A stretch of DNA of 64,000 nucleotides from Gammaproteobacteria bacterium (GTDB lineage Bacteria; Pseudomonadota; Gammaproteobacteria; Pseudomonadales; Azotimanducaceae), in the NCBI GenBank assembly GCA_021773565.1, contig JAJFJZ010000013.1, positions 310,001 to 374,000 of the forward strand, given 5' to 3'. Below the pieces are notes generated by a model that saw only the letters and a program-made list of their open reading frames with translations, was not told the origin of the DNA and did not search any database. The position numbers and the translations under genes are program-made. This document shows positions 1 to 64,000 of this stretch, in pieces. Within the stretch, counting starts at the first letter, position 1. Each line of letters opens with the position of its first letter.

Positions 1-345
1 AATGCCCGAGTTTCCCCGTGCAAGTGCGTTAATCTTCAACAATATCAGTAAACGAATTGTCGATTCCGACATGTGCGCACCAATTCCGGCGGCATGTGAC
101 AAAACGATGCTACGTTGCAATACTTGCAGTTCGTCAGCCTTGATTTTGGTATTGGCAAGTAAGCCAAACCCCGTGTTAATTCCGTACACAACCAGGTCAT
201 CGGCTATTACCTGATTTACGACAGCAGTAGATTTATCTACCAGCGCCTTGCACGCCGGATCCAACTCCACACGAACGACTTGCTCATGAATTAGCTTCAA
301 GCTTTGCAGGCTCAATTGCCCAGGCACTATCTTTAGTACTTGCAT
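1..345 (-). CDS. hutH: Histidine ammonia-lyase, N-terminal part (runs off window)
   Basis: First enzyme of histidine degradation, deaminating L-histidine to urocanate. The 115 visible residues start MQVLKIVPGQLSLQSL and contain the family signature YGINTGFGLLA followed by QRSIVLSHAAGIG, typical of the aromatic ammonia-lyase N-terminus. The ATG lies at 343-345, 20 bp after the hutU stop, with GAGCGAGA upstream as a possible ribosome site. The Ala-Ser-Gly that forms the MIO cofactor would lie beyond the window edge and cannot be checked. It is the last visible gene of the leftward hutC-hutU-hutH unit. Confidence 0.95.
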   Translation of the reverse strand, partial: MQVLKIVPGQLSLQSLKLIHEQVVRVELDPACKALVDKSTAVVNQVIADDLVVYGINTGFGLLANTKIKADELQVLQRSIVLSHAAGIGAHMSESTIRLLILLKINALARGNSGI

Positions 346-365
346 ATTCGTTTCTCGCTCAACTA

Positions 366-2042
366 TTAGCTATTGCCTTCCAGCATTGGTAAATCCAGGC
401 CCTGTTCTTGTGCACATTGAATAGCCAGTTCATAACCAGCGTCAGCGTGGCGCATTACACCAGTAGCGGGGTCGTTCCATAACACCCGTTCGATTCGTTG
501 TTTTGCATCCTCACTACCATCACACACTATTACCAAACCAGCATGCTGGCTAAAACCCATGCCAACACCACCACCATGGTGCAGGCTAACCCAGGTGGCA
601 CCGCTGGCGGTACTTAGCAGGGCATTGAGCAGGGGCCAATCTGATACCGCATCCGATCCATCCATCATGGCTTCAGTTTCCCTGTTTGGAGAAGCAACCG
701 ATCCGGAATCCAGGTGGTCACGTCCAATTACTACAGGTGCAGAAAGTTCTCCATCTGCGACCATTTTGTTAAACGCAACACTCACTCGTGCGCGATCCTT
801 AAGACCTATCCAGCAGATGCGGGCCGGTAAGCCCTGAAACTGTATTTTTTTACCGGCCATATCCAGCCAGTTATGCAATTGTGCATTGTCCGGGATCAGC
901 TCCTTTAGTTTTGCATCAGTCTTGTAGATGTCCTGCGGATCGCCAGACAGGGCAACCCAGCGAAAAGGACCAATGCCTTCACAGAATAATGGCCGCACGT
1001 AGGCCGGAACAAACCCGGGGAAATTAAAAGCATTTTCAACGCCAGTCTCGAAGGCCATCTGGCGAATGTTATTACCGTAGTCCAGTACAGACACACCTTT
1101 CTGCTGGAATTGCAGCATAGCCTTTACCTGTTTTGCCATACTGGCCTTTGCTGCCTCGACTACCATTGTAGGTGCAGATTTTCTCTGTTCAATCACCATT
1201 TCTAGGCTCCACCCTTCAGGCACGTAGCCATTTAGAGGGTCATGTGCGCTGGTTTGGTCTGTAACTACATCAGGCCTGACTGACCGTTCCTGCAGTAGAT
1301 CAAATACTTCGGCTGCATTGCCTAACAAACCAACGCTTAGTGGCGTACGAGTGCTGCAACTCTCCTGGATTAAATGTAAGGCGTGGTCCAGATTTTCTGC
1401 TTTACAATCGAGATAGCCACTTTCCAGACGCATATCAATGCGCGACTCATCCACTTCAATTGCCAGCATGGAATATCCTGCCATAGTGGCCGCCAGCGGT
1501 TGAGCGCCACCCATGCCACCCAGACCAGCTGTTAGAATCCAGCGTCCAGCAGCGTCTCCTTCGAAGTGTTTATTTGCAACAGCGCAGAATGTTTCGTAAG
1601 TGCCCTGTACGATCCCCTGGGAACCGATATAGATCCACGATCCAGCCGTCATCTGGCCGTACATCATTAATCCAGCCTTATCGAGTTCATTGAAGTGTTC
1701 CCATGTACTCCATCTGGGAACCAGATTGGAATTGGCGATTAGTACGCGAGGTGCATTAGCATGGGTTTTGAACACCCCTACCGGTTTTCCACTTTGCACA
1801 AGCAGGGTTTCATCACTTTCCAGCCGCTCCAGACATTCTACAATTTTGTCGTAACAGGCCCAATTCCTTGCCGCCCTGCCTATGCCCCCATATACGATGA
1901 GTGATTCAGGATGCTCTGCAACATCAGCATCCAGATTATTCATCAGCATCCGTAACGGCGCTTCAGTCAGCCAGCTTTTGGCTGTAAGCGTATTTCCCGT
2001 GGCAGCCTTTATTTTCCGGCTGCTATCTATTCTGTTATTCAC
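366..2042 (-). CDS. hutU: Urocanate hydratase (urocanase)
   Basis: Converts urocanate to 4-imidazolone-5-propionate with tightly bound NAD+, in the cytoplasm. At 558 residues it is full length. The glycine-rich stretch [19 protein letters not shown] (about residues 171-189) is the family nucleotide-binding signature. The C-terminal half has [13 protein letters not shown], which carries the conserved cysteine region, and [19 protein letters not shown]. The start is a GTG at 2040-2042 that overlaps the hutC stop by 8 bp (GTGAATAA) and is preceded by AGGAGT, so translation is probably coupled to hutC. Confidence 0.97.
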
Positions 2043-2781
2043 TCATACTCCTCGTGTTCTGGAAATTAAGGTGGCCACCGATGCGATATCGATCTCCCGG
2101 ATGATAGAGGTAGGCAATACTAACGACGCCTTTTATGCTCCATGTTCGACGCGTTATCTTCAAACAAGGGTCCTTACGGGACATTTGCAAAGCTTTGCTG
2201 ATCGGCCCGTTTGGCAATTGCGCTTCAACCACATGATCCGCTTCTGTAAGGGGTGCTACTTCGGACAAATATGCATTGGGCGTTATGCTTGTGAAATCCT
2301 GGATAATATATTCCGGGGCAAACCCGGGATTTACATAACGATCTTCGTACTGCACAGCCCTGTCATCTTCAAGATGCACAATCGTGCTGTGAAACGCTGC
2401 CTGACCTTCCTGCATAGCCAGCATCATGGCTGTGTAACTGCTATTTTTGATCCGATCCAGTGTTAATATCCGGCAGGCATACGAATGTCCCCTGCCCCTC
2501 ACTTCATCGGCGATATTTTGAATCTCAAGCAAGGCGCTCATGGGTCGCGTATCACTTACGAACGTGCCCAGACCCTGGCTTCGAACCAGAACGCCCTCCG
2601 AACAAAGGGCATCTATTGCCTTTCTGGCAGTCATTCGACTAACGGAAAAGTTTTCTGCCAGCACATTCTCCGAATACACCTTGTCTGCAGGTACCCATAC
2701 TCCGGAATTAATCCGGCCCAGAATGAAATTTTTTATCTGTATGTATTTTGGTTCCACATCATGCTCATATTGGTCAAACAA
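2035..2781 (-). CDS. hutC: Histidine utilization repressor, GntR family
   Basis: GntR/HutC-type repressor that senses urocanate and controls the hut genes. The N-terminal winged helix is clear ([19 protein letters not shown], then [20 protein letters not shown], and the wing [12 protein letters not shown]). The remainder is a UTRA effector domain. Its 248 residues match the family. The longest start is a TTG at 2779-2781; a GTG at residue 9 (2757) is an alternative because no ATG is available nearby. It is the first gene of the leftward operon and is transcribed away from hutI across the operator at 2800-2833. Confidence 0.95.
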
Positions 2782-2799
2782 GGTGCCTGGAGCAGTTTA

Positions 2800-2833
2800 C
2801 TTATGTATACTTGTATATACAAGCAAACATAAG
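2800..2833. promoter_or_regulatory. HutC operator in the divergent hutC/hutI promoter region
   Basis: A perfect 14-bp palindrome CTTGTATATACAAG (2810-2823) sits inside an outer palindrome, CTTATGT (2800-2806) paired with ACATAAG (2827-2833), all centred on 2816.5. The core matches the TGTATATACA-type site known for HutC proteins. It lies 19 bp before the hutC start and about 70 bp before the hutI start, so one site could repress both arms. Confidence 0.85.
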
Positions 2834-2900
2834 AAAAGCTAAACGTGCAATATTGGTTTTTTTGGTATTCTGCACAGCCACATCAGGAGCCGCAGGTGGT

Positions 2901-4130
2901 ATGACCGTCGACACACTCATACGTAATGTACACATCGCACCAATGACTGCTGAAGTCACCAATGGGCAGGAGTACGGGAACACAGGGGCAATCGCACTCA
3001 AAAACGGTTTGATTCACTGGATGGGTTCGGAGCATGAAGCAAACAACATTGAATCATCAGAGACGATTGATGGCGGCGGGTACTGGCTAACCCCGGGGCT
3101 GATAGATTGCCATACCCACCTGGTATACGGCGGCCAGAGATCCCGGGAATTCGAACTGAAGCTGCAGGGTGCCAGCTACGAACAAATTTCCCGGGAAGGC
3201 GGCGGTATTGTCAGTACGGTTTCAGAAACGCGGAAACTTTCCGAAGCTCAGTTGTTTGAAGTCTCGTCACAACGTTTACGCTGCCTGTTAAACGAGGGCG
3301 TTACTACTGTCGAAATAAAATCCGGTTACGGGCTGGATATCCAAAACGAAGTGAAAATGCTGCGTGTTGCACGCATGTTGGGGGAAAACCATCCGGTTAG
3401 TGTTAGAACCACTTTTCTCGGAGCCCACGCTCTACCAGCTGAGTTCTCGAATAAGGATGCGTATATCCGGTTTCTGATAAAGGAAGTTTTACCTGAGGTT
3501 CACAGATTAAAACTTGCGGATGCGGTCGATTTTTTTTGCGAAGGCATAGCCTTCAGTCGCGCGCAATGCGAATCTATTTGCCAGGCAGCGAAAAGTTTGG
3601 GCCTACCCGTCAAGGGGCATGTTGAGCAATTATCCAATCTACGAGGGGCCAGCCTGGTAGCAGAATATGCGGGACTATCGGTCGATCATCTGGAGTATCT
3701 GCATGAGGATGATATACCCCTGATTAAAAAAGCCGGTGTTACGGCAGTGTTGCTTCCGGGTGCATTTTATTTCCTGGGTGAAACGCACCTGCCACCTGTA
3801 GAAAGTTTGCGTAAACATCAGGTGCCTATTGCCATCGCAAGCGACCTGAATCCGGGATCTTCTCCCATCGCTTCACTGCTTAATGTGATGAACCTGGCCT
3901 GCGTGCAATTCAAGCTCAGCCCTTTGGAAGCGCTACTTGGCGTCACACGCCATGCTGCCGGAGCATTGGGTTTGCAAGACAGCATCGGCCAGATTAAACA
4001 GGGATATGATGCTGATCTTGTACTATGGCCCATAGAATCCCCCGCCCAGCTGAGTTACGGAATGAATCTTGTGAAGCCGGAACGAATATTTAAGGCAGGC
4101 AAACAGGTTCAGGCTGCACAAGCCTGTTGA
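2901..4130 (+). CDS. hutI: Imidazolonepropionase
   Basis: Hydrolyses 4-imidazolone-5-propionate to N-formimino-L-glutamate, the third step of histidine degradation. It is an amidohydrolase-fold protein with the metal motif DCHTHLVYGG, followed by REFELKLQGASYEQISREGGG, EIKSGYGLD, FLGAHALP, KGHVEQLSN and SDLNPGSSP, all typical of HutI. The reading frame is open further upstream, but the ATG at 2901 (MTVDTLIRNVHIAPM) gives the usual length of 409 residues and has AGGTGG just upstream. An upstream start would run into the operator and antisense hutC. It is the first gene of hutI-hutF-hutG. Confidence 0.95.
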   Translation: MTVDTLIRNVHIAPMTAEVTNGQEYGNTGAIALKNGLIHWMGSEHEANNIESSETIDGGGYWLTPGLIDCHTHLVYGGQRSREFELKLQGASYEQISREGGGIVSTVSETRKLSEAQLFEVSSQRLRCLLNEGVTTVEIKSGYGLDIQNEVKMLRVARMLGENHPVSVRTTFLGAHALPAEFSNKDAYIRFLIKEVLPEVHRLKLADAVDFFCEGIAFSRAQCESICQAAKSLGLPVKGHVEQLSNLRGASLVAEYAGLSVDHLEYLHEDDIPLIKKAGVTAVLLPGAFYFLGETHLPPVESLRKHQVPIAIASDLNPGSSPIASLLNVMNLACVQFKLSPLEALLGVTRHAAGALGLQDSIGQIKQGYDADLVLWPIESPAQLSYGMNLVKPERIFKAGKQVQAAQAC

Positions 4131-4146
4131 AGATCAGCCCAGCCAA

Positions 4147-5508
4147 ATGAAAAAAATTCATTTCAAACAATTGTTCACTGGTGAAAATTGGCTCACATCC
4201 GGGGCAACGATCGAAATTAGCAGCGACGGCAATATCGACGCTATTGTTGAGGGGCCAACGCCGCACGATGCGGTTCAGCACAGTGGCATAGCGCTTCCCG
4301 GAATGCCTAACCTGCACTCCCACGCCCATCAGCGTGCTATGGCTGGCCTGGCCGAGCACAGCACCGGTGAAGACAATTTCTGGACCTGGCGGCAGGTTAT
4401 GTACAGTCAGTTGCGCCTGATGCAGCCCGAACATCTGCACGCTATCGCAGCACAGGCATATGTGGAAATGCTTAAATCCGGTTATACGGCCGTTGCGGAA
4501 TTTCAGTATTTACACCATGACCAAAAAGGCAGGCATTTTGCCAACAAGGCAGAAATGTCTCTCTCCTGCATGGAAGCGGCCCGGGAAACAGGGATAGGCT
4601 TAACCTGCATACCGGTGTTATATACCTATTCAGGATTCGATAAACAGGGCTGTAACAACGGGCAAAGGCGATTTCATAATCAGCTTGATGAGTATCTGGA
4701 AATTTTACGCATTGTAGAATCAACAAGTAAGGGGTATGCGAACTGCAACACGGGTATCGCGCCACATTCCCTGCGCGCGGTGGATGTCGCACTCATCAAC
4801 CAACTGCTTGATGCGGTACCGAGCGGACCGGTGCACATACACATAGCAGAACAATACAGTGAAGTGGAAGACTGCCTTGCTATTTTTGGCAAACGTCCGG
4901 TTGCATGGTTACTTGACAATGTGGACGTGGATGCGCGCTGGTGCATGGTCCACGCAACCCATATAGACGATAAGGAATTACGATGTCTCCTGGCGAGCAA
5001 GGCAACGGTGGGGCTGTGTCCAACCACTGAAGCCAACCTGGGTGACGGGTTTTTTCCGGCACAGGCATTTTCCAGCAAAGGTGGTCGCTTTGGAATAGGT
5101 TCTGACAGCCAGGTATCCATTAGCCCCGTAGAAGAACTGCGTTGGCTGGAATATGGGCAACGCTTGCTAAAACAACAACGCGTTGTGCTGGGTGATACCC
5201 ACGCTGGAGAATCCCTGTTCAAAAATGCCTTGTCCGGTGGTGCGCAGGCCAGCGGTCGAAATATTGGCAGTCTGGCGCCTGGCAGGCGCGCAGACATAGT
5301 TGTACTGGATGAGAATCATCCTCGACTTGTATGCCGAAGCAAGAGCCAGCTAATCGACAGCTGGATATTCTCTGGCAACGAGAACCCTGTTTACCAGGTA
5401 TTCGTGGGAGGTGAACAGGTAGTGCAAAACGGCCAGCATAAAAACGAGAAGGCTATTAGTGCGCGGTTTGCAGCAACTATGTCGGCTCTTTCCAAATCCC
5501 ATGAATAA
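4147..5508 (+). CDS. hutF: Formimidoylglutamate deiminase
   Basis: Deaminates N-formimino-L-glutamate to N-formyl-L-glutamate and ammonia. Its presence with HutG marks the five-step, Pseudomonas-type pathway rather than the HutG formiminoglutamase route. It is an amidohydrolase of 453 residues with the metal motif PNLHSHAHQRAMAGLAE, GIAPHSLRAV, HIHIAEQ, MVHATHID and IGSDSQVSISPVEELRWLE. It starts at an ATG 16 bp after the hutI stop. Its last codons overlap the hutG start (ATGAATAA), which suggests translational coupling. Confidence 0.95.
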   Translation: MKKIHFKQLFTGENWLTSGATIEISSDGNIDAIVEGPTPHDAVQHSGIALPGMPNLHSHAHQRAMAGLAEHSTGEDNFWTWRQVMYSQLRLMQPEHLHAIAAQAYVEMLKSGYTAVAEFQYLHHDQKGRHFANKAEMSLSCMEAARETGIGLTCIPVLYTYSGFDKQGCNNGQRRFHNQLDEYLEILRIVESTSKGYANCNTGIAPHSLRAVDVALINQLLDAVPSGPVHIHIAEQYSEVEDCLAIFGKRPVAWLLDNVDVDARWCMVHATHIDDKELRCLLASKATVGLCPTTEANLGDGFFPAQAFSSKGGRFGIGSDSQVSISPVEELRWLEYGQRLLKQQRVVLGDTHAGESLFKNALSGGAQASGRNIGSLAPGRRADIVVLDENHPRLVCRSKSQLIDSWIFSGNENPVYQVFVGGEQVVQNGQHKNEKAISARFAATMSALSKSHE

Positions 5509-6298
5509 TTTCGATTTCCAACAGGGTTGCCTCCCGCTTCTGGTAAGTATGCCGCATTCCGGCCTCGCGCTACCAAAAGATCTCGAACAAAAATTAAGCA
5601 ATGAGGCAAAACTTCTGCCAGATACAGACTGGCATATTCCACAACTGTACAATTTTGTTAGCGACATGGGTGCAAGTGTAATCAAAGCCAATTTTAGCCG
5701 TTTTGTGATAGACCAGAACCGACCCCCTGACAACGTGCGTTTGTACCCGGGACTGGCTGGAACAGATTTATGCCCACTGCAACTTTTTAGTGGTAAAAGC
5801 CTGTACCTGGCGGGAGAGCAACCCACGCAACAAGAGGTTTGCCAGCGTTTAACCACTTATTGGCAACCCTATCACCACAAGTTGGGCTGCGAACTCGAAC
5901 GGATACGCAAGCTCCACGGATATGCGATTTTGTATGATGCCCATTCGATACGCAGCGTGGTTCCCCGGCTGTTCGAAGGACAACTACCTGACTTGAACGT
6001 GGGAACTGTCCACACCAAAAGTTGTTCACCAACAATACTTGAAGCAGTTGTACAACAACTGAAAACACAAAATAGTTACACATACGTTGTCGACGATCGC
6101 TTTGTTGGGGGATACATAACCCGCCATTATGGGCAACCGAAAAAAGACATTCATGCCGTCCAGATGGAACTTTCCCAGATCAATTATATGGATGAGGATA
6201 CGTTTACCTATATTCCTGAACGCGCAAACGAACTTAAAAAGGTATTACGTACCATCGTATCTGCCTTACTGTCTTCCGCTAACAGAATTTATTCCTGA
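5501..6298 (+). CDS. hutG: N-formylglutamate deformylase
   Basis: Hydrolyses N-formyl-L-glutamate to glutamate and formate, the last step of the pathway. The protein (265 residues) begins MNNFDFQQGCLPLLVSMPHSG and has the family motifs FVIDQNRPPD, YDAHSIRSVVPRLFEGQLPD, NVGT and GGYITRHYGQP, with metal-binding His and Asp in the MPHSG and DAHS segments. I chose the ATG at 5501, which overlaps the hutF stop, over an upstream in-frame codon because the N-terminus then matches the family. Its 3' end overlaps the convergent DUF442 gene by 10 bp. Confidence 0.95.
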   Translation: MNNFDFQQGCLPLLVSMPHSGLALPKDLEQKLSNEAKLLPDTDWHIPQLYNFVSDMGASVIKANFSRFVIDQNRPPDNVRLYPGLAGTDLCPLQLFSGKSLYLAGEQPTQQEVCQRLTTYWQPYHHKLGCELERIRKLHGYAILYDAHSIRSVVPRLFEGQLPDLNVGTVHTKSCSPTILEAVVQQLKTQNSYTYVVDDRFVGGYITRHYGQPKKDIHAVQMELSQINYMDEDTFTYIPERANELKKVLRTIVSALLSSANRIYS

Positions 6299-6696
6299 GA
6301 CTGCACCGGAGGTACAAACTGGAAGCCCAGAGCAGAAACACTATCAACGATGGTTTGAGTGGCTAGCTTACCCATCTGGCTATAGGCCCATAAAATGCTA
6401 CATCGATTACCCGTTCTACAGTAAGCCAGAACTGGCCCGGGCTCCGCTACAGAATTTGCAAATGCCTGAACAGTTTCGTATTCCAGGTAGCCGGGGTTTA
6501 CAGGCAAGTATAAAAAATCCATACCAGCATCCCTGACTTCCTTTTCAACAAGTGCACAGTTCGTTTGACTTGTGTCTTCCCCATCGGGTCTGTTGCAAAT
6601 GACCCGCTTAAAGCCCAGTTTTTTAATTTGAGCAACGTCTTCACAACAGATCTGACCACAAACCGAGAGGTTTTCATGTAGCGCCATTATTTCCAT
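6289..6696 (-). CDS. Rhodanese-like sulfur transferase/phosphatase, DUF442 (TIGR01244) family
   Basis: Small 135-residue protein with the layout of the beta-lactamase-hydrolase-like phosphatase (DUF442) family: LSVCGQI at the start, GFKRVICNRPDGEDTSQ, then the active loop YCRTGNRC with its Cys-Arg-x-Gly-x-Arg pattern. This family often occurs next to or fused with persulfide dioxygenase-like proteins in sulfide oxidation operons. That is the arrangement here, as it follows the MBL and TSUP genes. GAGGAT stands upstream of the ATG at 6694-6696. The substrate is not shown by the sequence; sulfur transfer is inferred from context. Confidence 0.85.
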   Translation of the reverse strand: MEIMALHENLSVCGQICCEDVAQIKKLGFKRVICNRPDGEDTSQTNCALVEKEVRDAGMDFLYLPVNPGYLEYETVQAFANSVAEPGPVLAYCRTGNRCSILWAYSQMGKLATQTIVDSVSALGFQFVPPVQSQE

Positions 6697-6714
6697 TTTT
6701 TATCCTCAATCCAT

Positions 6715-7488
6715 TCAACTCAGTAAGGTTGGTAGCGAACGCGCCAGTATATAAAGTCCCATCAAAATGAGGAACACCGCAAATATTTTCTTGAGCAGCA
6801 TTTGAGGCACTCTGGCAGACAGCATATTGCCCACTACACTCCCCAGGACTCCTATTGCGGATACCAGAACTACAACATTCCAATCTACAAAGAGTTTTTG
6901 CTGTTCCAGTACATCAATATATTTGACAAAACCGATGAATGATTTCATTGCAATAATAACCAGGCTGGTCGCGACCGCCCGGTGCATGGACAGCCCACCA
7001 AGTAATACCAACGCAGGTACAATGAGAAATCCACCACCCACCCCGACGAAACCGGTTATTGCACCTACTACCGTGCCCTCACCGCCTATTCTGTATATGT
7101 TGCGCTTACCGGTAATCGTGGGTTCGGTAGCTATCGGTGATAACATAAAGTAAGAGGCCAACAGCATCACCAGGGCAAAAACTGCGAGTTGGAAAAGCCC
7201 TGATACCCAGCCAGAGGCCCAGGCACCCAAATAGGTACCCAACATTCCGGGTAATCCGAATAACAATACCAAACGCCAATCTACCTGTCGTTTCCACATG
7301 TAATTGGTGCTGGCAGCAAACGCGACAATTCCAACTATCGCAAGTGATCCAGCAATGGCTATTTTCTCATCCTGGCCAACCAGATATACCAATACCGGAA
7401 CGGTAATAATGGAGCCACCGGATCCCAACAAACCAAGACAGAGGCCTATACACGCAGCCCCGATGCCGATGAGGAATGTCGACGCCAC
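6715..7488 (-). CDS. TSUP (TauE/SafE) family membrane exporter, probable sulfite/sulfur anion export
   Basis: Integral membrane protein of 257 residues with two related halves: GIGAACIGLCLGLLGSGGS and VVGAITGFVGVGGGFLIVPA, the paired glycine-rich signatures of the TSUP/DUF81 family. Family members move sulfite, sulfoacetate and similar anions. Position between a persulfide dioxygenase-like gene and a rhodanese-like gene points to removal of sulfite made from sulfane sulfur. The start is GTG (7486-7488), overlapping the upstream stop by one base (TAGTG). The exported ion is inference. Confidence 0.85.
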   Translation of the reverse strand: MASTFLIGIGAACIGLCLGLLGSGGSIITVPVLVYLVGQDEKIAIAGSLAIVGIVAFAASTNYMWKRQVDWRLVLLFGLPGMLGTYLGAWASGWVSGLFQLAVFALVMLLASYFMLSPIATEPTITGKRNIYRIGGEGTVVGAITGFVGVGGGFLIVPALVLLGGLSMHRAVATSLVIIAMKSFIGFVKYIDVLEQQKLFVDWNVVVLVSAIGVLGSVVGNMLSARVPQMLLKKIFAVFLILMGLYILARSLPTLLS

Positions 7489-8351
7489 TATTGCTCGCTC
7501 ACCGGTATCTTGAAGTACCGCCCTCCATTGGATTCAGCAGGTGGAAAATTGCCAGCGCGCATATTGAACTGCACTGAAGGGTATAGAAGCGCCGGAGCAT
7601 TCAGTTCGCCATCGCGTTTTATGCGAAACTTAACAAAATCACTTGCACTGATATCCGTACCCAAGTGGATGTTGCCTGTTTTTTCTTCTTTTACCGTCGT
7701 TGCGTTACAAAACTCCTTGCGCGTATTTGTGCCGTAGTCGTGACACATAAACAAAACAGTATCTTCAGGAAGAGAAAGTATTTTCTGGATAGACAAATAC
7801 AATGTTGCAGCATCGCCCCCGGGGAAATCCGTGCGCGCCGTGCCGTAATCAGGCATGAACAAGGTATCACCTATAAACGCGAAACCATCAAAAACATAAC
7901 TTAGGCAAGCCGGTGTATGTCCGGGCGTATGCAAGACTTGCGCGTGCAAACCACCAATGTCAAAACTGGCTCCATCTGCGAACAAGGTATCGAATTGGGC
8001 GCCATTTGTTTCGAACTCACGCTCTGCATTAAATATTTTCGCAAACTCTGATTGCACTAATCCTACATGTGCACCAATGGCAGTTTTTCCCCCTAATCGG
8101 GATTTCAGGTACTGCGCAGCGCTCAAATGGTCTGCATGAATGTGGGTATCCAATATCCAATCCAGTTGAAGAGAGTTGTCCCGTATCCAGGCTATTAGTT
8201 TATCTGCAGAATGAGTGAACGTTTTTCCTGAAGCGGCATCATAATCAAGGACAGAGTCAATGACGGCAACCGAATGCGAGCCTGGATCTTGCACAATGTA
8301 AGAATAGGTAAAAGTAGCAGTATCAAAAAACGACTTTACTTGTTGCAACAT
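7488..8351 (-). CDS. MBL-fold metallo-hydrolase, persulfide dioxygenase-like
   Basis: Metallo-beta-lactamase fold protein of 287 residues with the metal motif THIHADHLSAAQYL, HTPGHTPACLSYVFDG and GDTLFMPDYGTARTDFPGGD, followed by LFMCHDYG. These match the ETHE1/Blh persulfide dioxygenase group, which oxidises glutathione persulfide to sulfite, better than glyoxalase II. It is the first gene of a three-gene leftward operon with the TSUP exporter and the DUF442 protein. No ArsR-type repressor (BigR/SqrR) or sulfide:quinone reductase is visible nearby. Its start faces the cytochrome c' gene across a short divergent region. Confidence 0.87.
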   Translation of the reverse strand: MLQQVKSFFDTATFTYSYIVQDPGSHSVAVIDSVLDYDAASGKTFTHSADKLIAWIRDNSLQLDWILDTHIHADHLSAAQYLKSRLGGKTAIGAHVGLVQSEFAKIFNAEREFETNGAQFDTLFADGASFDIGGLHAQVLHTPGHTPACLSYVFDGFAFIGDTLFMPDYGTARTDFPGGDAATLYLSIQKILSLPEDTVLFMCHDYGTNTRKEFCNATTVKEEKTGNIHLGTDISASDFVKFRIKRDGELNAPALLYPSVQFNMRAGNFPPAESNGGRYFKIPVSEQ

Positions 8352-8439
8352 TCTCTGGGGGACCTCCGATTAGCCTGCGTATTCGCACGTATAAGTTGAT
8401 TGGGTTATTATGACATTGAAAAGACATGGAAACTTCTAT

Positions 8440-8925
8440 ATGAAATATATTTGTACCGCAATTCTACTTTTCACATTTGCCGGATTCTTCCCGCTTGCAT
8501 CCGCAGACGAAGACGAATTTCCCTTCGCACTGCAGATTAATGGCAGACAGGCAAGCATGTTTTTATATCGATACAATCTCGGCCTCCTCGGATCCATGGC
8601 GAAAGGTTCAACACCCTACGATGCCCAGATCGCGACAGAAGCCGCACACAACTTGTTGTCTGTAGCCAACATGAAAAATTCAACCATGTGGCCCGCAGGT
8701 TCTGATATAGATGCGCCAGGGCTCGCCAACAGAACCGAGGCAAAGGCCAACATCTGGGCAAATTTTGAAGACATGGGCAATAAGCATCAGGCCCTGACCG
8801 AAAACCTTACCAAAATGTCTCTGGTTGCGGGAGATGGCGTAGAAGCAATTCGCGCAAACATAGGCTCCGTCGCTAAAGCCTGCAAAGCCTGTCATGAGCA
8901 ATACCGTCTGGAAGATGAAGATTAG
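8440..8925 (+). CDS. Cytochrome c' family protein, periplasmic
   Basis: Secreted haem protein of about 161 residues. The N-terminus MKYICTAILLFTFAGFFPLASA is a signal peptide. The C-terminal haem site is CKACHEQYR, as in class II cytochromes c', where the CXXCH lies close to the C-terminus of a four-helix bundle. An in-frame ATG at 8410 would add ten residues; I prefer 8440 because the signal peptide then starts normally. Cytochromes c' bind NO or take part in small electron-transfer chains. It is followed by a dihaem cytochrome, which suggests a joint redox role that I cannot specify. Confidence 0.85.
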   Translation: MKYICTAILLFTFAGFFPLASADEDEFPFALQINGRQASMFLYRYNLGLLGSMAKGSTPYDAQIATEAAHNLLSVANMKNSTMWPAGSDIDAPGLANRTEAKANIWANFEDMGNKHQALTENLTKMSLVAGDGVEAIRANIGSVAKACKACHEQYRLEDED

Positions 8926-8963
8926 GAGCACTATTCACCGCTAATCCAGAGCTTCGCTTACAG

Positions 8964-9884
8964 GTGTTAAAACGAGCCTCTGGCATTACCACGTTTATTG
9001 TTGTATTGGGCGTTTTGGCTTTCTATTTTCTCACTACGCCCGTTAGTTTTGATTCCGGGAAATTGCCTCGGTATGCGCCCGACCCTGCAAACGGCGAGCT
9101 GTTGTTCTGGGTGGGCGGATGTGCCTCGTGTCACGCGTCTTCCACGTCAAAATTATTATTGGGGGGTGGTAAGGCTCTTGCCACTGTCTATGGCACTTTT
9201 TATAGCCCCAACATTTCAACAGACCCGCAATTTGGAATTGGTGGCTGGTCCATGTCCGATTTCGCAAATGCGATGCTTAACGGAGTATCTCCGCTTGGCG
9301 AACACTATTACCCGGCATTCCCGTATAGTTACTACCGAAATATGTACATAGAGGATGTAATGGACCTCAAGGCCTTTCTGGACACCCTTCCACCATCCAG
9401 CAACAAGACAAAACTAAACGAACCTGGCGTTCCCTATTCTTTTAAACGCGGGATAGGACTATGGAAACAACGCTATAGTGCACCATCCAGTATACAAGCG
9501 CGCCCATCAGAACTATCTCCATTACAAAGAGGCCAATATCTGGTGGATGGTCCCGGACACTGTGGTGCCTGTCATACGCCGCGGGATGAATTTGGTGGCG
9601 CGAAATCAGCGAGCTACCTCGCCGGTGCCCGATCACTGGAGATTGACCCGGATTCCCCCGATGCCAGGGCCGAATGGAACCCCAACATCACCCCACATGC
9701 AGATGGCCTGGCACGTTGGAGCGAGCGGGATATCGCCTACTTTTTTGAAATGGGATTCAAGCCAGACTTTGATACCGTGGGTGGCTCCATGGTCGAAGTA
9801 CAGGAAAATCTGGCACATTTACCGACTGCCGATTTACAGGCAATTTCAAATTACCTAAAATCGCTTCCAGCCATTCAATATTAG
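8964..9884 (+). CDS. Membrane-anchored dihaem cytochrome c
   Basis: A 306-residue c-type cytochrome with an N-terminal hydrophobic anchor ([16 protein letters not shown]) and two haem sites, GGCASCHAS (about residue 52) and [12 protein letters not shown] (about residue 195). The surrounding sequence ([47 protein letters not shown]) resembles cytochrome subunits of membrane alcohol/aldehyde or gluconate dehydrogenases. Such subunits normally have three haems; only two are present here. The start is GTG at 8964. It sits between cytochrome c' and msrB and is probably co-transcribed with them. Confidence 0.85.
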
Positions 9885-9898
9885 AATTCGGACCCGCT

Positions 9899-10276
9899 AT
9901 GAGTAAAGAACTTAACGAATTGTCTCCACAGGAGGCACAGGTCATTCGCAACAAAGGTACAGAAATGCCGTTTACCGGAGAGTACGACGATTTCTTCGAG
10001 AGTGGTGTATACGTATGTCGTCAATGCGATACGCCGCTGTATCGATCAGAGGACAAATTCCATTCCCATTGTGGTTGGCCCAGTTTTGATGATGAAATCG
10101 AAGGGGCAGTTCGACGTGAGACGGATGCTGATGGCATGCGCATCGAAATCCTCTGTTCGCAATGTGATGGTCATCTTGGGCATGTGTTCCAGGGAGAGGG
10201 TCTAACCACAAAGAATATCCGGCATTGCGTAAACTCGGTATCAATGAAATTCGTTGCGCCTGCGGACAAAGGTTAG
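9899..10276 (+). CDS. msrB: Peptide-methionine (R)-S-oxide reductase
   Basis: Reduces the R-epimer of methionine sulfoxide in proteins. The 125 residues include both zinc-binding pairs (CRQC and CSQC), the HSHCGWPSF block, [11 protein letters not shown] and the catalytic [11 protein letters not shown], in which the Cys is retained. There is no signal peptide, so it is cytoplasmic. It starts 14 bp after the cytochrome gene and is probably in the same transcript; repair of oxidised protein fits the redox genes upstream. Confidence 0.95.
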
Positions 10277-10321
10277 TCAGAAAAAGCGTTGTGCCCGTAA
10301 TCGAAATTTGCTTAACAAGCG

Positions 10322-10759
10322 GTGAAAAAATTGATTCTGACGTTTCTCGTAAACAGTCTCTTGATAGCATTAGTTGTGATCATTCATTACGAATTTCTCT
10401 ACCGTATAACCATTCTGATGCCACGACTAACCATTCGCAAACGATTTCGAATCGTGGTTGGTGTGCTTGGCGCATTAACAGCCCATGCAGTGGAGGTATG
10501 GGTTTTTGCCTTTGCGTATTATCTTATGCATCATTCTGAAGGGTGGGGACAGCTTACCGGCAATTTTGATGGCAGCCTGTTAGCCTGTGTGTATTACTCC
10601 CTCACCTCGTTCACTACACTTGGATTTGGCGACATTGAACCGTTTGGCGACATTCGCTTTTTGACCGGGTTTGAATCCCTGACCGGACTGGTACTGATAA
10701 CATGGACCGCCTCATTTTTGTTCCTGGAAATGCAACAGTACTGGAGCAGCGAACGCTAA
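10322..10759 (+). CDS. Two-helix ion channel (potassium channel pore domain)
   Basis: A 145-residue membrane protein. The C-terminal half has a pore loop, YYSLTSFTTLGFGDIEPFGD, matching the ion-channel family signature T-x-G-[YF]-G-D, placed between hydrophobic helices. The N-terminal part has further hydrophobic segments (FLVNSLLIALVVIIHYEF; VVGVLGALTAHAVEVWVFAF). No regulatory RCK or nucleotide-binding domain is attached. The start is GTG at 10322. It converges on the phosphatase gene with only 13 bp between stops. Potassium selectivity is likely from GFGD but unproven. Confidence 0.8.
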   Translation: MKKLILTFLVNSLLIALVVIIHYEFLYRITILMPRLTIRKRFRIVVGVLGALTAHAVEVWVFAFAYYLMHHSEGWGQLTGNFDGSLLACVYYSLTSFTTLGFGDIEPFGDIRFLTGFESLTGLVLITWTASFLFLEMQQYWSSER

Positions 10760-10772
10760 TTAGTAAACGTAG

Positions 10773-12467
10773 CTAGCCCCCTTTTTCCTCAATTGCCCCA
10801 ACATCGCCAAAATGCAAATTTCCATTGCGATTCACGATATCTACAGAGTGTATCGTTTTTGTTGAATATTGAAGTGACTCAACATCTGAAACGGCAATAA
10901 AGTCTGCGTGCACACCCTTACGGTCTATTTCCATGCGAATGAACCCACGGTGCCGGCCGTCACTCCAGATTATTTCCCGGTTCTGTTGCGCGTTAAGCTC
11001 ATCAAAACGCTTTAGGCCTTCTTCGCCAAAAGCAAGCAGCGATCGCGGCGAACTAACTCCGGTAGAGCCCAGTTCCAGACCCATAGGAGCATCATTTGCG
11101 TCGAAAAGGGCATTCGCCCAAAAACTATGGCTATCGCCAGAAATTACCAGAAGATCCTGGGCACCTGCATCTTTAGCAAGCTGATAAAAACGCTCCCTCG
11201 CCACAGGATAACCATCCCAGGCATCCAGATCTCCGGGCAAGCCAAGCTCGCCCAGACGTGACAGCCCATCAAGCATTTGTCGCCCATCCTCCCCAAGTTC
11301 GCTTTTCAAGCGATCAAATATGGGCTCATCCAGCGTTGGAGCTATAGACTTCGCCATCACCGATTGATTACCAATAATGCGCCAGAGACAGCCAGAATTG
11401 CGTGACTTGCCAATTTCGGCTTGAAAAAAGCTTTCCATATCATCGGACAGGAAAGTTCGCTCCGGTGCACCAACGACTGACTGCAAAAACGCCTGGGCTT
11501 TTTCAGTCGAATCCAGCTCCGCTTCATAATCAGCGTATTCGATTTGTTTGCTGCGACCCGTGTGTCTGCTTTCAAGGGTAATGAGAGAGGCAAGATCGCC
11601 AAACTGGTAGTGCCGCCAATAATTCTCACGATCACTTACCTGCACCGGATCACGTATGGGCAGCCACTCGTAATACGCCTGCATGGAAGCTGCCCTTCTC
11701 ACCAGCCAGTTACCCTCATCCTCTTGATGGTTTTGCGCGCCCCCCATCCAGGGGTTATTTGCGGTTTCATGGTCATCCCAGATGACGATCAGCGGATGCT
11801 GCGCATGCATAGCCAATGAGCCTTCATCGGTTTTGTACTGGGCGTGACGTTTACGATAATCATCAAGCGTCAGGATTTCATGGCTTGGGTGATGGTTGCG
11901 TTCCAGTTCTTTTCCGCTCTCTCCGCCGTAGCCCTCCACGCTGTATTCGTAGATGTAATCTCCCAGATGTACAACGAGATCAATGCCTGGGTCATTGGCG
12001 ATAGCATCGTAGGCATTAAAATAGCCGAAGGGATAGTTCGAACAGGTGGCAATCGCAAGCACCAGTTGGTTTGGGCTTCCGTCGGGCAGCGTTTGTGTGT
12101 GCCCGGTTGGTGAGTTTGTCCCGTTGGTGCTAAACCTGTAATAATATTCCTGGCCGGCATTTAAGCCCTCAACCACAACTTTAACCGTGTGATCCCGGCT
12201 TGAATCAGTCTTCACCTGGCCTCGGCTTACAACATCAAGAAAAGCCGTGTCACTTGCCAGCTGCCAGTCAACATCTACATTGCCGGAAAGCCTGCTCACG
12301 CGCGTCCATATCACCACACTGGATTGATCCGGGTCACCACTGGCAACTCCGTGGGCAAAGTGTGGGGTGGATAACAGGGCGTTTGGGGAACTGCTGCACG
12401 CAACCGGTAACAACATAGCCCCGGATACCGCTTTGAGTACATTTCGTCTTGAAATCGTGTCGACCAT
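10773..12467 (-). CDS. PhoD-like alkaline phosphatase, Tat-exported
   Basis: Phosphodiesterase/phosphomonoesterase of the PhoD family, 564 residues from the ATG at 12465-12467. The frame is open 105 codons further upstream, but this start places the twin-arginine motif SRRNVLKA at residues 6-13, followed by a hydrophobic stretch and LLPVACSS, so export through Tat, perhaps as a lipoprotein, is expected. Family motifs seen are FAHGVASGDPDQSSVVIWTR, VHLGDYIYEY, IWDDHETANNPW and SGDSHSFWANAL, which carry metal ligands. The upstream gap to the divergent EcsC gene is only 25 bp. Confidence 0.92.
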   Translation of the reverse strand: MVDTISRRNVLKAVSGAMLLPVACSSSPNALLSTPHFAHGVASGDPDQSSVVIWTRVSRLSGNVDVDWQLASDTAFLDVVSRGQVKTDSSRDHTVKVVVEGLNAGQEYYYRFSTNGTNSPTGHTQTLPDGSPNQLVLAIATCSNYPFGYFNAYDAIANDPGIDLVVHLGDYIYEYSVEGYGGESGKELERNHHPSHEILTLDDYRKRHAQYKTDEGSLAMHAQHPLIVIWDDHETANNPWMGGAQNHQEDEGNWLVRRAASMQAYYEWLPIRDPVQVSDRENYWRHYQFGDLASLITLESRHTGRSKQIEYADYEAELDSTEKAQAFLQSVVGAPERTFLSDDMESFFQAEIGKSRNSGCLWRIIGNQSVMAKSIAPTLDEPIFDRLKSELGEDGRQMLDGLSRLGELGLPGDLDAWDGYPVARERFYQLAKDAGAQDLLVISGDSHSFWANALFDANDAPMGLELGSTGVSSPRSLLAFGEEGLKRFDELNAQQNREIIWSDGRHRGFIRMEIDRKGVHADFIAVSDVESLQYSTKTIHSVDIVNRNGNLHFGDVGAIEEKGG

Positions 12468-12492
12468 ATTGCCCCTGTGAGAAGGTATTAAA

Positions 12493-13350
12493 TTGTGCCC
12501 GGTACTATCGCACACTGAAAAAATTCCGGATACTGCTGAGGTCCAACCAGCAAGCGAAGCTATTTTGTCTACTCCCATTACCACCGAACATGCACAGGCA
12601 TTAAAAAACGCTAAATACCTGCTTGAAAACCCGGGACTTGCAGCGCGCTTTTCAAACTCTATTGCCTCGCCTTTGGAGAAAGGCATGGCACTACTTCCCG
12701 AAAACGCACGCGAAACGATCCTGAAAGTTACCAGCAACGCACTGGAGACTGCTCTGAATACAGCCTTGTATTCACTGGGCAAGGATCAACAGCCAGCGTG
12801 GAATTTGTTGCACAAGGCATCAGCGGCGGTGAGTGGCGCTGCCGGTGGCGTATTTGGACTACCGGCCCTTGCCATCGAATTGCCTGTTTCAACCACCATC
12901 ATGTTGCGCTCTATAGCCGACATCGCCAGAAGCGAGGGTGAAGATATTAGCTCCCAGGAAGTGCGTTTTGCGTGTCTGGAAGTTTTTGCCCTGGGCGGAC
13001 CGGGTAGCAGTGATGATGCCACTGAAACCGGATATTTTGGCATCAGAACCGCGTTGGCTGGCCTTATATCAGACGCTGCCCAATTTGCCGCATCCGCTGG
13101 AGCCGTTAAAGAGAGTGCACCCATATTAATGCGTCTAATCACCCAGATAGCGGCCCGCTTCAGTATTCCCGTTACAGAAAAAGCCGCAGCACAGGCAATC
13201 CCAATAATTGGAGCGGCGGGCGGAGCGATAATTAACACGCTATTTATCGACCATTTTCAGGGTATCGCCCGCGGTCATTTCGTGGTGAGGCGTTTGGAGC
13301 GAATATACGGAAAAGAGCTGGTAAAACTTACCTATACCTCACTGTCCTGA
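12493..13350 (+). CDS. EcsC family protein
   Basis: A 285-residue protein with the EcsC family core: WNLLHKASAAVSGAAGGVFG, LPALAIELPVSTTIMLRSIA, EDISSQEVRFACLEVFALGG, and a second hydrophobic part (IPIIGAAGGAIINTLF). In Bacillus the namesake is linked to an ABC transporter; the molecular function of the proteobacterial proteins is unknown. The only start giving the whole N-terminus is TTG at 12493, so the start is uncertain; residues 1-40 look unstructured. The 3' end overlaps the convergent XRE gene by 19 bp. Confidence 0.82.
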   Translation: MCPVLSHTEKIPDTAEVQPASEAILSTPITTEHAQALKNAKYLLENPGLAARFSNSIASPLEKGMALLPENARETILKVTSNALETALNTALYSLGKDQQPAWNLLHKASAAVSGAAGGVFGLPALAIELPVSTTIMLRSIADIARSEGEDISSQEVRFACLEVFALGGPGSSDDATETGYFGIRTALAGLISDAAQFAASAGAVKESAPILMRLITQIAARFSIPVTEKAAAQAIPIIGAAGGAIINTLFIDHFQGIARGHFVVRRLERIYGKELVKLTYTSLS

Positions 13351-13529
13351 AATATTTCTTCAATCTGCATGCCAAATAATCGTGCTGCCTTAAATGCCAA
13401 TGGCAGGCTTGGGTCAAACTTTCCTTTCTCTATAGCGTTAATAGTCTGTCGTGAGACTTCCAGTTCTCCAGCAAGGTCAGCCTGGGTCCAATCCCGTTCG
13501 GCACGCAGAACTTTAAGCCGGTTTTTCAT
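13332..13529 (-). CDS. Small XRE-family HTH regulator
   Basis: A 65-residue protein consisting almost wholly of a Cro/CI-type helix-turn-helix: MKNRLKVLRAERDWTQADLA, then VSRQTINAIEKGKFDPSLPL and a short LFGMQIEEIFQ tail. Short regulators of this YozG-like type usually bind as dimers. I chose the ATG at 13527-13529, which overlaps the preceding membrane gene (ATGA), over a longer upstream frame with no HTH character. It is co-transcribed with the 144-residue membrane protein, and probably represses the promoter at 13978-14056. Confidence 0.88.
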   Translation of the reverse strand: MKNRLKVLRAERDWTQADLAGELEVSRQTINAIEKGKFDPSLPLAFKAARLFGMQIEEIFQDSEV

Positions 13530-13957
13530 CGAAACCGTACCCGCCCAATCACCAATGCACCCATATAGGTGAATGCAAGAAGCATAATGATTATGTTTAT
13601 CTGCACTCCCGCCACAAGATTTGCGTTTTCCAAAATCGAATAAACCGAGCATCCACCTAATGCCGCACCTGAGGACAGTGCCAGGGCTTCCAGCTGGATT
13701 TTTCGCTCCAGTTCATCCATGTGACTAAGCAGATGCTTGAACTTGAATATCATAACCAGCGTCACCCCTGCATGAAGGGCGATAGCGAAAAGTACGGTAA
13801 GCGTGAAATATTGCCAATCCTCAGCAAACTCCGCGATGGCTGTTGCACCTACCAGGGTAATTGCCCAGGCGAACATCCACAGGTTAACAATGTTGGCATT
13901 TTTCACATCCCGCTCGGGCAAATCCAGCTTGAGTGCTGCATCCAGGTACTTTTTCAT
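13526..13957 (-). CDS. Four-helix membrane protein paired with XRE regulator
   Basis: A 143-residue hydrophobic protein beginning MKKYLDAALKLDLPERDVKN. Four membrane segments are visible (WMFAWAITLVGATAIA; YFTLTVLFAIALHAGVTLVM; LALSSGAALGGCSVYSIL; INIIIMLLAFTYMGALVIG). I do not recognise a named family. A 12-codon upstream extension is possible (13993) but would overlap the promoter region. Membrane protein/small XRE pairs of this kind are common in proteobacteria; signalling or antitoxin roles are guesses. Confidence 0.75.
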   Translation of the reverse strand: MKKYLDAALKLDLPERDVKNANIVNLWMFAWAITLVGATAIAEFAEDWQYFTLTVLFAIALHAGVTLVMIFKFKHLLSHMDELERKIQLEALALSSGAALGGCSVYSILENANLVAGVQINIIIMLLAFTYMGALVIGRVRFR

Positions 13958-13977
13958 TAGTCTATATTCCTTGTCAT

Positions 13978-14056
13978 AAAGTAAAGTAAACATTACATAT
14001 ATTTGTGACAGGCAAGATATAGAGAAAAATTAACTATGTCAACTATACTTTACTTT
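13978..14056 (-). promoter_or_regulatory. Promoter with flanking inverted repeat, upstream of the membrane protein/XRE pair
   Basis: Read leftward, TTGACA (14037-14042), a 17-bp spacer and TATCTT (14014-14019) form a near-consensus sigma-70 promoter. The ten-base repeat ACTTTACTTT (14047-14056) lies just upstream of the -35 box, and its exact complement AAAGTAAAGT (13978-13987) lies between the start point and the gene. Flanking half-sites suggest autorepression by the XRE protein. Confidence 0.75.
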
Positions 14057-14094
14057 TAGTCAAATACAGGTGACCACGAAATACAGAACGATAA

Positions 14095-14976
14095 CTAGGC
14101 AGAGAACCCGCGAAGCGGTAGATCACTGCCACGTTGCAGCCAGTTTTCCGCGGGATAATGACAGGATTGGTCTATAACATGCAGCGTGTAGGCATGTCGT
14201 GAGCGAGCAGACAAATTGGGACCACTTAAATGTGGCGCCCTGCCGTCAAAAATAACCAAAGTTCCAGAACGCGCTTCGGCGGGCAGCTCGCTGCCCTGCA
14301 CCCAGGGCGTATTATTGAGCGTCTCATAAGCCAGTTTTCCATCTGCACCACGATAGTTTAGCTCCTTCAATCCTGACTTATGACCACCCGGAATAAACTG
14401 CATGCAGCCATTTTCCAGTGTTGCATCCTCGAGAGCGAACCAGAAACCGATACAGGACTCGGGCTCAGTATACAAATAGGTCGAATCCTGATGACAAACC
14501 ACTTCACTACCAATGCGTGGGGGTTTGAATATATACATGGATTGCAAAATAGCAGGGTCGGCAATCCCGAGGCTTTTAACCGTTGCAGCCAATTCGGGGG
14601 TTCTTGAAAAGGCATCAAACACGGGATCGAGATCATGCATGGCATGTCCCATTTTGTTCAGGCTGTGTTCCTTGTCCTGCCTCAGCATTCCTGCGTCGTC
14701 AAACGCATCCTTTTCCAGGAAGAAACGAATCTTGTCTCCCGAAGTTTCAAAATATTCATCCCCGAGCTGATTCTGGTCCGTAGTAGAAAATACGTGTCTT
14801 ACCTGGGATGGATCAAAGGCTTGTACCAGTTTCAAAGCGTGCGCCCGCAGTTTCTGACACTGTTCGCGTGCAACATAATCTTCCAGTATCAGAACACCCG
14901 TTTCCTGATAATCAGCCAACATTTCGTCACTCAAGCAACCATCAGAGGGCGCGGGGTATTTTGGTAAGCTTGTCAT
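14095..14976 (-). CDS. Phytanoyl-CoA dioxygenase (PhyH) family Fe(II)/2-oxoglutarate oxygenase
   Basis: A 293-residue non-haem iron oxygenase. The facial triad can be read as His and Asp in CHQDSTYLY and a distal His in RSRHAYTLHVID; FWFALEDATLENGCMQFIPG and GHKSGL are typical of PhyH proteins. The opening LADYQETGVLILEDYVAREQ is the usual N-terminus. Members hydroxylate fatty acyl-CoA, compatible solutes or secondary metabolites; the substrate here is unknown. The acyl-CoA dehydrogenase across the 514-bp gap is divergent. Confidence 0.88.
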   Translation of the reverse strand: MTSLPKYPAPSDGCLSDEMLADYQETGVLILEDYVAREQCQKLRAHALKLVQAFDPSQVRHVFSTTDQNQLGDEYFETSGDKIRFFLEKDAFDDAGMLRQDKEHSLNKMGHAMHDLDPVFDAFSRTPELAATVKSLGIADPAILQSMYIFKPPRIGSEVVCHQDSTYLYTEPESCIGFWFALEDATLENGCMQFIPGGHKSGLKELNYRGADGKLAYETLNNTPWVQGSELPAEARSGTLVIFDGRAPHLSGPNLSARSRHAYTLHVIDQSCHYPAENWLQRGSDLPLRGFSA

Positions 14977-15042
14977 TTACTGTTCCTTAGCATGGTCTGT
15001 ATCCCGCAATTGTGGAACTAGTGGGTGTAGTGGTCAACTGTT

Positions 15043-15064
15043 GGGGTTGGGGTTTGGGTTGGGG
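15043..15064 (+). other. G-quadruplex motif
   Basis: Four G runs on the plus strand, GGGG (15043-15046), GGGG (15049-15052), GGG (15056-15058) and GGGG (15061-15064), separated by TT, TTT and TT. This meets the usual G4 rule with very short loops, and looks telomere-like. It lies about 65-90 bp upstream of the PhyH start, in its promoter region on the template strand. Confidence 0.8.
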
Positions 15065-15079
15065 TTTGGATTGAGCTTC

Positions 15080-15229
15080 GCATTAGAGCTGTGTTTATAT
15101 TTTGTTGAGCTACTCGCGGGGCTCCGCCCTTCCCTCTCTTGGTCACGAGCCCCCACAAAGCGGGGTCTCACTCCACGCGTTCGGCGCTGCGTTTTTATGC
15201 TCACCAAAATATAAACACAGCTCTTATGC
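15080..15229. repeat. Long stem-loop element with 31-bp arms
   Basis: Arm 15080-15110 pairs with 15199-15229 (29 of 31 positions), the core being AGAGCTGTGTTTATATTTT and its complement. The 88-nt interior is GC-rich and itself folds (for example GCGGGGCTCCGC, and GAGCCCC with GGGGTCTC). The design resembles a MITE or REP-like palindromic unit rather than a terminator, since the flanking genes are divergent. No target-site duplication is obvious. Confidence 0.75.
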
Positions 15230-15301
15230 TAACTCCTCCGTTTCAACATACCTACACCTCCCAACGTCAAAGTGATGAACGATGAATTGAGAACCGTGCG
15301 G

Positions 15302-15378
15302 GAAGCCTGCCGTAATATCCTTGCGGGCGCATAAAGACGTGAAGCGTCAGCGCAAGCAAGGATATTACGGCAGGCTTC
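15302..15378. repeat. Perfect 23-bp-arm stem-loop element
   Basis: Arm 15302-15324 (starting GAAGCCTGCCGTAATATCC) is the exact reverse complement of 15356-15378. The 31-nt interior has nested pairing, GCGC with GCGC and GACG with CGTC, so the full 77 nt folds into one long hairpin. There is no U-tract on either side. The perfect arms imply recent insertion or selection on structure. It is distinct in sequence from the neighbouring 150-bp element. Confidence 0.8.
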
Positions 15379-15490
15379 TTACTCTGATCTATGGTTGATA
15401 AGCGATCATCCCACTCCGTAGTAATGCGTATATCCCTATCTCCCAGAAGCGCGCAAAGTAATTCTAATTGATGTTTGTGCAGGGGAAATT

Positions 15491-16684
15491 ATGGAATTTG
15501 AACTTAGTGAAACCGCAAGCCTGATACGCGACCAACTGCAACGCTTTATGGATGAGGAGATTTATCCTGCAGAGCGCACAATCGTAGAGGAATATCACAA
15601 CGTAGAAAACGGGCAGGACGCGCCTACCATTACAGCACTGCGCAAAAAAGCCAAAGCGGTGGGTTTATGGAACCTGTTTCTGCCCGATGATGAATGGGGC
15701 GCAGGTCTTACCAACAACGAATACTCCGCTTTATGCGAGATTACCGGACGTAGTATGTATGCGCCACGGGTTTTTAACTGTCAGGCGCCAGACACGGGTA
15801 ATGCTGAAATACTGCTGGAATTTGGCAGCGATGAACAAAAAGAGAAATATCTAAAGCCCTTATTGCAGGGAGAGATTCGTTCCTGTTTTTCCATGACAGA
15901 ACCGGAAGTATCTGGTGCCGATCCGACCGGCTTGCAAACCCAGGCAGTGCGAGACGGGGATGATTTTGTAATCAATGGCCACAAGTGGTTTACCTCAGGC
16001 GCAGTCGGCGCAAAATTTGCCATAGCGATGGTTGTAACCGACCCGGATGCACCACCCCATCAGCGTGCATCACAAATAATAGTGGATACTGATGCACCGG
16101 GATTCAATTTGATTCGCGCTGTATCCGTTATGGGGCATAGCGGAGGTGGCGGACACTGCGAAATTCGCTACGAAGATTGTCGTGTGCCAGCATCAAACCT
16201 GCTGGGCCCTTTACATGGTGGATTTGCCATAGCACAGGCGCGTTTGGGCCCGGGACGCATTCACCATTGTATGCGCGCCATCGGCATGGCAGAACGCGGA
16301 TTTCAGATCATGTGCGAATGGGTCAACCAACGGGAGTCCTTTGGTGTCAAGTTAGCAGACAGGCAATTTATTCAGGAATGGGTAGCAACTTCGCGCATGG
16401 AGATTGACCAGGCACGCCTGTTAACCGAACACGCAGCATGGAAAATGGATAAGTTTGGCAAGCGCGATGCACGCCAGGAAATATCCATGATTAAAGTGGT
16501 AGTCCCTAACATGATGATGAAGGTGCTGGACAGGGTGATTCAGAGTCTGGGGGCATTGGGTGTATCAGACGATACTCCGATAGCGGCTATGTGGAGAAAT
16601 GGGAGAGCGCTACGGATCGCCGATGGACCGGATGAGGTGCATAAGATGGTGATAGCCCGTAGGGAGTTGGCTCAGTATAGATAG
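15491..16684 (+). CDS. Acyl-CoA dehydrogenase
   Basis: FAD-dependent dehydrogenase of 397 residues for alpha,beta-oxidation of an acyl-CoA. It has FSMTEPEVSGADPTGLQT (FAD/substrate loop), INGHKWFTSGA, GPGRIHHCMRAIGMAERGFQ and IQSLGALGVSDDTPIAAMWR, ending IADGPDEVHKMVIARRELAQ. The pattern fits the ACAD10/11-like group of long or branched acyl-CoA dehydrogenases. The start ATG follows AGGGGAAATT. It stands alone, with its stop 4 bp from the stop of the convergent repeat-protein gene. Chain-length preference cannot be read from the sequence. Confidence 0.92.
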   Translation: MEFELSETASLIRDQLQRFMDEEIYPAERTIVEEYHNVENGQDAPTITALRKKAKAVGLWNLFLPDDEWGAGLTNNEYSALCEITGRSMYAPRVFNCQAPDTGNAEILLEFGSDEQKEKYLKPLLQGEIRSCFSMTEPEVSGADPTGLQTQAVRDGDDFVINGHKWFTSGAVGAKFAIAMVVTDPDAPPHQRASQIIVDTDAPGFNLIRAVSVMGHSGGGGHCEIRYEDCRVPASNLLGPLHGGFAIAQARLGPGRIHHCMRAIGMAERGFQIMCEWVNQRESFGVKLADRQFIQEWVATSRMEIDQARLLTEHAAWKMDKFGKRDARQEISMIKVVVPNMMMKVLDRVIQSLGALGVSDDTPIAAMWRNGRALRIADGPDEVHKMVIARRELAQYR

Positions 16685-16688
16685 CCCT

Positions 16689-18569
16689 CTACTCTGCTGT
16701 ACTACTCAGATTAGTCAGGAACCCACTCGGTGTGTTCATCAGACCTTGAACCTTTAGATCAAGCGCTGATGAGATTTTGAGTCGCCACTTACCTGCACCG
16801 TTTCCAAGTGCTCCGGTTAAGCCTATTCCCGCATTTCCGTTCTCAAGATCAGCAGAACTAATCTCCTTGCCGCCCTTGCCTGCAATGGTAAATGTCACAC
16901 TACCACCAGGGGCAGGATTACCATTATCATCGATCCCTGTAATGGTCACAGTACCGGGGGCATTGCTGTCATTGATAATACGCAGGGAACTCACCTGATT
17001 GGGGTTGGTACCGGGATTGAAGAACCATACATCGTTAACATTTCCGGTAATGGGCGTTACCCGACTTAAGTTGGTCAAAAAACCATCCGGCGTTCTCACC
17101 AGGCTCATTACCTGAATACCGCCAGAATGACTGACGGTTAAGCGCCAGCGACCTTCGCCGTCACCCAACATACCGGCAAGGCCTTTGCCTGGATTACCGT
17201 TTTCCAGATCGCCTGCGTTCATCTGCTTGGATTCATTCGGAACCAGGTCAAACAGAATATTACCACCTGGCGCAGGATTACCTGCATCATCGATCCCGGC
17301 AATCGCTACGGTGCGCATCTGATTAGTCGTATTGATAATGCGCAGGAAGGTTTGTCGTGCTGGCTCACTGGCAGGATTACCGAAGTAGATCACGTGATCC
17401 CCTGCGCCATTGATGGCCACCATGCCGCTTAGGTTGGTTAAGAAGCCGTCCGGCGTTCGGATCAGGCTCATCACTTGCATATCCAGGGTAGACGCTACCG
17501 TTAAGAACCACTTACCGGTGCCATTACCCAGACTTCCTGTGAGTCCTTTCGCTACGTTACCCCCTTCTATTTCCTGAGCGTTTATTTGCTTGGACTGGTT
17601 TGGACCCAGCGTAAAGGTCATGGTGCCTGGGGATGACACACCGGCATCATCTACTCCGGTAATGGTAACCGTACCGGTGTTAGCAGTAAGATTCACAAAA
17701 CGCATGAATGTTTGTTGGGTGATGTTGCTGGCAGGATTAGCAAAATATACCTGGTTGTTAATGCCAGACCTGGGTACAACATCGTTCACGCTGGTAAGGA
17801 AACCGTCAGGTGTGCGAATCAAACTCATAACTTTTAGAGCCGTGTCAGAGCGTACCCTAAACTGCCATTTACCCTGGCCATTACACAGATTACCTGTAAA
17901 GCCTTTACCCGCATTGCCGTTTTCTACGTCCTGAGCATTAAATTGTTTGGACTCCTGTGAAGCCAAAATGAAGCTGATTATTTTCTTGCTGGGCGCTCCA
18001 CCATCATCGATGCCGTAGACCTCGATGGCGGCCGGTGTTGCGTTGGGGTTTACGAAACGCAGAAAGGTTTGCTGGGTTACATTGCTGCCGGGGTTGGCGA
18101 AATAGAGTCTTTGCTCCAATGCTAAAGCAGAGCTGGCAGCCAGAGGTGCTACTGCCACGTTACTAAAACAGGCATCCACACTGGCAGGATTCTGGGGATC
18201 AGTGCCGGTCTGGAACTCTTGCAGGTTGGTTGCACCATCCATATCCGGGTCTGCCGAGGCATCAGCGGCCAGGAGTGAGTTCAGGCCATTGGATATCTCG
18301 AAAAAGTCTGGCATGCCATCGTTATCGTCATCCGGATCATCAATATCCAGGATGCCGTCCCCGTCGGTGTCTACTTCATCCGGTTTGGCATCACTACGTT
18401 GAACAATATTGCCGCGATTATCATAGGTATAAAAAATCCGCGAACCATCATCGTAGGTTACCTGTATCAAACGACCAACTTCGTCGTAGACGTAGGTTTC
18501 GGCATGGGCAACAGAAAGCAATAACAGCGCGGTTATCGCCAAACTAGTAGTTCTTATCAGGCTAAACAT
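16689..18569 (-). CDS. Secreted protein: YD repeat, thrombospondin type 3-like segment and four 119-residue repeats
   Basis: A 626-residue secreted protein. Residues 1-23 are a signal peptide ending AHA. Residues 24-60 form one RHS/YD unit (YVYDEVGRLIQVTYDDGSR). Residues 66-125 are Asp-rich and calcium-binding in style (DTDGDGILDIDDPDDDNDG). Four copies of an unnamed repeat start near residues 155, 274, 393 and 513. Each opens like LYFANPGSNVTQQTFLRFVN, continues with GIDDAGNPAPGG and ESKQMNAGDLENGN, and closes with VMSLIRTPDGFLTNLS. The ATG lies within the last codons of the RHS gene (13-bp overlap, GGGAG upstream), so the two are translated from one message. Function unknown; a surface or matrix role alongside the RHS protein is inferred. 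Confidence 0.85.
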   Translation of the reverse strand: MFSLIRTTSLAITALLLLSVAHAETYVYDEVGRLIQVTYDDGSRIFYTYDNRGNIVQRSDAKPDEVDTDGDGILDIDDPDDDNDGMPDFFEISNGLNSLLAADASADPDMDGATNLQEFQTGTDPQNPASVDACFSNVAVAPLAASSALALEQRLYFANPGSNVTQQTFLRFVNPNATPAAIEVYGIDDGGAPSKKIISFILASQESKQFNAQDVENGNAGKGFTGNLCNGQGKWQFRVRSDTALKVMSLIRTPDGFLTSVNDVVPRSGINNQVYFANPASNITQQTFMRFVNLTANTGTVTITGVDDAGVSSPGTMTFTLGPNQSKQINAQEIEGGNVAKGLTGSLGNGTGKWFLTVASTLDMQVMSLIRTPDGFLTNLSGMVAINGAGDHVIYFGNPASEPARQTFLRIINTTNQMRTVAIAGIDDAGNPAPGGNILFDLVPNESKQMNAGDLENGNPGKGLAGMLGDGEGRWRLTVSHSGGIQVMSLVRTPDGFLTNLSRVTPITGNVNDVWFFNPGTNPNQVSSLRIINDSNAPGTVTITGIDDNGNPAPGGSVTFTIAGKGGKEISSADLENGNAGIGLTGALGNGAGKWRLKISSALDLKVQGLMNTPSGFLTNLSSTAE

Positions 18570-21500
18570 ACTACTCCCTGCACATCATTTTTAACGGGTC
18601 GTTGTTTAGTCGGATCGATTCCCTGCGCCCTGTCCAATGCATCAGATGCTTTAAGGTACGCGTCTCTTAATTCACTCACAGTACCCTCTCCAAATTCGAG
18701 CAAGTCCAGACCCGTCAGAAATGGAGTGTCTTCTTTCAGTTCTTTTTCCGCCCTTTTTAGTTTTTTTAGTGCCTTGGCTACCGCTTCCTTTAGCCGATTC
18801 AACTCACACTCGCTGATTTTCGGAACTGGTGCATACCAGGTTTGACCGAAACCACCTGGATATCCGCCAAAGGAATCGTTTCCCAGACGCCCAATATCTC
18901 CAAAGGGGATTCCTGCGAGACTCCCACCCTCACCGGTTTTGCCCTGGTTCAAAAAATTGCCAACGTATTTCAGGAAGGGGTCCGCATCAAACCCCTCAAT
19001 GGTAGAGTCGGCGTAATCAAAGGGATTTAAGGTGCTAAAAGGCTCATGAATCGGTCGCCTCCCATCACGAGGATGAACCCGAGGACGAAAACGCGCACCA
19101 AAAACTACTCCGCCATCGGTTTCTGTCGTCAAATCAAATTGCAGGCGCAGCCGCGAGGTGATGTTAGTTGTTGGTAGGGGACCAGGCGATTGAAAATCAA
19201 GCCCAAATCGCCCATAACCACTCAATCTGACTTCTTCACCGCTTATGTCCACATACTTCATTGGATTGGCAAAAGCATATTGATAAGGACTCACGTCGCG
19301 CGGCCCAACACCATCCAGCGGATCACGGGATAAAAAGCGCCCGTTCGTGCTGTCATAATAGCGGGCCCTCATATAGAACAAACCATTGCCTTCATCCATA
19401 ACACCTAACTGTCCCTGCCAGGTAAAGGGGTTGTCCAATGCACCGCTACTGGCTGTAATTTGCCCATAAGGAGTGAAGGCATAGGTAGCAACGACTGCAC
19501 TGGCATCGTTAGTTACAAAGCGCGTATTGCCCAATTCGTCAAAATGATAATACTGGCGTGCATTGGATGTGGCATTTACCCGATAAAGGAGCGCACCACT
19601 TGGGGTGTGAACATAATAGTTCAGATCCGCGCCCGCCTGTTTTTCTGTGGAAACAGAGGCAAGACCATATAAGTAATTCCACACGTAAATTCGTGTGTCT
19701 GCCCCAGTGGATCGAGAGAGGCGTAATCCAGCGGCATTATACGTTGCCGAAACTGAACCACCCCCGCGGGTATACATGGTAAGCCTTGACGCAAGGTTCC
19801 ATGTATAGGAATTGCCCGCTGATGCAGTTAATCTGCCCATGGCGTCATACCCGGCACCGCCTGTTTGAGCGGCGCCATCATAGACACTTATCGCATTACT
19901 CACTCCGGTTGCTGAGGCAATCAGCGGCATGTCCCGGTCTGCACCGGTAATCCGCCCGCCAGCGTCCCGCAGCAGGCTGATGGTAGATATGTCCCCTTCC
20001 GACATTCCAACCAGGCGACTGTCGTCATCTAGGGAGATTGTTTGCATAATTCCATTGGGCCGCGTCATAGAGGTAAAACGCCCCGCAGGATCGTAACTGA
20101 AATTGCTTAGGCCACCAATCCAGTCGGTAACACTAACCAGTCGATCGCTCGCGTCGTAAGCATAAGTCACTGTCTTCCCCGGGGCCAGGGTGACGCTGGT
20201 CAAACGCCCTCCGGCATCATAGGTTGCTGTAATCCCATTACTGTCAGTTAAGCGATCGTTCGCATCAAAGGTATTCGATATATTGACCGTGGCGCCCTGG
20301 CTGGCCGAGGCAAGACGACCAGTGGCAGTATAACTAAAATTGAGCACTGTGGCGTCGGAGTAACTGCGTTTCGTCAACCGGTTTCCAGCATCAAACGTCA
20401 GGTTTAAAGTACCAAGACCCGCGGGATAGGTGACTACTGAGGGGTGGTTTCGATTATCGTAAGAGATAAGATACTGGTTACCGTTTGGGTCGGTTCTGGA
20501 AATTTCACGCCCGCTCGAATCATAAGCATATTGCCAGGTATTGCCGTCCGGGTCAGTAACGCCGGTTAGCTGATTATTATCATTGTAGTTATAGCTGTTA
20601 CTGATCTTGCCACCGGGCAACACCAGTTCACTCAGTCGGTTTGCAGCGTCATAGGTAAAATTGGTTGTCGCTCCCAGCGCATCTGTCTGACTAATGATAC
20701 GATTACGATTATCGAATACGCGCGCGTTTTGAAAACCCAATGGGCTCGTGGTAGCGACTATTCGGCCCAGTGCATCTGAATCGAAACTCAGCGTATGGCC
20801 CTGAGGATTACTCACACTGGAAAGGATTGCTTCGGCATCGAAGGTAAAGCTCAGGCTTTCACCAGATGCATTCTGAATAGCGCCTAGTCGGTTAAGTTGG
20901 TCGTAGATGTAATTGGTAGTATTACCATTTGGGTCGGTACTGCTGCTGTGCCGATTCAGTGAGTCGAAAGTTCTACTGCTAATACCACCCAGAGGATCGG
21001 TTACCTGCACTACACGATCATTACCGTCATAGCCAAATACAGCCGTATCATTTAAGGGGTTGGTAATACTTGTCAAATTGCTATTCGAATCAAATGTATG
21101 CTTTGTAATGAGGCCGTTTTCATCACTAAGCTGTGTCGGATTGCCCCGACTATCATAGGTCAGATCAAAGGTACTACTATCTGCCTGAGTGATTCGTACA
21201 ACACGATCAAAGGCATCATACGCAATAGTTCGTGTGTTCAGTGCCGGGTCCCGAAGACTGATGGGACGTTGCCTGGCATCATAGCTAAATGTGCTTGTGC
21301 CACCCAAAGGATTGGTCGTTGTTAATAGACGACCCCGGGAATTATAGCTTGCGTTTGAGGTGTTACCAATAGCGTCGGTAATTGATGTGCGATTACCCTG
21401 CGCATCATATCCAAAGCCAATCACCGAACCATCCTGAAGCGTGCTCTGTGTTAGATCGAACTGGATTACATTGTCAAAGGCACGACTGGTGTAAGCGCGA

Positions 21501-23023
21501 CTCGTACTACTACCATCGGCATAGGTAATACTGTTCAGTCTTCCACTCGGCGCGTGAAAGCCAAAGCTGGTGACGCCAGCCTGCCTATCTATAAGACTAT
21601 CGACACGCCCATCCGAGTCGTATGTTGTGGTAAAACTCTGGCCGTTCTGGTCCTGAACCCCTGTCAACTCGGCCTCCGCGCTGTGTGTGTGCACCCTGAG
21701 ATTACCCTCGGGGTCTGAAAGGTTTGTATCGTTGGCACCATAGGCAAACGTGGAGGTATGACCATCAGCATTGGTCTGAGAGACCACCCTGTTCTGGCCA
21801 TCGAATGTCTGGCTGAACGGGATATTGCCTTCCGGACGTTGTGTCGATGCGAGTAATCCGGCAGCAGCATAACTATAGGTGGTCGTGTTTCCCGCCACAT
21901 CAGTGACACTGGTCAAATCGTTATCTGTGTATGCCAGATTCACGTTACGCATGCCATCTGATACTTTAATGATGCGATCCTGGGCATCATAGGTATAGGT
22001 GAGCGTTCTACCCAGGCCATCCGCTACGCTGATCATTCTGTCATTCTGGTCGTAAGTAAATACCAGTGAATTGCCATGGCCATCTTCAATGCGCAACAAA
22101 AGCGAACGAAAAAAGTCGCCAAACACATAACGCAAGTTGGATACCGGGTCCAACATGCTGTATTCGTTCGCGCTCGCGTCGTACACCAGCTGATAGAGCA
22201 CATCCGTTTGGTTCAGGAGATTGAGGTTTTCATCAAACTCAATAGCACGGCCTTGCGGGCTAACGATACGGGGCATGGGCGTGTTGGGGTCTGGAAATAC
22301 CCACGCCATTTCCCATTGATAGTTGTGTAACCAGTTTTCTCCCAAAACAGGCACTACATTGTCATCATCGCTGAGACGGGCAGCGTAATACCGGCTGAAG
22401 TGTACTGGCATAGGCCCACCCAAACGCAGATCCGGCAATTCCTTGTTAAATAGTTCACCGCTGAAAGTATTTACCGGATCTCCGTCTATACCTGCCTCCA
22501 GGATATTCGCGCCTGTGCCGCTCGTTGCAGGCACTTCTTCATCGAACGAGGCAAGCGCAATCGTAATCGTGTCGATTTCGGTAGCAGTGCCACAGCCAGC
22601 AGGATCATTAACCGCAACCCATGTCAATTTATAGGTAACAATAGTACCGGGTGGCGGGGGACTCGCAACAGTTAGCGAAAATTCCCAGAATTTTACGGCT
22701 TCCGGGGGTGCTATAGGGGTCGGTCCCATAATACCTTCGGGGCCACCGGTTTTTTCAAGGGTCAGAAAAGCCTTGCAAAATCCATCAAACGACTGAAAAT
22801 CATAATCGTAATAAAATGGGCCCGGAAAATCTGCAACGCGCGATATATATTTTGGTGTAACAAGCGCTGGTACGGGTACATAGAGCAACGGGGGTTCAAG
22901 AACTAACAATACATGAGCCCTGGCGGCATAAATCGGCATCAACAGGCACAGACACACTATTGTCTTTACAAACAATGACCTGGTTGCCTTTTTTTGTTCC
23001 GGATACGCCACAAACCGGGTCAT
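18557..23023 (-). CDS. Secreted RHS/YD-repeat protein with porin-like tip segment
   Basis: About 1488 residues from the ATG at 23021-23023 (GGAGATAATT upstream; a TTG 12 bp earlier is less likely). The order is signal peptide (to about residue 38), a unique 140-residue N-domain, a DUF6531-like opening (GDPVNTFSGELF, VHFSRYYAARLSDD), a long array of YD repeats (FTYDAANRLSELVLPGG style), and the RHS core (YYHFDELGNTRFVTND, ARYYDSTNGRFLSRDPLDG, YQYAFANPMKYVD). The 224-residue tip after DISGEE begins VRLSGYGRFGLDF and continues TSRLRLQFDLTTETDGGVVF, then turns to a Lys/Glu-rich helix (LKEAVAKALKKLKRAEKEL) near the end. No VgrG, PAAR or evident immunity gene is adjacent. Confidence 0.92.
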   Translation of the reverse strand: MTRFVAYPEQKKATRSLFVKTIVCLCLLMPIYAARAHVLLVLEPPLLYVPVPALVTPKYISRVADFPGPFYYDYDFQSFDGFCKAFLTLEKTGGPEGIMGPTPIAPPEAVKFWEFSLTVASPPPPGTIVTYKLTWVAVNDPAGCGTATEIDTITIALASFDEEVPATSGTGANILEAGIDGDPVNTFSGELFNKELPDLRLGGPMPVHFSRYYAARLSDDDNVVPVLGENWLHNYQWEMAWVFPDPNTPMPRIVSPQGRAIEFDENLNLLNQTDVLYQLVYDASANEYSMLDPVSNLRYVFGDFFRSLLLRIEDGHGNSLVFTYDQNDRMISVADGLGRTLTYTYDAQDRIIKVSDGMRNVNLAYTDNDLTSVTDVAGNTTTYSYAAAGLLASTQRPEGNIPFSQTFDGQNRVVSQTNADGHTSTFAYGANDTNLSDPEGNLRVHTHSAEAELTGVQDQNGQSFTTTYDSDGRVDSLIDRQAGVTSFGFHAPSGRLNSITYADGSSTSRAYTSRAFDNVIQFDLTQSTLQDGSVIGFGYDAQGNRTSITDAIGNTSNASYNSRGRLLTTTNPLGGTSTFSYDARQRPISLRDPALNTRTIAYDAFDRVVRITQADSSTFDLTYDSRGNPTQLSDENGLITKHTFDSNSNLTSITNPLNDTAVFGYDGNDRVVQVTDPLGGISSRTFDSLNRHSSSTDPNGNTTNYIYDQLNRLGAIQNASGESLSFTFDAEAILSSVSNPQGHTLSFDSDALGRIVATTSPLGFQNARVFDNRNRIISQTDALGATTNFTYDAANRLSELVLPGGKISNSYNYNDNNQLTGVTDPDGNTWQYAYDSSGREISRTDPNGNQYLISYDNRNHPSVVTYPAGLGTLNLTFDAGNRLTKRSYSDATVLNFSYTATGRLASASQGATVNISNTFDANDRLTDSNGITATYDAGGRLTSVTLAPGKTVTYAYDASDRLVSVTDWIGGLSNFSYDPAGRFTSMTRPNGIMQTISLDDDSRLVGMSEGDISTISLLRDAGGRITGADRDMPLIASATGVSNAISVYDGAAQTGGAGYDAMGRLTASAGNSYTWNLASRLTMYTRGGGSVSATYNAAGLRLSRSTGADTRIYVWNYLYGLASVSTEKQAGADLNYYVHTPSGALLYRVNATSNARQYYHFDELGNTRFVTNDASAVVATYAFTPYGQITASSGALDNPFTWQGQLGVMDEGNGLFYMRARYYDSTNGRFLSRDPLDGVGPRDVSPYQYAFANPMKYVDISGEEVRLSGYGRFGLDFQSPGPLPTTNITSRLRLQFDLTTETDGGVVFGARFRPRVHPRDGRRPIHEPFSTLNPFDYADSTIEGFDADPFLKYVGNFLNQGKTGEGGSLAGIPFGDIGRLGNDSFGGYPGGFGQTWYAPVPKISECELNRLKEAVAKALKKLKRAEKELKEDTPFLTGLDLLEFGEGTVSELRDAYLKASDALDRAQGIDPTKQRPVKNDVQGVVCLA

Positions 23024-23097
23024 AATTATCTCCAATTGCAGTAAACTTCTGAAATTACTTCCTCAACAGCATAAGGTACGGCGCTTGACTATCGTAC

Positions 23098-23114
23098 CCC
23101 CCGAACAAGGGGGC
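23098..23114 (-). promoter_or_regulatory. GCCCCCT-N5-GGGGG palindrome upstream of the RHS gene
   Basis: Read leftward, GCCCCCTTGTTCGGGGG lies just after the response-regulator stop and about 75-90 bp before the RHS start. It shares GCCCCCT-N5-GGGGG with the site at 23833-23849 in front of the regulator gene. No U-tract follows, so it is more likely an operator than a terminator. Confidence 0.6.
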
Positions 23115-23117
23115 AGC

Positions 23118-23798
23118 TTAATCAGAAGAAACATAGCCCAGACGGGCTGCTGCAAGCGTTGCCTCCGCACGGCTGGAAACATTCAGCTTGCGGTAAACTG
23201 TTTTGGCGTACCCGGCGGCCGTGTAAAATGAAATTTCCAGCATTGCAGCAACGTCCTTAACGGTATAACCCTTGGCAAGCAGGGTGAGCACATCACGTTC
23301 TCGGGTGGTCAGGTTCTGGTCTTCCGGCTCTTTGGGTATGTGTTTTACATCATTTGCAAAATGCTGTAATACACGGCGGGCGATACTGGGAGACAGTGGT
23401 GGTTGTCCCGCCAGAATTCCTTTCAGCATCTCCACAAGCTCAGCTTTGGGTGCCTCCTTGAGAATATAGCCTGTTGCACCCTGCTTTAAGGCAGTGAATA
23501 AATGTTCATCGTCTGTAAACGCTGTCGCCATTACTACCTCACAACCACATTCAACCAGCGGTGCAACCAGATCGATTCCGGAGCCATCGGGCAGGCCAAT
23601 ATCAAGCAGGGCAAGGTCTGGCTTTGAGTCCAATAGCGTTTTGGCTTGTTGCAGGGAATCTGCTTCCAGAACCTTCACATGAATAAATGCATCAGCAATC
23701 GCATCGAGCATCCACTGCCGCGCGTTTACATGATCTTCTACAAGCAAACAAAGTCCGGGTTGATTCAAGATTTGGGCATTAAGTTGGTTTTCCTGCAT
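23118..23798 (-). CDS. LuxR-family (NarL-type) response regulator
   Basis: A 226-residue two-component regulator. The receiver domain has the acidic pocket (LVEDH), the phospho-accepting Asp in LALLDIGLPDGSGIDL, the Thr switch (MATAFTDD) and Lys in ILKEAP. The C-terminal GerE helix-turn-helix reads TTRERDVLTLLAKGYTVKDV and AGYAKTVYRKLNVSSRAEAT. It lies directly after the 7TM histidine kinase, its evident partner, and before the RHS gene, which it is well placed to control through the GC-rich palindromes on either side of it. Confidence 0.93.
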   Translation of the reverse strand: MQENQLNAQILNQPGLCLLVEDHVNARQWMLDAIADAFIHVKVLEADSLQQAKTLLDSKPDLALLDIGLPDGSGIDLVAPLVECGCEVVMATAFTDDEHLFTALKQGATGYILKEAPKAELVEMLKGILAGQPPLSPSIARRVLQHFANDVKHIPKEPEDQNLTTRERDVLTLLAKGYTVKDVAAMLEISFYTAAGYAKTVYRKLNVSSRAEATLAAARLGYVSSD

Positions 23799-23832
23799 TT
23801 TCCCATTTTAAGGTCTATCCGATATATGCGCT

Positions 23833-23849
23833 CCCCCTATTTAGGGGGC
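23833..23849 (-). promoter_or_regulatory. GCCCCCT-N5-GGGGG palindrome upstream of the response-regulator gene
   Basis: Read leftward, GCCCCCTAAATAGGGGG overlaps the kinase stop codon and ends 35 bp before the regulator ATG. It is the second copy of the pattern at 23098-23114 and has 6-7 bp of symmetry in each arm. A CATATAT box between it and the gene could be a -10 element. Confidence 0.6.
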
Positions 23850-25673
23850 CTGTAAGAAATTCTCCATTTGTTGCGTGAGGGGAACGGTTAACACAACGCA
23901 CACCCCGCCCGAATCATGATCACGCCACTCTACAGTGCCCTGAAGCTCATTGAGGCGTCGTTTTATTCCAGCCATACCAGATCCGGCCCCCTCCTTCTTG
24001 TCCTCAAGGCCCCTTCCGTCATCTACAAACTCCATTGTCAATCGGTCTGCCGCAACTATGGTGATCCAAATATTTTTTGCGTCTGCATGCTTAAGTGTAT
24101 TGGATATCAACTCACGTACTATATGCGTTAGATGATAGTTTTGACGACTGGTAAGTAAATGCTCAGAAGTTACAATGGGCCAATCCAGATTCAAACCATG
24201 TTTCTGTATACGTTGCATTGACTCGAGACGTGTTCTGGCTATCCAATCGGATAGAAGGGCTGTATTTTCCACAGGAATTGAGGCGATGGAGCGAATATCC
24301 TGAATAGCTTCGCGCGCTATCTCCGCTTGTTTTTCATCTGTGGCCAGATACACAAGATCCAGTAATTTTGCACCCACGTCATCGTGCAGATCTCTATAAA
24401 TGCGTGCACGCTCTTCACTGGCAGCACTTTCACGTTCCAGTTTCTCACGCAGGTTAAAACTCTCCTCAAGTTTGGCAGTTGCATCCCGCAGGCTGGTTTC
24501 CGTAAAGACAGTTGCCCTGCGCAATTGCCAGATCAGTTGTACCGCCACACTTAACAACACCAGTGGCGCGCCAAGATTTAGCGCAAAAAAGTGACTCAAC
24601 CACAGACTTTCCGAGACGCTGGTATTTAACAGGGCGTCATGCACACCCAGCCCAAATATCACTGCATAAGTTAGCGAAAACACCAGAGCGTCTTTGCGTT
24701 TTACCCGCCACGCAAGCCACAACGTTGTCCCAATGCAGTAGAGCCAACAGGCAAAGGCGCCGAGATGAACCAGCGTACTGGTTTGCGCAAATGCTTCCAT
24801 TGGCAGCAAGGCGTAAACAGTGCTTGCACACACCAGATAAACCAGACTTGCTATTTCAGTACGATATCTTGTTAATTTGAAATAGCGATGATTAAAAAAC
24901 ACAAACATTACAGAAAACACATCAATTCCTGTATGCAATAACCATTGCCAAACTTCGATTGATACGCTCAAGTCCTGGATTACAGGGTTTATGCTATAAA
25001 CGGTCCAGCTTGTTGCGGCTAAGGAAAAATACAGATAGCTCTTATTGTTTCTGTCAAACATCCACAAGCTGAAACCCAACAGTGCGATGATCAACGTAAT
25101 GCCAAGAATTATCCAGCTCAGCGTAATCTGGTTAAAATACCGTGCTTTGTACTCAACAAGCAGCAATTCGTAGTCTCCCAGAGCCGGAGGTAACAAATAG
25201 CCATAACCAGGAACTACTCTTAGTTCTACAACGATCTCATTGAGTTCATTTCTCAATAGAGATGAGTCCAACCGTGCCAGTAGGGGGCGATGCAGGTTTC
25301 GTGCTACCGGGTTAAGGCTGTCACCTCCGGCGACCAGCGTCCCATTGAGATATATCCGGGCATTCATGCTGTAACGCCACAAATAGAATGCGGACTGATC
25401 TCCCAATTGAGCTATTCCAGGAAGCTGATAACGTATTCGTGCACTATCGAAGCGCGCGTAAAGATCACGGTTCCAAAGAATCGGACCATTCACAGAGACC
25501 CATGTGTCAGCGTCGATCTGACCTTCAATACTTGAGAAAAACTGTACCTCGGACTGGGACAATAGCAGAGGCGCATGCCCTTCGTCGGAAGCCGCAGCAT
25601 GTGAAATGCCTGCGATAGCAATACTCAAAACAACCGCCAGAGCACAATGGAGTCGTGTATGCAGCTTATACAT
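23841..25673 (-). CDS. 7TM-type sensor histidine kinase (HisKA_3)
   Basis: A 610-residue membrane kinase. After a signal-like start, residues to about 180 form an extracytoplasmic beta-rich domain (a 7TMR-DISM-like or carbohydrate-binding-like fold is plausible: INGPILWNRDLYARFDSARI, MNARIYLNGTLVAGGD). A multi-helix membrane block follows (ITLSWIILGITLIIALLGFS onward), then a coiled coil. The HisKA_3 box is RDLHDDVGAKLLDLVY, and the ATPase has IVRELISNTLKHADA, DDGRGLED and GMAGIKRRLNELQG. The start overlaps the ATP-grasp stop by one base (TAATG). It is the partner of the LuxR-type regulator downstream. The ligand is unknown. Confidence 0.9.
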   Translation of the reverse strand: MYKLHTRLHCALAVVLSIAIAGISHAAASDEGHAPLLLSQSEVQFFSSIEGQIDADTWVSVNGPILWNRDLYARFDSARIRYQLPGIAQLGDQSAFYLWRYSMNARIYLNGTLVAGGDSLNPVARNLHRPLLARLDSSLLRNELNEIVVELRVVPGYGYLLPPALGDYELLLVEYKARYFNQITLSWIILGITLIIALLGFSLWMFDRNNKSYLYFSLAATSWTVYSINPVIQDLSVSIEVWQWLLHTGIDVFSVMFVFFNHRYFKLTRYRTEIASLVYLVCASTVYALLPMEAFAQTSTLVHLGAFACWLYCIGTTLWLAWRVKRKDALVFSLTYAVIFGLGVHDALLNTSVSESLWLSHFFALNLGAPLVLLSVAVQLIWQLRRATVFTETSLRDATAKLEESFNLREKLERESAASEERARIYRDLHDDVGAKLLDLVYLATDEKQAEIAREAIQDIRSIASIPVENTALLSDWIARTRLESMQRIQKHGLNLDWPIVTSEHLLTSRQNYHLTHIVRELISNTLKHADAKNIWITIVAADRLTMEFVDDGRGLEDKKEGAGSGMAGIKRRLNELQGTVEWRDHDSGGVCVVLTVPLTQQMENFLQAP

Positions 25674-26875
25674 TACACCGGTAATCTCGCGAATGCTGGA
25701 ATGTCACTTTCAGGTAATGACGGATCCGACCACATTCTTCCACCGCGTGCGAGCTTCCGGAATTCCTGAACGATACGCCAGAGATCCGGTTTTGGATCCT
25801 TCCAGTCAAAGTCGTACCATGTTTTTAAGTATTTGTTCGAATCACGCGACGCTGCCCATCCTTTTGCCCGTACCAATTGAATAAACGCATAGGGTGTCCG
25901 CCCAATAAAGTATTTGAATCGCAGATTGCCAGCCAGGCTTTCGTACGATTGTGTTTTGCGTGCCATCGCCAGGTCAACGGCCACTCCGGGGAAATTAATT
26001 CCTGCGCGCATCCACGCTCCTGTAGTACCCCAAAATCTGGGATTTATTTCAATTAGCAAAAATTCCTTTTTATCTGCGTCCCATTTGAATTCAAGCTGAA
26101 TAGGACCGGTCCAGCCTAAAGTGGAGATGATATTCCGGGCCTGATGTTCAAGCTCAAGGTTTTCTATGCTAACCAGGTGCGCCGCTACCCCTCCCGAGAT
26201 CGGGTACATTAACCGTCTCTCTTGTGTTACCAGACAGGCCACCTTGCCCTTCCTGGCTACTGCACAAGCATCAAAAAGCGCACCCTGAATATATTTTTGC
26301 ACCATGCAATCCGAGATGTCTCCACCAAGACTACTTAGGTGATCAATGGATTGTTCCATCGATGACAATTCAGAAACACAACGCACACCGTAAGAACCGC
26401 CGAAATTACGCTGGTGTTTTACGATCAGGGGAAATCCAAAAGACTCGGCGATATTTTGCAGATTACTGTCTTGCGTCAAAAAAACAGTATCAGGATACGC
26501 AAAACCGTGTTCGCGACACATCGCAACTGTACGTCTTTTATCCAGGCCGATTTCCAACTGTACCGCGGAAGGAAACAGCGTCTGGCTATATTCATTCAGA
26601 GTTAGCGCATAAGGAAGCAATGCTTCTAGCGAGGCCATGCTGGTTGGCAAAACTACATCGTAGTTACCCGTTTTGCACAAATCGATAACTGCCTCAACAT
26701 ATCCATCAGGGTCTTTTTCTGCGTGTGGAACTGCAAGACGCGTGCGGCAGTATTTACTCAGGGGATGATTGTTTTGTTCCCATGCGACATCACAAACATC
26801 GCCTCTGCGACCCAATGCCCGAAGAGCAGCAGTTTGTACAAGATCGTCGGGACTGGGTATGAGAACCGTAGTCAA
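25673..26875 (-). CDS. ATP-grasp domain protein
   Basis: A 400-residue protein of the ATP-grasp superfamily (carbamoyl-phosphate-synthase-like fold). It opens with a Rossmann-type strand TTVLIPSPDDLVQTAALRAL, has the nucleotide lid (FPLIVKHQRNFGGSYGVRCV), and the Mg/ATP residues in LEFKWDADKKEFLLIEINPR followed by FWGTTGAW. Such enzymes join a carboxylate to an amine or other nucleophile; the substrates are unknown. The start is TTG at 26873-26875, needed to include the first beta strand. It is the first gene of the leftward block leading to the RHS gene, an unusual partner for a two-component system. Confidence 0.85.
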   Translation of the reverse strand: MTTVLIPSPDDLVQTAALRALGRRGDVCDVAWEQNNHPLSKYCRTRLAVPHAEKDPDGYVEAVIDLCKTGNYDVVLPTSMASLEALLPYALTLNEYSQTLFPSAVQLEIGLDKRRTVAMCREHGFAYPDTVFLTQDSNLQNIAESFGFPLIVKHQRNFGGSYGVRCVSELSSMEQSIDHLSSLGGDISDCMVQKYIQGALFDACAVARKGKVACLVTQERRLMYPISGGVAAHLVSIENLELEHQARNIISTLGWTGPIQLEFKWDADKKEFLLIEINPRFWGTTGAWMRAGINFPGVAVDLAMARKTQSYESLAGNLRFKYFIGRTPYAFIQLVRAKGWAASRDSNKYLKTWYDFDWKDPKPDLWRIVQEFRKLARGGRMWSDPSLPESDIPAFARLPV

Positions 26876-27025
26876 AATGAACTATTCACCATAGTTTGCA
26901 ACTTGCTGATAAACTAACATACCCGAATTCGCCGAACAAAAATGTCGAAATCCTCTACCTTCATACGACGTTGTAGTGAGGGTTGGAATTCATCCTTCAT
27001 AAACTTCATAACCTGGGAGAAAACC

Positions 27026-27367
27026 ATGCAATTTTTAGCACTAATATACGATACCGAGGGCAGCAATGATGTCGAAATGGATGTCCTGCTTCAGCAATAT
27101 GGCGAATTTGGCCAGGCGGCCGGTGAAGCCGGAGTAGTTCTGGGCGGCAACGCTCTGGAACCCGTGGCTACCGCCACAACCGTCTCTGTACGTGATGGAA
27201 AAACTACTATCACGGACGGTCCATTTGCAGAAACAAAGGAACAGTTGGGCGGCTACTATCTGCTGGATTGCAAAGATCTTGATGAGGCATTGACCTGGGC
27301 TGCAAAAATTCCCACCGCACGTTATGGCAGGATCGAAGTTCGACCCATTATGGTCTTTGATTCTTGA
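27026..27367 (+). CDS. YCII-related (DGPF) domain protein
   Basis: A 113-residue YCII-family protein: MQFLALIYDTEGSNDVEMDV, VVLGGNALEPVATATTVSVR, the eponymous DGPFAETKEQLGGYYLLDCK and ARYGRIEVRPIM. I chose the ATG at 27026 (GGGAG upstream) over a longer upstream frame because it matches the family N-terminus. DGPF proteins are usually encoded next to ECF42 sigma factors, as here, where the stop overlaps the sigma-factor start (TTGA). The family resembles ferredoxin-like dehydratases, but catalysis is unproven. Confidence 0.93.
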   Translation: MQFLALIYDTEGSNDVEMDVLLQQYGEFGQAAGEAGVVLGGNALEPVATATTVSVRDGKTTITDGPFAETKEQLGGYYLLDCKDLDEALTWAAKIPTARYGRIEVRPIMVFDS

Positions 27368-28599
27368 AGGCATCCGTCCCGGACCTGGCGCAGGTGTTCC
27401 GCGCCGAGTCCGGGCGTATTCTGGCCTCCCTGATGATGCACACGCACAGTGTGGATCTTGCAGAAGACGCATTGCAGGATGCCCTGGTGGAAGCCGCAGA
27501 GAAATGGCCAAAAAATGGAAAACCGATTAACCAGGCTGCATGGCTACTCACCGTAGCTCGCAGACGGCTAATAGACAGGTTTCGCAAGGAAAGTTTGCGC
27601 AGCGCAAGAACCACGCTTGAAGCGATTGTGGATACTCAACCCGATTTGGAAGGATTATGTGAAAGCGAGACACCCATTCCAGACGAACGATTGCGCCTCA
27701 TATTCACCTGCTGTCATCCCGCGCTGGCAGAAAATGCGCGTATTCCACTTACTCTAAAAACGCTGTGCGGTTTTTCAGCGCGAGAGATAGCGCGGGCTTT
27801 TCTTACCACTGAAATCAACATAAACCAGCGCCTGACACGCGCCAAACGTAAAATTCGCAGCGCCGGTATAGCCTATGAAGTACCCGAGGGTGAGGCACTG
27901 AAGGCTCGACTGCCTTCGGTGCTGTCGGTGATATATCTTATCTACAACGAGTCCTACAGTGCCTTTGAAGGCCACGCCCTGACACAGACAAAACTTGCAG
28001 AAGAAGCAATTCGACTGGCGCGCATTTTACACAAGCTTTTACCCAGACCTGAGGTCGCCGGTTTGCTGGCTCTGTTATTACTCCACCATTCGAGGGAGGC
28101 AGCACGCAGTTCACACACAGTCGCATTTATTCCGCTGGAGCAACAAAACCGTGAGCTCTGGAACCAGGAATTGATTCAGGAAGGCACAAAACTTTTGCTT
28201 ATGGCCCTAAGTGAAGGCAAGCCTGATGTATACCAGATACAGGCATCCATCAGTGGACTGCATGCAATGGCCATAAACTGGGCATCCACAGACTGGCCAC
28301 AAATACTGCAATTATATGCCCTGCTATATCAATTGAACCCATCCCCGGTTGTCTCCCTGAATCAAGCGGTCGCCCTGGCGCATTCAGGAAACGTGAAAAG
28401 CGCCTACGAAACGCTGAATGAGCTAGAGCCTGAACTCTCCACATACCAGCCATTTTTTGCAGCAAGAGCCGAACTCGCAGATCGCCTGAATATGCAAAAT
28501 CAGGCACTGGCCGATTATGACAAAGCACTTTCCTTAACCAAAAACGGCGCGGAACGAGACTATCTGTTGAGAAAAAAGAATCAACTTATTGATTTTTAA
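27364..28599 (+). CDS. ECF42-type RNA polymerase sigma factor (DUF6596, TPR-like C-terminus)
   Basis: A 411-residue sigma-70-family protein. The sigma region 2 is MHTHSVDLAEDALQDALVEA and AAWLLTVARRRLIDRFRKES, region 4 is LTLKTLCGFSAREIARAFLT and ITQ-like INQRLTRAKRKIR, followed by the long C-terminal extension (SVLSVIYLIYNESYSAFEG, then helical TPR-like repeats) that defines ECF42. The start is TTG at 27364, overlapping the DGPF gene stop, so the two are translationally coupled. ECF42 factors have no anti-sigma factor; the C-terminal domain is thought to regulate activity. Confidence 0.93.
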   Translation: MKASVPDLAQVFRAESGRILASLMMHTHSVDLAEDALQDALVEAAEKWPKNGKPINQAAWLLTVARRRLIDRFRKESLRSARTTLEAIVDTQPDLEGLCESETPIPDERLRLIFTCCHPALAENARIPLTLKTLCGFSAREIARAFLTTEININQRLTRAKRKIRSAGIAYEVPEGEALKARLPSVLSVIYLIYNESYSAFEGHALTQTKLAEEAIRLARILHKLLPRPEVAGLLALLLLHHSREAARSSHTVAFIPLEQQNRELWNQELIQEGTKLLLMALSEGKPDVYQIQASISGLHAMAINWASTDWPQILQLYALLYQLNPSPVVSLNQAVALAHSGNVKSAYETLNELEPELSTYQPFFAARAELADRLNMQNQALADYDKALSLTKNGAERDYLLRKKNQLIDF

Positions 28600-28700
28600 C
28601 GCTATTTATTCCTGGAAATCACCTGCGCGACAGATTTTTACACGCACTGCCCTCTAAGGTATAAAGAACACATACAGGTCAGGCAGCTATCAAAGATATC

Positions 28701-29342
28701 GTGAATGTTTCAGCCTCTCTTCGCTTCCGGCGAGACCGTAAGCTGGCTAAACAACTGCTTGGCGGGGATGAACTGGCGTTTAAACAATTCGTTGATGAAT
28801 ATTTTCCTCGCCTCTACCGCTACGCCAGCCAGCGACTCAATAATGACAGCGACGTTGAGGAAGTAGTACAGACGGTACTCGCGATCGCTGCACGTAAGTT
28901 GCATACCTATCGCGGTGAAGCAACATTACTAACGTGGCTGGTTCAAATTTGCCGTCACGAAATATCAAGGCGGCTAAAAAAGAACAGCCGGGACGAAAAC
29001 GTTATGGCTACTTTTCTTAATAACGATCTGCTAAAGGCAATTGTTGAATCGGTAGAGTCAGAACCCAACAATAACCCTGATGCCGAATATCAACGCAATG
29101 AAGTTATCACACTCATTCAGTTTGTCATGGACCAGTTGCCGCACCACTATGCGAAGGTGCTGGAACTTAAGTACATTCAGGGTTGTAGCTCTCAGGAGAT
29201 CGCAGAGCATATGCAACAAAGCGACTCAGCAATACAGTCCCTGTTGGCCAGGGCCCGAAACAGTTTTAAAGGATTGTGTGGGGAGGTACTACAGACCATG
29301 TATGGACAGCCACACTCTCAGGAAGGAGGATCCGATGGATAA
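28701..29342 (+). CDS. ECF-family RNA polymerase sigma factor
   Basis: A 213-residue ECF sigma factor. Region 2 reads AFKQFVDEYFPRLYRYASQR and DVEEVVQTVLAIAARKLHTY; region 4 is MDQLPHHYAKVLELKYIQGC and SSQEIAEHMQQSDSAIQSLL. The start is GTG at 28701. The stop overlaps the start of the FecR-like anti-sigma gene by 8 bp, the usual pairing of a sigma factor with its membrane regulator. The TonB-dependent receptor facing it is the likely third partner, although its orientation is reversed relative to the classic fecIRA order. Confidence 0.93.
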   Translation: MNVSASLRFRRDRKLAKQLLGGDELAFKQFVDEYFPRLYRYASQRLNNDSDVEEVVQTVLAIAARKLHTYRGEATLLTWLVQICRHEISRRLKKNSRDENVMATFLNNDLLKAIVESVESEPNNNPDAEYQRNEVITLIQFVMDQLPHHYAKVLELKYIQGCSSQEIAEHMQQSDSAIQSLLARARNSFKGLCGEVLQTMYGQPHSQEGGSDG

Positions 29343-30354
29343 TTCCGACACCAACGACACAACAGAAATAGAGGAAGAGCGAATTGCAATTCTGCTCCGG
29401 GCTGCGGGTACAAGAAAGCAACTGCCTCAAAATATGCAAGCCGTTTGGGCAGCAGGGTTTAGAAAAGAATTGGAGCTGAATCGTACTGGTAGACGTAACA
29501 GGATCTATAAAATCGCCACCCTGTGCGCAACGGTTGTCTTGAGTCTGGCTGTTGTAGTTAGTTACATTCGTACGCCTGTTTTTCCCTCATCCATTGTAGT
29601 ACTGCGCAGTCACGGTGAGAGCAGCATTGCTTCTGAGGAAGGTGAGGTGAAACAAGTCTTGATAGGCCAGACAATTGAAGACCGTAGTCTGCTCTCCACG
29701 GCAAAAAATTCCCATCTGTCCATTCAGTACCGAAACTACACCATAAGGATGAACGCAGATACGCACCTTCAGGTACTGGAAAATCATTTACGACTACGTA
29801 GCGGCCAAATCTATGTCAGCAGTGCACCTGAGAGTAAGTTCACAAATACGGCAGAGATTCCAGGACTCAGTATTCATACGCCACTCGCTACAATTACCGA
29901 CATTGGTACCCAGTTCACCGTTGATGTGACCGATAATAATGTGACATCTGTTGTTCGAGAGGGTGTAATTCAGGTTAACACAGAAAAAACCCGCACTTCA
30001 GCAAAAGCAGCGGTGGATATGGCGCGCAAAATCGTTATCGATGAAGATCAGCGTATTGTAAACAGCACGGTTTCAGCGCACGGGGATTCCTGGGACTGGA
30101 TCTATGAAGTCGCCGAACCTTTTCAGACAACAGGACACAACTATTATGACTATTTTGTCTGGTGTGCAGCAGAGGCTGGCCTAACGCTTGAATTTGAAAA
30201 CCAGGCAGCAAAAAGAACAGCCCAACTTGACAGGCCCAATGGCGGGGAGACTTTCGTTCACCCCCTAAAGTCCCTGGAGTCCATTAATACATCAATGCCT
30301 GACTTTTCGGCAAAAGTAATTGGCAATACTTTACTCGTCAGCAAAAATAAATAG
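29335..30354 (+). CDS. FecR-like anti-sigma/sigma regulator
   Basis: A 339-residue single-pass inner-membrane protein. Residues 1-60 are cytoplasmic, one membrane helix follows (KIATLCATVVLSLAVVVSYI), then the FecR domain (GEVKQVLIGQTIEDRSLLST, LRSGQIYVSS, IHTPLATITDIGTQFTVDVT, SVVREGVIQVNT). The C-terminus (NYYDYFVWCAAEAGLTLEFE to the end) resembles the STN/secretin-like domain, expected to contact the receptor's signalling domain. I chose the ATG at 29335, which has AGGAGGA just upstream and overlaps the sigma stop, over a long upstream frame that is antiparallel to nothing useful and lies inside the sigma gene. Confidence 0.92.
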   Translation: MDNSDTNDTTEIEEERIAILLRAAGTRKQLPQNMQAVWAAGFRKELELNRTGRRNRIYKIATLCATVVLSLAVVVSYIRTPVFPSSIVVLRSHGESSIASEEGEVKQVLIGQTIEDRSLLSTAKNSHLSIQYRNYTIRMNADTHLQVLENHLRLRSGQIYVSSAPESKFTNTAEIPGLSIHTPLATITDIGTQFTVDVTDNNVTSVVREGVIQVNTEKTRTSAKAAVDMARKIVIDEDQRIVNSTVSAHGDSWDWIYEVAEPFQTTGHNYYDYFVWCAAEAGLTLEFENQAAKRTAQLDRPNGGETFVHPLKSLESINTSMPDFSAKVIGNTLLVSKNK

Positions 30355-30372
30355 GGTCTCGGGGCAGTACGA

Positions 30373-32751
30373 CTAAAAAGAAAGCGATATCCCTATAGAC
30401 GGTATCAGCCCGGGTAGGAACTCGGGGTCGGGTGTCAACAGCAGTGTTCCCTCGTCAGATTCGTCGATGTCATAGTCAATGCCTGCCCTGTTCTTACGAT
30501 CGCTTACGTTGGTGATATTACCAAAGACTTCAATACGTACTTTTCCCACATCCCAATGCTTTCGAGCACTGATATCGAAAGAAAAATACGTACCGAGTTT
30601 TCGATTGTTCAGGATATTCTCAACAGACAACACGGTATCTTCATCATACTCGAATTCCAGATGACTGGTTCGCCAACCGGAATGCCAGGTCGCGGCCGCA
30701 GCGAGTGTGTAATCATTTTTTTGCCAGACCAAAGACCCGTTAACGGTATGCGTTTGCGACCAGCGCCTGGGCACCCAGACTCCATTTAATCGGTCTTTTG
30801 CAGACATGTAGCTGTATCGCAGCGAAGTATTCAGTTCAGGAGAGAAGAGATAAGCAAAATCGAGGTCAATTCCTCTGGCGAATGCTCTGCCCGGACTTAT
30901 CCCCACACGGTCTGGTTCCAACTCTGGCAGCAATACAAAGGGATTAAAGATATTTTCGTAACGGCGTTTCTGATTACGATAATTTTTGTAATATATATCG
31001 GCGACAAACTGGACTTTGTCACTCTGCCAATCTAGTCCAAGTACAAAATGATCCGATTTTTGCGCAGCAAAGTATTCGGTTTCACCGTCCAGAATCTGCA
31101 GCTCGTGAAGCGCTTCGGGTTGAAAAAACCGCCCAATCGAAAATCGAAAATCCAGTTTTTCTGAAATTTCATAGGCCATGCCAAGGCGGGGCGACACCTG
31201 GTAACGGGCCTTTCCACTATAATAAGTTTGAAAATCCCAACGCATGCTTGGTTGTATTATCAATCCCGGGATCAATTCATACTCCATGGAGGCATAGGCA
31301 CCACCGGACCAACCGTTCTCCTCAATTATTAAGTCCCTCTCCAGCAGTTTTTGGGTGCCCAACAAGTCTGCCAGCTCACCCCGATTAATAACTGCATGGT
31401 TGTCGAACTCACCCCTGGTATATTCCGCCTGCCAACCAAATTCCAGCAATCTTCCGGAAGCGAGCCAGGATGAGTAGTCGTTACGAACAGCAAAGCGGCG
31501 AATTTTTTGCTGATAATCCAAAAAGCCGCCCTTCTCCGGTTCCGGATTGTCTTCGGTCTCATCCGGCAGCTCAAGGCTCAAGGACGATTTTTGACGAACG
31601 AAATCAATGTAGTTAAACGACCAGCTGCTGTTGAAATCGGGGTTCGCTTCCTGCTCAAGACGCACCCAACCATACTTCATCCTTACCCGGGAACCCGCTT
31701 TCTCCTCGGCGTCTTCAAACTTTATCTTGTCTCTGGAAACTACCGCGCCAAAAGAAAGGGTGCGTTTGTCATTGAGCTCCAGCAACAAACGGGCTGAAGC
31801 ATCATAATATCTTGGTACCCCGGACTGCGCCTCGATATATTGTGTCAGATCGCTCAGATCACCTCGACGATACGCCAAGGTCCATGCACCATTTGTATCG
31901 CCCGTGAGTGCCTGGCTGGTGTTAACGAATTGGGAAAAATTTGATATTCCAAGACTGGTAGCATTTTCTTCTCCGAAGCCTTCGCTGGTAATGTCCAGCA
32001 CGCCGCTCATTCGATTACCATAACGCGAGGGGAAGCCCCCGGTATACACCTCAATGGTATCAACGGTGAACAAATCAATGGCGCTGTACGCGCTGTGGAA
32101 ATCGGCCAGGTGAAAAGGCTCCAGCAATTCTATACCGTCTTGCAGCACGAGCAACTCATCTTGCAGGCCACCTCGAATTCGGGGTCGTGCAGACACTCCC
32201 ATGGATGAAGAACCTGGCAAGCGATTGGTAAGACGTATGGCATCAAAACCAATAGCCGGTAGTGCATTTAACTGGTCTGCAGCAAGTACCCGGGAGGAAC
32301 CCGTTAGCTCCGTCTTTGCGTACTTGTGCATACTACCGGTGACAATAATACTCTCCACCGCCTTTATTAAGGGGTCAACATTATTTTGCGCGACGCTGAT
32401 TTTCGGGACAGTAGCGGGATCGTCAGTATTTGGCGTAATCACATACACGCTCTGTTGTTGCAAAAGTTGTAGACCCAGTTCAGGTAGCGCGGCCGCCAAA
32501 TCATTAATATTCACCGGACTGATATTCAACAGATCTGAATTTACTTGCATACTTTTGTTTACAACACGACTGCTATACAGAATTTTATATCCACTGAGTT
32601 GATAAAATTTAATCAGGGAACTGAGTGAAACCAATTCCTGCTCTACGGGAGTTGCAGACAACTCTTCGGCGCCGGATGAGAAGACAGGCATGGCATAAAG
32701 CCCGACAATTGACACGGAAACCGTAAACGCTAATGTCAGGCGAATATCCAC
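30373..32751 (-). CDS. TonB-dependent outer-membrane receptor with STN signalling domain
   Basis: A 792-residue receptor. After a signal peptide there is an STN domain (LSSLIKFYQLSGYKILYSSR to LLQQQSVYVIT), marking it as a signal-transducing receptor. The plug follows (GSSRVLAADQLNALPAIGFD, MGVSARPRIRGGLQDELLVL, YTGGFPSRYGNRMSGVLDIT), then a beta barrel ending in the aromatic GLIPSIGISLSF, the standard assembly signal. The start is GTG at 32749-32751. It converges on the ECF sigma/FecR operon with 18 bp between stops. The transported ligand is unknown; nothing nearby indicates iron. Confidence 0.92.
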   Translation of the reverse strand: MDIRLTLAFTVSVSIVGLYAMPVFSSGAEELSATPVEQELVSLSSLIKFYQLSGYKILYSSRVVNKSMQVNSDLLNISPVNINDLAAALPELGLQLLQQQSVYVITPNTDDPATVPKISVAQNNVDPLIKAVESIIVTGSMHKYAKTELTGSSRVLAADQLNALPAIGFDAIRLTNRLPGSSSMGVSARPRIRGGLQDELLVLQDGIELLEPFHLADFHSAYSAIDLFTVDTIEVYTGGFPSRYGNRMSGVLDITSEGFGEENATSLGISNFSQFVNTSQALTGDTNGAWTLAYRRGDLSDLTQYIEAQSGVPRYYDASARLLLELNDKRTLSFGAVVSRDKIKFEDAEEKAGSRVRMKYGWVRLEQEANPDFNSSWSFNYIDFVRQKSSLSLELPDETEDNPEPEKGGFLDYQQKIRRFAVRNDYSSWLASGRLLEFGWQAEYTRGEFDNHAVINRGELADLLGTQKLLERDLIIEENGWSGGAYASMEYELIPGLIIQPSMRWDFQTYYSGKARYQVSPRLGMAYEISEKLDFRFSIGRFFQPEALHELQILDGETEYFAAQKSDHFVLGLDWQSDKVQFVADIYYKNYRNQKRRYENIFNPFVLLPELEPDRVGISPGRAFARGIDLDFAYLFSPELNTSLRYSYMSAKDRLNGVWVPRRWSQTHTVNGSLVWQKNDYTLAAAATWHSGWRTSHLEFEYDEDTVLSVENILNNRKLGTYFSFDISARKHWDVGKVRIEVFGNITNVSDRKNRAGIDYDIDESDEGTLLLTPDPEFLPGLIPSIGISLSF

Positions 32752-32875
32752 TAAGCGTAACCCTATGTTTTTACTACAATAATCGCAATTAAATTTTTAA
32801 CAAATTTTTCGACAGATTTTCCTTCATCAACACCTCCAACAAACTAGAAGTCCAATAAAACCCAAGGAGGTTTCC

Positions 32876-33982
32876 ATGTTACATAAAATTATGGCGTTAA
32901 GCCTATTACTTACGGTGGGGGGGTTATCCCCAAACATATACGCAGACGGCAAGGGTTCGGCGTGCCACAGAACGACTAAAGCGATGTTTAGTTCATGCCA
33001 GGCCGAACTAAGCGAAGAGTCCTTTGAAGCAACTGCAAATTGCGAGAATGTGGAAGACGGAAACGAATGTAGACGAGAGGCGCGGCAGGAAGCCAAAGAA
33101 AACGCGAAGGAGTGTAAAGATGTTCGGTCCGCTCGACACGATGCATGCCATATTCTTGACGAAAAAAATTACAAGTTGGACCCCCTGCTAGACCCGGATA
33201 TTACCTTTATTGACCCGGACGACGTTCCGGACGCATATGCTGCAAACCCTTACGTCTCTATTGCTGCAGGTCATACCTATGTGCTCCGTGCCGGTGAGGA
33301 AGAAGAAGAAGTGGTTATTGTTCATGTAACCGAAGAATCTCGAGAAATTCAGGGCGTACTATGTCGCATTGTTGTTGATATTGTATTTGAGGCATCTATG
33401 GAGGATGGAGAAATCGAATACGAGTCAGTGGAAGTGACACAGGACTGGTTTGCCCAGGACGAGAACGGCAATGTCTATTACTGCGGTGAAATAGCGAAAA
33501 ATTTTGAAGATGGCGTATTACGCGATCTCGAAGGGTCTTTCGAATCCGGTAGAGATTTCGCAAAATCAGGTGTTCTAATACAGATGTTTCCAGTACCTGG
33601 AGATGCCCACCGTCAGGAATTTCTTCTGGGAGATGCTGAGGATATAGTCCGATACGAAAGCCTTTCCGCAAATCCAACAGAAGAAGAAGGTGGCGAAAAC
33701 CCATCCTTCCCCTGTGGTGCAGGCGGATGCCTGAAGACCTTTGACTTTGCTCCGATAGATCCTGAATCAACCGAGTACAAGTACTATCTGCCAGGAACAG
33801 GTTTTGTACTAGCCGTAGCTATGGAAGACGGTGAAATTGCCGGCGAGCGTGAAGTGCTATTGTGTGTAGGTGATTCCCTGGATGTACTTGAAGACGCTGC
33901 CTGTGAACTGGATAATTTACCTGAATTGCTCGAAGAGTTATGTGAATTGTCCCCGGACGCATTCTGCGAAGAAGAAGAATAA
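32876..33982 (+). CDS. Acidic, cysteine-containing secreted protein of unknown function
   Basis: A 368-residue protein with a signal peptide (MLHKIMALSLLLTVGGLSPN to YADG) and strong RBS AAGGAGG. It is very acidic, with Glu/Asp clusters (AGEEEEEVVIVHVTEESREI; final CEEEE). An N-terminal Cys-containing helical part (HRTTKAMFSSCQAELSEESF, CENVEDGNECRREARQEAKE) is followed by a beta-rich region, TQDWFAQDENGNVYYCGEIA, FESGRDFAKSGVLIQMFPVP and RQEFLLGDAEDIVRYESL. The WFAQDxNGNVYYxGE block recurs in uncharacterised secreted bacterial proteins, as I recall the family. It is divergent from the STN receptor and may share its regulation. Confidence 0.7.
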   Translation: MLHKIMALSLLLTVGGLSPNIYADGKGSACHRTTKAMFSSCQAELSEESFEATANCENVEDGNECRREARQEAKENAKECKDVRSARHDACHILDEKNYKLDPLLDPDITFIDPDDVPDAYAANPYVSIAAGHTYVLRAGEEEEEVVIVHVTEESREIQGVLCRIVVDIVFEASMEDGEIEYESVEVTQDWFAQDENGNVYYCGEIAKNFEDGVLRDLEGSFESGRDFAKSGVLIQMFPVPGDAHRQEFLLGDAEDIVRYESLSANPTEEEGGENPSFPCGAGGCLKTFDFAPIDPESTEYKYYLPGTGFVLAVAMEDGEIAGEREVLLCVGDSLDVLEDAACELDNLPELLEELCELSPDAFCEEEE

Positions 33983-33988
33983 CCCCCC

Positions 33989-34021
33989 TGTAGTCCCCCT
34001 ATAGTCCCCCTATAGTCCGGG
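33989..34021. repeat. Three tandem 11-bp repeats
   Basis: TGTAGTCCCCC, TATAGTCCCCC and TATAGTCCGGG follow each other directly after the stop codon of the acidic protein gene. The last unit provides the 5' arm of the terminator hairpin. Confidence 0.8.
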
Positions 34022-34054
34022 TCGTCCTGTTCAGGATGGTCCGGACTGATTTTT
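34014..34054 (+). terminator. Rho-independent terminator after the acidic protein gene
   Basis: AGTCCGG (34014-34020) pairs with CCGGACT (34041-34047), and inside it TCCTG (34025-34029) pairs with CAGGA (34032-34036) around a TT loop. GATTTTT follows. It isolates the acidic protein gene from the PQQ dehydrogenase gene. Confidence 0.8.
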
Positions 34055-34134
34055 ATCTCCTCACCCAATTCACTTGTTCGCACCTTGAGAACTCGGTATT
34101 GTATTTGCCTGGACAGGCGAGCGGAGAACAAGGT

Positions 34135-36252
34135 ATGACCCAACTGCACCGAGCAAACATTTACTGTCGCATTGTTGCTATTTCACTTTTGGGGAACGTT
34201 CTTCTCACTAATGCAGCGCTTGGAGCTAAAACGGTAGACGATGCACTTATGTCGGATACAAGCAATACTGAGGACTGGCCTGCCTATGGCAGAACCCACA
34301 ATGAGCAACGCTTCAGTCCGCTTGACCAGATCAATGCAAAAAACGTTTCAAAGCTCCGAGTTGACTGGTATCTGGATTTACCGGAGACATCCGCACTTGC
34401 GGCGACCCCTCTTGTGGTGGATGGCGTAATGTATTTTACGGGTTCACGAAACATAGTGCGGGCTGTAGACGCCATCTCCGGAAGAGAACTGTGGAGTTAC
34501 GACCCCGAGGTAGCCCGGCATGCGGGTGAACGTCTGAAAGTCGCCTTTTTACACGGCAGCAGAGGGGTGGGTTTATGGGGCGATAAAGTTTTTACCACCA
34601 CCCGTGACGGATATCTGATTGCACTGGAAGCAAAAACCGGTAAGGAAGTATGGCGAACGCTCACCGTGGACCCAACCAAGGCACTTTATATCACTGGTGC
34701 ACCAAAAATCTTCAAGGGCAAAGTACTGATTGGAAACGGTGGTACGGAAAACGGCGCAACGCGCGGTTACGTGACTGCCTATGATGCTGAAACCGGCAAC
34801 CAGGCATGGCGGTTCTACATAGTTCCGGGCAACCCGGCCGATGGGTTTGAAGACGATACCCAGAAAATGGCAGCAAAAACCTGGACCGGAGAATGGTGGA
34901 AGTACGGTGGCGGTGGCAATGCATGGAACGGTTTTACCTACGATGCGGAATTCGATGCCATTTACATAGGCACGGGAAACGGTGCTCCATGGAATCAGAA
35001 AATACGCAGCCCGGGTGGCGGAGACAACCTGTTTTTGTGCTCCATTGTCGCACTTGACCCTGACACGGGTGAATATCGTTGGCACTACCAGACCACACCG
35101 GGTGAGACCTGGGACTACAATTCCAACATGGATATTGTGCTTGCAGACCTGAAGATAAAGGGGCGTGAAGTGAAGGCGATTATGCATGCCCCGAAAAACG
35201 GTTTCTTTTATGTGATTGACCGATCCAACGGGAAACTGATTTCTGCTGAACCCATATCGGAAGTTAACTGGGCTTCAAAGATTGATCTCGCTAGCGGACG
35301 GCCAGTGGAAAATCCTGCCGCTCGCTATCAGGCTAAACGCGCAACCGTTCTACCGGGGCCTCTGGGTGCGCATAACTGGCCACCCATGAGCTATAACCCT
35401 GAAACGGGGCTCGTGTATATTCCTACCATCCATCAATCCTATACCTACGATGACGAAGAAACAGATATAGAGAACTGGCGATCACCTGACTGGCAAAGTG
35501 ATGCTCCAGGAGATGGGATTGGATTAGGTGGAGGGGAAGCAATTCAACTCCAACCCGGCGTCAGCCAGGGCAGCCTGCAGGCCTGGGATCCGGTAAACCA
35601 AAAACAGGTTTGGAGTATAGATTTACCTGCCTTGTGGAATCCGGGAACGCTCTCTACCTCAGGAGATCTGGTATTTCAGGGTCGAGCAGATGGAGTGCTT
35701 GTGGCATACCATGCCAAAACAGGCGAAGCGTTATGGCAGTTCCCCCTGGGTCTTGGCATCTCCGCTCCACCCATCACCTATTCCCTGAACGACAGGCAAT
35801 ACGTGTCTTTGCTGGTTGGCTGGGGTTCGGGCTTCGCGTCCTTTGGAGGTGGAGACGCCTCCAATCTGGGCTGGGAATACGGTAAACATATGCGCCGACT
35901 GGTTACGTTTTCTCTGGAAGGCAAGACCGACTTGCCTAAACTTCCGCCACCTGCTGTTCCAGTGCCATTGGCTGCGCCATTTTTTGAAGTAGAGAGTAAA
36001 CAGGCCACAGATGGTGCGGCACTGTTCGGACAGTGCACGTTCTGCCACGGCGGAGGTGTTGTGTCGGGTGGCATTGCTCCGGATCTTCGTGCTTCTCCCG
36101 CTGTTCTATCGGAAAAAGTTTTCGACGATATTGTCAGGGGCGGTTCTTTGCGGGAAAAGGGTATGCCGTCCTACGAGTCCCTGTCCGATAACCAGCTTTC
36201 GCAATTGCGCCACTATATTCGGGAACAGGCTGATCTGCCTGCTACCAACTGA
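34135..36252 (+). CDS. PQQ-dependent alcohol dehydrogenase with C-terminal cytochrome c (quinohaemoprotein)
   Basis: A 705-residue periplasmic quinohaemoprotein. The signal peptide reaches about residue 30 (ending NAALGAKT). The eight-bladed propeller has W-motifs such as SGRELWSYDP, TGKEVWRTLT, TGEYRWHYQTTPGETWDYNS (the DYN includes the catalytic Asp) and TGEALWQFPLGLGI. The C-terminal domain carries one haem site, LFGQCTFCHGGG. The vicinal Cys-Cys pair usual in methanol/ethanol dehydrogenases is not seen at the expected place; the segment reads KVAFLHGSRGVGLWGDKV. I chose the ATG at 34135 because it gives a proper signal peptide. The substrate is unknown. Confidence 0.92.
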   Translation: MTQLHRANIYCRIVAISLLGNVLLTNAALGAKTVDDALMSDTSNTEDWPAYGRTHNEQRFSPLDQINAKNVSKLRVDWYLDLPETSALAATPLVVDGVMYFTGSRNIVRAVDAISGRELWSYDPEVARHAGERLKVAFLHGSRGVGLWGDKVFTTTRDGYLIALEAKTGKEVWRTLTVDPTKALYITGAPKIFKGKVLIGNGGTENGATRGYVTAYDAETGNQAWRFYIVPGNPADGFEDDTQKMAAKTWTGEWWKYGGGGNAWNGFTYDAEFDAIYIGTGNGAPWNQKIRSPGGGDNLFLCSIVALDPDTGEYRWHYQTTPGETWDYNSNMDIVLADLKIKGREVKAIMHAPKNGFFYVIDRSNGKLISAEPISEVNWASKIDLASGRPVENPAARYQAKRATVLPGPLGAHNWPPMSYNPETGLVYIPTIHQSYTYDDEETDIENWRSPDWQSDAPGDGIGLGGGEAIQLQPGVSQGSLQAWDPVNQKQVWSIDLPALWNPGTLSTSGDLVFQGRADGVLVAYHAKTGEALWQFPLGLGISAPPITYSLNDRQYVSLLVGWGSGFASFGGGDASNLGWEYGKHMRRLVTFSLEGKTDLPKLPPPAVPVPLAAPFFEVESKQATDGAALFGQCTFCHGGGVVSGGIAPDLRASPAVLSEKVFDDIVRGGSLREKGMPSYESLSDNQLSQLRHYIREQADLPATN

Positions 36253-36269
36253 ACTTGCAATTAGTATCG

Positions 36270-36578
36270 CTAAACAGAAGCCAATTCCGTCTCTCGTGCT
36301 CTCATGTACAGGTAGAGTGGCAGGGCACAAGACAACCCAATGCCTAAATTAACCAGTACATACAACCACGTTCGTGCGTCTCTGTTGCTAATGAGAAAGG
36401 CCCAAAATACCGCAGACGTAATCAACAAGTCTGCAGTGAATCCTCCTGCTGCACCGTTCACAAATAGCGCACTTACAAATGTTGTAAGCAACAGGCCTTC
36501 CGCATTAAAGAAATCGACAAAAAATATGAAGGGCACAACAGCACCAGTGATACTTGCAGCTAAATAAAAATTTTTCAA
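36270..36578 (-). CDS. DUF2834 family small membrane protein
   Basis: A 102-residue membrane protein with three helices (YLAASITGAVVPFIFFVDFF; LLITSAVFWAFLISN; LYVLVNLGIGLSCALPLYLY). The first helix followed by an amphipathic segment and FTADLLITSAVFW matches the DUF2834 pattern. The start is TTG at 36576-36578 with GGGAGG five bases upstream. It lies 17 bp from the stop of the convergent PQQ dehydrogenase and just after the histidine kinase gene in the same direction. Function unknown. Confidence 0.75.
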   Translation of the reverse strand: MKNFYLAASITGAVVPFIFFVDFFNAEGLLLTTFVSALFVNGAAGGFTADLLITSAVFWAFLISNRDARTWLYVLVNLGIGLSCALPLYLYMRARETELASV

Positions 36579-36592
36579 TGCAACCTCCCGCT

Positions 36593-37939
36593 TTAGATTT
36601 GTTTAAGAATTATTTCCACCACAAGCCCACCACCTTCCCTGTTTCGCAATTTAAGGCGTCCGCCATGGGCTTCAATTATCTCCCGACACAAGGGTAATCC
36701 CAGGCCAGAACCCGAATGTTTGGTGGAGTAGAACGGCAACAACGCGTTCGCTGCGACCTGTTCCGTCATACCACTCCCACGGTCACTCACGCGCATGAAT
36801 AACATGCCTTCTGCCAGGACTACGGCCAGTTCAGTATCCTGGGGTGCAGACCCCGCTTCATGCGCATTTTTAATCAGGTTAATCAAAACCTGTTCTATCT
36901 GGCGGGCATCAAACCTGCCTGCGTGCTCAGGAATTTCGCCTTGAAATCTAAAGGGCACGGTGCCTACCAGCTGGTCCAAGAAACCTCTCCATTCTACATT
37001 CTCCAGTACAGGCGTTGGCAGACGTGCTATTTGCGCATAACTCTCGATAAACTCCTTTAGGTGTGTGGATCTGTCTTCAATGGTTCTGAAAATCCGATTC
37101 AGGCGATCGTCTTCAAACTTCTGGCTCACCACAGTTCCGGAATGTGCCAGTGAAGAAATAGGCGCTAGTGAATTGTTCAACTCGTGACTGATAACGCGAA
37201 TGACATTCTTCCACGTTTCCACTTCACGTCGACTCAACTCCTGCGTTAATAACTTGAACAGGTAGAGGTTATGGGGCTGATTATTAAGCGTGAAACGGGT
37301 AAATGAGAGGTGGTAGGTTTGTGGTTCGTCCCCGCCAATGGTAAACAATCCATCCTGCTCGTTGGCTACCGCTTCTCCGAAGGCAGGATCGCATGATTCA
37401 AGCAAGGTGTTGAAAGAGAAACCATTTAGCGGCCTGCCACCGGCAAACAATATTCTGGCAGCGGCATTGCTATACACCACATGGGAGTTTGCATTAGTGA
37501 GCAACAAGGCCTGGCTGGTTGACTGGATGACCGTATCGAGCAAGAGCTCACGTTGATACAGATTTTGACGTTCGGATCTAAGGATATGGCCAAGCTCGCT
37601 ATGCGCTCTTACCAGGTCACCCAGTTCATCTTTTCTGTTGGTAGACAGACTAACACTGAAATCGTTGTCCTTGATACTGGTAACCATATCGGACAGGGCC
37701 TGCAAAAGTTGATTAACCGGTACGATAACTCTATGCAACAGATAGATAAGAACGGGCAGTGCTAACAGAAGGATTAGTGAGGCACTCAACCACCACACCC
37801 CGAGGTATAACTGTAGTACTGACCCAAGAAAAACTGCCACTACCAGTAAAACCACTGATACCAGCACCAATTTACCTTCCAGCGAATTTATCCGGTATTC
37901 GGGTTTAGACCTTCTGATATTGAATTGCGGATCAGTCAC
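36593..37939 (-). CDS. NtrB-like sensor histidine kinase
   Basis: A 448-residue kinase. Two membrane segments near the N-terminus (LVLVSVVLLVVAVFLGSVLQ and WWLSASLILLLALPVLIYLL) are followed by a HAMP-like linker, a PAS-like domain (LLDTVIQSTSQALLLTNANS), the H box RVISHELNNSLAPISSLAHS, and an ATPase domain with LINLIKNAHEAGSAP, SDRGSGM and GSGLGLPLCREIIEAHGG. The start is GTG. It is encoded directly after the NtrC-like regulator and is its probable partner. The short periplasmic loop suggests sensing in or near the membrane. Confidence 0.92.
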   Translation of the reverse strand: MTDPQFNIRRSKPEYRINSLEGKLVLVSVVLLVVAVFLGSVLQLYLGVWWLSASLILLLALPVLIYLLHRVIVPVNQLLQALSDMVTSIKDNDFSVSLSTNRKDELGDLVRAHSELGHILRSERQNLYQRELLLDTVIQSTSQALLLTNANSHVVYSNAAARILFAGGRPLNGFSFNTLLESCDPAFGEAVANEQDGLFTIGGDEPQTYHLSFTRFTLNNQPHNLYLFKLLTQELSRREVETWKNVIRVISHELNNSLAPISSLAHSGTVVSQKFEDDRLNRIFRTIEDRSTHLKEFIESYAQIARLPTPVLENVEWRGFLDQLVGTVPFRFQGEIPEHAGRFDARQIEQVLINLIKNAHEAGSAPQDTELAVVLAEGMLFMRVSDRGSGMTEQVAANALLPFYSTKHSGSGLGLPLCREIIEAHGGRLKLRNREGGGLVVEIILKQI

Positions 37940-37973
37940 ACACGTAACTCAACAAATCGCTCAATAAACAACA

Positions 37974-39308
37974 CTACCTGCTTATGCCAAATTTCTCCAT
38001 GCGCCGATAGAGTGCCTGTCGGCTAATGCCCAACTCCCGAGCAGCCTTGGCGTGCACCCCGGCATTTCTCTCCAAAGCATCCAGTACCACCTGAGCATTC
38101 ATCGGATCACCCCGTACATGCCATTTGGCGTTGAAGCCTTCTATCGCAAGATCTTCAACACTTAGCTCACGGGTCGCAGACATAAGCGCAGCTCGAGTTA
38201 TACAGTTTTGCAATTCACGTACATTTCCATCCCAACTGTGCTGTCGCAAAACCTTTTCTGCGTCAGCACCAAGCGCATAGTGTTCCGGTAAAAAATGGTA
38301 AGCCAGGGGTAATATATCCTCTGGTCGCAACTTCAATGGTGGTACATCCAGTTCGATTACGTTCAATCGATAATACAGGTCTTCGCGAAATTCATTTGCA
38401 GCAACCGCCGCCTTCAAATCGGTATTGGTTGCACTCAATATCCGCACATCTACCCTGCGAGTTTCATTGCTACCAAGACGCTGGTATTCCCCGGTCTCTA
38501 ACACCCGCAATAGTTTCGCCTGCCCATCTGCACCCAAATTGCCAATTTCATCGAGAAAAAGCGTTCCGTGATGTGCCGCCTCAAAGCGGCCCTCGCGCGC
38601 CTTGTTGGCACCGGTATATGCCCCGGCCTCTACGCCAAACAATTCGCTCTCAAGAAGATCTGCGGGTAGCGCCCCGACATTCACTTTGATAAAAGGCCCC
38701 TGTTTACAGGCAGAATTGGCTTGAAGAATTTCGGCTATTTTTTCCTTTCCTGAACCATTTGGACCCGTTATCAAAACTGCTACCTGTGCGCCGGCAACTT
38801 TTCCTGCATTGGAAACAAGTTGCTGCATTTGCTGGCTTTCAAAAACCATTCCGCACAAATCCAGCTCATCTTCCAATTGTTTTCTTGCTAATAAGCGGTT
38901 ACTGCTCTGATGCTCCAATCGCTGGCTGGTTTCCCGCAGTTCGAGTAGATTTTTTGCACACGTTACCAGTTTAAGATCATCCCAGGGCTTGCCTATATAG
39001 TCTGCAGCACCTGCCTTTACCAGTTCAACTGCCATTTCCAGATTGGTCCACCCGGTTAACAGAATTACCGGCAGATCTGAATCGAGGGCGCGGATTTCAT
39101 GGAACAGTTTTACACCCTCATCACCCGATGTGGTGTCGGCGCTAAAATTCATGTCCTGAATAACCAGGTCGACAGACCCTTGCGTCACGCACTCCAGTGC
39201 CGAACTGGTATCGTTTGCACATACCGTTTGAATATCGTGCAACGAAAAAAGTATTTCGAGCGCATCACATACCGCCTGATTATCATCAACCACTAAAACA
39301 CATTGCAT
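37974..39308 (-). CDS. Sigma-54-dependent NtrC-like response regulator
   Basis: A 444-residue bacterial enhancer-binding protein. The receiver has VVDDNQAVCDALEILF and the Asp in LVIQDMNFS. The AAA+ domain has Walker A GPNGSGKEKIAEIL, a GAYTGA loop (GAFTGA in most members; Phe to Tyr), Walker B GTLFLDEIGNLG and ESELFGVEAGAYTGANKARE. The Fis-type HTH is NAGVHAKAARELGISRQALY. It follows the second ABC permease by 45 bp and is likely part of the export operon that it activates. The predicted target is the site pair at 44063-44179. Confidence 0.94.
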   Translation of the reverse strand: MQCVLVVDDNQAVCDALEILFSLHDIQTVCANDTSSALECVTQGSVDLVIQDMNFSADTTSGDEGVKLFHEIRALDSDLPVILLTGWTNLEMAVELVKAGAADYIGKPWDDLKLVTCAKNLLELRETSQRLEHQSSNRLLARKQLEDELDLCGMVFESQQMQQLVSNAGKVAGAQVAVLITGPNGSGKEKIAEILQANSACKQGPFIKVNVGALPADLLESELFGVEAGAYTGANKAREGRFEAAHHGTLFLDEIGNLGADGQAKLLRVLETGEYQRLGSNETRRVDVRILSATNTDLKAAVAANEFREDLYYRLNVIELDVPPLKLRPEDILPLAYHFLPEHYALGADAEKVLRQHSWDGNVRELQNCITRAALMSATRELSVEDLAIEGFNAKWHVRGDPMNAQVVLDALERNAGVHAKAARELGISRQALYRRMEKFGISR

Positions 39309-39353
39309 GAATTGGGTTACCGGTCCACGAACTAATTTATTTCTACATTATGA

Positions 39354-40562
39354 TCATACTGTACGTGTTGCGATAGCTGGAGAAATATTTGATGCACGTT
39401 TTGCCGGTCCTGCTGCAGCTAACACACCTAAAACCCAAATACCCAATATGCCAACAGGTACAAAAACCGGATCCAGCTTGGGCAGGGAAAACTCTGTGGC
39501 GGTCCAGTAGTTCAAACCGAAGGCCATCACGGTACCTACCACAACACCCATAGTCGTAATCAGCCAATTCTCCACCAGAAAATAGCGCACGATGTGATAC
39601 TTTTGGGCACCCAGTGCGCGCCGGGTCCCAACCTGTTTGGTTCGTTGCCTCACCAGAAAGCTGGCCAATCCAACAATGCCAAGTCCCGTGATAGAAACCA
39701 GCAAAACTATCACTATGATCAATCCATTTGCCACCACTCTGTCATTATCATAGGAGCGCCCTACCATTTCACTCATAGGCTCCATACGATCCAGATATCT
39801 GGAGACACTGGCTTTTTCAAGTACAGATTCGACCTCCGGAATCAAACGATCACGTTGACCAGGTTCGGTACGAACCAGGTATCTCTGACCGGAATCCTTT
39901 CGCAAGCCTGGAAAAATCAACACCTGGTTCAGCCCATCCCAACTTACCCAGGCACCATGCATTTTTTCGATTATGCCTACTACTCTCGAGCTGTCGCCGG
40001 TGCCTCCGTAGACAAGATTTCCGAGCGCGTTACCGTCCGGAAATAATTTCTCTGCCAGGGCTTTGGTAATGAGCACAGAAGACGCAACCACACCATTATC
40101 GATTTGTTCGCCGGTAAGTATTTCCGTCGGCAAAAAATCACGCCCTGCTGCAAGTTTCACACCCAGAGCATCAATCGTGCCGTTTTGGGCAAAATAGTAA
40201 TTTGCGCCAACCGACTCTGCGTCGGAGTCTGTAGTACTGGTAAAACCACTTCTGCTACCTCCACCACTTAGAGGAAAACGGCTGATATGAGCCGCGTACT
40301 TTACACCCGGTATGGCGCGCAATAGTTCCAGATCTGAAAACACTGTTTGTTCATGATCATAGCTGCTGCCAAAACCCTGGCTACTAATAACGATAATATT
40401 CTCTATATCAATACCGGTAGGGCGACCAATAAACTTCAACCTTTGTTGTACAATAAACATCGCATTTACAACAACGGCCAGAGTCAGCGCAATCTGGATG
40501 GCCAAAAGAATCGCTCCGGTTTTATTTCGAAGTATGGCGCTAAGTATTGGTCGAATTTCCAT
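39354..40562 (-). CDS. MacB-like ABC transporter permease (second)
   Basis: A 402-residue FtsX/MacB-type permease. One N-terminal helix (AILLAIQIALTLAVVVNAMF) precedes a large periplasmic domain, and three C-terminal helices follow (ANGLIIVIVLLVSITGLGIV; WLITTMGVVVGTVMAFGLNY; VFVPVGILGIWVLGVLAAAG). The cytoplasmic loop VRQRTKQVGTRRALGAQKYH is typical. I chose the ATG at 40560-40562, with AGGAGG upstream, over an earlier codon that would overlap the preceding gene. It lies 8 bp after the first permease gene. Confidence 0.9.
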   Translation of the reverse strand: MEIRPILSAILRNKTGAILLAIQIALTLAVVVNAMFIVQQRLKFIGRPTGIDIENIIVISSQGFGSSYDHEQTVFSDLELLRAIPGVKYAAHISRFPLSGGGSRSGFTSTTDSDAESVGANYYFAQNGTIDALGVKLAAGRDFLPTEILTGEQIDNGVVASSVLITKALAEKLFPDGNALGNLVYGGTGDSSRVVGIIEKMHGAWVSWDGLNQVLIFPGLRKDSGQRYLVRTEPGQRDRLIPEVESVLEKASVSRYLDRMEPMSEMVGRSYDNDRVVANGLIIVIVLLVSITGLGIVGLASFLVRQRTKQVGTRRALGAQKYHIVRYFLVENWLITTMGVVVGTVMAFGLNYWTATEFSLPKLDPVFVPVGILGIWVLGVLAAAGPAKRASNISPAIATRTV

Positions 40563-40570
40563 AAAACCTC

Positions 40571-41890
40571 CTATTGTGTTTTCAGGCTGTGGGCAGGGCT
40601 GATCTGGCAGATACGCCACGCCGGGTATATTCCAGCTAACACGCTGGCAAATATGGCCAGCGCAATCGCCATCAGCACGAGTGGCAAATTCATAGTGGCA
40701 AGTTTCTCTATTCCCTCTACAGATTCTCGAAGCATAAATAGTCCAAGATAGGACAACAATAAGCCAAACAGCCCACCACCCAATCCCACCAAAGCAACTT
40801 CAACAAGATGCATGTAAAAGATAGAAAATTTCGATGCGCCCAGAGCACGCCTTAGCCCGACAACAGATACTTTACCCATGAACCTGGCCAACAACATACC
40901 TATGGTGTTAAACAGGCAAACCGCAAGAAACATAAAGGAGAGCGCAAGCATTACCCGATTGTCATCCGGTACAACATGGTTGACCTCTAACCATTGCGTT
41001 ACATTGTCGAGCGCATTATTTAGCGGTCGTGGAAAACGACCGAGCTTTTTTTGTTCCAGAACGTAGCTATCCAACCAGTCCTTGAATGCGTCCTGTGTAA
41101 AAGCATCAGGAAGCTCCGCCCAAAACTGGATCCAGATATTCTCCGAGTTGAGGAATTCCTCGTGGGAATTGATACGTTCGGCTTTCCAACCGTTGGTATT
41201 GCCAGCCCGGTCAAATTCAGAGTGGGAGATAATCGCAAATGGCATAAACAGCAACTCTGCATCACCGAATGCTTTGTTGTTCAAATCATAGAACATCGGT
41301 AGCGGATTCCATGTGTCAATAACTCCGGTAACCGTGTATTGATGTTCACCCATCTTGATTTGACGACCTACGCTGTCCTCACCGCCAAAAAGCTTGTCGT
41401 TTGTTTCTTTCGCGATAACGACTACCCGTTCGCCAAGGTCATTGGCACTCTCACTCCATACACCTCCATAGATAAAGGGTACGTTAAACATGGCGAAAAA
41501 GTCCCGGTCTGTCATTCGCACCACCTGACCATAAGGCGCTACGGTATCGTTTGCGGGCTCGACAACAAAATAACCCTTATACATCGCGGCCTTACGAAGC
41601 GGTATAGTCGACGATCGCAGCACCATTGCGTCTTTATAGCTATGCTGAAATGGCTGGGTCTCACGTCCCTGATAATCTGTGTAAGCTTCATCCGGATCCC
41701 AGTTATCGATGCGAACAGCAAACAACTGATCACTCTTTTCCGGTATAGGATTTCCGGACATCATCGCATACAGGGTTATCATGGACATGGAAACACCAAT
41801 TCCCAGTCCTATGGCGCAGACCATGAGCAGATTCAGGGAAACATTTTGTTTGATGCTGATCCAGGCTAAACGAAGGTTGTAGAAAAACAT
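40571..41890 (-). CDS. MacB-like ABC transporter permease (first)
   Basis: A 439-residue permease of the FtsX/MacB class with N-terminal helix (NLLMVCAIGLGIGVSMSMIT), a periplasmic MacB_PCD domain and three C-terminal helices. It has VVGLRRALGASKFSIFYMHL in the cytoplasmic loop and AGIYPAWRICQISPAHSL at the end, both standard for the family. It is paired with the next permease as a heterodimer, where MacB itself has permease and ATPase fused. The partners are the separate ATPase upstream and the HlyD-like adaptor. Confidence 0.9.
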   Translation of the reverse strand: MFFYNLRLAWISIKQNVSLNLLMVCAIGLGIGVSMSMITLYAMMSGNPIPEKSDQLFAVRIDNWDPDEAYTDYQGRETQPFQHSYKDAMVLRSSTIPLRKAAMYKGYFVVEPANDTVAPYGQVVRMTDRDFFAMFNVPFIYGGVWSESANDLGERVVVIAKETNDKLFGGEDSVGRQIKMGEHQYTVTGVIDTWNPLPMFYDLNNKAFGDAELLFMPFAIISHSEFDRAGNTNGWKAERINSHEEFLNSENIWIQFWAELPDAFTQDAFKDWLDSYVLEQKKLGRFPRPLNNALDNVTQWLEVNHVVPDDNRVMLALSFMFLAVCLFNTIGMLLARFMGKVSVVGLRRALGASKFSIFYMHLVEVALVGLGGGLFGLLLSYLGLFMLRESVEGIEKLATMNLPLVLMAIALAIFASVLAGIYPAWRICQISPAHSLKTQ

Positions 41891-41922
41891 GTTACTCTCT
41901 CCTGCATAAGGCAGCTGTGTTT

Positions 41923-42648
41923 TCAGGCTACTGATTCCGCTTCGGTTTTTTCATCAGGTTCTTCAGCGGACACACCGAACAATTGTGTTGATGAAATTTG
42001 CCCGTCCAGCAACTCAATTGAACGATGGGCCCGCCGCGCAAGTTCGGGGTCATGCGTGACCATAACTATGGTAGTGCCCTCAGAGTTGATTTTTTCCAGT
42101 AATTCCATTACCTGGCGTGCCATCAATGAGTCCAGATTTCCAGTGGGTTCGTCTGCCAGTAAAAATTTTGGCTCACCGGCAAGTGCGCGCGCAATGGCAA
42201 CGCGCTGTTGTTGCCCCCCAGAGAGCTGGGACGGAAGGTGTTTCATCCTCGATGACAGGCCCACCAGCTCGAGTGCATTTTCTATTCTACGGCGTCGTTC
42301 CTCGATGCCCATAGCTCGATATCGTAGTGGTACATCGACATTATCAAAAAGATTCAAATCAGGAATAAGATTGAAACTCTGAAATATGAAGCCAATTTTT
42401 TCATTTCGAATCGAGGATCTTTGTCTATCGCTTAAGCTGCTGACATCCTCACCATCTAACAGATACGTTCCGCTGGTGGCAGACTCAAGCAGTCCGGACA
42501 AATTAAGCAAGGTTGTCTTGCCAGAACCGGAAGGACCGGTCAGAGCTACAAACTCACCGGCTTTTACATTTAGGTCAATGTCTCTTAAGGCATGTGTCTC
42601 AATAAGATCAGTTTGGTACACACAAGAAATCTTGTTCATTTTTAACAT
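41923..42648 (-). CDS. ABC transporter ATP-binding protein (LolD/MacB type)
   Basis: A 241-residue ATPase with Walker A GPSGSGKTTLLN, Q-loop GFIFQSFNLIPDLN, signature LSGGQQQRVAIARAL, Walker B FLLADEPTGNLDS and switch VMVTHDPELA. These sequences are typical of the MacB/LolD/FtsE class that powers mechanotransmission rather than substrate passage. It lies between the adaptor and the permeases. A 40-residue C-terminal tail (LFGVSAEEPDEKTEAESVA) is unrelated to the core. Confidence 0.95.
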   Translation of the reverse strand: MLKMNKISCVYQTDLIETHALRDIDLNVKAGEFVALTGPSGSGKTTLLNLSGLLESATSGTYLLDGEDVSSLSDRQRSSIRNEKIGFIFQSFNLIPDLNLFDNVDVPLRYRAMGIEERRRRIENALELVGLSSRMKHLPSQLSGGQQQRVAIARALAGEPKFLLADEPTGNLDSLMARQVMELLEKINSEGTTIVMVTHDPELARRAHRSIELLDGQISSTQLFGVSAEEPDEKTEAESVA

Positions 42649-42676
42649 TTTACTTCCCTCTATAAACTTTCGATGC

Positions 42677-43996
42677 TCAATCGGTAATCAAAATGGTTTC
42701 TTCACCCTCAAACTGCTCAATACTGGAGACAGTGATCACCTCACCCGGCTCCAGCCCATCGAGTATCTCAACCACGCCTATACCGGATGAGCCGGTGGTG
42801 ATAGTTCGTTTTCGCAACAAATTCCCGTCTCGTACATAAGCGATGCGCCCTCCTCCGCTGTTCAGGAATGCTCCGCGCTTAACCGTTAGCGCCTGGTCTT
42901 TTCGTTCCAGAATAATTCGGGAAGTTATGCGCTGGTTTTGCCGCAATCCCTCGGGCATTCCCGATGCAAAGCGTATTCGGCCAACCACCGTATTGTTCTG
43001 AACTTCTGGCGAGACAGAAACGAGATGTGCCTCATATTCCTTACCGGAGAAGGTAACGACTACATCCATACCCAGGCCCAGATCGTCTGCATAACTTTCA
43101 GGAATATTGGCCTCAATCTCGAAAGCAGATAAATCCACCACCGTCATGATGGCAGTATTTGCCAATACCGCTTCTCTCTGGGACACAGAAACCTTGCCAA
43201 CCATCCCTGATACAGGGGAGCGTAATGTTTGTGCATCGAGCCTGCGTTGCAAATTATCAACCAATAGTTTCTGCCGGTCTCTTCCCAAACCCAACATAGT
43301 TAACTCAAAGTCCAGGCTTTCCTTTTTTAGTACAGCTGCTTTTTCAGCATGATTAAAATCCAGTTCTGCCTTCTCTACATCATCCTGAGCTTTTTCAAAG
43401 TCTTGTAGACTGATTACCTGATGCTCCCAGGATTTTTCTGCGCGACGCAGCTCTCTCTTAGCTGCGGTAAGAGCTACCTGGGCAAGATCGGTAAGCTGCT
43501 GGTTACGTAATGCTTCCTGACGATTTTGGATGGATTGTCGCTCTATGTCTGCCGCCAGTCCTGCAAGGCCCGCCGTTTCCTGAGCAAGCTGACTGGTTAA
43601 TTCAGGACTTTCGATACGAGCCAGTACGTCCGCTGTTTTAACTACATCACCCGCATCGCGCATTAAGGTAACTACCCCTCCAAATGTCGCAAATACGGTA
43701 GGACTGACAGCTGCAACAACGTTTCCCTGTACCGCTACATCTCTTACAAAAGCGCCAATGTCGACCGTAGCAAAACGGAGTCGTTCGCCATTTACAGACC
43801 TGCTGGCTTTGCTCCAATCGTTGAAAACAGGAATCAGTATGCCGAGCAATATCGCCACACCCAGAATACCCAGCAGCAACCGATTACGATTGCTACCCAA
43901 GAGGTGTTCTTTTTTTCGAACAGTATCCTGACCCTGGGTATCGCGGATCTTCCCCAGATCTGAACTATGCTTTTTCACCCCTGCCAACTTCGGCAT
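42677..43996 (-). CDS. HlyD/MacA-like periplasmic adaptor
   Basis: A 439-residue membrane fusion protein, first gene of the export operon. One N-terminal helix (RLLLGILGVAILLGILIPVF) is followed by a lipoyl/barrel-sandwich half (GDVVKTADVLARIESPELTS), a long coiled-coil hairpin (LAGLAADIERQSIQNRQEAL onward), the second lipoyl half (LRSPVSGMVGKVSVSQREAV) and beta-barrel domains (VVGRIRFASGMPEGLRQNQR). It would link the MacB-like permeases to a TolC-type channel, which is not encoded here. A sigma-54 promoter lies 67-82 bp upstream of its ATG. Confidence 0.92.
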   Translation of the reverse strand: MPKLAGVKKHSSDLGKIRDTQGQDTVRKKEHLLGSNRNRLLLGILGVAILLGILIPVFNDWSKASRSVNGERLRFATVDIGAFVRDVAVQGNVVAAVSPTVFATFGGVVTLMRDAGDVVKTADVLARIESPELTSQLAQETAGLAGLAADIERQSIQNRQEALRNQQLTDLAQVALTAAKRELRRAEKSWEHQVISLQDFEKAQDDVEKAELDFNHAEKAAVLKKESLDFELTMLGLGRDRQKLLVDNLQRRLDAQTLRSPVSGMVGKVSVSQREAVLANTAIMTVVDLSAFEIEANIPESYADDLGLGMDVVVTFSGKEYEAHLVSVSPEVQNNTVVGRIRFASGMPEGLRQNQRITSRIILERKDQALTVKRGAFLNSGGGRIAYVRDGNLLRKRTITTGSSGIGVVEILDGLEPGEVITVSSIEQFEGEETILITD

Positions 43997-44062
43997 TCGT
44001 TTATCTCCAAACCCGGGCTGGTGCGCCAGGCAATCTATTGTGAGGTATCCTGCTAATTATGG

Positions 44063-44078
44063 TGCATGATGTGTGCCA
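44063..44078 (-). promoter_or_regulatory. Sigma-54 promoter of the adaptor/ABC/two-component operon
   Basis: Read leftward, TGGCACACATCATGCA keeps the essential GG-N10-GC (GG at -24, GC at -12) and matches TGGCAC exactly. Transcription would start near 44053 and run into the adaptor gene at 43996. The operon encodes its own sigma-54 activator. Confidence 0.78.
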
Positions 44079-44125
44079 TCTTAATGCCATATCTAACTTG
44101 TTGTTTTAACTGATTATTATGAGAA

Positions 44126-44734
44126 ATGAAAATGCCAGAAGTGTCCGATACGTCCGTTGAAAGTGTCCGATCGGACACTCGCAAGCTCGAGCCTGACTAC
44201 GTACCGCTTGATGAACATACAGGCGACTTCGAGTTCAGGGCTCTCACGCTGCAAGAATTACTTATAGCCGCGCAAAACCCGGAGCTCGGGTTAAGTCCGG
44301 AATTTGTGCGTTTCGCTTTTTCCAGGGGTGATATTTGCACCGGCTGCCTGCATGAGAACGCTCTGGTTGCCTATTCATGGAAAACGCTCTCGCGTGCACC
44401 TATTGCCAGAAGGCTGTGGATTTGCATAGACCAACAACCACAATTCTACGGTTATAAAGCATTCGTATTACCAAAATTCAGGGGTAGGCGTTTAAGTACC
44501 AGTGTTGCGAGAGCAAGCGATGCAGTTCTTGCCAGAGCTGGCGCTAAATGGGGTGTATCCTATACCGCTGTATCAAACCTGGAATCACGCGAGGTGAATT
44601 TTCGCAATGCCGACCGCACACCTCGTGGTTACGCCGGTTACTGGGAAATAGGGCGCTACTACTTGAGTTTTCGTACATCTGGCGTAAAGCCGTTTATAAA
44701 ATTTGAGCGCTCCACAATGGACCTTCCTGTTTAA
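44126..44734 (+). CDS. GNAT-like protein of unknown function (paralogue of 52940-53578)
   Basis: A 202-residue protein. The middle part, GYKAFVLPKFRGRRLSTSVA, resembles the acetyl-CoA-binding P-R/Q-G-R-G-L step of GNAT enzymes. Other blocks are FSRGDICTGCLHENALVAYS and SNLESREVNFRNADRTPRGY. The 5' coding sequence carries the palindromic enhancer site of the divergent operon, so residues about 5-18 (VSDTSVESVRSDT) may be shaped by DNA function. ATGs at 44126 and 44132 are both possible. It is divergent from the export operon and may respond to the same activator. No substrate can be proposed. Confidence 0.65.
   Translation: MKMPEVSDTSVESVRSDTRKLEPDYVPLDEHTGDFEFRALTLQELLIAAQNPELGLSPEFVRFAFSRGDICTGCLHENALVAYSWKTLSRAPIARRLWICIDQQPQFYGYKAFVLPKFRGRRLSTSVARASDAVLARAGAKWGVSYTAVSNLESREVNFRNADRTPRGYAGYWEIGRYYLSFRTSGVKPFIKFERSTMDLPV
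44140..44179. promoter_or_regulatory. Probable enhancer site for the NtrC-like regulator
   Basis: AGTGTCCGATCGGACACT (44162-44179) is a perfect 18-bp palindrome, and the half-site AGTGTCCGA also occurs at 44140-44148, 22 bp away in direct orientation. The sites lie about 65-115 bp upstream of the sigma-54 promoter, the normal distance for activator binding. They are inside the first codons of the divergent GNAT-like gene. Confidence 0.7.
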
Positions 44735-44796
44735 CATCGGCAGCTGCAATACTGTTCAATTGACATCTAAAATTGTGTCTGTAGTCAATCTATTCT

Positions 44797-45873
44797 ATGG
44801 TGCGCGATATGCAATTTGCTCATCTGGCCACCAGTTTTCTGGCAATTTCACAATTGCTTTTTACCGGCACGTATTTTCTCATCCATCATCGAAAAGTAGC
44901 GCATAACAAACTTTATGCGCTGTTCTGTTTTTGCATAATTGCTTACATTGCTGACAATTTGCAGCTACTGGATAGATACCCGGCACTTAATAATGCCGCT
45001 TCTTTTTTTGCCATTCTGGCACCCGGGGTATTCTGGACGATCTGTCGTTACTTCTTCGAGGATGAATCTCACAATTCGGGTTGGTGTATTGGAATAATCG
45101 TGTTTTATGCAACCTTGCGTTTTATCGGGGTGCTTGCAGAAGGCACAGATTTGGAGCCCTTCCAGGCAGCTCAATTCATATTTTTCACTCTGCCCAATGT
45201 TATTATGCTCGCGCTAATTTTTCACACTATCTATATGGCGGCTAGAGGACGCAGTAACGATCTGGTAGAATCAAGACGCAGCATGCGTCTACTATTTTCT
45301 ATCGTTACGGCCGTATTGCTTCTCACAGTAGTTAGTTTGGAAACCCTGTTATTGCCAAATACCGGTTTCGACAATATTTTGTATTTCATTATATTTCTCG
45401 TAAGCCTACTCACAAATATACGCCTGTTCGAATTGAAATCCGGGCTGGTTGTAACAATGGCTGCCAGTCGACCGTCATTACCCGTCACCAGAGAAGAATC
45501 CACTTCTCCAGACTCCCGGGACCGCAAGCTCATCGATCAAATTCAAAGCCTTATGGAACACGAGTGCAGATACAGCACAATGGGGCTGACCATTCCAGCA
45601 CTGGCCAGTGAACTTCACACCACTGAACACCGACTTCGGCGGGTAATAAACTATCAATTGCATTTTAGAAATTTCAATCAGTTTCTGAATTATTACCGTA
45701 TTGCAGAAGCAAGCAAACGCCTTAAGTCACCAGCAGAGGCGCACGTACCTATCCTAACCATCGCAATGGATGTGGGTTACCGCTCCCTGAGCGCGTTCAA
45801 CAAGGCATTTATGGCCAAACACCAGATGACACCCTCGCAGTACCGCGTAAACACTTCAAACAACGAACAATAA
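44797..45873 (+). CDS. Membrane-anchored AraC-type transcriptional regulator
   Basis: A 358-residue protein with an N-terminal membrane domain of about seven hydrophobic segments (FLAISQLLFTGTYFLIHH; LYALFCFCIIAYIADNL; FIIFLVSLLTNIRLFEL among them) and a C-terminal AraC HTH: TIPALASELHTTEHRLRRVI, then VPILTIAMDVGYRSLSAFNK and FMAKHQMTPSQYR. This topology is seen in proteobacterial regulators that read membrane or periplasmic signals. It stands just before a secreted hydrolase gene, which is its simplest target. Confidence 0.87.
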   Translation: MVRDMQFAHLATSFLAISQLLFTGTYFLIHHRKVAHNKLYALFCFCIIAYIADNLQLLDRYPALNNAASFFAILAPGVFWTICRYFFEDESHNSGWCIGIIVFYATLRFIGVLAEGTDLEPFQAAQFIFFTLPNVIMLALIFHTIYMAARGRSNDLVESRRSMRLLFSIVTAVLLLTVVSLETLLLPNTGFDNILYFIIFLVSLLTNIRLFELKSGLVVTMAASRPSLPVTREESTSPDSRDRKLIDQIQSLMEHECRYSTMGLTIPALASELHTTEHRLRRVINYQLHFRNFNQFLNYYRIAEASKRLKSPAEAHVPILTIAMDVGYRSLSAFNKAFMAKHQMTPSQYRVNTSNNEQ

Positions 45874-45888
45874 TTAGCAGAATTCGAG

Positions 45889-45907
45889 CGAAATCAGAGT
45901 GATTTCG
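45889..45907. promoter_or_regulatory. Perfect 8-bp inverted repeat between AraC-type and lipase genes
   Basis: CGAAATCA-GAG-TGATTTCG lies 15 bp after the regulator stop and 65 bp before the hydrolase start. With no T-tract it is a weak terminator at best. An operator for the downstream gene is possible. Confidence 0.4.
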
Positions 45908-45972
45908 AAATACACCGGAATGCCCCCTAAAATTCACTAATAATTTGTCGGCCTACTTCAGAGAATGTCGCC

Positions 45973-47202
45973 GTGCACAAACATAATGTTTCTATAGTTT
46001 TCGGGTTACTGCTAATTTTTGTAAGTTTTGCAACAGATGCCAAGGAGACACTGGTACTTCCAGACACTATTACCAGCCCAGTTCAAGCTGGCGATGTAAC
46101 TGGTCTGGAACGAATTGGCGCTTACTCGAAGTTGAGCGAAAAGCTCATTGTCTGGTGGAACGGTATGTCCAAAAGATTACCTGTGAAAAATGGTATTACG
46201 ATGTACCGGGTAAAATATTTGACAGCCGGGGAAAATGGCGACCTGGTAGAAGTGAGTGGCCTACTCAGTGTGCCAAGAGATCTACGCGCTACATCCGTTA
46301 TCAGCTGGCAACATGGTACCGCGTTCAAGCATCAGGACGCTCCGTCAACCCCAAGCCCCGACGAGGGCGTTATGGCGTCTATCTTGTTTGCAGGCAACGC
46401 ATCAATTCTACTCGCTCCGGATTATATTGGGCTTGGGGAATCCAGTTTGCCGCACCCTTACTATTATCTGCCAACCACAGTGAGCAGTACGCGTGACTTG
46501 ATCCTGGCTAGCCAGGCCATCTTCAAAGCTTCAAAAATCGATTACCCCAACAAGTTGTTTCTTGCCGGTTTTTCCCAGGGAGGCCATAACACGATGGCGA
46601 CAACCAGAGAATTGGAAAAAGCACCACTGGCAGATATAACGCTTGTCGCATCAGCCTCTATTGCCGGTCCCATAGATCTGGATGGGTTTAGCTTCGATAA
46701 TGTGCTTCTCGGAGAGTCCCAGCATTCAAGCACGTACATTGCATACATGTTGAGTACTTTCGCCCGTATATATTCCCACAATCTGTCAGATGTATTGCGA
46801 AGCCCCTACGCCGAATTGATACCGGATTTATTCGACACAAAGCTGAGTGATCCAGGTATTGCTACCAGGCTGCCCCGCGATCCAAAACACCTGTTCCGGG
46901 AAGACTATTTAGACAAACTCGAGCAGGGCAATCGAGGCTGGCCGGGACTTAGAATGGCGGAAAATGATCTCGATAACTGGGTACCCAAAACGTCATTGAG
47001 ATTGTACTACGGCAGCAAGGATGTCGACGTCTCACCCCGTGAAGCAATAGCAAAGGCGGCATACTGGCAGCAAGCGGGTGCACAAGTACAAGCGGTGGAT
47101 GTAGGTGCGCTGGATCACAATAATTCCGCGCTGGAAGCCGCGCTACTTATTCGTAAGTGGTTTGCTGATCTCGATCAGGAAGCGGTCTATCCGAAACCAT
47201 GA
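45973..47202 (+). CDS. Secreted lipase-like alpha/beta hydrolase
   Basis: A 409-residue hydrolase with signal peptide (MHKHNVSIVFGLLLIFVSFA, cleaved near TDA). The nucleophile elbow is GFSQGGHNT (Ser in G-x-S-x-G), preceded by SWQHGTAFKHQDAPSTPS and LAPDYIGLGES and followed late by YGSKDVDVSP (Asp region) and ALDHNNS (His region). The pattern resembles the secretory lipase (LIP) family. The start is GTG at 45973. It follows the membrane AraC regulator and is probably secreted to the periplasm or medium; the natural ester substrate is unknown. Confidence 0.85.
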   Translation: MHKHNVSIVFGLLLIFVSFATDAKETLVLPDTITSPVQAGDVTGLERIGAYSKLSEKLIVWWNGMSKRLPVKNGITMYRVKYLTAGENGDLVEVSGLLSVPRDLRATSVISWQHGTAFKHQDAPSTPSPDEGVMASILFAGNASILLAPDYIGLGESSLPHPYYYLPTTVSSTRDLILASQAIFKASKIDYPNKLFLAGFSQGGHNTMATTRELEKAPLADITLVASASIAGPIDLDGFSFDNVLLGESQHSSTYIAYMLSTFARIYSHNLSDVLRSPYAELIPDLFDTKLSDPGIATRLPRDPKHLFREDYLDKLEQGNRGWPGLRMAENDLDNWVPKTSLRLYYGSKDVDVSPREAIAKAAYWQQAGAQVQAVDVGALDHNNSALEAALLIRKWFADLDQEAVYPKP

Positions 47203-47232
47203 CAGGTTATGATTAAGAAATGTTCCCGATCT

Positions 47233-47584
47233 CTATGCACTCGGTGCACGCGAGCCTCTCAAGGGCATCTGGATAAACAACCACTCAGCAATGATAAGAT
47301 TGGGGACCCAGCAAAACCATGCAACGATATCGTAGGCTTCATCAAAATTTAGCCCGAAGGCATCCTGAAAAACACCCAGAATCATGGCAATACCACCTGG
47401 AATAATATGTAGCCTCGAAAATACCGGGGTTGTCGCAAAATGTGCCTTGAATTCAGGGCCCCCCATTTCCGGAATAAGGAAAAAAACCCAGCGCATAGAG
47501 ACCAATAGACAATGCCAATAGCAGCATCAGTCCCCACAACAACGATTTTGGCCAGAGCATTTGATTCGATACCGGTTCTTTCAT
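47233..47584 (-). pseudogene. Decayed DUF2306 membrane protein gene (frameshift plus internal deletion)
   Basis: From an ATG at 47582-47584 the frame reads MKEPVSNQMLWPKSLLWGLM and LLLALSIGLYALGFF, then breaks at a run of seven T (leftward strand, about 47480) and stops soon after. The neighbouring frame continues LIPEMGGPEFKAHFATTPVF, HIIPGGIAMILGVFQ and then jumps to AFGLNFDEAYDIVAWFCWVP and NLIIAEWLF. Together these match the first and last parts of DUF2306 proteins, with roughly 100 middle residues missing. One T fewer restores the frame, but the missing middle shows real decay. Confidence 0.75.
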
Positions 47585-47626
47585 GCTGAACTTGGCTCCT
47601 CCAATGCCAAGAATCGGTAATACGAC

Positions 47627-48133
47627 CTACACATTGAAACGCTTCAATTCACGACCTGCGTGTAACAACAGTTTTCTGTCTTTTTCAGTTGCAGCGATGC
47701 GTTCAAGCACTGGTCGAGTACGGCTATCGGGCGGCACTTCGGCTAGCATGCATACAGCCATGCGCCTCACCCTGATACTTTCATCCATCTCTATCCGTTC
47801 CAGAAGCAGGGGAACAATATCAAAATTACATGCCCCTTCTTTACAATGTTTGCATGCAATCGAATGCGTAGCCCACAAGCGCACATCCATCCTGGGGTCA
47901 CGGAGCAGCGGCTTAAGCAGCTCCAAAGAGTCTTCATTGGTTAGCTGGTCCAGAAACATCGCACACCATTTGCGCACTTGCCACCCCTCATGCTCAAGAC
48001 CGGCATGTACGGCTGGCAATGCCTTGTCACCCATCGTATGCAGAGCTACGTACGCAGGGTATCGAGTTTCAGAGCGCAGTAGATTTTCCACCAGCTGTTC
48101 AAGAGTACTACCTAAAACGAGATCAATTTGCAC
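47627..48133 (-). CDS. HEAT-repeat protein
   Basis: A 168-residue all-helical protein made of HEAT/PBS-lyase-like repeats: ALPAVHAGLEHEGWQVRKWC, LLKPLLRDPRMDVRLWATHS and LLERIEMDESIRVRRMAVCM. A Cys pair (ACKHCKEGAC) sits between repeats two and three. No catalytic motif is seen; a protein-binding scaffold is the usual role. The start is GTG at 48131-48133. It lies between the decayed DUF2306 gene and the flippase gene, all leftward. Confidence 0.82.
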   Translation of the reverse strand: MQIDLVLGSTLEQLVENLLRSETRYPAYVALHTMGDKALPAVHAGLEHEGWQVRKWCAMFLDQLTNEDSLELLKPLLRDPRMDVRLWATHSIACKHCKEGACNFDIVPLLLERIEMDESIRVRRMAVCMLAEVPPDSRTRPVLERIAATEKDRKLLLHAGRELKRFNV

Positions 48134-48234
48134 TTTGTCTGTCCAAAATATTCGCCGGATGCACGAGGCAGATTACACACCCAAGCCAAAAACTTCAAAG
48201 TATTGGCAATGGCTCGAAACAGATGCACACTTGG

Positions 48235-49563
48235 TTAATATGTTTCCTCCCCAACCATCCGATGATATAGAAGCATACTGAAAATAAAGTTCGTCAGACA
48301 GACAAAGAACATAGCCGCCAAAGAGGCTATTCCTATTCCTTCCAGCCCAAACCTTTTGGTCAGCAATATCATAAGAACTACCTGAAGTACCGTACTCACA
48401 AAACGATTATAAAATGCAATTTCCGGCTTCCCCATTGCGTACAAAAAGGGCTCCAGCCAAAAAAAAGCAAGCCCTAAGACGCCAGAAAACATAAAGAGCT
48501 TAAGCAGATCCGCTGCTACCAGAAAATCGGGGCCTACCGTCAAATCCAGGAGTAACTCAGTCCAATAATACAGTGCCGCAGAAACCACCAACAAAATCAC
48601 AGCCAAAGGGGACAAGGTCTGGGCAAGCAGTTTTCTGATACCGGCTTTGTCGTAAACGGCTGTTAACCGAGAAAGTTCAGGAAATATAACGTCCGACAAC
48701 AATATGGCCGGTTTGGTGAGAATACCAGAGAGCTCCTGTGCAACTTTTACATAAGCTACCGAAGCAGGGCCTAACAGAAACCCACTCAATATCACCAGCA
48801 AATGCGAATTCATTAACTTCAAGGTTGTATGCAGATGCGCATTCCAGATAAATTTCCAGATACGATCGTGACTTTGAGTCTTTAGCCCAATAAACCAATC
48901 GAGTCGGATAATATCCTTGTGACGTGCTAAGTCTGCAAGTCCCTGCCATATATAGGCAAGGCTACTCAAAATATCCGCCACAAACCAGATAAGTATAAAC
49001 ACTACCAGTGGTTGGTCAAAACGCACAGCGATTATTACCCCAACCATTCTTACAAGGGGAACTACCAGAGAAATTCTGGCCAGTATCGAAAACCTGTTAA
49101 AGAGCCGCAATAGTCCTATTGGGGTAGAACGGATCGCAACCATCGATGACAGGCAGTACAGAGATGTCCAACCCAGATAGCTTGAAGGAATGCCGAATTG
49201 TGGTAGAGCATAAGGCAACAATACCAGCGCCAGGCTTGTGCCCAACACTGCACCACCAATATCCAGGATAGCGGTAAGTTTCAACAACCGGGAGAAGGGC
49301 AGTCTTTGGCTTTTGCCCAGATACTCAGCACCATACTTTATTAACACTTGCCACGATTTGAAGGACGCAATGTCTCTAAAGAACAACACGTAGCTGTGAA
49401 TTAACACCAGCATTCCAAGTTCTGCGGCTCCCAGATGCCGGCCCGCAAGTGCCAAATAAAACAAACCGGTAATTGCCGCGACACCTTTACTGCTAAATAG
49501 AACTCCTGCATTACGAAAAACACGCGCTGCCAAATTTTCCGGTGGTGCTGGTACCTTATTCAT
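48235..49563 (-). CDS. Polysaccharide flippase (Wzx/MATE-like, MOP superfamily)
   Basis: A 442-residue membrane protein with 12 or more hydrophobic segments, opening FRNAGVLFSSKGVAAITGLF and YLALAGRHLGAAELGMLVLI, typical of polysaccharide translocases that flip lipid-linked glycans. I chose the ATG at 49561-49563 over a TTG 18 bp upstream. It is divergent from the Stealth gene; together they suggest remains of, or a compact, surface-glycan locus. No glycosyltransferase or Wzy polymerase is present in the window. Confidence 0.88.
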   Translation of the reverse strand: MNKVPAPPENLAARVFRNAGVLFSSKGVAAITGLFYLALAGRHLGAAELGMLVLIHSYVLFFRDIASFKSWQVLIKYGAEYLGKSQRLPFSRLLKLTAILDIGGAVLGTSLALVLLPYALPQFGIPSSYLGWTSLYCLSSMVAIRSTPIGLLRLFNRFSILARISLVVPLVRMVGVIIAVRFDQPLVVFILIWFVADILSSLAYIWQGLADLARHKDIIRLDWFIGLKTQSHDRIWKFIWNAHLHTTLKLMNSHLLVILSGFLLGPASVAYVKVAQELSGILTKPAILLSDVIFPELSRLTAVYDKAGIRKLLAQTLSPLAVILLVVSAALYYWTELLLDLTVGPDFLVAADLLKLFMFSGVLGLAFFWLEPFLYAMGKPEIAFYNRFVSTVLQVVLMILLTKRFGLEGIGIASLAAMFFVCLTNFIFSMLLYHRMVGEETY

Positions 49564-49640
49564 AGATGTAGCTGCTTCCAAGTTGGTAAGTGCGGTACTG
49601 AATTTTGGTCATACCGCTAAACATAACTATCCCTATCGGG

Positions 49641-49755
49641 TTAGAGGGCTTGACTGCACAAAATCATTCGCGCAGGAAGAAAATAAGCACAAATATTTCT
49701 AACACTGACTTATTTTCGAGAATCGCGAACGATTTTGTTTAGTGGCGTCCTCTAA
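49641..49755. repeat. 115-bp imperfect palindrome between flippase and Stealth genes
   Basis: Three pairs of arms share one centre at 49698: TTAGAGG (49641-49647) with CCTCTAA (49749-49755); ACAAAATCATTCGCG (49658-49672) with its complement at 49724-49738, one mismatch; GAAAATAAG (49679-49687) with CTTATTTTC (49709-49717). About two thirds of all positions pair. The size, the terminal repeats and TA next to GAGG at both ends fit a miniature inverted-repeat element of an IS630/mariner type; this origin is inference. Confidence 0.72.
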
Positions 49756-49821
49756 TACTTCCAGTAGTTCTCACAAAACTTTCCACAACCGCACAAAGAT
49801 ACCCGAAGGGGCAGATTTCCG

Positions 49822-50862
49822 ATGATAGACGTTGTTTACACCTGGGTAGATGGTAATGACCCCAAATGGCAGGACAAAAAAAATGCCAAAGTGAAAACTA
49901 TGGCTTCAGAGCTTGAGGTATGTGCGAAGAGCGGTACCAGCCAATCGAGGTTTCACAATCGGGATGAACTGAAATTTTCGCTAAGATCTCTGTCCAGGTT
50001 CGCACGCTTCGTGGGCAATATATTTATCGTAACTGATGATCAATGCCCCGACTGGCTAAACCTTAATCACCCAAAAATACACCTTGTAAGTCACAGGGAG
50101 ATATTTCCGGTAAATAACCACCTTCCTACGTTTAACTCGCATGCTATCGAGGCAAATTTACACCGAATAAAGGGGCTTTCAGAAAGATTCCTCTACCTGA
50201 ATGACGACGTGGCACTTGGCAGCGCCGTGGAGGAATCAGATTTTTTTGATAAGCACGGCAAAATGTTAGTCTATTTTGATCATCGTAAAGTGCACCGCCG
50301 CCCATGGTGGTTCGGGTACAATTCTCCCGTAAACAGCGCGGCACGCAATAATAGCCGCTTAATGAACAGTTTATCGTTCGAGAGGATAAACTATCGACTC
50401 GATCACGCGCCATACGCACTGCGCAAATCGCTCTACCAGGAGCTCTGGGAAAAATTTCCGGTGGAACTGGGTAAAACCTCCAGTAATCCCTTCCGGCACC
50501 CTTCGGATCTATCAACGGCCTCTTCCCTTGTCCAGCATTATGCACTCGCCACCAACAGAGCCATCAAGGGCCCAGGCGATTCCAGTACTTACATTAAAAT
50601 CAAGAAATACCCGTTTTCTGCACAATTGACTGCGCTCAGGTTGTTTGGATATCGGGTATTATCAAACTCAGACAAAAAATTCATTTCCATAAATGATTCG
50701 GGACAGCTGGATGATTCCACGCTGACACAAAACGCTATTACCGATTTTCTGGAATATAAATTTCCCAGCCAATGCCCCTTCGAAATAGACACACAAGATG
50801 CAAGCCGCACCGCTAATCCCCTCGGGGAAAGAACAAATTTCCCTTTAAGTTTCACCAGATAA
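49822..50862 (+). CDS. Stealth family capsular polysaccharide phosphotransferase
   Basis: A 346-residue protein with the Stealth conserved regions in order: CR1 IDVVYTWVDGNDPKWQDKK at the N-terminus; CR2 RFHNRDELKFSLRSLSRFAR and NIFIVTDDQCPDWL; CR3 FNSHAIEANLHRIKGLSERF and LYLNDDVALG; CR4 DHAPYALRKSLYQELWEKFP. Stealth enzymes transfer sugar-1-phosphate units in capsule synthesis and are related to the eukaryotic GlcNAc-1-phosphotransferase. It stands alone in its direction, opposite the flippase. The sugar is not predictable. Confidence 0.94.
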   Translation: MIDVVYTWVDGNDPKWQDKKNAKVKTMASELEVCAKSGTSQSRFHNRDELKFSLRSLSRFARFVGNIFIVTDDQCPDWLNLNHPKIHLVSHREIFPVNNHLPTFNSHAIEANLHRIKGLSERFLYLNDDVALGSAVEESDFFDKHGKMLVYFDHRKVHRRPWWFGYNSPVNSAARNNSRLMNSLSFERINYRLDHAPYALRKSLYQELWEKFPVELGKTSSNPFRHPSDLSTASSLVQHYALATNRAIKGPGDSSTYIKIKKYPFSAQLTALRLFGYRVLSNSDKKFISINDSGQLDDSTLTQNAITDFLEYKFPSQCPFEIDTQDASRTANPLGERTNFPLSFTR

Positions 50863-50930
50863 AATAGCGTATTGGGATCTACCTTATTGCAAGCCCGGGA
50901 TGGATATGTTGTCTTGAAAAACTATGGATG

Positions 50931-51539
50931 TTATCTGGTGCTCATTGGCGTAAAGCTTCTTGTCTTACGAAGAGCGGACGGTGTTTTGCGATAGACTTTA
51001 CAAATGATGTCGTTGAACCGTCGCACGCTGCCATAGCCTGATTCAAAAGCGATATCGCTGAATTTTCCGTCCGTATCACTAATGAGTCGGTTGGCCAGGT
51101 GAAGCCTGCGGGTAGCCGCAACCTGAAGCGGGGTAGCTCCGGTATATTGTTGAAATAGCCTGCATAGGTGTCGGCTGCCGATCCCCAAACGCGCTGCCAG
51201 TTCCTCGGTACTGTGTGAATCCAGGTAAGCCTCTTCAATAATAGCCAATCCTCTATTCACTACTGCTTCGGTGCCACGCCATGCAGCGCTTCCGGGCGCA
51301 CTCTCAGGCCGGCAACGCAGGCAAGGCCTATATCCGGACCGCTCGGCAGCCGCAGCAGAAGGTGCAAAAGTTACATTTTTTGCGAGCGGTAACTTAACTC
51401 GACACACGGGCCGACAATAGATGCCGGTAGTACGCACACATATGAAAAATACTCCATCATAATTGGGGTCGCGTATCTGACGCGCGTGTTCGCATACACT
51501 ATCAATTAACTGCCCCTTGTTATCGAATAGATCAACCAT
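50931..51539 (-). CDS. Ada-like zinc domain plus AraC HTH regulator, lacking repair domains
   Basis: A 202-residue protein. The N-terminal Ada zinc domain has its four Cys ligands (Cys42 and Cys46 in YCRPVCRVKLP, Cys73 and Cys76 in PCLRCRPES); in Ada, methyl transfer to one of these from phosphotriesters activates the protein. The AraC HTH follows (LDSHSTEELAARLGIGSRHL, FSDIAFESGYGSVRRFND). It ends at residue 202 with neither the methylguanine methyltransferase domain nor the AlkA glycosylase domain found in longer homologues, and no such gene is adjacent. Confidence 0.9.
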   Translation of the reverse strand: MVDLFDNKGQLIDSVCEHARQIRDPNYDGVFFICVRTTGIYCRPVCRVKLPLAKNVTFAPSAAAAERSGYRPCLRCRPESAPGSAAWRGTEAVVNRGLAIIEEAYLDSHSTEELAARLGIGSRHLCRLFQQYTGATPLQVAATRRLHLANRLISDTDGKFSDIAFESGYGSVRRFNDIICKVYRKTPSALRKTRSFTPMSTR

Positions 51540-51646
51540 GGTGATAGTTTAATCGATTAGCCCGGCAAAGTTAGTCAGTTTCGGACATGATAATCTGAGT
51601 ACTGAAAACACGGAACTCAAATCAGGGAGATGCATATCAATGAGCG

Positions 51647-52876
51647 TTAAAAATCCCAGCCAAAATGCGGACGAGGCAGCCGTAACACTGTGTCAAGAGA
51701 ATCAATTAGTGCCTGATCACCTTCAAGCTGGTCGGTAATAGCAAGACTGCTGGCTGGACGCACCCCAAACCACATGCGGCTAAAGGCGTTTATTGAGGCC
51801 TTTAAGGTGGGAAGTGCTTTTGACTGACCTGGCTTGGCAGATGATTCCTCACCAAGCTCGATAATATATTCACCAGACAAACCCGACCACTTTTGCGGGT
51901 TTTCCAGATGCTTTTCCACAGGATCGCTAAGTTGTAGATTAAATTTGACTGCAGGCCCGCTTAGATGTGTTTTGGACAAACAACTTTCGAGATTTAGAAT
52001 TCTAAATTGCCAATATGCCGATGTACTAATGATTTGCTCAAATTTGCCCTTTGCACTTGCTCTTCTTGTTCGAAAAGGTTTACGAAGTAAATCCTGCATT
52101 TGAATTTCCGCAAATTCAATCATACCAATCTGCGTTACCTGATCGGCCAACGACTTTATTAAGGCTAGTAATTCAAGCAACTGATCCCGAGTCTGATAAG
52201 CCCTGCACGTTATTACGTATGGCCCGTATTCATCCTTGGCCTCACCCCAGATAAAGTGTGACAAGGAGCCCCCGGGGCCATCGTAGTATCCAAAGCCAAA
52301 TGGTTTTTCTGTCCACAACATTTCTGCCTTAAATGCAGATGCAGCATCCAGATTTACATCTCCGTGTTTTTTTGATCGCCCCATCATTGCGGAGTGTAAA
52401 TCCCTATAATTCTCTGCGCTGAGTCGCCTGGGAGGACGAAAGGGGTAATCAACCGTAAGGGTCGCTGGATCAAAATTTACCCAGTTTTCATAACTTCCTG
52501 TACCAAAACCCAGCCGGTCATAAAAACCCTGGTCAAAAATGCCCAGGGCACTCACATCCATTCCTGCATTCGCTTGCCTGGACAGTAATCTCGCCGCCAG
52601 TTTTTTCGCAAATCCCAATTTGCGAACTATGTGACTCGTGTTTACAGAAGCCACAGCACCCAGCTTTAACTCCTCTTCCAGGTAACGTACCGTGCCAGGT
52701 GTACCATGCACCACGCACTCCGCTTCTCCGTTCAATGTAGCAACCAGTGTATCGCCTTCCTCCAGAAAATCCTTTAATGCGGCAACCTCCTTGTCGTCTT
52801 CAATCCAGCCACATTCCTTCCAGATTCGTGCTACAGCCTGAAAATCGCGCTCGGCATTATATTCCTTAATGCTCAT
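51647..52876 (-). CDS. Eis-like GNAT acetyltransferase
   Basis: A 409-residue protein with an N-terminal GNAT domain (SIKEYNAERDFQAVARIWKE, GAVASVNTSHIVRKLGFAKK with acetyl-CoA loop residues, LGIFDQGFYDRLGFGTGSYE) and a long C-terminal part ending in an SCP2-like fold (LKASINAFSRMWFGVRPASS). This tripartite layout is that of the Eis (enhanced intracellular survival) family, which acetylates amines. I chose the ATG at 52874-52876 over a TTG five codons upstream. It lies next to the second GNAT-like protein. Substrate unknown. Confidence 0.8.
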   Translation of the reverse strand: MSIKEYNAERDFQAVARIWKECGWIEDDKEVAALKDFLEEGDTLVATLNGEAECVVHGTPGTVRYLEEELKLGAVASVNTSHIVRKLGFAKKLAARLLSRQANAGMDVSALGIFDQGFYDRLGFGTGSYENWVNFDPATLTVDYPFRPPRRLSAENYRDLHSAMMGRSKKHGDVNLDAASAFKAEMLWTEKPFGFGYYDGPGGSLSHFIWGEAKDEYGPYVITCRAYQTRDQLLELLALIKSLADQVTQIGMIEFAEIQMQDLLRKPFRTRRASAKGKFEQIISTSAYWQFRILNLESCLSKTHLSGPAVKFNLQLSDPVEKHLENPQKWSGLSGEYIIELGEESSAKPGQSKALPTLKASINAFSRMWFGVRPASSLAITDQLEGDQALIDSLDTVLRLPRPHFGWDF

Positions 52877-52939
52877 ATTAGGTTTACTCAATTAACGATG
52901 CTGGGATACTAAACATATTCGAGCGCTGGATAAACCTTG

Positions 52940-53578
52940 CTAGATTGGTTTTAACCGAAAGAAGGCACCTGCGGTATGAGCCGCGGGAGACTTCCAACAG
53001 AAGGATCGCCCACCAATATCACAGTAGGCACTGTAACCAAGGGGTATGTTGGGTGCCTGTCCCGGAACTGACAAATTCGCGCGTAGCGATTGCAGGTTTG
53101 CCAGGTTTCTGTAATAAATTGTTTGCGGATCAGAACCATCTGCGATTCTGTTTCTGCGACTGACCTTCCAGCGCTCTCTGGCCAGGCGTTTGCCCCGATG
53201 GTCGGGGTGCGTGTAATCCGAAAAGCTGTAGACATAAATTCCGGGAAAGACAAACTCCACGCGATCTGATACTCGCGTAGAATGTTTGGTGCTAAAACCG
53301 AAGCCTACAATGACCTTCTGGTAAAAGTTTGCAACACACGTATCACCTCGCTCAAACATCCATGCATAAGGAGAGCCAGAAAGGTCCTTGTGCAAGCTAT
53401 TGTTAAAGGTATGCACATCAACACCTCGAGTGATATAACCCTCAACATCCGGCCAATCGTAAGGTTCACCCGAGCTAATCTGGATCTTGCAAAGCTCCAG
53501 ATTAACTAACCGTCGCAGGATGTTTAGCAACTTCTGCCGAAGTACAAGCAAAGGAGCCGAGAGTCCTGTAATGATCAT
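52940..53578 (-). CDS. GNAT-like protein of unknown function (paralogue of 44126-44734)
   Basis: A 212-residue protein. Blocks shared with the 44126 gene product, in the same order, are MFERGDTCVANFYQKVIVGF, YVYSFSDYTHPDHRGKRLAR (GNAT-like RG-x-RL step), YYRNLANLQSLRANL and LGYSAYCDIGGRSFCWK. Identity is low but the spacing is conserved, so they are distant paralogues. The N-terminal 25 residues (LSAPLLVLRQKLLNILRRL) are amphipathic. The gene follows the RND pump by 7 bp and may be part of that transcript. Confidence 0.65.
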   Translation of the reverse strand: MIITGLSAPLLVLRQKLLNILRRLVNLELCKIQISSGEPYDWPDVEGYITRGVDVHTFNNSLHKDLSGSPYAWMFERGDTCVANFYQKVIVGFGFSTKHSTRVSDRVEFVFPGIYVYSFSDYTHPDHRGKRLARERWKVSRRNRIADGSDPQTIYYRNLANLQSLRANLSVPGQAPNIPLGYSAYCDIGGRSFCWKSPAAHTAGAFFRLKPI

Positions 53579-53585
53579 AGTCTGG

Positions 53586-56500
53586 TCATACAGTCTGGGA
53601 AGTTACCGAAATACCACTCGAACCCGTTTCGCTGGATAGTTCATGCGTCGGATCCTGTCTATGCGTAGATGCCAACAAAAAATAAATACTGGGCAGTACA
53701 AACAGGGTAAACAAGGTACCTATCAGCATTCCGGCAACGAGAATTATTCCGATACTGTTGCGTGCTTCAGCCCCGGGCCCTGCCACCAGCACAAGTGGAG
53801 TATGCCCCATAACCGTGGCACCAGTTGTCATCAACACTGGTCGCAACCTGGTTACGGAAGAAGCTCGTATAGCCTCCAGCTTACTCATACCGTCCAATTG
53901 CAATTGTTTCGCAAACTCTACAATTAGTATTGCGTTTTTTGAGATTAGTCCTACCAGGGTTATAAGTCCTACCTGAGCGTAGATATTGATAGTTGTCCAC
54001 CCAAGGTAGGTTAGTAACAGTGCACCAGACAAAGCAAGCGGTACAGATCCTAACAGTACTACAAGGGGATCGCGAAAACTGTTAAACTGAATAGCCAGGG
54101 CCATAAATACGAATGCCAAAGATATGCCCAGCACCCCCACCAGCGTATTACCTTCCTGACGTAGTTGCCGAGACTCCCCGGCGTAGTCAATAGCGTAATG
54201 TGCCGGTAAAAAGTCTCTGGCAAACTGTTCCATTGCTGCCAGACCCTGCTCTTTGGTTCGACCCGGAATCATGCCGCCATATACCCTGAAAGAGTTATTC
54301 TGCTGAAATTTGCTCAACACTCGAGGTGCGACCTTACTATCCAGCGTTGCGATTGCCCCCAGTGGGACCAGGTCTCCATCGGGAGTGCGAATTTTTAATT
54401 GCAGGAGTGCATCAGGATCGGGCCGACCCTGCCGTTCTACCATTGGTATCACCCGGTATGCCTTACCATTGAGGTCGAATCGATTAACATAATTTGCAGA
54501 CAAAAATATGCTTAACTGACGACTGACCTCAGCCAGATCCATCCCAAGGTCTGCTATGCGATCCCGGTCCAGAAGAAAACGCCCCTGTGGTAAATCTATT
54601 CTCAAGTCTGTATCTGCAAACATAAATACACCACTGCTTCGCGCTGCTTCTACCAACTTTTGGGCATAAGGTAGCATTTCGAGTGCTGAATCCGAAGACA
54701 TAACGACAAACTCCATGTCAAAACGGCCTGCACTGGGTAGCGCTGAGGGTAAAATGGGAAATGTCGTAAGACCGGACACTTGCGACAGTGCGCCAAATGC
54801 TTCAGGCAACAATTCATGCACAGATTTGTCTCTTTGGTCATAATCTACAAAATGCATTCCACCAAAACCACCGGTTGTCATTACGGCTTGCCACATTATT
54901 CCGGACCCGGGCATACTTTCCATTGCATCCACAACATCCACCATATATCCGCGGGTGTAGTCCAGTGAAGATTCGGGAGGTGAGGTATAAGCCACATTTA
55001 TGCTACTCTGATCTTCTGTTGGGGCCAGTTCTTTCAAAGAAAACAAATAGAATGGAATTGCCAATATGGAAATAAACACTGCAACGAAAACTACCTGGGC
55101 ATTGCTGCGTAACAAGGCTTCCAACAATCTGTCGTAACGCCCCTGTATGCTGGAAAATAATCCATTCACCCAAACCGTCATTTTCGATTCTTTACCCTGA
55201 GCAGGTGAAACCCAGGAACTCATCACAGGAGACAGGGTCAAGGCCACCAGGCCCGAGATAAGCACAGCAATGGCAAGAGAAAATGCGAACTCCTTGAATA
55301 GTACCCCTGTTAATCCGGACAGGAATCCAATCGGCACATAGACCATCGCAAGCGTAATGGTCATGGCAACAATGGGCGATAGCAACTGCCGGGAACTGGC
55401 GAGTGCCGCCTGGGATCGCGTTAGTCCTTCCCGCATATAGCGGGCCACGTTTTCTACCACGACAATTGCATCATCAACCACCAGGCCTACAGACAATACA
55501 ATTGCCAACACAGTCAGCAGGTTCAGGGAAAATCCCATCAGCGACATCGCGGCTATTGCCCCAAGTAAGGAAATGGGAATAGTAACAAGCGGCACGAGAG
55601 CAGTGCGAAACGAACCCATAAATGCAACTACCACCAGGCCTACCAGTAAAACCGTTTCACCCAGTGTGATAAATATTTCACGTAATGCGCTGCGCATGTA
55701 CAGGGTGACATCAAAGCCGATTTCTATTACCAAACCATCAGGCATTCCCAGGTTCAGTTCATCAATCACCACATACATTTCATCTGCGATGTCAATTTCG
55801 TTGGCACCAGGCAGAGGATATATCGCAATGAACACCACTGATCTCTGGTTTACGCGCGCATGCTGAATCCCTTCCTCTTCTCCAAGCTCAACGCGTGCTA
55901 CATCGCGAATACGAACCAGACTGCCTTCGCTTGCACGAATTACGAGTCGTTCGAATTCTTCAACTCCCTGAAGCGACGTGTCCACCATCAAATCGATACG
56001 CTGATCTGCATTTTCACTTTGCCCAATGGTCGCTATCAGATTGTTCCTTGAAAGCGCTTGTTCTACATCCTGTGCACTCACATTGAACATCGCCATTAAC
56101 TGGGGATTCAGCCAGATTCTCATCGCGGGCCGACGGCCGCCGGGCAAATCCACGCGTTGTACACCGTCAATGGACGATAGTTGGGGAACCACACTACGTT
56201 GTAGATAGTCTGTCACTGCAGATCGGCTGGTGGTTTCTGTAATTTCTACGGCAAGATAAAAGCCCGCCTGTGGGCGGTCCGCACGCACGACACTTACAGA
56301 AGGGTCTTCAGCCCCCGCCGGTAACTCAAAGCGTATTTGTCCCAACCTGGAGGACAACTCGGCGAGCGCATCTGTACTATCTTCATTCAGCTTGAGGTAT
56401 ACGGTCACCGTACTCATACCGGAGGTCGACTGGGAAGCTATAAAGTCAATTCCGGGTATGGTTGATGCTGCTCGTTCTATCGGGTCGGTAATAAAACCCT

Positions 56501-56705
56501 GCACTACCTCGGCCGAAGCTCCTATATATGGCGTCTGGATCACCAGCGATGCACTGTCAATTTGTGGATACTGAAGCACCGGCAAGGTGCTTGCGGCACG
56601 CAGGCCCAGCAGAATAAGGCCTAAACATATCACTACCGCAATGACCGGTCGTTCTACAAATATGTCGGTAAATTTGGGAACGCGTGCTTCATGCGTCATG
56701 CTCAT
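53586..56705 (-). CDS. RND efflux pump, inner-membrane transporter (HAE1-type)
   Basis: A 1039-residue proton-driven exporter. It has FTDIFVERPVIAVVICLGLI at the start, the porter-domain stretch ISSQSTSGMSTVT-like IASQSTSGMSTVTVYLKLNE, and the TM4 motif VLSVGLVVDDAIVVVENVAR with its proton-relay aspartates. The C-terminal half repeats the design (QVGLITLVGLISKNAILIVE). Substrates are likely hydrophobic compounds such as drugs or detergents. It lies 2 bp after the adaptor gene. No outer-membrane channel or TetR regulator is in the window. Confidence 0.94.
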   Translation of the reverse strand: MSMTHEARVPKFTDIFVERPVIAVVICLGLILLGLRAASTLPVLQYPQIDSASLVIQTPYIGASAEVVQGFITDPIERAASTIPGIDFIASQSTSGMSTVTVYLKLNEDSTDALAELSSRLGQIRFELPAGAEDPSVSVVRADRPQAGFYLAVEITETTSRSAVTDYLQRSVVPQLSSIDGVQRVDLPGGRRPAMRIWLNPQLMAMFNVSAQDVEQALSRNNLIATIGQSENADQRIDLMVDTSLQGVEEFERLVIRASEGSLVRIRDVARVELGEEEGIQHARVNQRSVVFIAIYPLPGANEIDIADEMYVVIDELNLGMPDGLVIEIGFDVTLYMRSALREIFITLGETVLLVGLVVVAFMGSFRTALVPLVTIPISLLGAIAAMSLMGFSLNLLTVLAIVLSVGLVVDDAIVVVENVARYMREGLTRSQAALASSRQLLSPIVAMTITLAMVYVPIGFLSGLTGVLFKEFAFSLAIAVLISGLVALTLSPVMSSWVSPAQGKESKMTVWVNGLFSSIQGRYDRLLEALLRSNAQVVFVAVFISILAIPFYLFSLKELAPTEDQSSINVAYTSPPESSLDYTRGYMVDVVDAMESMPGSGIMWQAVMTTGGFGGMHFVDYDQRDKSVHELLPEAFGALSQVSGLTTFPILPSALPSAGRFDMEFVVMSSDSALEMLPYAQKLVEAARSSGVFMFADTDLRIDLPQGRFLLDRDRIADLGMDLAEVSRQLSIFLSANYVNRFDLNGKAYRVIPMVERQGRPDPDALLQLKIRTPDGDLVPLGAIATLDSKVAPRVLSKFQQNNSFRVYGGMIPGRTKEQGLAAMEQFARDFLPAHYAIDYAGESRQLRQEGNTLVGVLGISLAFVFMALAIQFNSFRDPLVVLLGSVPLALSGALLLTYLGWTTINIYAQVGLITLVGLISKNAILIVEFAKQLQLDGMSKLEAIRASSVTRLRPVLMTTGATVMGHTPLVLVAGPGAEARNSIGIILVAGMLIGTLFTLFVLPSIYFLLASTHRQDPTHELSSETGSSGISVTSQTV

Positions 56706-56707
56706 GG

Positions 56708-57829
56708 CTAATCCCCCGTATCGGGTATCAGAGCGGAAGGACTTTCTGATAATTTTCCAGCGACACTGCGAACAAGAACCCCTTCACGCAGCTTGAACGC
56801 GCCCACCGCAGCTATTCGCTCTCCCGCACTTAAACCGCCGGAAATAATTACGAAGGATCCCCTCTTGGCGCCCAATTGAACAGCGCGCTTTGATGCACGC
56901 TCAGCTGCGCGTGCACTTTCTTCCGCTGGTTTCAACACATAGACACTCGCCCCAAAAGCGTCCCTGCGTACCGCGGTATCGGGCACCAGTGTAGCAATTC
57001 GCCGTTTTCCGACTGGCACTTCAACATGCACCAGACTGCCAGGTTGAAATCCGGATTGTGTATTGTCAGCGACTGCCCGAAACCTCACATTTCTTGATTG
57101 CAAGTTTACAAAAGCATCACGAGCGATGATCGATGCCGGAACGCTAATCTCCGGTTCATCGGCGAGAACCTGAACTTCCGTTCCTTCTACCATAAGTGCC
57201 TGTTGTTGTGGCAAGGTGAAATCTACCCATATTTGGTCGCTCACACCTATCAGGCGAACCACAAAAGTCGCCTTGTCCAGATACTGTCCTCTTTCCAGAA
57301 CGTGCAAGCCGGCATAGGCATCGAAGGGTGCGCGCAAGGTGTGTTTGTCTATCACCGCAAGCAGGCGGTCAACAAACGCGGTGGAAGCGTCAAATCTGGC
57401 TTTTGCCCTGTCACGGGCATCCTCAGCGGCTGCACCTGACGCTATCAGCCGCTGATTACGCATTAGATCCAGTCGTGCAATTTCTGCATCCGCCCGCGCA
57501 GCAGCAAGCTGAGCCTTCTGTTCGCTTATATCCAGTTGTACCAGTACCTGTCCCGCGCGCACTTTTGCACCCGGCGCAAAGCCAACTTCTACAATGCGCC
57601 CTGCCAACTCGGTACTCAGGTCGACCGACTGCACAGCAACTAATTCAGCTGTAACCGATGTTGTGGGCTGCCAAACCTCCTCAAGCGCTACAAAAGCCTC
57701 CACGGATTCTACCGGTTCAGGAAATGATGCCCCAAATGCGATTGCAGCCTGGATTTGTGTGTACTTGTAGTATCCCAGCCCAAACAATATTGCCAGACAC
57801 ACTACAACGATCAAAAACCAGTTACGCAT
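56708..57829 (-). CDS. RND efflux periplasmic adaptor (membrane fusion protein)
   Basis: A 373-residue adaptor with an N-terminal helix (NWFLIVVVCLAILFGLGYYK), first lipoyl half (GFAPGAKVRAGQVLVQLDIS), a helical hairpin, second half (LRAPFDAYAGLHVLERGQYL), and beta-barrel/proximal domains (FQPGSLVHVEVPVGKRRIAT; IISGGLSAGERIAAVGAFKL). It is the partner of the RND transporter encoded just downstream. It is the first gene of that leftward unit, divergent from the GST gene across 133 bp. Confidence 0.93.
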   Translation of the reverse strand: MRNWFLIVVVCLAILFGLGYYKYTQIQAAIAFGASFPEPVESVEAFVALEEVWQPTTSVTAELVAVQSVDLSTELAGRIVEVGFAPGAKVRAGQVLVQLDISEQKAQLAAARADAEIARLDLMRNQRLIASGAAAEDARDRAKARFDASTAFVDRLLAVIDKHTLRAPFDAYAGLHVLERGQYLDKATFVVRLIGVSDQIWVDFTLPQQQALMVEGTEVQVLADEPEISVPASIIARDAFVNLQSRNVRFRAVADNTQSGFQPGSLVHVEVPVGKRRIATLVPDTAVRRDAFGASVYVLKPAEESARAAERASKRAVQLGAKRGSFVIISGGLSAGERIAAVGAFKLREGVLVRSVAGKLSESPSALIPDTGD

Positions 57830-57962
57830 ACATCAACCTTTCCTGTATTTTCTCGTGCGAGAAATATTCGCGTATTGATTCTATCGTCATTGCTGCTAAT
57901 TAGTGAATAGGCCGTGTTACCATCCTACCCCTCCTTTTCAGGCTACTTAAGAGTAAATACCC

Positions 57963-58601
57963 ATGATTACAGTCCACCACTTGAACAATTCCAGATCACA
58001 GCGTGTTTTGTGGCTACTTGAAGAGCTTGGTCTGGAATATTCGATCGAGAAATACCAGCGCGACGCGGAATCAAATCTCGCACCAGCAGCATTATTAAAA
58101 CTCCACCCTTTAGGCAAGTCTCCCGTACTGAGCGATGGCGAACAAACCATAATAGAATCTGCGGCGATCATTGATTATCTGGTGCGTCGTCATGGTAATG
58201 GATTGCTGGCACCTGCTGTGGGCACGGATGCGCATGAACAGTACCTGCAATGGATGCACTACAGCGAAGGCAGCGCCATGCTGCCACTGATGTTGAAGAT
58301 GTACACGGGCAGACTTCCCGACGGGGGCGAAGCATTACAAGCCAGAATTACCAGTGAGCTGGATAATCACTTCTCATATTTAAATGCTGCTCTGGACGAT
58401 GCAGATTGGTTTGTGAACAATACATTTAGCGCGGCCGATATCCAGTTATCATTCGTAATACAACTGGGACCTTTACTGCACTCGCTGGATGCCTACGCCA
58501 ATCTGGCCGGGTTTCTCGAACGCATCCATGCACGTCCTGCTTACCAAAAAGCGTTGGCGAAAGGTGGAACGTATGCTTTTGGCGGCGAGAACGCTCCATA
58601 A
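57963..58601 (+). CDS. Glutathione S-transferase
   Basis: A 212-residue GST. The thioredoxin-like N-domain begins MITVHHLNNSRSQRVLWLLE and has the glutathione gamma-Glu site PLGKSPVLSDGEQTIIESAA. The helical C-domain includes FVNNTFSAADIQLSFVIQLG and ends ARPAYQKALAKG. Serine in LNNSRSQR may be the catalytic residue, as in bacterial beta-like or theta-like classes. Substrate unknown. The carboxyltransferase gene follows 80-90 bp later. Confidence 0.93.
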   Translation: MITVHHLNNSRSQRVLWLLEELGLEYSIEKYQRDAESNLAPAALLKLHPLGKSPVLSDGEQTIIESAAIIDYLVRRHGNGLLAPAVGTDAHEQYLQWMHYSEGSAMLPLMLKMYTGRLPDGGEALQARITSELDNHFSYLNAALDDADWFVNNTFSAADIQLSFVIQLGPLLHSLDAYANLAGFLERIHARPAYQKALAKGGTYAFGGENAP

Positions 58602-58690
58602 AGAGGAACAAGCAATGTATCCACAGCATTCAACCGCTCACCCTGAGCTCAGTCTCTAGAAATGGCTTTGGCGAACAGAAGGTGGTTTAT

Positions 58691-60241
58691 ATGACCTGGG
58701 AAAAAGAACTGGGCGAGCTAAAGGCAAGAAGTAAGCTCGCGGAAAAAATGGGTGGTGCCGAAAAAGTTGCGCGCCAGCATGCGTTTAATAAATTTACCAT
58801 TCGTGAACGAATCAGCAAAATTGCGGATGAGGGGTCCTTTCAGGAGATTGGAAAACTGGCTGGCGTAGGCAAATATGACGAAAATGGCAATCTGACCGAA
58901 TTTACTCCTGCCAATTTTTTGTTTGGAACCGCCGAGATCGCTAACAGGCCGCTCATAATATCCGGGGATGATTTTACTGTGCGCGGGGGCTCTGCAGATG
59001 CCTCAATTCCAGCCAAGCGCGCGCAAGCCGAAGGCCTTGCTGTAGAGCTTCGCCTGCCACATGTACGTCTGGTCGACGGCATGGGTGGAGGCGGCTCAGT
59101 AAAAACCATTGAATCGTCTGGCAGAACGTATATACCGGGGTTATCCGGGTGGGATGTTGTAGTAAAGCACCTTGGTATTGCGCCCTCTGTGTCATTGGCC
59201 CTTGGTTCGGTTGCAGGAATAGGCGCTGCGCGAGTCGCCACTTCACACTACTCCGTTATCGTCAAAGACAGCGCACAAATGATGATCGCAGGCCCGGCAC
59301 TGGTAGATTGGGCAGGATTGGGAGAAGTGAGTAAAGAGGAACTGGGAGCCAGCTCAATTCACACCCGTAATGGTGCCATTGACGATGAAGCTGATAATGA
59401 AGAAACAGCTTTTGAGTTGGCTCGCAAATTTCTGTCCTACCTGCCGGGCAGCATCGATGAATTACCACCCATAACAGCCAACTCAGACCCCATCGACAGA
59501 CAGGACCAGGCACTTCTCGATGCGGTTCCCAAAAACCCGAGCGCTGTCTATGACATGCGGGCAATAATACTTTCTGTGGTAGATAAGGATTCTTTCTTTG
59601 AAATCGGTAGAAACTGGGGCCGATCTCTCATTTGCGGATTGGCGCGATTCGACGGTATACCCGTCGCAATATTTGCCGAAGATCCGAAAGTTTATGGCGG
59701 CGCATGGACAGCGGATGCCTCTCGCAAGCTCATCAGACACTGTGATCTTGCTTCAACCTTCAATTTACCACTGCTACATCTGGTCGACTGTCCCGGATTT
59801 TTGATTGGTAAACAATCCGAAGAAGACGCAACTATCCGATTTGGATCACAGGCGCTGGCAGCACTGGGACAGAGTACCGTACCCTACTGCAGTGTGGTCA
59901 TTCGTAAAGCCTTTGGCGTTGCCGGTGCCGCAAATTCAAAACCTGGTGTACAGCATTTCAGATTTGCATGGCCTTCCGGGGACTGGGGATCATTACCCAT
60001 AGAAGGTGGCATCGAAGTAGCCTATAAGGCCGAACTGGCGGACGCAGAGGATTTTGAAGCAAGTTTGAGCGAAATCAAAAACCGGCTTAATATGCTGCGT
60101 TCCCCGTATCGTTCTGCGGAATATTTCGAGATAGAGGAGATTATCGACCCGCGCAATACACGGCACAAAGTTTGTCACTGGGCAAGACTGGCTTTTAGAA
60201 CGTTAAAAACAGGGCCTTCTTCGTTCAGTTATCGACCGTAG
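58691..60241 (+). CDS. Acyl-CoA carboxylase carboxyltransferase (beta) subunit
   Basis: A 516-residue biotin-dependent carboxyltransferase with both crotonase-fold halves. Features are FTIRERISKIADEGSFQEIG, SGDDFTVRGGSADASIPAKR, the oxyanion loop VDGMGGGGSVKTIES, SVIVKDSAQMMIAGPALVDW and, in the second half, LVDCPGFLIGKQSEEDATI and GSLPIEGGIEVAYKAEL. It fits the propionyl/methylcrotonyl/geranyl-CoA carboxylase beta type. No biotin carboxylase or carrier gene lies within the window, so its partner must be elsewhere. I chose the ATG at 58691 over a GTG three codons upstream. A terminator follows. Confidence 0.9.
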   Translation: MTWEKELGELKARSKLAEKMGGAEKVARQHAFNKFTIRERISKIADEGSFQEIGKLAGVGKYDENGNLTEFTPANFLFGTAEIANRPLIISGDDFTVRGGSADASIPAKRAQAEGLAVELRLPHVRLVDGMGGGGSVKTIESSGRTYIPGLSGWDVVVKHLGIAPSVSLALGSVAGIGAARVATSHYSVIVKDSAQMMIAGPALVDWAGLGEVSKEELGASSIHTRNGAIDDEADNEETAFELARKFLSYLPGSIDELPPITANSDPIDRQDQALLDAVPKNPSAVYDMRAIILSVVDKDSFFEIGRNWGRSLICGLARFDGIPVAIFAEDPKVYGGAWTADASRKLIRHCDLASTFNLPLLHLVDCPGFLIGKQSEEDATIRFGSQALAALGQSTVPYCSVVIRKAFGVAGAANSKPGVQHFRFAWPSGDWGSLPIEGGIEVAYKAELADAEDFEASLSEIKNRLNMLRSPYRSAEYFEIEEIIDPRNTRHKVCHWARLAFRTLKTGPSSFSYRP

Positions 60242-60319
60242 GTGACAATCGGAATTACTTTCACACGAGGCTGCTTTGTGGGAACATCCGCCTTAATTAG
60301 GATTCAGGTAAAAGCAAGT

Positions 60320-60340
60320 CGCCCCATCAGGGCGGTTTTT
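60320..60340 (+). terminator. Rho-independent terminator after carboxyltransferase gene
   Basis: CGCCC (60320-60324), loop CATCA, GGGCG (60330-60334), then GTTTTT. It separates the carboxyltransferase gene from the ABC importer genes 69 bp further on. Confidence 0.85.
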
Positions 60341-60408
60341 GATTCTAGGGGCCTAAAAAGGCACCATAAAAAAAACAGTAACTACATCGGGACACCAACT
60401 GACATCGT

Positions 60409-61431
60409 ATGCGCGATTACTTTATAAGAAGGTTGTTATTCATTCCGCCTACCCTGATTGGCGTGACCATCATCGTATTTGCGATTACCCGTCTCGTTCC
60501 GGGCGGTCCGCTGGAACGCGCCATTATGGAGTCACAACAGCTCAATGCCAGTAGTGGGGTGAGCAGCCAGCAGGCTGGGGAAGGCATGGCCTTGTCAGAA
60601 GCGCAACTGGACAAACTTAAAGAATATTACGGCTTTGATAAACCCATGCTGGAGAGTTATGTGATCTGGGTGGGCAAGGTTGCCCGGGGTGATCTGGGTT
60701 CATCCTACCGCTACAATGAGCCGGTATGGGACGTCATACAAAGCCGTTTCCCAATCTCCCTCTACTACGGCCTGGTAACACTTTTTATTACCTATACAGT
60801 CTGTATTCCACTCGGGATTCTCAAAGCTATAAAACACCGAACAGTGGTGGATAATATAAGCTCCATCCTGATTTTTGTGGGATACGCCATTCCCGGTTAT
60901 GTACTGGGTGCCCTGTTGTTGTTGTATTTTTCTGTTCGTCTGGAATGGTTTCCTATGGGCGGCTTTGTGAGTATGCGCTTTGATGAGATGGGAGCATGGG
61001 ACAAAACCATGGATTTAATTAATCATTCGGTATTACCATTGCTCTGTTATCTGGTGGGGAGTTTCGCCTTCGTAACATTGTTACTGAAAAACCACCTGAT
61101 GGATAACCTAGCCTCCGACTACATTCGCACAGCCATTGCCAAGGGCGTGTCGTTTCGCAAGGCAGTGACACGGCATGCGATGCGCAACTCAATGATTCCA
61201 ATCGCCACCACTTTTGGCCAGAACATTGTGTTGCTGGTTTCCGGTTCATTTTTGATCGAAACCGTATTCGATATTAACGGCTTTGGTCTGTTGGGTTTAA
61301 ACGCAATTCTGGATCGGGACTACCCCATAGTAATGGGCGTAGTGCTACTGGCAAGCCTGCTACTGTTGATAGGAAACATTATTTCCGATTTTCTGGTAGC
61401 GCTGGTTGATCCGCGGATTCGCTTCCAGTAA
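60409..61431 (+). CDS. yejB: YejB-like ABC importer permease
   Basis: A 340-residue peptide-type permease. It begins RDYFIRRLLFIPPTLIGVTI and has the YejB-type extension after APGGP (here VPGGPLERAIMESQQLNASS), YYGFDKPMLESYVIWVG, DLGSSYRYNEPVWDVI and the EAA loop YIRTAIAKGVSFRKAVTRHA, closing with LVDPRIRFQ. The YejABEF system imports oligopeptides and microcin C in enterobacteria; the cargo here is unknown. The order is B-E-A, whereas E. coli has A-B-E-F. Confidence 0.88.
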   Translation: MRDYFIRRLLFIPPTLIGVTIIVFAITRLVPGGPLERAIMESQQLNASSGVSSQQAGEGMALSEAQLDKLKEYYGFDKPMLESYVIWVGKVARGDLGSSYRYNEPVWDVIQSRFPISLYYGLVTLFITYTVCIPLGILKAIKHRTVVDNISSILIFVGYAIPGYVLGALLLLYFSVRLEWFPMGGFVSMRFDEMGAWDKTMDLINHSVLPLLCYLVGSFAFVTLLLKNHLMDNLASDYIRTAIAKGVSFRKAVTRHAMRNSMIPIATTFGQNIVLLVSGSFLIETVFDINGFGLLGLNAILDRDYPIVMGVVLLASLLLLIGNIISDFLVALVDPRIRFQ

Positions 61432-61453
61432 ACCTGACCAGAGAATTGCTTAA

Positions 61454-62512
61454 TTGAACCCACAAACCATAAAAAAGCTTCGGCGGTTTCGCGAGATCAA
61501 ACGCGGCTACTACAGTTTTCTTTTTCTGGTAGGCCTGATTTTGATCTCCGCCATCGGTGAACTACTCGTAAATAACCGGGCACTGATGGTTAGTTATGAA
61601 GGTAGCTGGTACTTTCCCACCTATTCTGATTTTCATCCGGGCAGCGATTTTGGTCTGGGTTACGGCTATGAGACCGATTATCGGGAACTACAAAAGGTTT
61701 TTAAGGCGGCTGGTACGGGCGACTTTGTCATAATGCCACTGGTACCTTTTGATGCGCTTGAAAATAATTCATCAACTGGCATATACAAACCGGAAGCACC
61801 GTCGGCCGAGCGGGAACATTATCTGGGAACCGATACCACCAGCCGCGACATTCTGGCCAGATTGTTTTATGGAACCCGCATCGCCCTGCTATTTTCCATT
61901 GCATTCATGGTCTGGGTATACGCCATTGGTATTACCATCGGCTGCGCAATGGGATATTTTGGCGGTGTATTCGATCTCATTTTTCAACGCCTGATCGAGA
62001 TCTGGTCCAATATCCCGTTTTTGTATACCGTCATCATTGTTTTTTCGGTAATTCCGGCCACTTTCGCAAATTCCACCCGAATAGCCATATTGCTCACTGT
62101 TATGGTGCTTTTTTCCTGGACCGGGATGACCTATTACATGCGAACAGAAACCTATAAGGAAAAATCCAGGGACTATATTGCTGCAGCACGCATTATTGGG
62201 GCCAGCCACAGCCGAATCATATTCAAGCACGTACTCCCTAACGTAATGTCCACGCTCGTTACCTTTATGCCCTTCACAATTGTGTCGGCAATATCTGCCA
62301 TAACCGCTCTGGATTTTTTGGGCTTTGGATTACCGGTACCAACACCGAGCCTGGGTGAATTACTCAAACAGGGCACTGCCAATTTACGTACCGCACCCTG
62401 GATTGTAACGTCCGCCTTTTTGACCCTGGTAGTGCTGCTCACAGTGGTCACGTTTATCGGCGAGGCTGTTCGAGAGTCATTCGATCCCAAAAAATTCACT
62501 GTTTATAAGTAA
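61454..62512 (+). CDS. yejE: YejE-like ABC importer permease
   Basis: A 352-residue permease starting at TTG (61454). It opens with FREIKRGYYSFLFLVGLILI, has the long periplasmic insert typical of YejE (SYEGSWYFPTYSDFHPGSDF onward), then EHYLGTDTTSRDILARLFYG and the EAA loop DYIAAARIIGASHSRIIFKH, ending AVRESFDPKKFTVYK. It forms the permease pair with the preceding gene, 22 bp away, and precedes the binding-protein gene by 24 bp. Confidence 0.88.
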   Translation: MNPQTIKKLRRFREIKRGYYSFLFLVGLILISAIGELLVNNRALMVSYEGSWYFPTYSDFHPGSDFGLGYGYETDYRELQKVFKAAGTGDFVIMPLVPFDALENNSSTGIYKPEAPSAEREHYLGTDTTSRDILARLFYGTRIALLFSIAFMVWVYAIGITIGCAMGYFGGVFDLIFQRLIEIWSNIPFLYTVIIVFSVIPATFANSTRIAILLTVMVLFSWTGMTYYMRTETYKEKSRDYIAAARIIGASHSRIIFKHVLPNVMSTLVTFMPFTIVSAISAITALDFLGFGLPVPTPSLGELLKQGTANLRTAPWIVTSAFLTLVVLLTVVTFIGEAVRESFDPKKFTVYK

Positions 62513-62536
62513 CGAATACCGATTTTGAGGTTTTTT

Positions 62537-64000
62537 ATGTACATAAATTTCAGACACCTGTTTTTCAGCTTGATTTCCGCAAGCATTCTAAGCGCCTGCG
62601 GTGGCCCAGACACCGCCGAAATAGAGGCACCGGCAATCGACAATGAACAGGAAGTACAGGATTACTACGCCGCCAATCCGGACTTTTTCAGCTTTAAAAA
62701 TATCAGCGATTTACCTACCGACCTGGTCTGGGAAAATGGCATGCATCTTAACGAACTTGGTTCAGAACAGGCGACGAAGGGTGGTACAGAATATTACCAG
62801 ATCCAGGATTTCCCTCGTACTTTGCGTCGAGTCGGTCCGGACTCGAATGGATCGTTTCGACCCTGGATAAATGATTATACCAGCCTTGGCCTGGCACACA
62901 GGCACCCCGACAAATTTGAGTTTTTTCCGGCACTGGCAGAAAGCTGGGCCCTGGATCCTGAGAATAAAACGGTTTACGTGAAACTCAATCCGGACGCGCG
63001 ATGGTCAGATGGCGTACCCGTTACCACCGACGACATGTTTTTTATGTTTTTCTTTTACCAGTCTGACTACATCGTAGCCCCCTGGTACAAAAACTGGTAC
63101 AGCTCGCAGTACACCAACATTACCAGATACGATGACCTGACTTTTTCCATCACCACTCCCCAGTTCAAACCCAATGGTGGTTCCAACGTGATCGGTTTGG
63201 GTCCGGTGCCTCGCCATTTCTATCGGGAACTTGGGGACGATTATGTAGATCGCTACCAATGGCGCTTCCAACCCACAACCGGGCCCTACATCGTCAGGAA
63301 GAAGGATATTGTCAAGGGCAGTTCAATTGTACTAACGCGCCTGGACGACTGGTGGGCAAAAGATAACAAGTTCTTCAAAAACCGTTACAACGTAGATCGC
63401 ATTCAACTAAACGTTATTCGCGACACTGCCAAGGCTTTTGAGGCCTTCAAGAAAGGTGACATCGACCAGGCCCGACTCAATCTGGCCGAGTTCTGGTATG
63501 ACAAACTTCCCAACAGTGATTCGGATGTACAAAACGGTTATATCCACAAGTCCCTGTTTTATAATCAGCGGCCACGACCTACCTATGGCCTGTGGATGAA
63601 CACTTCAAAAGCCCTGCTCGACAATCTGGATGTACGTATTGGCATTCAACACGCTACCAACTGGCAGCTGGTTATAGCGAAATACTTCCGGGGTGATTAC
63701 TCACGAATGCAAACCTCCTCTGATGGTTACGGAGAATTTTCCCACCCTACTCTAAAGGCCCGGGAATTTGATATTGACAAAGCACTTGAACACTTCGCCA
63801 AAGCAGGCTTCATCGAGCGGGATGCAAACGGTGTACTAATCAATGCCGATGGACAGAAGCTGGCATTCACTCTATCCACCGGCTATACCAACATGCAGGA
63901 TATTCTCACCATTTTGAAGGAAGAAGCATTAAAAGCAGGCCTGGAATTTCGCGTTGAAGTACTAGATGGTACCGCCGGTTGGAAAAAGGTCCAGGAAAAG
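62537..64000 (+). CDS. yejA: YejA-like extracellular solute-binding lipoprotein (runs off window)
   Basis: Family-5 solute-binding protein, 488 residues visible. Start ATG at 62537. The N-terminus MYINFRHLFFSLISASILSA followed by CGG has a lipobox (LSAC), so it is a lipoprotein. Further on come YPRTLRRVGPDSNG-like DFPRTLRRVGPDSNGSF, FPALAESWALDPENKTVYVK, ARWSDGVPVTTDDMFFMFFF, GPVPRHFY and RPTYGLWMNTSKALLDNLDV, all typical of oligopeptide-binding proteins. It delivers substrate to the two preceding permeases. The ATPase, if present, lies beyond the edge. Confidence 0.88.
   Translation, partial: MYINFRHLFFSLISASILSACGGPDTAEIEAPAIDNEQEVQDYYAANPDFFSFKNISDLPTDLVWENGMHLNELGSEQATKGGTEYYQIQDFPRTLRRVGPDSNGSFRPWINDYTSLGLAHRHPDKFEFFPALAESWALDPENKTVYVKLNPDARWSDGVPVTTDDMFFMFFFYQSDYIVAPWYKNWYSSQYTNITRYDDLTFSITTPQFKPNGGSNVIGLGPVPRHFYRELGDDYVDRYQWRFQPTTGPYIVRKKDIVKGSSIVLTRLDDWWAKDNKFFKNRYNVDRIQLNVIRDTAKAFEAFKKGDIDQARLNLAEFWYDKLPNSDSDVQNGYIHKSLFYNQRPRPTYGLWMNTSKALLDNLDVRIGIQHATNWQLVIAKYFRGDYSRMQTSSDGYGEFSHPTLKAREFDIDKALEHFAKAGFIERDANGVLINADGQKLAFTLSTGYTNMQDILTILKEEALKAGLEFRVEVLDGTAGWKKVQEK

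What the first reader, a model, noticed from the sequence alone, without database searches (positions are those of the whole stretch)
18557..23023. RHS protein whose variable tip starts with porin-like strands
RHS/YD-repeat proteins usually end in a toxin or other effector after the conserved core (here ending near SRDPLDGVGPRDVSPYQYAF). The 224-residue tip (nt 18560-19231) begins VRLSGYGRFGLDF and continues TSRLRLQFDLTTETDGGVVF, which closely resembles the first two or three beta strands of alphaproteobacterial-type porins (for example SGYGRFGL and TETDGG motifs, recalled from those families). The rest of the tip is Pro/Gly-rich, then a Lys/Glu-rich helix. A porin fragment fused to an RHS shell is not an arrangement I know. 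Sequence shows the motifs; fusion and function are inference.
Basis: partly seen in the sequence, partly recalled or inferred. Interest (0 to 1): 0.68.

Follow-up and report, generated by a model that had tools for sequence, protein, structure and literature searches.

The report
RHS shell with borrowed porin piece
A large, probably secreted shell protein in this bacterium carries, at the start of its exchangeable tip, the first sixty or so residues of an outer-membrane porin of a kind known from a different class of bacteria; the gene fusion looks real, was found in no other genome searched, and its purpose is not known.

Summary
Window 18557-23023 (-) encodes a 1488-aa RHS/YD-repeat protein. 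Its core ends near residue 1263. The next ~61 residues (19052-19234) are homologous to the mature N-terminus of Rhodobacteraceae-type porins: 1prn E 3.7e-7, profile of 31 porins E 4e-21, best identity 76%, 20 of 22 near-invariant porin columns kept. The other ~164 residues have no convincing relative. No other porin piece was found in the window, nor another Porin_4 match at E<=0.01 in the genome.

No second fusion turned up in 397 other genomes of the phylum or 74 of the family of the closest RHS relative (capped searches). In two other genomes with unrelated tips the RHS gene is likewise followed by a signal-peptide + YD + surface-domain gene.

Most likely: porin DNA from a Rhodobacteraceae-like donor was captured into the RHS tip. 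Its codons match no sampled porin; whether selection keeps it, or a low-GC donor explains this, is open. Three strands make no pore. The tip's role is unknown; leader or spacer is my best guess. Structure prediction failed (pLDDT ~34-35).

The parts
18557..23023 (-). RHS/YD-repeat protein, 1488 aa (a TTG at 23035 is also possible)
   Evidence: Pfam RHS_repeat E 2.2e-95, 17 stretches, DUF6531 E 5.2e-11; NCBIfam Rhs_assc_core E 1e-16 at residues 1183-1262. N-terminal Sec signal peptide read by eye, no tool.
19235..23023 (-). RHS N-terminal region and shell core, residues 1-1263, ending in the degenerate boundary motif PMKYVDISGE (D1234 and D1259 in the places of the autoprotease dyad, by motif comparison)
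   Evidence: 42% identity to the G1042 RHS protein over residues 165-1265; motif compared with RhsA and Rhs1
19052..19234 (-). porin-derived segment, residues 1264-1324 (EVRLSGYGRFGLDF...PRDGRRP), homologous to the mature porin N-terminus; its first two residues may instead belong to the RHS core
18560..19051 (-). rest of the tip, residues 1325-1488, Pro/Gly-rich then helical by appearance, no convincing homologue
   Evidence: AlphaFold pLDDT 33.9, uninformative
16689..18569 (-). downstream gene, 626 aa: signal peptide (by eye), YD/RHS repeat, TSP3-like acidic stretch (by eye), four similar repeats (by eye); overlaps the RHS stop by 13 nt
   Evidence: RHS_repeat E 8.2e-7 at residues 28-61; similar genes downstream of the RHS genes in L094 and L095

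Best explanation
A Sec-exported RHS shell protein has had its exchangeable C-terminal tip rebuilt: DNA for the mature N-terminus of a Rhodobacteraceae-type porin (about 61 codons: strand, loop, strand, turn, strand) was joined in frame to the end of the shell and is followed by ~164 residues of unknown origin. Origin (well supported as to descent of the segment, inferred as to the event): horizontal capture across bacterial classes by illegitimate recombination at the RHS tip boundary, perhaps at the two-residue [DE]-V likeness that porins share with the end of a related RHS core. Working (inferred): the protein goes through the Sec pathway, as does the downstream surface-type protein. The tip is cargo or an appendage of the shell. 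The porin strands form no pore; they serve as a beta-rich leader or spacer between the shell exit and the helical end.
For: Homology. Fusion at the core end: RHS similarity with G1042 runs to residue 1265 and the porin match starts at 1264. No second porin piece in the window's frames; no other Porin_4 match at E<=0.01 in the genome; tip absent from 96 relatives at E<=0.01. The matching porins come from one family, and the tip falls beside L018 in a FastTree tree of 31 porins, local support 0.827. The cassette's tips vary: G1042 and G819 RHS genes have tips with no BLAST match to this one (E<=1e-4) and no significant Pfam match. Tip displacement is an established feature of rhs genes (PMC2935791, section 10 read). 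Against an assembly chimera: 4-fold GC of the piece 18 of 39 against a mean of 0.517 in 28 window genes, p 0.52, and the frame is open across both ends. The downstream gene has a signal peptide and YD pair by eye and surface-type domains in the two other genomes by Pfam.
Against: No donor close at DNA level was found (best DNA identity 66%), so the capture event is inferred. GC3 of the 60-codon piece, 0.383, lies just under the range of 28 window genes, 0.415-0.554, though within that of 60-codon stretches of the RHS gene. The spacer/leader role has no direct evidence; both structure predictions failed. Retention of 20 of 22 near-invariant porin columns with third codon positions far from porins could mean that the sequence is kept for something more specific than a spacer.
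Confidence: 0.55

Rival explanations
1. Recent, functionless accident: a porin fragment from an unsampled low-GC Rhodobacteraceae relative was captured lately and persists only because RHS tips tolerate change.
For: No other genome searched has the fusion. A real low-GC porin, L037, agrees as little with the other porins at 4-fold sites (mean 0.304) as the tip does (0.331), so such codons need no long stay in the RHS gene. The piece still obeys porin constraints closely (20 of 22 columns), as a fresh capture would.
Against: No such donor was found in 394, 289 and 51 genomes (overlapping samples); L037 is only 55% identical to the tip. In the leave-one-out control 30 of 31 porins miss none or one of their near-invariant columns, the tip misses two, so it is slightly more worn than nearly all real porins. 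The long frame and the gene overlap are intact.
Confidence: 0.27
2. Porin mimic with a purpose: the released or displayed tip presents the porin N-terminus to the outer-membrane assembly machinery or to porins of Rhodobacteraceae neighbours and interferes with them, or serves as a decoy for a phage or bacteriocin.
For: If shell autocleavage follows the spacing of Rhs1 (D1338, shell ends at Leu1342) and RhsA (D1346, W1350), the freed tip would start at E1264, which aligns with residue 1 of mature porin 1prn. Conserved porin residues are kept while third bases at 4-fold sites agree with porins at only 0.33.
Against: The cleavage motif is degenerate (DISGE against DPxG W/L/F), so cleavage may not occur. 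G1042 has DISGS-DV at the same place, so the register can come from shared [DE]V residues. The piece lacks the C-terminal barrel end that outer-membrane assembly is known to read (recalled). No recognisable immunity gene. Low-GC donor not excluded.
Confidence: 0.08
3. The tip is an RHS toxin of unknown type whose activity lies in the C-terminal ~164 residues; the porin piece is incidental.
For: RHS tips commonly are toxins (PMC8636562, passages). The unmatched part has the size of a small toxin domain.
Against: No significant match in Pfam, NCBIfam, PHROGs or PDB sequences, nor in the defence library PADLOC (weak ones such as Indigoidine_A E 0.19 and a MutT chain E 0.25 were set aside). The next gene overlaps the stop and reads as a signal-peptide surface-type protein, not as a small immunity gene.
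Confidence: 0.2
4. Assembly chimera or contamination.
For: A cross-class fusion found in a single genome.
Against: Codons not unlike the host's, and different at p<0.01 from 13 of 31 porins, one frame across both ends, 458-kb contig, contamination estimate 0.48%; a contaminant would bring the rest of the porin, and none was found.
Confidence: 0.02

Closest known systems
RHS/YD-repeat polymorphic proteins with exchangeable C-terminal tips (Rhs, WapA, TcC, teneurins)
   Same: YD repeats, Rhs_assc_core, variable N- and C-terminal regions around a conserved core, boundary near the PxxxxD motif
   Different: Tip begins with a porin piece; boundary motif degenerate; no immunity gene recognised; no PAAR or other T6SS domain among the Pfam and NCBIfam matches, and a Sec signal by eye
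Rhodobacteraceae-type porins (1prn Rhodobacter blasticus porin; Sedimentitalea porins; Pfam Porin_4)
   Same: First ~60 residues of the mature protein, up to 76% identity, 20 of 22 near-invariant columns
   Different: No porin signal peptide in front, the later strands absent, no barrel; below the Pfam cut-off
rhs C-terminal displacement (Jackson et al. 2009, PMC2935791)
   Same: Different sequences joined at the core end; a YD-bearing gene downstream
   Different: There the dissociated tips carry their own piece of core and come from a pool of RHS tips; here a piece of an unrelated outer-membrane protein gene is used, and the downstream YD gene has its own signal peptide (by eye) and surface-type domains

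Membership tests
RHS/YD-repeat protein | Many YD/RHS repeats and the RHS-associated core domain | tested here: met
   RHS_repeat E 2.2e-95 with 17 stretches; TIGR03696 61.2 bits, cut-off 32.5
RHS/YD-repeat protein | Boundary motif PxxxxDPxG(W/L/F) with catalytic aspartates | tested here: inconclusive
   PMKYVDISGE: P, D and G kept, second P and W/L/F not; aspartates 25 apart against 22 in RhsA D1324/D1346
Polymorphic toxin system | Toxin domain in the tip | tested here: inconclusive
   No significant match to any family in Pfam, NCBIfam, PHROGs, PADLOC or PDB sequences for the non-porin part; an undescribed toxin is not excluded
Polymorphic toxin system | Immunity gene directly downstream | tested here: inconclusive
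   The next gene overlaps the stop by 13 nt and encodes a 626-aa protein with signal peptide (by eye) and YD repeat; activity not testable
Gram-negative porin (Porin_4) | Sequence match over the curated cut-off | tested here: not met
   19.8 bits against cut-off 27, profile positions 17-71 of 310
Gram-negative porin (Porin_4) | Full beta-barrel with C-terminal end strand | tested here: not met
   Only profile positions 19-84 of 323 matched; nothing significant elsewhere in the window
Gram-negative porin (Porin_4) | Common descent of the N-terminal segment | tested here: met
   E 3.7e-7, E 4e-21; beside L018 in a FastTree tree on 62 columns, local support 0.827 (the IQ-TREE run in that call gave no tree)

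The most novel reading that the evidence does not exclude
The RHS shell makes and releases a soluble mimic of the porin N-terminus. Shell autocleavage at E1263|E1264 would free a tip that begins like a mature Rhodobacteraceae porin, and this piece acts on outer-membrane protein assembly or porins of neighbouring alphaproteobacteria. It would be a first RHS tip built from a target's own outer-membrane protein.
Probability: 0.07. Interest if true: 0.88.

Novelty: new variant of a known kind. Interest (0 to 1): 0.5.

Why it matters
RHS tips are thought to be drawn from a pool of toxin-like modules. Here a tip starts with a piece of an outer-membrane protein of another bacterial class, which suggests that the tip site can capture unrelated genes. 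If the piece is kept by selection, RHS shells may carry mimics of surface proteins and not only enzymes. The junction also gives a precise prediction: where the shell should cut itself and what N-terminus would appear.

Tried and rejected
Whole-tip porin: rejected, the match stops at about residue 1324 and no frame of the window continues the porin. Frameshifted porin remnant: rejected by the same search. Porin from the bacterium's own genome: no other Porin_4 match at E<=0.01 and none over the cut-off; no tip match in 96 relatives. More fusions: none seen. Of the loci were tested (the own locus L061 left out); only L086, a porin of ordinary length, matched the porin part at E<=0.01. Rows that reached far into the porin half: G132 (L080) and G1102 (L074) run into unrelated tips, G933 ends at the core. 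The other rows without a locus reach at most query position 96 (porin half from 83) and were judged by range only. In genomes with many RHS candidates only about 10 were scored, so absence is not complete. Plasmids: the Paraburkholderia record reaching position 110 has only a chance-like 21-residue match to the porin part, E 0.03, and the Aureispira record none. Homologues of the last ~164 residues: weak hits at E 0.002-0.008 in 8 of 341 genomes (own genome counted in the 341); 6 lie in frames of 1130-1231 aa that I take for coiled coils without having identified them; the other two (L012, L017) were not followed up. Structure prediction: pLDDT 33.9 and 35.1, so no fold search was made. The codon argument for a long stay under selection was weakened by my control L037. 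In the neutral simulation protein identity fell to 0.15-0.16 by the time third-base identity at originally 4-fold codons reached 0.41-0.42 (the observed figure counts only codons with the same residue, so the two are not strictly alike); this speaks against long neutral drift after capture but not against a low-GC donor. IQ-TREE gave no tree. The organism was not identified.
Full report
What is there. On the minus strand, 18557-23023 encodes a 1488-residue protein with RHS repeats (E 2.2e-95, 17 stretches), DUF6531 and the RHS-associated core domain at residues 1183-1262. It starts with what reads by eye as a Sec signal peptide. The core ends in PMKYVDISGE, and the next residues are E1264-V1265-RLSGYGRFGLDF.

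The porin segment. Searched alone, the tip matches porin 1prn (Rhodobacter blasticus, organism name recalled) with E 3.7e-7; query residue 5 (E1264) aligns with residue 1 of the chain. Pfam Porin_4 matches at E 7.9e-4, under its curated cut-off. The genome-contig scan, which finds close relatives only, confirmed 2 loci of 98 candidate stretches, both Sedimentitalea porins. In a sample of 394 genomes of the family of one of these, 51 hold a match at E<=1e-8; of 289 genomes of its class, 2 do at E<=1e-5, one being the centre genome and the other (G446) bearing a handle from the family sample; of 51 relatives, 8 do at E<=1e-6 (samples overlap). A plasmid porin of Paracoccus methylovorus matches at 36%, E 3e-5, the only plasmid hit of the tip. 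Against 31 distinct porins (33 rows, two of them duplicates) the segment is 54 to 76% identical. It keeps 20 of 22 columns that are at least 95% invariant; in the leave-one-out control 23 of the 31 porins keep 22 of 22, three keep 21 of 22, four 22 of 23, and L047 19 of 24. In a FastTree tree on 62 columns it lies beside L018 with local support 0.827 and a long branch (0.44; IQ-TREE gave no tree). A profile of the 31 porins finds only this ORF in the six frames of the window (E 4e-21, profile positions 19-84 of 323; next hit E 4.1). By the porin fold (recalled) this is strand 1, loop 1, strand 2, turn 1, strand 3. The last ~164 residues of the tip are not porin.

Not from this genome. The only Porin_4 match in the 4.2-Mb genome at E<=0.01 is the tip itself. 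The tip is absent from the 96 other genomes at E<=0.01. Porins as such are common in the order (249 of 293 genomes with a Porin_4 match at E<=0.01; that set was not searched with the segment as a whole). The porin matched lies in G857, listed as same phylum but not same class as the window. Its locus is identical, 3192 of 3192 bases, to that of G446 of the class of the Sedimentitalea MAG. So the window's genome belongs to the same phylum (Pseudomonadota, by the lineage of Sedimentitalea) and another class, and the transfer crosses classes.

The cassette. The RHS core has no match at E<=1e-40 in the 36 other genomes of its genus and family that were searched; among all 57 relatives only G063 and G081 have one, at 30-32% identity. 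The best relative found is in G1042, 42% identical over residues 165-1265, with a tip that has no BLAST match to this one and no Pfam match. In G1042 and G819, as here, the next gene on the same strand encodes a signal peptide and YD pair (by eye in G819; Pfam RHS_repeat here and in G1042) and then surface-type domains: Ig-like in G1042, Ig, cadherin-like, PKD and TSP3 in G819, a TSP3-like stretch and four similar repeats here (by eye). The overlap with the RHS stop is 13 nt here; in G1042 the likely start lies just after the stop, in G819 about 160 nt beyond it. This looks more like a secreted or surface two-gene system than a type VI effector; that reading is inference. Directly upstream lie a LuxR-type response regulator and a 7TMR-DISM histidine kinase.

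Uniqueness of the fusion. A query spanning the junction was run on 398 genomes of the phylum, own included: 42 had a match at E<=1e-6; and on 74 genomes of the family of G1042: 5 had. Of 32 fetched loci only L086, the porin of G857, matches the porin half at E<=0.01. G933, fetched separately, has no porin half. Other rows without a locus were judged by query range, and in RHS-rich genomes only about 10 candidates were scored. Plasmids: 38 records match, none over 80% of the junction query, 30 listed; the two listed that reach furthest into the porin half were looked at, one has a chance-like 21-residue match at E 0.03, the other none. Phages: no match to the tip; viral contigs: 11 candidate stretches, none confirmed.

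How old is it? At 4-fold sites the segment has 18 of 39 G or C against a mean of 0.517 in 28 window genes (p 0.52), while 13 of 31 porins differ from it at p<0.01 and 18 do not; its GC3, 0.383, is just under the range of those genes, 0.415-0.554. Third bases at shared 4-fold codons agree with porins at 0.33 on average; 316 porin pairs of 60-80% identity agree at 0.60 (range 0.16-0.89). Simulated neutral decay from three porins reaches third-base identity of 0.41-0.42 only when protein identity is 0.15-0.16. So the divergence from sampled porins happened under protein-level constraint, either in the RHS gene or in an unsampled donor. The control porin L037 is just as scrambled (0.304 against 0.331), so the second cannot be excluded.

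A register worth testing. In Rhs1 the catalytic D1338 is followed by a shell end at Leu1342 (PMC8636562, passages); in RhsA, D1346 by an end at W1350 (PMC8765631, passages). With D1259 here, the same spacing gives a cut after E1263 and a tip that begins where mature porin begins. Two cautions: the motif is degenerate (DISGE), and the G1042 core has DISGS-DV at the same place, so a shared [DE]V may simply have set the crossover point.

Literature. Searches of the held library for RHS or YD repeat with porin (7, 0, 3 and 9 papers listed) showed no paper that by title or start of abstract describes such a fusion. In the polymorphic toxin survey PMC3482391 (first 300,000 characters held) the three places with 'porin' concern secretion and OmpA domains (passages). 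Tip exchange by C-terminal displacement is established (PMC2935791, section 10 and passages).

Verdict. A genuine RHS-porin fusion seen in one genome so far: new variant of a known kind. Shown: homology, fusion, porin type foreign to the searched relatives, variable tips in the cassette. Inferred: capture by illegitimate recombination, lack of pore function, role as part of the cargo. Unknown: activity of the tip.

Noticed in passing
16689-18569 (-); L094 6199-7065 (+); L095 about 759-3668 (-): In this window and two other genomes the gene directly downstream of the RHS gene has a signal peptide and YD pair, then different surface-type domains (TSP3-like plus four repeats; Ig-like with a C-terminal sorting-like tail by eye; Ig/cadherin/PKD/TSP3). 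It might cap the shell. I made no literature search for it as such.
   Followed up: partly
23118-25673 (-): LuxR-type response regulator and 7TMR-DISM histidine kinase directly upstream of the RHS gene on the same strand, possibly its regulators.
   Followed up: partly
window RHS residues 339-387: Pfam DUF4595 'with porin-like fold' matches the YD repeats at E 1.3e-4, below its cut-off; it lies far from the porin segment in the tip.
   Followed up: no
L097 5001-9007, L098 5001-7861: Two Methylomonas plasmids carry a large RHS gene, a small hypothetical gene, then a second RHS gene and, nearby, exosortase xrtM: another RHS arrangement with a downstream YD gene.
   Followed up: no
L107 1-3115: In an Aureispira plasmid the RHS (DUF6531) gene is followed 7 nt later by a T9SS sorting-domain gene, again an RHS gene with a secreted neighbour.
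   Followed up: no
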